25,774 nt of DNA from a virus: IMG/VR virus record IMGVR_UViG_3300025151_000263, positions 1-25,774 of that record; one strand, given 5' to 3'. Under the pieces are notes generated by a model that was not told the origin of the DNA, ran no database searches, and was given only the letters and a program-made list of their open reading frames with translations. Within the stretch, counting starts at the first letter, position 1, and the number at the start of each line of letters is the position of its first letter. Positions 1 to 25,774 of the stretch are shown piece by piece. A program made the translations under genes and the position numbers.

Positions 1-1137
1 TTTGGTTATGACTTGTCGGATAAAGCGTGTTATTACATAGCTCCTACATTTAACCAAGCAAAAGACATTATGTGGCAGTCTTTGAAACAAATGGCTGCAC
101 CCATAACAAAAAAAGTACGAGAAAACGAAGGTATTATTACCTTAGTTAACGACAGAACGATACATCTTAAAGGGTCTGACCGCCCTGAGTCTCTTCGAGG
201 CGTAGGATTATCGTATGTTGTGATGGACGAATACGCTTTTATGAAGGAAGAAGTCTGGACTTCTATAATTCGTCCTACTTTAGCAGATGTGCGTGGTGGT
301 GCATTGTTTATTGGCACACCAAATGGAAAGAATCACTTTTACGATTTGTTCTTAAACGCACAAGAAGGGTTAGATGCACAGGATTGGTCTGCTTGGACTT
401 ACAAATCCATAGATAATCCGTTTTTAGACCCTAAAGAAGTGCTAATGGCGACTAAAGACATGCCGTTAGAGTACGTCAGACAAGAATTTGAAGCTAACTT
501 TGCCTCTTTTGGAGGCACAGTCTTTAAATCTGACATGATAGAAGTAGCTGACAGTCCAAAAGACGGGGGAGACATTTACATGTCGGTAGACCCTGCAGGT
601 TATGAAGATGTCAAAGGGATTTCTCAAGGTAAATCCCACAGACTAGACGAGACAGCCATATCAATAGTAGAAGTTTCTAACTCTGGGTGGTTTGTACACG
701 AAGTCATAACAGGACGTTGGAATGTAAGAGAAACAGCGTTGCGTATTTTAAGAGCAGCGCAAGCTTACAGACCTAAAGTAGTAGGAATAGAAAAAGGTGC
801 GCTTAAAAACGCACTAATGCCTTACTTGCACGACAATATGAGAAGGTTAAATGTATACCCGTACATTACAGAACTATCTCACGGTAATCAAAAGAAAGCT
901 GACCGAATTGTTTGGGCGTTACAAGGTAGAATGGAACAAGGTAGGTTAACTTTTGCACCAGGAGAGTATTTACCAAAGATAACAGAGCAATTACTGGACT
1001 TTCCTAATCCGTTGTCTCACGACGACATGATAGATAGCCTAGCCTACATAGACCAGATTGCAGTAACACCATACGATATGAGAATAAACAGCGATGTAGA
1101 GGAATGGGAACCTCTTGACCCTGTTAGCGGAATGTAA
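1..1137 (+). CDS. terL: Terminase large subunit, 5' truncated by window edge
   Basis: ATPase-nuclease motor that packages DNA into the prohead. The frame is open to base 1, so the TTG at 13 is not the real start and the N-terminus with the Walker A loop lies outside the window. The visible part begins in the ATPase with the YYIAPTFNQAK block typical of terminases. The Walker B segment YVVMDEY is at 214-234 with its acidic pair, followed by the coupling motif GTPNG at 313-327. The RNase H-like nuclease follows: an Asp in SVDPAG (589-591), a Glu in VVGIEKG (about 790) and the HDDMIDSLAY block near 1019-1048. The gene ends in a double stop, TAATAA. The portal gene begins 12 bases later, the usual packaging-gene order. 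No small terminase is visible. Assignment is firm; the phage subfamily is not. Confidence 0.95.
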   Translation, partial: FGYDLSDKACYYIAPTFNQAKDIMWQSLKQMAAPITKKVRENEGIITLVNDRTIHLKGSDRPESLRGVGLSYVVMDEYAFMKEEVWTSIIRPTLADVRGGALFIGTPNGKNHFYDLFLNAQEGLDAQDWSAWTYKSIDNPFLDPKEVLMATKDMPLEYVRQEFEANFASFGGTVFKSDMIEVADSPKDGGDIYMSVDPAGYEDVKGISQGKSHRLDETAISIVEVSNSGWFVHEVITGRWNVRETALRILRAAQAYRPKVVGIEKGALKNALMPYLHDNMRRLNVYPYITELSHGNQKKADRIVWALQGRMEQGRLTFAPGEYLPKITEQLLDFPNPLSHDDMIDSLAYIDQIAVTPYDMRINSDVEEWEPLDPVSGM

Positions 1138-1149
1138 TAAGGACGCATA

Positions 1150-3552
1150 ATGGCAGTAACAAAAATAGTAGAAAACTACGGAGACCAATCTTCTGAACAA
1201 CCAGCTCGCGTTGACACAGAGTTAACGGGGTGGATTGTCTACAAAGTAGATAACTGGGAAGAGTCCCGTAATCGCCAACATCAAGACCGTTGGCAAGAGT
1301 ATTATCGTCTTTGGCGTGGTCAACATGGTGGCCCAGAAGATAAAATACGACAACACGAACGCTCTAAAATAATTGCACCTGCTTTGCAACAGTCTATTGA
1401 GGCTGGCGTTGCAGAGATGGAAGAGACTATCTTTCACAGAAAACGGTGGTTTGACCTAGAAGATGATGTACGAGAAAAGGTCTTTGCACAATTAATAAAA
1501 GAAAATCAAAATCAAATAGACCCACAACAGCTAGAAGCTTTAGCTAGAGATGTAGATACAAGGCTAGACGGAATTACGTCACAACTGTTAGAAGATTTTG
1601 AAACAAGACATGTAAATCAAGGTATATCAGAAATACTCTTAAACGCAGCCTTATACGGCACAGGCGTAGGAAAGATAGCGGTAGAGCAAAAGCCTAGGCG
1701 AGTGCCTATAACAGGCTCTGCGGGCGTTACAAGCGATATAGAGGTAGTTAATGACATACACGTTAACCTTGTCCCTGTAGACCCTAACGAGTTTGTTATA
1801 GATATAGCTGCTCGTAGCATAGACGAAGCTCTAGGCGTAGCACACGTTTACACGATACCTAAGCACGAAGTAGTACAAAAACAAGACAGAGGTATCTGGA
1901 ACCAAACAGAAGTAGGTTTGTACGATAATGACCCTTCAGAACATCAAGAGTTTGACATACATGAAGAAAGCTACACTGACGTAGAGCATGTAGAGATACT
2001 AGAGTATCACGGACTTGTACCTAAAGACTTATTTAAAGATGCTGCTAAAGAAAGCGTTATAGACCCTTTAGCTGAGTTTGCAGAAGAAAACTCTAACTTA
2101 GAGTATGACGACGCAGGAGAAATGGTAGAAGCTATTGTTTGGATTGCGAATCGTTCTCAATTACTTAAAGTAGTTCGTAACCCATTTATAATGCAAGACA
2201 GGTCTTTTGTCGCATTTCAGTGGGACACAGTACCTAATAGGTTCTGGGGTAGAGGTATAGCTGAGAAAGGTTATAACCCTCAGAAAGCGTTAGACGCAGA
2301 ATTAAGAGCAAGGATAGATTCGTTAGCACTAGCTACCTACCCTGTTGCTTTGGTTAATGGAATGATGGCTCCTAGAAACGGAGACTTCTCTATTAGACCA
2401 GGAAGGAATATTGTTGTTAGCGGCCCTGTTAATGAGGCTATTGCACCATTTAAGTTTCCTGGCCCAGACCCGCAGAGTTATCGACAGTCTGCAGAGTTTG
2501 AGCGTATGGTAACAATGGCTACGGGGTCTATGGACACCGCAGCCCCATTAGGAGTTAACCCTCGTAATGCTACTGCAGGTGGCATGTCAATGATGATGGG
2601 TGCTATTCTTAAACGAGCGAAGAGAACACTCCGAAACATGGAGTTTGAGTTTCTTTCGCCATTAATCCACAAGGTTGCTTGGCGGTACATGCAGTTCGAT
2701 ACGGAGCGTTATCCCGTAGCCGATTATCGTTTTAGAGTTCACGGAGCTCTAGGTGCGCAAGCGCGTGAGTTTGAGGTAGCACAATTAACTCAACTTATGC
2801 AAACAGTACCTCCAGGTTCTCCTGCTTACTGGGTATTGCTTAAAGGTGTTATTAATAATTACAACATTGAAGATAAAGAGATGTTGGTTAAAATATCTGA
2901 CCAGTTCTTGCAGCAAGCTCTTAATCCACCAGAACCACAACCTGATTTTGACCAGCAAGCTAAACTACAAGACCAAGAACTCAAGAAACAAGCTCTTATG
3001 TTTAAGGTTATGGAAAGCAAGCTTACAAACGCTAGACGTGATTTTGAAATGGAAGCAGAGGCTGAAAGAGACAGAGGCGAAGCTATCTGGAATCAGTCAG
3101 AAGCTCTGCTCAATATTGCTAAGGCTAAAACAGAAGAGCAAAGAGCTGCTGCTGAAGTTGCATACAAAGAAGCTAAAGCTGCCGAAGCTTTGGCAGGTAA
3201 ACCTGCTACAGAAAAATCTGAGGCTACACAGCCTATAGAGTATCTAACTTTAGTTGACACACTAAAAGATTCGTATGAGCAGTTTACTAACAGTGCTATT
3301 GAACAGATTAACAACAAAGTTAACGATAGCATTAACCACATTACACAAAGACAACAAATGTTTCAGATTGACCCGCTTAACGCTAAGTTAGACGCAATAC
3401 TGCAACAACAAGGTAATATGGCTCCACAAGCTCCACAAGAACAGACTCCTCCTGATTTAACTATAGAACGTGGCCCTGATGGTAGAGTAGTGTCTATCGG
3501 AGGACGACCTGTGCGTAGAGGAGACAATGGTGAACTGCGAGGTGTTGAATAA
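1150..3552 (+). CDS. Portal (head-tail connector) protein
   Basis: Forms the portal ring at the DNA-entry vertex, docking the terminase and later the tail adaptor. At 800 residues it is long, closer to P22-type portals (about 725) than to T7 gp8 (about 535). The N-terminal part has a conserved-looking block with YYRLWRG near residues 52-58 and ERSKIIAPALQQ near 75-86, which I associate with portals of uncultured marine phages. The central region has the AFQWDTVPNRFWGRGIAEKG segment, like the NP.P..F.G.G..E pattern of P22-like portals. From about residue 610 the protein is Gln/Glu/Ala-rich and helical, consistent with the portal barrel and a disordered tail. An AAGGA ribosome site lies 6 bases before the ATG. 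The stop shares one base (TAATG) with the next start. Fold assigned by motif and position, not alignment. Confidence 0.88.
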   Translation: MAVTKIVENYGDQSSEQPARVDTELTGWIVYKVDNWEESRNRQHQDRWQEYYRLWRGQHGGPEDKIRQHERSKIIAPALQQSIEAGVAEMEETIFHRKRWFDLEDDVREKVFAQLIKENQNQIDPQQLEALARDVDTRLDGITSQLLEDFETRHVNQGISEILLNAALYGTGVGKIAVEQKPRRVPITGSAGVTSDIEVVNDIHVNLVPVDPNEFVIDIAARSIDEALGVAHVYTIPKHEVVQKQDRGIWNQTEVGLYDNDPSEHQEFDIHEESYTDVEHVEILEYHGLVPKDLFKDAAKESVIDPLAEFAEENSNLEYDDAGEMVEAIVWIANRSQLLKVVRNPFIMQDRSFVAFQWDTVPNRFWGRGIAEKGYNPQKALDAELRARIDSLALATYPVALVNGMMAPRNGDFSIRPGRNIVVSGPVNEAIAPFKFPGPDPQSYRQSAEFERMVTMATGSMDTAAPLGVNPRNATAGGMSMMMGAILKRAKRTLRNMEFEFLSPLIHKVAWRYMQFDTERYPVADYRFRVHGALGAQAREFEVAQLTQLMQTVPPGSPAYWVLLKGVINNYNIEDKEMLVKISDQFLQQALNPPEPQPDFDQQAKLQDQELKKQALMFKVMESKLTNARRDFEMEAEAERDRGEAIWNQSEALLNIAKAKTEEQRAAAEVAYKEAKAAEALAGKPATEKSEATQPIEYLTLVDTLKDSYEQFTNSAIEQINNKVNDSINHITQRQQMFQIDPLNAKLDAILQQQGNMAPQAPQEQTPPDLTIERGPDGRVVSIGGRPVRRGDNGELRGVE

Positions 3553-5660
3553 TGGCTAGTACCTATACTTCAAATTCTGGAGTCGAGAAACCAGGGATTG
3601 GCGACCAATCAGGAGAGTGGGGTACTACAGTCAATACCAATATGGATATATTGGATAGAGCTATTAACGGTGTAGGTGTTATTACTTTATCAGGAACAAC
3701 ACATACGTTAACGACTACAGACGGAGCATTGTCAGACGGACAATACAAAGTTCTTGTTCTAAGTGGTAGCCCTAGCGGTACAAATACTATAACCATCAGT
3801 CCTAATGACCAAGACAAGTTATATTTTGTAGTTAACAGTAGTGGACAGACTGCTACGTTTTCTCAAGGCTCTGGAGCTAATGTTAGTGTTGTTAACGGAG
3901 ATACTAAAATTATATACGCTGACGGAGCAGGGTCTGGAGCAGCAGTTACAGAATTTGCATCTGAAGTAGATGCGTTAGAAGGAATTACAGCAGGTACAGT
4001 CGCTGCATCTAAAGCAGTAATTGTTGACGCTAATAAAGATATAGGGTCGTTTCGTAACGTAACTCTTACAGGAGAGTTAGATGCCGGAAGCTTAGACGTT
4101 TCTGGTGATGCTGATATAGACGGGACGCTGGAAGCCGACGCTATGACTTTAAACGGCACAGCAATTACTACTACAGCCACATTATCTACGGGGATTAGTA
4201 ACACTAACGTACCCGTATTTACAACTGGCGTAGCAGACGATGACTTTCTACGAGTTGCTGGTACTTCTATAGAAGGTAGGTCAGCAAGTGAGGTTTTATC
4301 AGATATTGGCGGTCAGGCATCTTTAACCTTTGGCATATCAAATACAAACGCTGTAAAAGTTGATAGTGCAAGTGTAGCCGATGACGAGTACGCAAGGTTT
4401 ACTGCTAATGGATTAGAAAGCAGAAGCACCTCAGAAGTCCTTTCAGATATAGGAGCATCTGCCGTTGCAGGTTCTAGCTCGATTGTAACCACTGGAGCTT
4501 TAGACGCTGGTAGTATTACCTCTAATTTTGGAAATATTAATAATGGCAGTAGTACGCTTACTACAGGAGCGTTAACTGCAAGTAGTGGTGCAATACCAGC
4601 GTTAACTACAGTTACGAGCATAAACTCTGGTCAAATAGCTAATAGAAATGCCGTACAAAACGGAGCTATGATGGTAGACCAGAAAGGTGGTACGACAACG
4701 CTATCAGGATATTCAGCAGCAAAACCAGACAGATTTACTGCTTTTGTATCTAATGCTGGCACACAAACTGTAGCCCAAGACAGCGAAGCTCCAGCAGGGT
4801 TTCATAAATCATTAAAAGCTACAAATACAGTTGCAGACGCTTCTATAGCATCTGGAGATAGGGCTGCAATTATTTACAGGCTTGAAGGTAATGATGCCGC
4901 AAGATTTGCTTTTGGAGGAAGTGACGCAAAAACTGTAACGCTTTCGTTTTATGTTAGAAGTAGCATTACTGGAACACATGGCGGTGCGTTAGGTAATGGT
5001 TCTGACAATAGGTCTTACCCGTTTACTTATTCTATTTCAAGCGCAAACACTTGGGAGCGCAAGTCTATAACTATTGCTGGAGACACTACTGGTACGTGGG
5101 CTACAGATACAAGTAGAAGTATGCAAATTGTATGGGGTTTAGGTGTTGGTAGTACAAATTCAGGGACAGCAGGTGAGTGGGCGGCGGCAGATTATAATTC
5201 AGCTACAGGTGCGACAACTGCGTTTTTAACTACTGCAAATGCTACTTGGTATCTTACTGGCGTACAGCTTGAAGAAGGCTCTACAGCTACAGACTTTGAG
5301 CATAAATCATTTGCACAAGAACTTGCTGCATGTCAAAGATATTGCATAAAAATTGCACCAGCAACTAACGCTGGAGTTGGTACTGGTTTTGCTAGGTCAA
5401 CTACTACAATGTATGCTGCAAGAGATTTGCCTGTACATATGAGGGCAACACCGACATTAGCTTTTTCTAGCGCAACAGATTTTCAGATTCAATATCTAGG
5501 TCTAGTAGAAAATACTACCGCTATGGCGGCTTCTGAATTATCTGCCGATACTATTTCGTTTCAAGCAACTGTAGGTTCAGCAGTTTTAACAGCAGGGCAA
5601 GGTATGTATTTACGAGATAAAGATGGTGGTTCTACTATTATAGCAACGGCGGAGTTATAA
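3552..5660 (+). CDS. Tail fibre protein with phage anchor, shaft repeats and C-terminal binding domain
   Basis: Probable receptor-binding fibre, 702 residues. The N-terminus has the motif PGIGDQSGEWGTTVNTNMDI (residues 14-33), a signature I recognise from many marine phage fibres and likely the virion attachment part. A Ser/Thr/Gly/Ala-rich shaft follows, with two copies of an approximately 40-residue unit at residues 214-254 and 261-301, each ending SEVLSDIG. From about residue 368 a distinct domain begins with NGAMMVDQKG and ends with GVQLEEGSTATDFEHKS then CQRY. This resembles carbohydrate-binding-type jelly-roll modules seen at phage fibre tips. GAGGTG precedes the start by 7 bases. It sits unusually early, between portal and scaffold, apart from the other tail genes. 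The receptor cannot be inferred. Confidence 0.82.
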   Translation: MASTYTSNSGVEKPGIGDQSGEWGTTVNTNMDILDRAINGVGVITLSGTTHTLTTTDGALSDGQYKVLVLSGSPSGTNTITISPNDQDKLYFVVNSSGQTATFSQGSGANVSVVNGDTKIIYADGAGSGAAVTEFASEVDALEGITAGTVAASKAVIVDANKDIGSFRNVTLTGELDAGSLDVSGDADIDGTLEADAMTLNGTAITTTATLSTGISNTNVPVFTTGVADDDFLRVAGTSIEGRSASEVLSDIGGQASLTFGISNTNAVKVDSASVADDEYARFTANGLESRSTSEVLSDIGASAVAGSSSIVTTGALDAGSITSNFGNINNGSSTLTTGALTASSGAIPALTTVTSINSGQIANRNAVQNGAMMVDQKGGTTTLSGYSAAKPDRFTAFVSNAGTQTVAQDSEAPAGFHKSLKATNTVADASIASGDRAAIIYRLEGNDAARFAFGGSDAKTVTLSFYVRSSITGTHGGALGNGSDNRSYPFTYSISSANTWERKSITIAGDTTGTWATDTSRSMQIVWGLGVGSTNSGTAGEWAAADYNSATGATTAFLTTANATWYLTGVQLEEGSTATDFEHKSFAQELAACQRYCIKIAPATNAGVGTGFARSTTTMYAARDLPVHMRATPTLAFSSATDFQIQYLGLVENTTAMAASELSADTISFQATVGSAVLTAGQGMYLRDKDGGSTIIATAEL
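4191..4454 (+). repeat. Diverged tandem shaft repeat inside the tail fibre gene
   Basis: Two copies, about 4191-4313 and 4332-4454, encode units starting GISNTN and ending RS.SEVLSDIG, with VADD and EGRS/ESRS at matching places. The copies have diverged at DNA level, so this is old internal duplication, not slippage. It probably represents repeating trimeric shaft segments. Confidence 0.75.
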
Positions 5661-5834
5661 ATGAATATAGCATCAGCACAATATACAACTGGAATAACTG
5701 GAAACAATATTAATGTTAAAGTTATTACCACAGACAACAAAGAATTTTGGGTTCCTTTAGATAATGCTAACAACGATTATATAGCTGTATTAGCTTGGGT
5801 AGAGGCAGGTAACACAATCGAAGCTGCAGATTAG
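5661..5834 (+). CDS. Small tail-fibre-associated protein (57 aa)
   Basis: A 57-codon gene starting directly after the fibre stop (TAAATG), with GGAG 6 bases upstream inside the fibre's last codons, so it is probably translationally coupled to the fibre. The C-terminal half reads VPLDNANNDYIAVLAWVEAG and then NTIEAAD. I recognise this pattern (VP.D..N..Y...L.W...GNT.E) from small proteins and C-terminal segments that follow tail fibre genes in many phages. Its role is not established; a fibre accessory or assembly role fits the position. Too short for many gene finders, but spacing, start and family resemblance support it. Confidence 0.72.
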   Translation: MNIASAQYTTGITGNNINVKVITTDNKEFWVPLDNANNDYIAVLAWVEAGNTIEAAD

Positions 5835-5838
5835 TAGC

Positions 5839-6048
5839 ATGGATTTAGAAAAACATATATTTGATTGTATTACTAGGGTAGAAGCGCATGAAGCTAGATG
5901 TGCGGAAAGAGACAAAACAATATTTGCAAGGTTAGAAAAAATAGAAGCTCACTTAGAACAGTTAAACGCTAAATTGTTTCGAGGTGCAGTAATAATTATA
6001 GCAGGAATGACTACATTTATTATTTCGATATTAGGGCCATTTAATTAA
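5839..6048 (+). CDS. Small coiled-coil membrane protein, holin- or XhlA-like
   Basis: 69 residues. The N-terminal 45 are charged and helical with a heptad-like pattern (ERDKTIFARLEKIEAHLEQL). They are followed by one hydrophobic segment at about residues 49-66 and a two- to three-residue tail. A cytoplasmic amphipathic helix plus a C-terminal transmembrane helix is the layout of XhlA-type haemolysin/holin accessory proteins and some small phage holins. No endolysin lies next to it, so the lysis role is inference. The start has only a weak ribosome site and follows the preceding stop by 4 bases. It could instead be a membrane anchor for another phage protein. Confidence 0.6.
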   Translation: MDLEKHIFDCITRVEAHEARCAERDKTIFARLEKIEAHLEQLNAKLFRGAVIIIAGMTTFIISILGPFN

Positions 6049-6258
6049 ATGTCATTTGAACAGTTAGAACATTCGGGGAAAGGTTGGGGAAGAAAAGCTT
6101 GGAGTTCTGGAGCTTTTGGTTTTGATGTCCTAGCAGGAACTGTCTCTGAAGATTTAAAGTTTGAACGACTTAAGAAACTTCGTAGACAACAGATTAGAGA
6201 GAGGGACGATGAAGAAGTGCTTGCACTAATGATGTTGACAATAATACGAGGTGAATAG
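6049..6258 (+). CDS. Hypothetical small basic protein
   Basis: 69 residues, not recognised. The start follows the previous stop directly (TAAATG). The N-terminus is Gly/Trp-rich (GKGWGRKAWSSGAFGFD). The C-terminal half is strongly charged and probably helical, including RLKKLRRQQIRERDDEE, and ends in a short hydrophobic stretch. There are no Cys residues and no signal peptide. The last base of its stop is the first base of the next start, which argues it is a real gene in the same message. Confidence 0.55.
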   Translation: MSFEQLEHSGKGWGRKAWSSGAFGFDVLAGTVSEDLKFERLKKLRRQQIRERDDEEVLALMMLTIIRGE

Positions 6259-6506
6259 TGGATAATAGTGAAATACAAAAATACGAAAAGATGATAGAAA
6301 CTCTCCATTCAGAGGGTTGGGATTTAATTCGTAATCGTTTAATAGAAATGTTTAACAATCAAAATAACGTACTAGCAATCGGAGATGAAAAAGCTTTCTG
6401 GCAAATGCGAGGTTCGTTAGGAATGTTACATTTAATGATTGAGTTTGAGAACGTCTTACAAGCAGAGCTTGAAGGCGCAGACGAGGTACAAAGTGATGTT
6501 GAATGA
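6258..6506 (+). CDS. Conserved hypothetical phage protein (82 aa)
   Basis: Starts with GTG overlapping the previous stop by one base (TAGTG), with GAGGTG 4 bases upstream. The product is acidic and helical. The central part, with LAIGDEKAFWQMRGSLGML, looks like a family of small proteins I have seen beside portal and scaffold genes in marine podovirus-type phages, where a Trp/Phe-x-x-G block recurs. No enzymatic motif is visible. It overlaps the start of the zinc-ribbon gene by 11 bases, so the small-gene run 5661-6726 is likely one message. Confidence 0.6.
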   Translation: MDNSEIQKYEKMIETLHSEGWDLIRNRLIEMFNNQNNVLAIGDEKAFWQMRGSLGMLHLMIEFENVLQAELEGADEVQSDVE

Positions 6507-6726
6507 TTACAAATGTAATTCTTGTGGGCTAGTACGAGAGTATTGGGCTAAAGAAGAAACAGTTAAGTGCAGAGATTGTGCTAATACTGCTTCAAAAATT
6601 GTGTCAGGCGGGAACTTCTCATTACCTGGCATAGATACTGGCTTTCCGACTGCTGCCGATAAATGGGCTAGGAGACACCGAAAAGCTAACCACCATAACT
6701 TGAAAGAGTTAGGTATACCCTGTTAA
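6496..6726 (+). CDS. Small zinc-ribbon protein
   Basis: 76 residues. Start chosen at the ATG at 6496, because GAGGT lies 8 bases upstream; a longer frame back to 6439 would overlap the previous gene much more. The N-terminus has CNSCG at residues 7-11 and CRDCA about 16 residues later: two CxxC knuckles making a rubredoxin- or FmdB-type zinc ribbon. The C-terminal half (GFPTAADKWARRH) is a conserved-looking segment I associate with marine phage zinc-ribbon proteins near the head genes. Its role is unknown; DNA or protein binding is plausible. Confidence 0.7.
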   Translation: MLNDYKCNSCGLVREYWAKEETVKCRDCANTASKIVSGGNFSLPGIDTGFPTAADKWARRHRKANHHNLKELGIPC

Positions 6727-6729
6727 TCC

Positions 6730-6741
6730 CCTTATATAAGG
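6730..6741. promoter_or_regulatory. Perfect 12-bp palindrome upstream of scaffold gene
   Basis: CCTTATATAAGG is a perfect inverted repeat in the 34-base gap between the zinc-ribbon and scaffold genes. It contains a -10-like TATAAG, but no convincing -35 lies 16-18 bases upstream. It may be an operator or part of a phage promoter for the head genes. Function unproven. Confidence 0.35.
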
Positions 6742-6760
6742 TTAAGATTGGAGAAATAAA

Positions 6761-7597
6761 ATGGCGACAAATCCTATAGTAGAGGCAGAAGAAAACTTTG
6801 ACGAAGTTGATAACGTCGAAGATTTGACTCAACGCCTTGGACAAGAACTTAAATCAGAAGAAGAACAAGTTGAAGAGCAACCTACTGAGAACGTAGAAAC
6901 TGAAGAGCTACCCCCTAAATTTCAAGGGAAAAGTGTAGACGACATCATTAACTCTTACGTTAATCTTGAACAGCAATACGGACGACAAGGTAATGAGCTT
7001 GGAGAACTTCGTAAACTTACTGACAGTTTAATTCAAAAAAATCTACAAGAAGATGCCACTAGTCAACGTACAGAGTCTCTTGAGAAATCTCTTTCTGAAG
7101 ATGACTTTTATAACGACCCGCTTAATGCGGTACGCAAGGTAGTTGCGGAAGCTTTAGAACCCGTTAAGAGTAATCTATCTCAAACGCAGGTAGACTCTAC
7201 AGTACAACGGTTACAAGCCAAACACCCTGATTTAACCGAAGTTGTTAATGACTTAGGTTTTCAACAGTGGATTATGGAAAGCACTCCGCGACAAGATATG
7301 TGGGTCAAAGCAAGTAACGGAGATTTTGATTATGCTGACGAACTGTTTACACAGTACAAAGCTGTTCAAAAACCTCAAGTGAAAGCGGAGAAAGAACAAA
7401 GTCAAGCTGTAAAAGAGAAAGAGCTTGAGGCTGCTTCTTCTGTATCTTCTGGTTCGTCACAAGACGCAGAAGCATCATCTAGCAAAACGATTTATCGTAG
7501 AGCTGAGTTAGTGCGACTGAAGATTAATGACCCCCAGAGATACAATGAACTACAAGGAGAAATTATGCAAGCATACGCAGAAGGCAGAGTTCGTTAA
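6761..7597 (+). CDS. Capsid scaffolding protein
   Basis: Internal scaffold that guides capsid assembly and leaves before DNA packaging. 278 residues, highly acidic, Gln/Glu/Ser-rich, no Cys, mostly helical. The first 50 residues are a disordered acidic region. Then comes PPKFQGKSVDDIINSYVNLE (about residues 51-70) followed by GRQGNELGELR, a motif typical of scaffolds in podovirus-type phages. A Ser/Ala/Glu-rich linker leads to a helical, basic C-terminus (residues about 240-278), the part that normally binds the coat protein. It lies immediately before the major capsid gene, the standard place. GGAG lies 7 bases before the ATG. Confidence 0.87.
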   Translation: MATNPIVEAEENFDEVDNVEDLTQRLGQELKSEEEQVEEQPTENVETEELPPKFQGKSVDDIINSYVNLEQQYGRQGNELGELRKLTDSLIQKNLQEDATSQRTESLEKSLSEDDFYNDPLNAVRKVVAEALEPVKSNLSQTQVDSTVQRLQAKHPDLTEVVNDLGFQQWIMESTPRQDMWVKASNGDFDYADELFTQYKAVQKPQVKAEKEQSQAVKEKELEAASSVSSGSSQDAEASSSKTIYRRAELVRLKINDPQRYNELQGEIMQAYAEGRVR

Positions 7598-7640
7598 TTT
7601 ATCCAAGTTTAATTTTAATTTTTTATAGGAGGAATAGGTT

Positions 7641-8591
7641 ATGGCCCTCGGCTCTAATCATATGACGATTACCACTCAGGCGAAATTTATCCCTGAATTG
7701 TGGTCGGACGAAGTAATCGCGGCATACAAGAGTAATCTTGTACTCGCAAATCTAGTTACCCGAATGAACCACGAAGGTAAAAAAGGTGACACCATTCACA
7801 TTCCTAAGCCAACTCGCGGTGCAGCTTCTGCAAAAGCAGCACAAACAGCGGTTACGCTTATTACTGCAACAGATACTGAGCTTACAATATCTATTGACAA
7901 GCACTACGAATATTCTCGATTAATAGAGGATATCCTAGATAAGCAAGCTTTGTCAAGCATGAGGTCTTTCTACACTGATGACGCTGGCTACTCACTAGCT
8001 AAGCAAGTAGATACGCACCTTTGGTTGCAATCTTACGCTTTAACTGGCGGTACAGCTAACACTGTATCTTCAGGAACTACAACTGATTTTGGTACTGCAG
8101 GTACTGTTATTGGCTCTGATGGAAGCACAGCTTTCAACGCAGGTAATGACAACGCAGCAGCTTTAGCTGATGCAGGTATCCGTAAGGTAATCCAAACTCT
8201 TGACGATGCTGACATTCCTATGGCAGATAGATTCCTTGTTATCCCTCCAGTGGAGAAAAAGAATCTAACTGGTCTTGCTCGATTTACTGAGCAAGCGTTC
8301 ACAGGTGAAGCTGGCCCAGGAAACTCTATCCGTAACGGTTTAGTCGGTGATGTATACGGAGTACCTGTATACGTTTCTACTAACTGTCCTACAGATACTG
8401 AAGGTTCTCAGGACGCTAGACTTTGCTTGTTAGCTCATAAATCAGCGTTAGTTCTTGCAGAGCAAATGTCTGTTCGTACTCAAACTCAGTACAAGCAAGA
8501 GTGGTTAGGTGACTTGTTCACTGCTGACACTCTGTACGGTACAGGTGAACTACGAAACGATGCTGGCATTAAGATTGCTGTCGTTGCTTAA
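7641..8591 (+). CDS. Major capsid protein
   Basis: Main shell protein, 316 residues. It has the strongest ribosome site on the plus strand (AGGAGGAATAGG before the ATG), as expected for the most abundant virion protein. The sequence looks like HK97/P22-fold coat proteins of marine podovirus-type phages. It has an N-terminal segment on substrate-facing residues (FIPELWSDEVIAAYKSNLVL) and a central domain with IDKHYEYSRLIEDI. A Gly/Ser/Thr-rich insertion lies around residues 134-165, and the C-terminal part carries GELRNDAGIKIAVVA. Position right after the scaffold and just before a terminator supports the call. No cleaved delta domain is evident. The exact coat family is not settled. Confidence 0.87.
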   Translation: MALGSNHMTITTQAKFIPELWSDEVIAAYKSNLVLANLVTRMNHEGKKGDTIHIPKPTRGAASAKAAQTAVTLITATDTELTISIDKHYEYSRLIEDILDKQALSSMRSFYTDDAGYSLAKQVDTHLWLQSYALTGGTANTVSSGTTTDFGTAGTVIGSDGSTAFNAGNDNAAALADAGIRKVIQTLDDADIPMADRFLVIPPVEKKNLTGLARFTEQAFTGEAGPGNSIRNGLVGDVYGVPVYVSTNCPTDTEGSQDARLCLLAHKSALVLAEQMSVRTQTQYKQEWLGDLFTADTLYGTGELRNDAGIKIAVVA

Positions 8592-8599
8592 TAACCTAC

Positions 8600-8627
8600 G
8601 GGGAGGGTAAAACCTCCCCCTTTATTT
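8600..8627 (+). terminator. Intrinsic terminator after major capsid gene
   Basis: A 7-bp G+C stem, GGGGAGG (8600-8606) with CCTCCCC (8613-8619), closes a 6-base loop GTAAAA. It is followed by CTTTATTT. It lies 9 bases after the capsid stop, so it probably ends most capsid transcripts while letting some read through. Confidence 0.85.
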
Positions 8628-8642
8628 AGGAGATTTAATCTT

Positions 8643-8921
8643 ATGTCTAGGTTATCAGGATTTCCAGTTGTTTCGGCAACTTGGGACGCAGCAAGCATAG
8701 CAGACGGGGACGAGGTAGCTGTAGACGTTACTGTTCCTGGAGCAGCTTTAGGTGATTTTGCTATGGCTTCTCTATCTGTTGATGTTGCAGACTTAGTTTT
8801 AAGTGTAGCAGTTACGGCTGCAAACACAGCTACGGCGGTATTAGCAAATAATACTGGTGGAGCAGTAGACTTAGGTTCAGCAACCTTGCGTGTTCGCGTC
8901 ATACCATTTGACGTTATGTAA
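8643..8921 (+). CDS. Probable capsid decoration or head-accessory protein
   Basis: 92 residues, small, acidic, Ala/Val/Thr-rich, with alternating hydrophobic strands that suggest a beta-sandwich. The block VTVPGAALGDFAMASLS (residues about 28-44) and the later NNTGGAVDLGSATLRVRV recall a small-protein family that follows capsid genes in many environmental phages. No Cys or charged clusters. AGGAG lies about 8-10 bases upstream. It sits alone between two terminators, so its dose could be set separately from the capsid and tail genes. Surface decoration of the shell is the best guess, by position and fold character only. Confidence 0.65.
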   Translation: MSRLSGFPVVSATWDAASIADGDEVAVDVTVPGAALGDFAMASLSVDVADLVLSVAVTAANTATAVLANNTGGAVDLGSATLRVRVIPFDVM

Positions 8922-8927
8922 TTTAAT

Positions 8928-8951
8928 GGGGGTGTAACAACCCCCGTTTTT
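8928..8951 (+). terminator. Intrinsic terminator after decoration gene
   Basis: Stem GGGGGT (8928-8933) with ACCCCC (8940-8945), loop GTAACA, then G and five T's (8947-8951). It is 7 bases after the stop. The following AAGGAGG (8952-8957) is the ribosome site of the tail adaptor gene. Confidence 0.85.
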
Positions 8952-8964
8952 AAGGAGGAATCTA

Positions 8965-9687
8965 ATGTCGTCATCTGCAGTCACATTATTAGACGTTGTT
9001 AATAAGATTCTTATTCGTTTAAGAGACCAAGCTGTGCTTAGTATAACTAGCACAACAACTGCTACAGGTGGGGCACCGTCTTATACAGATACGATTGTAC
9101 GATTACTTAACGATGCAAAACGAGAAGTAGAAGATTCGTTTGATTGGATAGGTTTACAAGAGTCTATTACGATTACAACTACCAGTGGCACAAGTTCTTA
9201 CGATTTAGAAAACTCAAGTCAAGGCATTTACACTAATCAACGTAGTCGAGTGTTAGACGTGTACAACACTACTACTGATGTTAGGTTAGCACCACGACCT
9301 TACGAATTTGTAAGAAAACAAAATCAATTAAGTACACGAACAAATCAAGAACCTTACTCTTACGCAATATCAGGAGTAAGTGCAAAACAATCACTTCAAA
9401 TAGTATTTTTTGACACTCCAGACGGAACATACTCTATGTCTGTAGAGTGCGTAGTGCCTCAAGACGATTTAACAGGTAATACAGACTATTTTAAAGTACC
9501 TTGGTATCCAGTATACCTACGAGGTTTAGCTCTTGCTATAAGAGAGCGAGGTGAAGATGAAGGAGAACTAAGCTCTGAAGTACAACGAGCTTACGAAAAA
9601 GCTTTAGGAGATGCTGTAGCTTATGAGCAAAGCCATAAGTGGCAAGGTCAAGGTGGCGGTGATTGGATAGTTTACGGAGATTTCTAA
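8965..9687 (+). CDS. Head-tail adaptor, gp4 / tail tubular A-like
   Basis: Likely the ring that joins the portal to the tail, equivalent in position to P22 gp4 or T7 gp11. 240 residues. The N-terminal helix LLDVVNKILIRLRD, followed by DTIVRLLNDAKREVEDSFDW (residues about 38-57), is the characteristic start of this family: helix, then N/D-AK-x-EVE-x-x-x-W. A central beta-rich region and a C-terminal helical part (YLRGLALAIRERGEDEGE) follow. A strong AAGGAGG precedes the ATG. It is the first gene after the second terminator and is followed at 3 bases by the large tail hub gene, matching the adaptor-hub order in podoviruses. Confidence 0.82.
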   Translation: MSSSAVTLLDVVNKILIRLRDQAVLSITSTTTATGGAPSYTDTIVRLLNDAKREVEDSFDWIGLQESITITTTSGTSSYDLENSSQGIYTNQRSRVLDVYNTTTDVRLAPRPYEFVRKQNQLSTRTNQEPYSYAISGVSAKQSLQIVFFDTPDGTYSMSVECVVPQDDLTGNTDYFKVPWYPVYLRGLALAIRERGEDEGELSSEVQRAYEKALGDAVAYEQSHKWQGQGGGDWIVYGDF

Positions 9688-9690
9688 GTA

Positions 9691-11547
9691 ATGGGTAGTC
9701 AACTACAATCTTTAGTTCTTCGCGCTCCAGGTATGTACGGCCTTAACTTTGAAGGGGAAACATATCAAGAAGCTCCTGTCTTTGCAGAAGTAGCAGAAAA
9801 CATTGCTTACGACTCTGCAGGACGGTTAACCAACAGAAAAGGGTTTGACGTATTAACTAACGGACATGCTAACGCTTTAGGATACGAGTCGTTAGGAAGT
9901 AATCCTATTACAACAGTTACAACTGCAGGGCTTACAGGTCGTATTACAATAGCAGACACTGCTCACGGACAGTCTACAGGAGACTTTGTAACTATTAGCG
10001 GAGCTGCAGATACTAACGGTATTACAGCAGCTCAAATTAATACTCGATTTACTTTAACAAAGATTGATGCTGACAGCTACTACGTTTACACAGCAGGTAC
10101 CGCAACCTCAGCTTCGGCTGCAGGAGGAGCAGGAGTAAAAGTTAAGTACGAGCCTAAAGTAGATACATTGTTTATGTATAACTACTCAGGGGGCCAAAGA
10201 TTACTTTCTGTTAGTGCTTACGGCGGTAACAACATTTACGAAGATACAGCTCCTTTTGATAACTTTACGTCAGTCAAAGGTAGCGTAACTATTGCTAACA
10301 CTAGACCTCAATTTGTAAACTTTGATGACCAAGTTATAGCTACTAACGAAGGCTCTGCTTTAATTATAAAAAGCGGGTCAGGAAACTTTGCAGCTATTAG
10401 CCCGCAACATGGAAGCGTTCCTACAGGAAGATTAGTACACAGTGCTTTTGGTAGAGTATGGGCGCAAAAGTCTCACACAGGAACAAGTCAAAACATTATT
10501 AATTACTCTGCTGTGTTAGATGAAACAGATTGGAGTAGTTCAGGCGGCGAGATTGACGTAATGGGTAATTTTGCTGCTATTAAAGATGGTTACGATGAGC
10601 TAGTAGCTATATCGTCTTTTGACCATTACTTAGTAGCTTTTTTACGTAACAGTATTGTAATTTACAATAACCCTGATTCTCCTGCTAATTTAGGCATAGA
10701 ACAAATTATACAAGGTATTGGGTGTATAGCTAGAGATAGTATACAGGCAATAGGAAAAGATTTATATTTTATGTCTGCTACAGGCATTAGGTCACTACGA
10801 CAAGTTATTTACACAGGTGACAGAGCAGACTTAAACGAAATATCTACTCTAGTACGAAGAGAATTTTTAGTAGATGTTGCAGCAAGTGAGTCTGCTTTAA
10901 TTAATGTAAGGTCTGTTTACGACCCAGAAGAAGGACAATACTGGTTAAAAGCTCCTGAAGGAAACATTTGGGTGTTTGACATGCACACGCTAGACCAAAA
11001 TGTTCCTATACGGATTACTAAGTATGTCGACACTAAGTGGGACAGCTTTGCGTACTTTGAAGGAGAGACCTACATAGGCTCTCGCGGAATGATAGGAAAG
11101 TACAACGGGTTTGTTGATGATTCTCCGTCAGCAAGCACATCTTACACTTGTACTTGGCGCAGTAACCCTGCAGATTTAGGTACATCTAAATTAAAGATGT
11201 TAAAAAAAGTAACTGCAACAATAGAAGGCGCAAGTACCTCAGATACGGTTAACGTAACTTACGCTTTTGCTGAAGGCGGTAGTGGAGAAGTACCTTTTAC
11301 TTTATCTTCTAATAACGCATTTAACAGGTCGTCAGGTCTAGCAGTAGGTACAGTTGCAGAGTGGGGAGTAGCTAACTGGAACGTAGACGAGTGGGGAGGA
11401 GGCTCTGCCTCGGCCTATAATCTAGCAGCTCCTATATCACAAAGCGGAAGAACATTTAAACTAGGGGTTAGATTTGTTTCTAACGGCTTTCAAATTGCAG
11501 TAGAACAATTATCTTTATTTATGAAAATGGGTCGAGAAGGTAGGTAA
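9691..11547 (+). CDS. Tail hub / tail tubular protein B-like
   Basis: Large beta-rich tail protein, 618 residues, corresponding in place and size to P22 gp10-type hubs or T7 gp12. The N-terminus (GLNFEGETYQEAPVFAEVAE then NIAYDSAGRLTNRKGFDVL) is typical of the family. Residues about 77-152 form an inserted small beta domain containing HGQSTGDFVTISGA and YYVYTAGTATSAS, similar to the E1-FCCH-like module often inserted in phage hub proteins. The rest has repeated short strands consistent with a beta-propeller, ending with the Trp-rich WGVANWNVDEWGGG near residues 551-564. Function is inferred from family and gene order. Confidence 0.8.
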   Translation: MGSQLQSLVLRAPGMYGLNFEGETYQEAPVFAEVAENIAYDSAGRLTNRKGFDVLTNGHANALGYESLGSNPITTVTTAGLTGRITIADTAHGQSTGDFVTISGAADTNGITAAQINTRFTLTKIDADSYYVYTAGTATSASAAGGAGVKVKYEPKVDTLFMYNYSGGQRLLSVSAYGGNNIYEDTAPFDNFTSVKGSVTIANTRPQFVNFDDQVIATNEGSALIIKSGSGNFAAISPQHGSVPTGRLVHSAFGRVWAQKSHTGTSQNIINYSAVLDETDWSSSGGEIDVMGNFAAIKDGYDELVAISSFDHYLVAFLRNSIVIYNNPDSPANLGIEQIIQGIGCIARDSIQAIGKDLYFMSATGIRSLRQVIYTGDRADLNEISTLVRREFLVDVAASESALINVRSVYDPEEGQYWLKAPEGNIWVFDMHTLDQNVPIRITKYVDTKWDSFAYFEGETYIGSRGMIGKYNGFVDDSPSASTSYTCTWRSNPADLGTSKLKMLKKVTATIEGASTSDTVNVTYAFAEGGSGEVPFTLSSNNAFNRSSGLAVGTVAEWGVANWNVDEWGGGSASAYNLAAPISQSGRTFKLGVRFVSNGFQIAVEQLSLFMKMGREGR

Positions 11548-11549
11548 CC

Positions 11550-12203
11550 ATGAGCGATTATACTAGAACACAAAACTTTACAGCTAAGGATAGCCTTGAT
11601 ACTGGAGACCCAGAGAAGGTAATTACTGGCGCAGACATGGACGGAGAACTTAATGCTATTGCAACAGCTATAGCAACTAAAGAAGATACAGGACTTATAC
11701 CATCAGGTACAGTGATGTTATTTGTACAGACTGCTGCTCCTACAGGCTTTACTAAAAGCACAACGCATAACGACAAAGCTTTAAGAGTTGTTAGTGGTAG
11801 CGTAGGGACAGGCGGTAGCGTAGCTTTTACTACAGCTTTTGCAAGTAATAGAACAGCTTCTGGTACAACAGGAGGAACCGCAGTTAGTATTTCTGGTTCT
11901 GTAGCTTCACACACGCTGGCTACAAGCGAGATACCCTCACATAACCACACGTTTAGTATAGGACAGTTTGTAGGGTCTGATGACGGACAATCAAACGGAA
12001 GCGGTCGTATTATTATGGCAAACAGAAACTATGCGTCTGGTGGTGGAGCTGCTGACGTTACTATAGGTAACACTGGTGGCGGTGGAGGTCACGACCACAG
12101 CGTAGGTACTCTTGCTGGCGCATCTCACACACACTCTTTTACGAGTGGAAATATGGCTTTTGATGTAAACTATGTAGACGTAATTATAGCTACAAAGGAT
12201 TAA
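11550..12203 (+). CDS. Tail collar/tip fibre protein with three His-x-His motifs
   Basis: 217-residue, Gly/Ser/Thr-rich protein of the phage tail-collar type. A short N-terminal region with GADMDGELNAIATAI leads to IPSGTVMLFVQTAAPTGFTK (about residues 50-69) and the NDKALRVVSG block, both hallmarks of collar-domain fibre proteins. Three HxH motifs follow: HNH (131-133), HDH (181-183) and HTH (193-195). In T4 gp37 such motifs coordinate iron ions inside a trimeric needle, so this is probably a metal-threaded tip. The C-terminal FDVNYVDVIIATKD closes the domain. The stop is one base before the next gene. It is a second candidate adhesin besides the 702-residue fibre. Confidence 0.78.
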   Translation: MSDYTRTQNFTAKDSLDTGDPEKVITGADMDGELNAIATAIATKEDTGLIPSGTVMLFVQTAAPTGFTKSTTHNDKALRVVSGSVGTGGSVAFTTAFASNRTASGTTGGTAVSISGSVASHTLATSEIPSHNHTFSIGQFVGSDDGQSNGSGRIIMANRNYASGGGAADVTIGNTGGGGGHDHSVGTLAGASHTHSFTSGNMAFDVNYVDVIIATKD

Positions 12204-12204
12204 C

Positions 12205-12498
12205 ATGAAACTAGAAGTAAAAGATAACTGCCCTTTAAATAACTTTGAGCCTTGTAAGAAATTTGACTGTGGGTGGTTTATGCAACTAAGAGGCACAGAC
12301 CCACAGACAGGTGAAGAGATAGATAACTGGGTATGTTCAGTAGCTATGCTACCTTTACTTTTAATAGAAAACTCTCAGCAGTCTAGGCAGACAGGAGCTG
12401 CGGTAGAGAGTTTTAGAAACGAAATGGTTACTGCTAACACTAACTCACAAAAAATGTTTTTAGCTACTGCAAGAGCTAAACTTAAAGACGTATCGTAA
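12205..12498 (+). CDS. Conserved Cys-rich small phage protein
   Basis: 97 residues. The first half has four Cys (CPLNN, PCKKFDCGWF, WVCSVA), with Trp next to two of them. The second half is helical and contains RQTGAAVESFRNEMV, a segment I recognise from small proteins widespread in marine phages. The Cys spacing suggests a bound zinc or iron-sulphur centre, but no family with known function can be named. It lies between the collar gene and the internal virion genes, so a virion-assembly role is possible. Confidence 0.65.
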   Translation: MKLEVKDNCPLNNFEPCKKFDCGWFMQLRGTDPQTGEEIDNWVCSVAMLPLLLIENSQQSRQTGAAVESFRNEMVTANTNSQKMFLATARAKLKDVS

Positions 12499-12510
12499 CG
12501 GAGATATAAC

Positions 12511-13635
12511 ATGTTTAATTTAGGAAAATTTGCTACTTTAGGGCGAAACGAAGATGACACGTTAGCTCACGTTGCAACAGGGGAGATGGTAGTTAGACCT
12601 GAAGTATTAGGAAAAAGTTTAACTAGTCAAATTAAAAACAAGATGAAAGGTTTTGGTTTAGACCCTGCTAGATATACAGTAGGAAATAAAGCTAACTCTA
12701 TAAACCCCGCAACAGGACAGCCTGAGTTTTTTCTTAATGCGCTTGCAGGGGGAGCATTGCTCGGAGCTTCGTTGTTAGGAGGAGGTTCTTCTGGAACTAA
12801 TAAAGGTTTTAGAGAAACTGTAGAAAAGTTTGACCCAAAGTTAGAAGCTTTACAGTATGCTCAACCAGGAATAACTAGTCCTTTTGGCGGTGTTAGTTAT
12901 ACAGATGAAGGAATACAAGTTACTCCTTCAGCAGATGTTACTGCTACGTCAGAAATGTTTAAAAGTTTAGCTCCAGACTATTTGCAAAGAGTGCAAGATA
13001 GACCGGAAGAAGCAGAGTTGAGAGCAGCTTATAATATGTTTGCTCCTACTATGAACAGACAACAATTACAAGATATGTTTAGTGCTAGTATACAGCCACA
13101 AGAACAAATGATAGACATGCAAACAGACTCTGCTCTTAGCAGAATACTAGGCGGTCGAGGCATTAGTACAGGCTCTGCAAGTGCTATGGGAGCAGCTCAA
13201 AGACAAGCAGACTTAGCTAAACAACAGTTAAGAATAGGCGCTTTTCAAGGCGCACAACAAGCAGGTTATAACGATTTAAACGCTTTACAAAACATGTTGT
13301 CAGGAGCGCAAGGCTTTAGAACTGGAAACTTACAAAATCTATACGGACTATCTCAAGCGCAATACGCGCCTTTTCAACAGTTAACAGGATTGATACAACC
13401 TTCTATGGCATATGGTGGAGCGTTAACTCAGTTTGATATGGACAAACTATCTGCAAGAATTGACTTAGCAAATCAACTAGCAGGAGCTAGAGCACAACCT
13501 AGACCTGGTTTCTTTCAACGAAGTGTAGTCCCTGCAGCAGCAGCTTTTAGCGGTTTTGGAGGGGGAAGCATCTTTGGAGGAGGTGGCGGTTTTGGAGGAA
13601 TCGGTGGTGGTATGGGAAATAACCCAGTTTTTTAA
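12511..13635 (+). CDS. Internal virion protein candidate, Gly-rich C-terminus
   Basis: 374 residues. The N-terminal block (residues about 13-70) includes DDTLAHVATGEMVVRPEVL and later GLDPARYTVGNKANSINP, a conserved segment found at the start of phage internal-virion or tail-accessory proteins. A hydrophobic Ala/Gly stretch at about 76-94 could enter a membrane. The middle is helical and Gln/Ala/Met-rich. The last 30 residues are nearly all Gly, Phe and Ile. CGGAG lies 10 bases upstream. Followed by two more helical virion candidates, it fits the first member of a three-protein DNA-ejection set like T7 gp14-gp15-gp16. That equivalence is by position only. Confidence 0.65.
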   Translation: MFNLGKFATLGRNEDDTLAHVATGEMVVRPEVLGKSLTSQIKNKMKGFGLDPARYTVGNKANSINPATGQPEFFLNALAGGALLGASLLGGGSSGTNKGFRETVEKFDPKLEALQYAQPGITSPFGGVSYTDEGIQVTPSADVTATSEMFKSLAPDYLQRVQDRPEEAELRAAYNMFAPTMNRQQLQDMFSASIQPQEQMIDMQTDSALSRILGGRGISTGSASAMGAAQRQADLAKQQLRIGAFQGAQQAGYNDLNALQNMLSGAQGFRTGNLQNLYGLSQAQYAPFQQLTGLIQPSMAYGGALTQFDMDKLSARIDLANQLAGARAQPRPGFFQRSVVPAAAAFSGFGGGSIFGGGGGFGGIGGGMGNNPVF

Positions 13636-13647
13636 GGAATAAATAAA

Positions 13648-14376
13648 ATGGCTAGAGGATTTTCATTTAGAACTATGACACCAGGAGACTTTGCTCAACT
13701 TACAGCAAGTCGACAAGCGTTTGAAAGAGACAGGATACAAGGCATTAAAGATGTTATGAAAGATGTTTCTAGTGCAGTTATTGAAAGACGCATTGCTAAA
13801 AAATACGATGACCCACAAGGTTTAGAAGCTATGAGAGAGCGTCAAACAGCTTATGCAGGTATTGACCCAACTAGGTCTGAACAAGCTCGAAAGTACATTA
13901 ACGACGCTATATCAGCAGCTTACCAACAACAAGAAGCACAAGATAAAAAAATAAGGTTAGATTTAGCTATTGCAAAAGCAGGACGTGAAAAAACAGAATT
14001 TGAAGAAAGAGGCAAATTAGATGAAGGTAAATTTGCTAAACTTACTGGCCCGTTAGTAGAAGCGTATGAGAACATTATTAAAAGTGACCCAAACATAAAC
14101 AAATCTGTTGAGAAAATAGCAAAAGGAGTTGGAGGATTTTTTGGAATTGGAGCAGAAGGTAAAGTAGATAAAGACGAACTTACATCTGCTATAGCAGCAC
14201 AAGCTGTACAGCGTTTATCTAATGACCCAAGACAAGATGTTAGAACAATTATTAAAGAAATTGTTAAGGAGTACGAAGCTAATTCTAGTCAAGGTAGTGC
14301 TGGCAAACAAAAGACAGCTAGTACTCAAACGAACGAAGACCAAAACAACGACCCTTTTAAGGAAATTGATTCGTAA
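13648..14376 (+). CDS. Helical internal virion protein candidate
   Basis: 242 residues, almost entirely helical and highly charged (Lys/Glu/Gln/Asp), without Cys or a transmembrane segment. A short Gly-rich break (GVGGFFGIGAEGK, about residues 156-168) separates two helical parts, and the C-terminus is a polar Gln/Asn/Thr/Asp tail. AAGGA lies 9 bases upstream. Not recognised by family. Its place between the Gly-rich protein and the 949-residue protein suggests the second member of an ejection complex, or a chaperone for it. Confidence 0.55.
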   Translation: MARGFSFRTMTPGDFAQLTASRQAFERDRIQGIKDVMKDVSSAVIERRIAKKYDDPQGLEAMRERQTAYAGIDPTRSEQARKYINDAISAAYQQQEAQDKKIRLDLAIAKAGREKTEFEERGKLDEGKFAKLTGPLVEAYENIIKSDPNINKSVEKIAKGVGGFFGIGAEGKVDKDELTSAIAAQAVQRLSNDPRQDVRTIIKEIVKEYEANSSQGSAGKQKTASTQTNEDQNNDPFKEIDS

Positions 14377-14404
14377 AATAAAAAATTTTAGGAAATAAAA
14401 TTCA

Positions 14405-17254
14405 ATGACTCAAACTCTTACTTTAGAAAATATTACAAGCTCTCGTAGATTAAGAGAACTAGGGGCTGCTCCTGGAGATGAGATTAAAGGCAAAAAATTA
14501 GTTCGTAAATTTTCTACAGAAGACCAAAGAGTTGACCTCGGTCAAAAATTAACTGAAGAAAATATCGCATCTTCTGCTAGATTACAAGAATTAGAAGCTA
14601 AACCAGGCGACAGAATAGTAAACAAAAAATTAATTAAAACCGATACTGATAGTGCGTTTCAACAATTTATGTATGGTTTTGATACTGCTGGAAATTTTGT
14701 AGGTTATGGAGCTACTTTACTACAAGCAGCTTTACCGCTAGTAGGTAGATTTGAAGTAGACCTTGATAAAGGATTTAATTATTATTCGACAGAAGAACTT
14801 TATGGGCCAGGATTTACTGAGGCTGATTTTGATACTCGGCGAGAAATGGTACTTAGAGCTAGAGAAAGAGAAATACAAGAAGAGTATGGGCCTTACTTTG
14901 ACCCAGAAGATGGGGTAGCTAAAGCGGTTGGAGAAGTTGCAGGGGCAATAGCTGACCCTACAACGTTAATTCCAGTAGGGCAAACAATTAAAGCTGCTGC
15001 AGTAACCTCTGGGCTTTTAGCTGGAGGATACAGTACGTTAGAAGACTTAGCTAAAAAAGGTGAAATAGACCCAGAAAAAGCTGCTTTATATACCGCAGGT
15101 GGAGCTGCAGTAGGAGGAACTCTTATAGCAGCAGGTCGAGGAATATCAAAACTTGCAGAAAAGTCTCAACTTAAAAAAGCTAATCGTATTATAGACGAAG
15201 CTGAAACCTTAATGAATCGAGACATAGACGCAGGTGTTAGTCCGAGTGGTGCGTTTAATAAATTATCTGAATCTAAAATAGCACCTCAAGTACAAAACGC
15301 TATTCAATTAACTGGACGAAAACCAAAAATACGAACTGCTCCGTCTGTAGCAGAACGGTCTATAGACGACGCAATTAAAAATGACAGCGCTGTATCAAGA
15401 CTTAAACTGCCTTCTTTAGACAGATATCTAGGCAGTCTTTCGACTAGAATAGGTAACATATCTCCTGCTGTTCTTAATACAATGCGTAAGTTTGAATTTG
15501 ACGTACACACAAATACATTAGAAGGACTACAAAAAATACAACCTTTTGTTAAAGAAATGCGTCAGTTACCAACTATAACAAAAACTCAAATTTCTACGCA
15601 TTTGTTTAACGGAGATACAAATAAAGCAGTAGCTTTAATGCCTAAAGATATGAAAACTGCTTTTAAACCTGTCGGTAATTTATTAAATAATTTATACGAT
15701 GATTTAAAAGGTAGTGGTCTTGACATTGGTAAAGTAGAAAATTATTTTCCTAGAGTAGTAAAAGATTACGAAGGATTGCGAGCAAGCTTTGGTAAACCTG
15801 TTTTAGATGAATTAGACCAGATTATGGATAAGTATGCTAAGAAAAAAGGTTTGCCAGGTTTAGCATCTCTTGATAACGAAGAAAAAATAAAATTAACTAA
15901 TCAATGGGTGCGCGGTTATATGAAACGTGACGGCACGCCAGCTAGTGCTAAACAACGTACTATAGAGCGACTTACTCCAGAACAAGTTAATAAGTTTTAC
16001 CAAAGCCCAGAAGATTCTTTAGCATACTATGTTCGCAACGCTGTAAACAACGCAGAACGTAATAAGTTTTTTGGAAGATATATTAAAAAACCAAAAGACC
16101 TTTATAAAACGCAAGCTAAAAGTGACATAGAAAATTCAATAGGTCAAGTTGTAGAAAAAGTTGGAAGAACTCTTACTGGCGACCAGAAATCAGAATTAAA
16201 AAATTTAATTCAAAGTCGTTTTGTAGGAGGAGAACAACATGTAGGTACAGGGTTTGGAACTCTTAGAGACCTTGGGTATTTAGGAACTATTGCTAACCCA
16301 GTAAGTGCTGTTACACAACTTGGAGACCTTGGAGCATCTGGAGCATTGAATGGTTTTAGAAATACTATTTCTTCTGCGTTTGACGCAAAAGATATTAAAT
16401 TAATAGATGTTGGTATTGCTGACATACAGCAAGAATTAGCAGAAGGAAATGCTAGGAAAACAGCTAAATTATTAAATAAAGCATTTACTGTATCAGGTTT
16501 TCGAGCTATTGACCGTTTAGGTAAAGAAACTTTTATGAATGCTGCAATTAACAAAAATAGAAACCTTGTTAAAACAAGCGTAGGTGAAAAAGTTTTTAGA
16601 AAAAAATGGGAAAAATTTTACGGTAAAGACATAGAAGAAATTATTAATGGTCTTAAAAGTGGTAAAGTAACTGAAAGTGTAAAGTTTCACGCATTTAACG
16701 AGTTATCAGATGTTCAACCTATAACAATGTTAGAGATGCCTCAAGCTTATCTTGACACTCCTAATGGACGTATTTTGTATATGTTAAAATCTTTTATGTT
16801 AAAACAATTAGACATTGTTAGACGAAACGTAGGACAAGAGTGGAAGAAAGGAAATAAAAAACAAGCTGTTAAAAACGCTGCTTTGTTAGCTGGTTATTTG
16901 TCTGTTGCTAATGTAGGGACACAAACTGTTAAAGATATTATGTTAAATAGAGATGTTAAGCCAGAACAACTGCCTAATGATGCTATGTGGGCTTTGCTTG
17001 GTGTTTATGGTTTATCTAAATATACAACTGAAAAATATTTTAGCAAAGGAGATTTTAAAGGTGCAGCTTTAAATATGATAGCTCCTGCGACTACAATTAT
17101 TGATGCAGCCTTTAAATTAGGAGCTGCGCCTTTCCAAGAAAATCCTAATTTAACCCCAACACTTCGTGCTGTTCCTCTTGTTGGGCCGCTTATTTACAAC
17201 TGGTTTGGCGGAGGTGCAGAAAAATATAACGAACGCCGAGCTAAGGAAGACTAA
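14405..17254 (+). CDS. Large internal virion / DNA ejection protein
   Basis: 949 residues, the largest in the window, in the slot of T7 gp16-like ejection proteins. The N-terminus holds a duplicated unit of about 30 residues (5-34 and 49-78). Residues about 170-245 contain Ala/Gly-rich hydrophobic segments (IADPTTLIPVGQTIKAAAV and a second AAALYTAGGAAVGG-like stretch) that could insert in the host membrane. A long charged helical core follows, then GYLGTIANPVSAVTQLGDLG near residue 620. That segment is typical of the large internal or polyvalent proteins of environmental phages. The C-terminus has further hydrophobic patches (LLAGYLSVANVG). I see no lysozyme or transglycosylase catalytic motif. 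AGGA precedes the ATG by about 11 bases. Confidence 0.72.
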   Translation: MTQTLTLENITSSRRLRELGAAPGDEIKGKKLVRKFSTEDQRVDLGQKLTEENIASSARLQELEAKPGDRIVNKKLIKTDTDSAFQQFMYGFDTAGNFVGYGATLLQAALPLVGRFEVDLDKGFNYYSTEELYGPGFTEADFDTRREMVLRAREREIQEEYGPYFDPEDGVAKAVGEVAGAIADPTTLIPVGQTIKAAAVTSGLLAGGYSTLEDLAKKGEIDPEKAALYTAGGAAVGGTLIAAGRGISKLAEKSQLKKANRIIDEAETLMNRDIDAGVSPSGAFNKLSESKIAPQVQNAIQLTGRKPKIRTAPSVAERSIDDAIKNDSAVSRLKLPSLDRYLGSLSTRIGNISPAVLNTMRKFEFDVHTNTLEGLQKIQPFVKEMRQLPTITKTQISTHLFNGDTNKAVALMPKDMKTAFKPVGNLLNNLYDDLKGSGLDIGKVENYFPRVVKDYEGLRASFGKPVLDELDQIMDKYAKKKGLPGLASLDNEEKIKLTNQWVRGYMKRDGTPASAKQRTIERLTPEQVNKFYQSPEDSLAYYVRNAVNNAERNKFFGRYIKKPKDLYKTQAKSDIENSIGQVVEKVGRTLTGDQKSELKNLIQSRFVGGEQHVGTGFGTLRDLGYLGTIANPVSAVTQLGDLGASGALNGFRNTISSAFDAKDIKLIDVGIADIQQELAEGNARKTAKLLNKAFTVSGFRAIDRLGKETFMNAAINKNRNLVKTSVGEKVFRKKWEKFYGKDIEEIINGLKSGKVTESVKFHAFNELSDVQPITMLEMPQAYLDTPNGRILYMLKSFMLKQLDIVRRNVGQEWKKGNKKQAVKNAALLAGYLSVANVGTQTVKDIMLNRDVKPEQLPNDAMWALLGVYGLSKYTTEKYFSKGDFKGAALNMIAPATTIIDAAFKLGAAPFQENPNLTPTLRAVPLVGPLIYNWFGGGAEKYNERRAKED
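14417..14638 (+). repeat. Tandem duplication at N-terminus of ejection protein
   Basis: Bases 14417-14506 and 14549-14638 encode two 30-residue units sharing about 19 identical positions, with the common pattern LT.EN..SS.RL.EL..PGD.I..KKL. The period is 132 bases. The DNA copies have diverged, so the duplication is old and kept. Confidence 0.85.
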
Positions 17255-17800
17255 TTGAAGAATAAACTTTTAATTTTAGTTCTTGTTTTATCTGCTTGCG
17301 CTACACCTATACACAAGACAAAAGCAGAAACAAACACTATCAGTAGTACACTTACGGGTACAACTACTGTAGACAAAACACCGCCGACTGCCTCTGCGCC
17401 GAACTTGGTTCTCAACAACCAGGACGTATGCAGCTACCCTGCCTCCGCAGCAGTTCAAACCCAAATACTGGGTTTTGCAGCAGGAACCACTATCCGCGAT
17501 AAGAACTGCGAACGCCTCAAACTATCGAGGGTTCTGTATTTCTCGGGCATGAAGGTAGCGGCGGTCTCTTTACTGTGCCAAGACCCCAGAGTATTTTCTG
17601 CTATGAATATGGCAGGTACTCCTTGCCCTTACATGGGTAAGATAGGGGCTGAGGCTACAGCTTTGTGGGAAGCTAACCCAAAGAAGAGACCAGACTACAA
17701 ACAACTTAAGCGGTCTAACGAAGCAAAAGCAGGGCGTTGGAGAAGGGTTCGCGGAGAAGTGACGTGGGTTCCTGAAGATGAAGAAGATACTGACGACTAG
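17255..17800 (+). CDS. Secreted lipoprotein with conserved Cys core (envelope cassette gene 1)
   Basis: 181 residues. Start is TTG directly after the previous stop; AAGGA lies 7 bases upstream and no better start is near. The N-terminus is a lipoprotein signal, MKNKLLILVLVLSAC, with lipobox LSAC (Cys15). Residue +2 is Ala, favouring the outer membrane. A Ser/Thr-rich linker (about 20-50) leads to a core with Cys in DVCSYP, KNCERLKLS, LLCQDPRVF and TPCPYMG, so two disulphides are possible. The C-terminus is basic then acidic. I recall similar cores in other marine phage proteins without known function. Bases about 17401-17520 are near 52% G+C by hand count, against about 30% at 16921-16980, suggesting acquisition. 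It overlaps the next gene by 23 bases. Confidence 0.75.
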   Translation: MKNKLLILVLVLSACATPIHKTKAETNTISSTLTGTTTVDKTPPTASAPNLVLNNQDVCSYPASAAVQTQILGFAAGTTIRDKNCERLKLSRVLYFSGMKVAAVSLLCQDPRVFSAMNMAGTPCPYMGKIGAEATALWEANPKKRPDYKQLKRSNEAKAGRWRRVRGEVTWVPEDEEDTDD

Positions 17801-19583
17801 CTTACTGCTAGTCTTTCCTTTCTTACAGGCAGATATTACTAGAGAAATTTGTCTAGCTAATCCTAACTGCACTATTACAGAGCAAACAACAACAGTAGAG
17901 ACAGAGGTTACGTCAGGTAATCTTGTGCCTGAGCTTAAAGATTGGCAAATGTCAGGGGACGCTACAGTTACGGGCGGTAATTACAGTTACTGTCAAGCAG
18001 GAGAAGCGTGTACAGGGTCTCAAGGTGGTACATTTAGCACAGAAATAGACTTTTCTGACGAGATGACAAAGGCTGAGATTAACAAGGGATTTGACTTTAA
18101 CTACGGAGTAACTGTTAATAGCCACAGCAGTAATGCTACGTTACCTTTGTGTGCTGACACAACAGGAGACTGTAAAGATACTGTTAAGATTAACGTAGTT
18201 CTAACAGAGAATAGTATAGAGATAGGAGAAAGTTTCTCTCACGAATTTGTATTAGACTATAAAGACCAGTACACCTATCAGTTTTCTCAATCTATCGGAA
18301 CGAATAACTACGAACAGTTGTCTGCTTGGTTATCTCTTTACGGCATAGATGACGGATACCCTAGCGGTATGTGGGGGCCACAGTTTATAGACCCGTACCT
18401 GACGTTAAATTATACGTCTATCGAGTACATTACAAACGAGATATACAACGTCATAGAAGCTGTAATAGACAATGACCAAACAGATTTAATTGTAGATATT
18501 ATTACAGAAGATACACAGACAGGCGAGTTAGTTGTAGTAGACACTATATCAGAAGAGGAAGAAGCAGTAGCTTTACTAGCAGAGCAAGAAGCGGCTAGGT
18601 TAGAAGAAGAACGCCTAGCACAAGAAGAAGCTGACAGAATAGCTGAAGAAGAACGATTGGCTGAAGAAGCAAGAATAGCTGCAGAGTTACTGGCAGAACA
18701 GGAAGCAGAAGAAGAACGAGAGGCTACAGTAGTTACCATAGCTGCTAGTGAAACAGAGATACAGTTTGAGGACTCTCCAGAGGACATATTTAACGAACCT
18801 CCAGAGATGCACTTTGCAGGGGGGCCAGAAGGCCCGATTGACTTTGCTGATACTACCGATACTTTTAGTTCTGCGGTGTTAGAAACAGCAATAGATACGC
18901 CTTCTCCTATGGAGCATTCAGGTGGTTTTGACCAGATGCCAGAGCCAGAAATATCTATGGAAATGGCTCCTCCAGACATGGGTTTTTCTAGCTTTGATGA
19001 ACCTATGTCAGAAGTACCCTTAGAAATGCCTGTAGACGCTCCTGAGATGCCCTCTATTGAGAGCATAGAGATGGAGGTAGAGCCAACCATAGCTCCTGTT
19101 GTAGAAGCTCCTAGAGAGGCTCCTGTGGCTCCTGAGAGTACCCCAGAACCAGAGGCTCCTAGAGTGGTAGAAAGTACCTCTGAGCCTGAGCCTGAAGCTA
19201 GTCCTGAGCCGTCAAGTAATCCTGAGCCTAGAGAGGAGCCTAGGACAGAAGTAGCGTCTGCAAGTGAGCCAGAAGAAAAGCCTGTAGCAGTTAAAGTCAA
19301 GCCTAAAGAAAGCAAGAAAGAACGTGTAGCCAGGAAGGTAGCTGAAAGAGTAATGACTACTTTAGCACAAACGTACAATGTGACTATGCAAAACGTAGCT
19401 TTAAATGTTATGGGAAGGCAGACAGATATTACATCTTACAATCAACAGATGCTTGACGCATCTAGCTGGTATCCTGACATGCAATTAGAGGGAGGTACGA
19501 ACTACGACCACCCTAGTCAGATATACATACAAGCAGCAGCTAATCAAGATATGGCAGAGTTGGAGGCTATACAATGGAGATAG
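17778..19583 (+). CDS. Secreted modular stalk protein (envelope cassette gene 2)
   Basis: 601 residues with a Sec signal (MKKILTTSLLLVFPFLQA, cleavage near 18). Modules in order: a beta-rich domain with several Cys (about 45-220), probably a jelly-roll or lectin-like fold; a Glu/Ala/Arg coiled coil (about 258-316); an acidic linker; a Pro/Glu/Met-rich stalk (about 385-500); a short Lys-rich hinge (504-522); and a helical C-terminal domain (523-601) with AQTYNVTMQNVALNVMG. The coiled coil plus Pro/Glu stalk recalls TolA/TonB periplasm-spanning architecture, but no TonB or TolA end domain is seen. It starts inside the lipoprotein gene and its end overlaps the next start by 10 bases, so the three are coupled. 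Virion or periplasmic role unresolved. Confidence 0.7.
   Translation: MKKILTTSLLLVFPFLQADITREICLANPNCTITEQTTTVETEVTSGNLVPELKDWQMSGDATVTGGNYSYCQAGEACTGSQGGTFSTEIDFSDEMTKAEINKGFDFNYGVTVNSHSSNATLPLCADTTGDCKDTVKINVVLTENSIEIGESFSHEFVLDYKDQYTYQFSQSIGTNNYEQLSAWLSLYGIDDGYPSGMWGPQFIDPYLTLNYTSIEYITNEIYNVIEAVIDNDQTDLIVDIITEDTQTGELVVVDTISEEEEAVALLAEQEAARLEEERLAQEEADRIAEEERLAEEARIAAELLAEQEAEEEREATVVTIAASETEIQFEDSPEDIFNEPPEMHFAGGPEGPIDFADTTDTFSSAVLETAIDTPSPMEHSGGFDQMPEPEISMEMAPPDMGFSSFDEPMSEVPLEMPVDAPEMPSIESIEMEVEPTIAPVVEAPREAPVAPESTPEPEAPRVVESTSEPEPEASPEPSSNPEPREEPRTEVASASEPEEKPVAVKVKPKESKKERVARKVAERVMTTLAQTYNVTMQNVALNVMGRQTDITSYNQQMLDASSWYPDMQLEGGTNYDHPSQIYIQAAANQDMAELEAIQWR
19115..19275 (+). repeat. Low-complexity Pro/Glu-coding repeats
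   Basis: Imperfect short repeats of CCTGAG and GAGGCTCCT encode the Pro-Glu-Ala-Ser stalk of the secreted protein. This low-complexity DNA could vary stalk length by slippage. It also creates a long, meaningless Ser-rich frame on the minus strand. Confidence 0.7.
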
Positions 19584-20026
19584 AATACAAAGGAATAAAA
19601 CTAGAGGGAACTAAGCTTCTGGTTATTGCACCACTATTAGGCACAATACTAGGGAGTCTGTGGGGAGGTTTTGAGCTGTTTACACGCTACCAATCTATGG
19701 AAGAGAAAATAAACGCCTATGTTGCTCCTGATATATCTGAGATAGAAAAGTTAGTTGCTGTATTCCAGAAAGAGACTACTAACGCTAAAGACTTAATGAT
19801 GGAGTCTCGTAACCAGACTAGAGAGGATATCGCTACGCTGTACAAGAACTTAGACAAACAAGACCTGCGTAACAGGTCTAATGTAGAGTCTGTAAGAGAG
19901 ATGATTACAGCATTTGAAGGTCGACTAGCAGACAAGATGGCTAGACTAGACGAACAGCAAGACGACTTAGAGTCTAAGCTTGACCTACGCATTAAACGTG
20001 CTTTAGAAAACCCTCTAATGAAGTAG
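19574..20026 (+). CDS. Inner-membrane coiled-coil protein (envelope cassette gene 3)
   Basis: 150 residues. A short N-terminus (MEIEYKGIKLEGTK) precedes one transmembrane segment at about residues 14-36 with a Gly-rich core (PLLGTILGSLWGGFELF). About 110 residues of heptad-pattern coiled coil follow, ending in a short basic tail. One N-terminal anchor and a long periplasmic coiled coil is the layout of inner-membrane spanins (Rz), though no Rz motif is seen. I recognise the N-terminal pattern EYKG.K..GTKLL from other marine phages, where its role is also unknown. GGAGG lies 7-8 bases upstream inside the previous gene, so translation is coupled. Its stop abuts the stop of the converging gene. 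Confidence 0.72.
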   Translation: MEIEYKGIKLEGTKLLVIAPLLGTILGSLWGGFELFTRYQSMEEKINAYVAPDISEIEKLVAVFQKETTNAKDLMMESRNQTREDIATLYKNLDKQDLRNRSNVESVREMITAFEGRLADKMARLDEQQDDLESKLDLRIKRALENPLMK

Positions 20027-20233
20027 CTAAAACAGCTTCTTACTCTTAAACAGTTTCCTAGCCTTAGCTCCTACGCTTTCGCTGTTCTTTATTTTGTTTA
20101 TCTTTTCTTTTAACCTTTGATTTTCTTTTTTTAACATGTCGCGTTCTTGACGTAGGTTCTCTATGTCTCGCATTAAAACATTTATAACTCGCATTGTGCT
20201 GTCCTCTAACATTTTCTTTCCTAAAGCTCGCAT
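20027..20233 (-). CDS. Small coiled-coil protein at end of replication operon
   Basis: 68 residues, nearly all helical, with a leucine-zipper-like stretch (IENLRQERDMLKKENQRL, about 25-42) and a very basic C-terminus (KARKLFKSKKLF). Not recognised; dimeric DNA or RNA binding is possible. The start at 20233 overlaps the reductase end by 13 bases. The AGGAGG before it is only 3 bases away and also encodes the reductase's conserved Ser-Gly-Gly. The ATG at 20212 has AGGA at 6 bases and is a plausible alternative (61 residues). Confidence 0.6.
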   Translation of the reverse strand: MRALGKKMLEDSTMRVINVLMRDIENLRQERDMLKKENQRLKEKINKIKNSESVGAKARKLFKSKKLF

Positions 20234-22161
20234 ACTCCTCCTGAACAGGCTAATTCTGGTTGCACAGAAGTATTATCTCCTGACTCGTAATCTTTTAATA
20301 GTCCCCAATTTAACGATTTGGGCATGTCTTTTTGTAATTGTTTATATGTTTGGGCATCTATCTCTTCGTAAGGTGCTTGCACGTAAGTATGCTCACTTAC
20401 AGGTAAGAAAGAGATACCTGACATAGTTTCAAAGTTTCTGTACACGTAAGCTGACACATCTAAGAAGTCTTCTTTCGTGTAGTAAATCGTTACAGAAGGT
20501 TTGTGTTCTGTGTAGTAGTCATTGTATAACTGCCACATAGTCAACTGCTCTACTGCATCAACATCTTTAACACAGACACTACTCTTAGGTGCTTTCATAG
20601 GAAACGAAAACACTATGTTCTGGTCGTTCATTGTGTCTTGTTCCCACGGCACACCTTGGTCTTTTAGAAAGTTAGTTAGTGGGTCTTTTATGTCGTTTCT
20701 AACCCTTCTAATGTAGTACGGAGAAAACCTGGGGTGTACTCCTGACGACGTATCGCACAACTGAGACACAGTGCCAGAAGGTTTAACACACGTTGTAGCT
20801 GCAGCCTGATTAATTCCTATCTTTTTAGCGATAACTTTGTTGTGGTCTACACAAACTTTCTGCAGGGTTTCTAACCAATCTATCATCTCGTCTGTACGAA
20901 CAACAGACAGTTTCTGTCCACTGAGTAAGTCGTGGTCGCAACACCCTGTTAGAGACACACCTAGTAAAGCTTCTTCTTCACAGTTAACCTGCCACCTTTT
21001 CGACAGAAATTTAAAGTCAGTTAGACTAGCCTGTAATGTACCTAAAAAGGTTGCGTGTTTAATCTTTTCAATTAAAGTTTCTTTTGTATCCTCTGGTCTA
21101 ATTATAGCTTCTGTTAAGTTACAGAACTGTGCAGGTCTTAACAGTATTTCTGAACAAGGGTTACAGCCCCAATCCTGGTTCTCATCTCTGCGGTGGTTTA
21201 TGTACTTAGTTACGGCTGCTTGTCTGTTAAAGATTCCACGCTCTCCGTTCTTGTCCTCGAACAAAGACACCATCTCTCGCATAAATGAGTTAACATCTGG
21301 CTTGCAAGTGTACGCAATCGAGTTGTTAGCCAAGGCTCTGTGCGGTGCGCCCCCTTCTTCGATAGGAAGCCACCACTGAGAAGCCTTAGCACCACGCAAA
21401 CGCTCGTCAGTAAGGTTACTAAGAGAGATAAGAGCAGAACGACGAACCCCTCCAACAACCACAATATCAGCAATCTTACATACGACATCATGCACCTCCA
21501 AAGTCGTAAGCTGTCTGCCTGCAGCAGACTTAAATGTTTCGACGGTGTATAAAAATAAATTATTTAAAGGCTCTGGCCCCGAAGCTCTGCCTCCAAATGT
21601 TTTTAATCTAGCACCTGCTGGTCGTATCTTAGACAAGTCCCATTTAGGTATAAGACCTGTGTACAGCAAAGAGATAAGCTCTCGGTAAGCTTTAGCCCAA
21701 CCTAACTTAGAATCTTTGACTACTATTGTGGTGTCGGTCTCTTCTATTTCGTGCGGGAGTGAAGGTAACTTATTAACGTACTCACGCTCTACCGAAAAAC
21801 CTACTCCTGTACCGCACATAAGTACGTAAACAATCTCTGAAAACACTTTTTGGTTGTCTATTGGAACGTAAGCGCAGTTGTACCCTGCTACATTGTGGGC
21901 TTTTAACGCCTCTCCTGCTGACATCATAACACGCATCGAAGGCATTACTTCCATTCTACGAACAGCCTCCATAGCGTTTGACAATTCGTTAACTAACTGT
22001 TTGTCTTTTTTTCCGCTACCCCACCCTTTGTTTTTAGGCAGTCGCTCTATCCAGAAATCTTTTACGCGGTCTACTGTCTCGTCCCAAGTCTCTCTTCTTC
22101 CTAAATCGTCTCGATATCGAGAGTATCGTGATTGATGTATATACTCTTGGTATAAATTCAC
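20221..22161 (-). CDS. nrdJ: Class II (adenosylcobalamin-dependent) ribonucleotide reductase, monomeric type
   Basis: Reduces ribonucleotides to deoxyribonucleotides for phage DNA synthesis, using B12 to make a thiyl radical. 646 residues, shorter than the Lactobacillus monomeric enzyme (739). Active-site residues can be placed: Cys96 in GYNCAY (first redox Cys), Cys336 and Glu338 in NPCSEI (radical Cys and Glu), and Cys347 eleven residues later, the family spacing. PSGTVS is at 461-466. The C-terminal shuttle pair is Cys639 and Cys644 in CSGGVCEL. There is no ATP-cone and no small radical-generating subunit gene nearby, both consistent with class II. Start is GTG directly after the previous stop, with GAGGAG upstream. 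It is probably the last large gene of the minus-strand operon. Confidence 0.94.
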   Translation of the reverse strand: MNLYQEYIHQSRYSRYRDDLGRRETWDETVDRVKDFWIERLPKNKGWGSGKKDKQLVNELSNAMEAVRRMEVMPSMRVMMSAGEALKAHNVAGYNCAYVPIDNQKVFSEIVYVLMCGTGVGFSVEREYVNKLPSLPHEIEETDTTIVVKDSKLGWAKAYRELISLLYTGLIPKWDLSKIRPAGARLKTFGGRASGPEPLNNLFLYTVETFKSAAGRQLTTLEVHDVVCKIADIVVVGGVRRSALISLSNLTDERLRGAKASQWWLPIEEGGAPHRALANNSIAYTCKPDVNSFMREMVSLFEDKNGERGIFNRQAAVTKYINHRRDENQDWGCNPCSEILLRPAQFCNLTEAIIRPEDTKETLIEKIKHATFLGTLQASLTDFKFLSKRWQVNCEEEALLGVSLTGCCDHDLLSGQKLSVVRTDEMIDWLETLQKVCVDHNKVIAKKIGINQAAATTCVKPSGTVSQLCDTSSGVHPRFSPYYIRRVRNDIKDPLTNFLKDQGVPWEQDTMNDQNIVFSFPMKAPKSSVCVKDVDAVEQLTMWQLYNDYYTEHKPSVTIYYTKEDFLDVSAYVYRNFETMSGISFLPVSEHTYVQAPYEEIDAQTYKQLQKDMPKSLNWGLLKDYESGDNTSVQPELACSGGVCEL

Positions 22162-22359
22162 TTAGTCTAGCTCCTCATATAATTTTTTCATTTTAGCATA
22201 AGTTTTAGGAAACTCTACAATGTCTATGTCTCTGCCTAGTTTAGTACACATAGACTGAGCAGCCTCTACAAATGTAGCTGCAAGGTAAGCTATGTCTTTA
22301 TCTGGCAGTTTAGGTGTGGGCTGTATTTTTTTCTTAGTAACTTTTTTAGTAGTGGTCAT
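22162..22359 (-). CDS. Small Lys-rich hypothetical protein
   Basis: 65 residues. The first 16 are Thr/Lys-rich and probably disordered. The rest is helical, with DIAYLAATFVEAAQSMC and a C-terminal YAKMKKLYEEL. No known family. Its start overlaps the upstream gene's stop in an ATGA arrangement and its own stop touches the reductase GTG. It is therefore a coupled member of the operon, perhaps an accessory to one of these enzymes. Confidence 0.6.
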   Translation of the reverse strand: MTTTKKVTKKKIQPTPKLPDKDIAYLAATFVEAAQSMCTKLGRDIDIVEFPKTYAKMKKLYEELD

Positions 22360-22538
22360 ATCTCTTCTACCTCATCGTCTTCTAGTTCTGGTTCATCTAT
22401 AAATTTACTGCGTTTTAACTTAAATTTTTCTTGAAAAGCCTCAAGTAATTCTTCAGAAGAAATCTCTAGTATTTCCACAATTAAATCAGGGTCATAGGTA
22501 TTGGCTACCTCTGCCATAAGCTCATCGTGTGTTAACAT
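22356..22538 (-). CDS. Small acidic conserved phage protein
   Basis: 60 residues; start chosen at the ATG at 22538, two bases after the metallophosphoesterase stop. A longer frame exists but would run through that gene. The core, MLTHDELMAEVANTYDPDLI then VEILEISSEELLEAF, matches a pattern (DPD-L...L-IS-EELL-F) I recognise from small proteins in the replication operons of many marine phages. The C-terminus is very acidic. Function unknown. Confidence 0.65.
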   Translation of the reverse strand: MLTHDELMAEVANTYDPDLIVEILEISSEELLEAFQEKFKLKRSKFIDEPELEDDEVEEI

Positions 22539-22540
22539 AG

Positions 22541-23302
22541 TTATCCGTACTCTTTCAGTAGGTACTCCATACTTACTTCCATCAGGTCGTAGTCCCCGTT
22601 GTTGATTTCGTGCTTCATCATAATACCCGACCAGCTCTGTGCATTCTTTTGTGGGCCTAGATATTCGTGGTAGTCTTGATAGAACCGACCGCAGACTAGC
22701 CCCCTTCGACGTTGACCAGTACATGTGTATATCTCTCCTGTTTGTTTAGTTTGCTGGTGTCCCATTGTAAAACTGTGACCTAAATTCTTTAGCTTGTTCT
22801 CTATCGAACCTCCGATAGAGTTTGACATAAGGCTAGAAGGATTAACAAAGTAGTGCGAGTAACAGATACCATCTAACTCTACAATCTCTAAGAAGTCGTA
22901 TGTGTGTACACCCAAGTCTGCTAAAGGATTAAAGATTAGCTCCTCTATCGAAAGGTAATTGTTTAACATACGCATACCTGCAGAAGCAGATGCTCTGACA
23001 ATACGCTGTTCGTGATTACCTAAACAGTAATGTATCTCTGGGTCGTACTTAGGAGTTCGTAAAGTTTTGAGAAAGTTATTCATCTCTCTCCACCCTACAT
23101 CTAGGTCTGCCTGTACGTCTTTAGATTCCCACCCTTTATCTCCTGGCTTATCGTAGCTAGACAAGGAGGGCATGTCCCACCAATCACCAATAATGATAAT
23201 TTTTTCTGGTTTATGTTTCTTCAAGTACCGCGCTGCAGCCGTAATGTGGTCTGTCTTAGACTCGGGGAATATCTGAGTATCGGGTATCATTGCGTGTTTC
23301 AT
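22541..23302 (-). CDS. Calcineurin-like metallophosphoesterase
   Basis: Two-metal phosphoesterase, 253 residues from the ATG at 23302. That start makes an ATGA overlap with the upstream stop and has AAGGAG 11 bases before it. A GTG at 23314 would overlap the ribosome site and is rejected. Motifs in order: PDTQ (7-10; the usual DxH first motif has Gln in place of His, as in other phage members), GDWWD (39-43), GNHE (95-98), SHYF with His150, and GHQQ (181-184). The five blocks cover the metal-binding set. Substrate is unknown; DNA, RNA or phosphoprotein are possible. Its neighbours favour a nucleic-acid role. Confidence 0.85.
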   Translation of the reverse strand: MKHAMIPDTQIFPESKTDHITAAARYLKKHKPEKIIIIGDWWDMPSLSSYDKPGDKGWESKDVQADLDVGWREMNNFLKTLRTPKYDPEIHYCLGNHEQRIVRASASAGMRMLNNYLSIEELIFNPLADLGVHTYDFLEIVELDGICYSHYFVNPSSLMSNSIGGSIENKLKNLGHSFTMGHQQTKQTGEIYTCTGQRRRGLVCGRFYQDYHEYLGPQKNAQSWSGIMMKHEINNGDYDLMEVSMEYLLKEYG

Positions 23303-23832
23303 AGTTTTAGCCACTCCTTAGGCATCTCTACACCTACTGCTGAATCAATAAACTGTTTGTCACACCAACCTGTGTACCGCATAGTCTTATTGCGAGTTAC
23401 CCAGTTATCATACATGAATAACATTTTAAAATTATCTTTGTTTAGTTCGTTGTCACTTGCTAGAACAGCAAGGATTTTAGTTCTTCCTGCGGAGTCCCAC
23501 TTACCTTTGGCTTCCACCCAGATTCCCAACTCGGGGAGCCAGAAATCAGGTGTATAACTAGCCAGCCTACCAACAGCGTTACTACCACAAGCCTGACATA
23601 TGCCCCGTTTCGTTGGATAAATGTACTTAATTTGTTTCGGTTCGTATTCAAACGCAACGCCTTTCTCCTCTAATTTAGATGCTACGTTTTGTTCGTATTG
23701 AGATTTATAAGGAGCTAGTAGCTGCGCTCTCCTTGTTCTCTTCTTTTTCAACTTTGAACGGGCATTCGTCTGGGATTTTTTTCCATATCCATAAGAGTTC
23801 AGCGTTCGTGTTGAACTTTTCTTTCCAACCAT
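23299..23832 (-). CDS. T7 gp3-like endonuclease I (Holliday junction resolvase)
   Basis: Resolves branched DNA before packaging and can help break down host DNA. 177 residues from the ATG at 23832, chosen because AAGGA lies 8 bases upstream; a frame back to 23883 lacks this. Catalytic residues match T7 endonuclease I: Glu47 in QYEQ, Asp96 in TPDF, and Glu107 and Lys109 in VEAKG. It differs from T7 (149 residues) by a basic Ser/Lys/Arg-rich N-terminal extension of about 38 residues and an insertion with a CxxC (GICQACG, 77-83) before the active site. It overlaps the exonuclease gene by 128 bases. Confidence 0.88.
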   Translation of the reverse strand: MVGKKSSTRTLNSYGYGKKSQTNARSKLKKKRTRRAQLLAPYKSQYEQNVASKLEEKGVAFEYEPKQIKYIYPTKRGICQACGSNAVGRLASYTPDFWLPELGIWVEAKGKWDSAGRTKILAVLASDNELNKDNFKMLFMYDNWVTRNKTMRYTGWCDKQFIDSAVGVEMPKEWLKL

Positions 23833-24580
23833 CAAGAAATTCCTTCTTGTAAAATTCTTCAACAACCCTCTGACATTCCCCATTGCTTTGACCGATAGGT
23901 ATGTACCTAGCAGCTTTGATTTTTCCTATACCATTGATGCCTGTTATGTTATCGACCTTATCTCCTTCGAGCATCTGTCTCCAGAACACAGCTCTAGCTT
24001 CCTCTTCGTCAACAAATGACAAAGTTCTAGTCCCTATGTTGTAGTGATATCCTGGTATCTGTTTTAAATCTTTATCTACAGAAACAATAATAGGTATTTG
24101 ATTACTGTTTTTCGCGTCTTGCGCTGCGTGACCAAAGAAATCATCTGCTTCACAACCTTGAGTAAGGTACCCTTGATGATGTTGCAAAATGTAATCTTGA
24201 ATAGCTTGCAGATGTGTAGGTCTGTGTTCGTCTTTTCTGTTGGCTTTATATTCTGGGTCTATTTCTTTCCTAAAGTTTGGTACTTCAGAGTTTCCTGTTA
24301 GGAAACAAATGTAACTAACTCTAGCGTCAAAGTGTAGTGACATTTCGTTTGAAATGTTTCGTATTAGGCTTTTACAATTTTCTAGTGCGTGTTCTACTGG
24401 CTGTAGCTCACGTTCCCACTCGATGTGTTCTTCTGGTAAGTTCTTTAAGGCTTCTTTCTTTGAGTCGAAAGAGTCTCCCCTTTCGGGGAGACTTCCATCA
24501 AAGTACACTCTTCTCTCTGCTGCGAATCCTGCTCGATATGCGAGTATATCGCCATCAAAGAGCAAGTGTACATTACCCAC
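23705..24580 (-). CDS. 5'-3' exonuclease, T7 gp6 / FEN family
   Basis: Removes RNA primers and degrades host DNA from 5' ends. 291 residues; start is GTG at 24580, four bases after the previous gene's stop, and no in-frame ATG is near. Metal-binding acids of the FEN fold are visible: FDGDILAYR (Asp9, Asp11), YKANR (111-115), EADDFF (144-149) and SVDKDL (167-172). The helix-hairpin-helix-like DNA-binding part GDKVDNITGINGIGKIKA is at 206-223. Residues about 32-75 form an extra helical insertion. The C-terminal 42 codons are shared, in another frame, with the endonuclease gene. Confidence 0.9.
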   Translation of the reverse strand: MGNVHLLFDGDILAYRAGFAAERRVYFDGSLPERGDSFDSKKEALKNLPEEHIEWERELQPVEHALENCKSLIRNISNEMSLHFDARVSYICFLTGNSEVPNFRKEIDPEYKANRKDEHRPTHLQAIQDYILQHHQGYLTQGCEADDFFGHAAQDAKNSNQIPIIVSVDKDLKQIPGYHYNIGTRTLSFVDEEEARAVFWRQMLEGDKVDNITGINGIGKIKAARYIPIGQSNGECQRVVEEFYKKEFLDGWKEKFNTNAELLWIWKKIPDECPFKVEKEENKESAATSSL

Positions 24581-24581
24581 A

Positions 24582-25070
24582 CTAACTTGCCTTTTTCAAA
24601 GACTCAGCCGCTTCTTCCCAAGAAGAAGAGGGTAGTTCTTCTTTAGGTAAGCTTGCTTCTTGTTGAGCAAGTTTTCCAGTTAAGTAATCCTCGTAAACCT
24701 TACTGGTTTTTAGGATTGCTTCTGGAGTCCACGCATCATCTCTGTGGTGAGACTCGACTGCAGCTTTTAATGCTACAGCTCTTGCGATAGCTATGTCCTT
24801 GTCAGTTGACAAGCTAGTGTGTTGCGTTCCAGAACTTGTAGGAGAAGGGGAAACTCCTGGTTCTTTCACGCTGACATTACCTTTTATATTAAGGTAGGTT
24901 CTGTCATCTTTAGTTTTCTCTATGTATGTAAAGCCAACCTTGTCTCCAACGCTTGCTCCACCTAATTGCGTCCCGTTAAACGCACTAAACCAATCGTCAG
25001 GTCGCTCTGCGAGCTTAAAACTGGTTCCTTTTGTGCCTAAAACTTGGATTGTGCCTGTAACTGTGTGCAT
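24582..25070 (-). CDS. OB-fold single-stranded-DNA-binding-like protein
   Basis: 162 residues. The start is the ATG at 25070: AGGAGG lies 5 bases before it, while an in-frame GTG at 25076 falls inside that ribosome site. The first 70 residues are beta-rich (TVTGTIQVLGTKGTSFKLAE, then VGDKVGFTYI and RTYLNIKGNVSV), as expected for an OB fold. A Ser/Pro linker follows, then a helical part with IARAVALKAAVESHHRDD, a pattern seen in phage ssDNA-binding-like proteins. The C-terminus is not as acidic as a classical SSB tail. It is first after the promoter and next to polymerase and exonuclease. Binding to ssDNA is inferred. Confidence 0.65.
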   Translation of the reverse strand: MHTVTGTIQVLGTKGTSFKLAERPDDWFSAFNGTQLGGASVGDKVGFTYIEKTKDDRTYLNIKGNVSVKEPGVSPSPTSSGTQHTSLSTDKDIAIARAVALKAAVESHHRDDAWTPEAILKTSKVYEDYLTGKLAQQEASLPKEELPSSSWEEAAESLKKAS

Positions 25071-25076
25071 ATGCAC
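25065..25076. promoter_or_regulatory. Perfect palindrome over the ssDNA-binding gene start
   Basis: GTGCATATGCAC is a perfect 12-bp inverted repeat that covers the ATG and touches the end of its AGGAGG ribosome site. It could be an operator or an RNA element controlling translation. Confidence 0.45.
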
Positions 25077-25096
25077 CTCCTAACTAACTTATATAA

Positions 25097-25112
25097 AGAC
25101 TATTTTTAGTCT
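25097..25112 (-). other. 6-bp hairpin at the predicted transcript 5' end
   Basis: On the minus strand AGACTA and TAGTCT flank a loop of four A's. It starts about 8 bases after the -10 box, so it would sit at the very 5' end of the message. It could be an mRNA-stabilising hairpin or an operator. It is too weak to be a convincing terminator for the polymerase gene. Confidence 0.45.
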
Positions 25113-25119
25113 ACCTAAT

Positions 25120-25148
25120 AGTATACACGCCTAATTCTAACAAGTCAA
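25120..25148 (-). promoter_or_regulatory. Sigma70-type promoter for the replication operon
   Basis: Minus strand: -35 TTGACT at 25148-25143 and -10 TATACT at 25125-25120, each matching five of six consensus bases, with exactly 17 bases between. It lies in the only sizeable minus-strand gap and overlaps the polymerase stop. It points at the ssDNA-binding, exonuclease, endonuclease and reductase genes, suggesting these are read by host RNA polymerase. Confidence 0.72.
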
Positions 25149-25774
25149 GCTTTATTTTTCACTTTTGCTAAAGTTTTTCCAGAGTCGTAATCAACGGGAA
25201 AAGGTACTGGTGAAGTTACGCTAAACACCTTTTGTATTACCTCTGGAACTCTCTCTAACTGACTGTGTATCTTAGGTATCGACTGCTCCAAGGCTTCATC
25301 GTCAATCTCAAATAGTAAACTATCGTGGACGCTGTTGATAAGTCTAACTCTTGGGTCGTGTAAACGGGTTAGTCTGGTTAGCATCATGGTAACAATGTCT
25401 GACGCTGCCCCTTGAATCGGGTAGTTCTTACATTTAGTGGGAGGAGCGTAAGGTTTTCCTGAATAGTTTGATATGTTACAGAGAGTTCTATACCTTGTAA
25501 TACTTTCCCCTGTCTCTGGGTCTTTCCAGATAGATGGTATGTAACATGAGTGGACTGATTCATCGCCAACCCTGTCACCTCTCTGGTCAATGGTGGTCTC
25601 CGCTTCTTTCTGCACAGAGTCTTGCCAATCCTTCACACCAGGATACCTATCGTAATAGCTTTCTATGAAGTCTTTAGCCATCTGTTCGGGTACGTCCCAG
25701 AATGAAGCAATCCCTTTAGCTGCTGCGCCATACTGTAATTGAAAACTAAAACCTTTAGCTACTCTGCGTTCTTC
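25145..25774 (-). CDS. polA: Family A DNA polymerase, C-terminal part, truncated by window edge
   Basis: Replicative polymerase of the Pol I/T7 type; only the last 209 codons are inside the window and the frame is open to base 25774. Motif B, RRVAKGFSFQLQYG, lies at about 25724-25765. It has the Arg, Lys, Phe and Tyr of the O helix in register with E. coli Arg754, Lys758, Phe762 and Tyr766. Motif C is SVHDSLLFEID with the His-Asp pair, near 25311-25343. YPIQGAASDIV is also typical of the family. The catalytic motif A and any exonuclease domain lie outside. The gene ends in TGA at 25145-25147, overlapping the -35 box of the next promoter. Confidence 0.93.
   Translation of the reverse strand, partial: EERRVAKGFSFQLQYGAAAKGIASFWDVPEQMAKDFIESYYDRYPGVKDWQDSVQKEAETTIDQRGDRVGDESVHSCYIPSIWKDPETGESITRYRTLCNISNYSGKPYAPPTKCKNYPIQGAASDIVTMMLTRLTRLHDPRVRLINSVHDSLLFEIDDEALEQSIPKIHSQLERVPEVIQKVFSVTSPVPFPVDYDSGKTLAKVKNKA

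Follow-up and report, generated by a model that had tools for sequence, protein, structure and literature searches.

The window analyzed here is a 25,774-base virus record from IMG/VR, a fragment derived from a tailed phage. It carries genes for a terminase, an SU10-type portal, a major head protein and the tail; its opposite strand encodes a ribonucleotide reductase, an exonuclease and a DNA polymerase. Three overlapping genes, termed A, B and C, form a cassette at positions 17255-20026, exactly where an initial annotation based on the nucleotide sequence had placed them; open reading frame analysis verified their coordinates as well as the overlaps of 23 bases between A and B and of 10 bases between B and C. 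The features of the cassette are as follows:

17255..17800, plus strand: gene A, exported protein of 181 aa with a four-Cys core (open reading frame, alignment, model)
17288..17299, plus strand: lipobox LSAC of A, residues 12-15, lineage-specific and no family trait (sequence)
17387..17674, plus strand: conserved core of A with Cys59, Cys85, Cys108 and Cys124 (invariant alignment columns)
17778..19583, plus strand: gene B, exported protein of 601 aa (open reading frame, alignment, model)
17865..18452, plus strand: head of B, a jelly roll resembling carbohydrate-binding domains (AlphaFold2, Foldseek)
18546..18749, plus strand: long charged helix of B, residues 257-324 (AlphaFold2 model)
18750..19313, plus strand: Glu/Pro-rich stalk of B, residues 325-512 (pLDDT below 50, sequence)
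19314..19577, plus strand: conserved C-terminal region of B (alignment, co-variation with A and C, model)
19574..20026, plus strand: gene C, one transmembrane segment and a coiled coil, 150 aa (open reading frame, alignment)
19610..19681, plus strand: hydrophobic, Gly-rich transmembrane segment of C (sequence; conserved in the C alignment)
20009..20017, plus strand: C-terminal Asn-Pro-Leu motif of C (alignment)

The TTG start codon of gene A, with AAGGAAG just upstream, directly abuts the stop codon of a 949-aa gene whose product weakly matches an internal virion protein. Hence, the cassette closes the late operon ahead of the convergent replication genes, a position that points to late expression. 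Elsewhere in the window, positions 5839-6048 encode an XhlA-like small protein, the pelagiphage relatives of which sit between tail fiber and TerL.

Architecture of the three proteins

Protein A combines an export signal and the four-Cys core with a linker rich in Ser, Thr and Asn, the length of which varies widely. The initial annotation regarded it as a lipoprotein with a good lipobox, which holds for the LSAC motif in the window's A but not for the family, since only 6 of the 87 non-redundant A proteins carry a lipobox. Most of these six also feature a signal-peptidase-I-like site, and the window's A likewise possesses a second, in-register site of this type, with the cut between KA and ETNT. 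Most A homologues appear to be cut at such a site, and given the scarcity of the lipobox, "outer-membrane lipoprotein" is no trait of the A family. The core of A yields a confident structure model, for which a Foldseek comparison with the PDB returned no fold match (best E 1.5). A hydrophobic C-terminal tail occurs in 16 of the 87 proteins; it is missing from the window's A and rarely coincides with a lipobox in one and the same protein, so that A was discarded as a candidate unimolecular spanin. Chromosomes of Hyphomonadaceae and further Alphaproteobacteria likewise encode Asn-rich secreted proteins with the four-Cys core (L317-L333; e.g. L319:6329-7420). These resemble phage A in signal peptide, Asn-rich linker and core but differ in that they stand alone between housekeeping genes with no C alongside.

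Protein B starts with a Sec-type export signal, followed by a beta domain (residues ~30-225) that is confidently predicted in the AlphaFold2 model. Foldseek matched this head to Fbs1 (E 1.6e-5) as well as to CBM61, CBM27 and CBM16, and one member of the B family matched CBM_4_9 (E 0.0027). The head is thus modeled with the fold of carbohydrate-binding modules (CBM4/9, 16, 27, 61) and of the sugar-binding domain of Fbs1, although identity in the structural matches amounts to ~8-15% and B is devoid of a catalytic domain. The initial annotation described a coiled coil and a Pro/Glu stalk in B; the model contains one long charged helix, followed by the Glu/Pro stretch, which is modeled with low confidence and probably disordered. 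The C-terminal helices of B reach low to middling model confidence. Across the family, the head is the variable part of the cassette, and the middle protein of roseophage cassettes is unrelated to B.

In accordance with the membrane anchor and long coiled coil initially assigned to it, protein C features a single N-terminal hydrophobic segment, which is succeeded by a long coiled-coil-like helix. An alignment of 29 divergent C proteins revealed an invariant Asn-Pro, the family ending in Asn-Pro-Leu/Met. Whole C proteins span 63 to 220 aa, and those of some phages comprise only 63-77 aa; judged by its length, a C protein of the latter size would hardly span the periplasm alone. Moreover, the lengths of B and C within the long-B family correlate only weakly (rho 0.33) and thus provide no hint of a ruler of fixed length across the periplasm. 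Matches of C to hemagglutinin, short tail fiber and LeoB were set aside as a matter of coiled-coil composition. Apparent misannotations were encountered among deposited homologues, namely C proteins labeled "lysozyme" in CRP-207 and CRP-810 and an A protein labeled "OmpA family protein" (L119:3292-3873, L120:9165-9587, L120:7779-8534).

Searches with A, B and C against Pfam, PHROG, PADLOC and PDB sequences identified no informative family. In particular, no match to a standard tail protein family, which would have spoken against the initial annotation, nor any informative match to other tail or virion structural families emerged from Pfam and PHROG, and the only hit to known defense models was a weak match of the coiled-coil type between C and LeoB (E 0.0002). 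A literature search found no function for the A-B-C family.

Distribution and co-inheritance

Scans of viral contigs with the single sequences of the window recovered at least 273 relatives for A, compared with 6 for B and 12 for C; other A proteins used as queries yielded 501 (HTVC202P) and 127 relatives (CRP-810). Among deposited phages, A is found in the Pelagibacter phages HTVC115P, HTVC023P, HTVC202P, HTVC033P, Mosig and Baldr, in the uncultured S28-C10, in two roseophages and in two spring-water phages. Besides roseobacter phages, the carriers include SAR11 podoviruses and a T4-like SAR11 myovirus. Nearly all of the deposited relatives are annotated as hypothetical, and the cassette genes of the carriers are either unannotated or misannotated, in agreement with the initial annotation, which placed similar proteins without function in other marine phages.

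The co-occurrence of the three genes, proposed initially as a check, was assessed in 67 non-redundant viral loci in which at least 3.6 kb of sequence follows A. The order A-B-C is present in 64 of them: an exported open reading frame occupies the B slot in 66/67, and a C with an Asn-Pro-Leu/Met end follows in 64/67. Iterated profiles recovered the same gene order. In addition, A, C and the C-terminus of B show strongly correlated pairwise distances (r 0.83-0.84, Mantel P 0.0002), whereas the correlation between the B head and A is lower (0.61). Together with the unrelated middle protein of the roseophages, these values fit a conserved coupling core that bears an exchangeable head. Overall, the cassette represents a genuine, widespread and co-inherited envelope module.

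Of the relatives that also encode the window's internal virion gene, L010, L012, L015 and L017 show the succession of internal virion protein, holin-like gene, A, B and C. The trio is missing from L008 and L009, L019 holds nothing at the cassette site, and a single gene of ~550-630 aa replaces the trio in L018, L020, L023 and L024. It follows that the cassette can be exchanged and that the virus group of the window does not depend on it. The replacement gene (L018:3203-5074, L020:11860-13608, L023:12493-14241, L024:1198-2856) lies between the internal virion gene and ribonucleotide reductase in L018, L023 and L024, while the L020 contig ends earlier. Other loci contain insertions within the cassette, named by eye as a PAPS-reductase-like open reading frame between A and B and a methyltransferase-like one between B and C (L107:1616-2419, L111:4740-5537, L050:12100-12654).

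Association with lysis genes

An endolysin, holin-like or spanin gene resides no more than four genes from the cassette in 41 of 64 loci. Endolysin genes are immediately adjacent in 11 loci versus 4.9 expected (P 0.004, within-locus null) and lie within three genes in 22 loci versus 13.2 expected (P 0.0007), where the null was drawn from gene positions within the fetched loci and loci were treated as independent. An earlier count restricted to GH24 and M15 endolysins (15/67 loci) was not above chance, and the wider endolysin families and the adjacency test were introduced after it; the neighborhood statistics are of moderate strength. The endolysins flanking the cassette on either side belong to the GH24, M15, GH19-type, GH108-type and amidase families. 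The commonest neighbor is a GH24 endolysin gene, which precedes A by a median of 470 bases and the stop codon of which meets or overlaps the A start in many loci. In some loci, C is followed by an M15 endolysin and a holin-like gene, and L157 displays the order XhlA-like, holin-like, A, B, C, lysozyme.

In the T7-like S28-C10, the cassette is inserted between tail fiber and TerL, a slot in which relatives of this phage hold XhlA-like, holin-like and lysozyme genes, the S28-C10-type "holin" label being derived from layout only, as the corresponding PHROG is of unknown function. T7 carries holin/Rz/Rz1 at this position. BAQ94069 of S28-C10, annotated as "amidase", was not accepted as such and looks like a membrane protein. 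A second conserved pair was observed in the lysis slot of SAR11 phages, comprising a C-related transmembrane coiled coil and a two-Cys protein of 69-73 aa (L124:7212-7786, L128:7104-7678, L113:13842-14430); HTVC115P has both this pair and the A-B-C trio.

In the window itself, which is a fragment record, neither an endolysin nor a holin adjoins the cassette, and no endolysin was found in the window with phrog_7. In the complete records of HTVC115P, HTVC202P, Baldr and S28-C10, the detected endolysin is ~10 kb or more away from the cassette. Proximity to an endolysin or holin is a property of the family by neighborhood that was not seen in the window itself.

Spanin-type genes coexist with the cassette in some loci: in L034, the second and third genes after C are of the Rz and Rz1 type, and in L050 and L073 an o-spanin-type lipoprotein gene lies beside the cassette, which argues against a stand-in for Rz/Rz1. 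With canonical spanins at such loci, the cassette is not simply the spanin. Among 11 complete carrier records, there was no o-spanin-type match and one marginal i-spanin-type match, a soft negative since small spanins readily escape such searches; in loci known to contain spanins, phrog_1275 and phrog_812 did produce matches.

Proposed role and alternatives

Taken together, the conservation of A-B-C in almost all loci, the correlated distances, the enrichment of lysis genes, the slot occupied in S28-C10 and the late position lead us to propose, tentatively and at somewhat less than even confidence, that A-B-C may constitute a late, exported and exchangeable accessory of the phage lysis module. 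This reading is weakened by the distant endolysin in the four complete records, the lack of one in the window, the relatives without cassette and the coexisting spanins. According to this proposal, C would be anchored in the inner membrane with its N-terminus inside, exposing the coiled coil and the Asn-Pro-Leu end to the periplasm, where A would reside as a probably disulfide-bonded protein that is possibly lipid-anchored in this lineage only. The C-terminal region of B would bind C and/or A, and the long stalk would present a swappable head that may attach to an envelope glycan, be it LPS, capsule or peptidoglycan. Upon holin and endolysin action, the putative complex would either weaken the outer layers or exert traction on them and thereby promote virion escape. 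Of the roles listed in the initial annotation, namely lysis, superinfection exclusion, DNA entry or a virion appendage, lysis is the one best in keeping with the gene neighborhood.

Alternatively, a B head displayed on the envelope might cover the phage receptor or LPS and thus exclude other phages or keep progeny off debris. Such surface masking is in line with the variable, glycan-binding-like head, the export signals and the accessory distribution of the cassette; it is nevertheless unlikely in view of the late operon position, the endolysin enrichment and the lack of any match to a defense or exclusion family.

A further possibility is suggested by phage T4, in which the holin T is accompanied by its periplasmic regulator RI. 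C is compatible in layout with a T4-type holin, as its single, Gly-rich transmembrane segment, its presumably periplasmic domain and the exported partners would make for a similar arrangement, so that C could act as the holin while A and B set lysis timing from the periplasm, which would also be consistent with endolysin adjacency. On the other hand, the cassette encodes two exported partners instead of one, shows no sequence match to T/RI or to any holin family, and is accompanied by separate holin-like genes in several loci, which renders a holin function of C quite improbable.

The two-component spanins, exemplified by Rz/Rz1 of lambda (reviewed in PMC6139136), share with the cassette a membrane-anchored coiled coil, an exported partner, overlapping genes and, often, a holin and endolysin nearby. 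In a strict version, A would be the o-spanin, C the i-spanin and B an extension, jointly fusing inner and outer membrane after endolysin action. C displays the i-spanin layout of an N-terminal transmembrane segment and a coiled coil on the presumed periplasmic side, and the window's A has a lipobox. The cassette differs, however, in comprising three genes, the middle one encoding a large secreted protein the head of which resembles glycan-binding domains, and in the lipobox not being conserved, so that the outer-membrane lipoprotein character of o-spanins is no trait of the A family. The strict version was rejected on account of the coexisting Rz/Rz1-type genes and the missing lipobox, and we rate it as distinctly improbable. 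The spanin-style bridge drawn in the initial annotation is not supported, for the same reasons, to which the shortest C proteins and the unrelated roseophage middle protein are to be added.

That the particle carries the three proteins as an appendage or DNA-entry complex, as the location directly after internal virion genes in the window and the stalk-plus-head design of B might suggest, is very unlikely, given that the Sec signals and conserved cysteines of A and B fit periplasmic proteins whereas tailed virions assemble in the cytoplasm, that no structural family was matched in Pfam or PHROG, and that the genome position varies among phages. A relationship to TolA/TonB, which unite an N-terminal anchor, a stalk and a Tol/Ton C-terminal domain in a single protein, was dismissed, as there is no Pfam match and B starts with a cleavable-type signal. 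Marine myophages of SAR11 and OM43 encode the curli pore CsgG/CsgF, for which a role in lysis timing was proposed (PMC9004378); these likewise represent unexplained envelope genes of such phages, but their layout is different and neither A nor B matches a curli family in Pfam, so that this reading was dropped as well.

Significance

SAR11 phages rank among the most abundant marine viruses, and we know of no established means by which they open the outer membrane. More generally, a survey of phages infecting Gram-negative hosts found no spanin in 91 of 677 genomes (PMC6139136). The cassette beside endolysins hence constitutes a concrete, testable candidate for outer-membrane opening, and cultured carriers are available in HTVC023P, HTVC202P, HTVC033P, HTVC115P, Mosig and Baldr. 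In its furthest-reaching form, which we regard as rather unlikely at present, the cassette would provide viruses of ocean bacteria with envelope-opening machinery of a third kind, in which an anchored coiled coil and a Cys-rich periplasmic protein show an exchangeable glycan-binding head, rupture or detach the outer layers and thereby complement spanins or, in phages without them, take their place.
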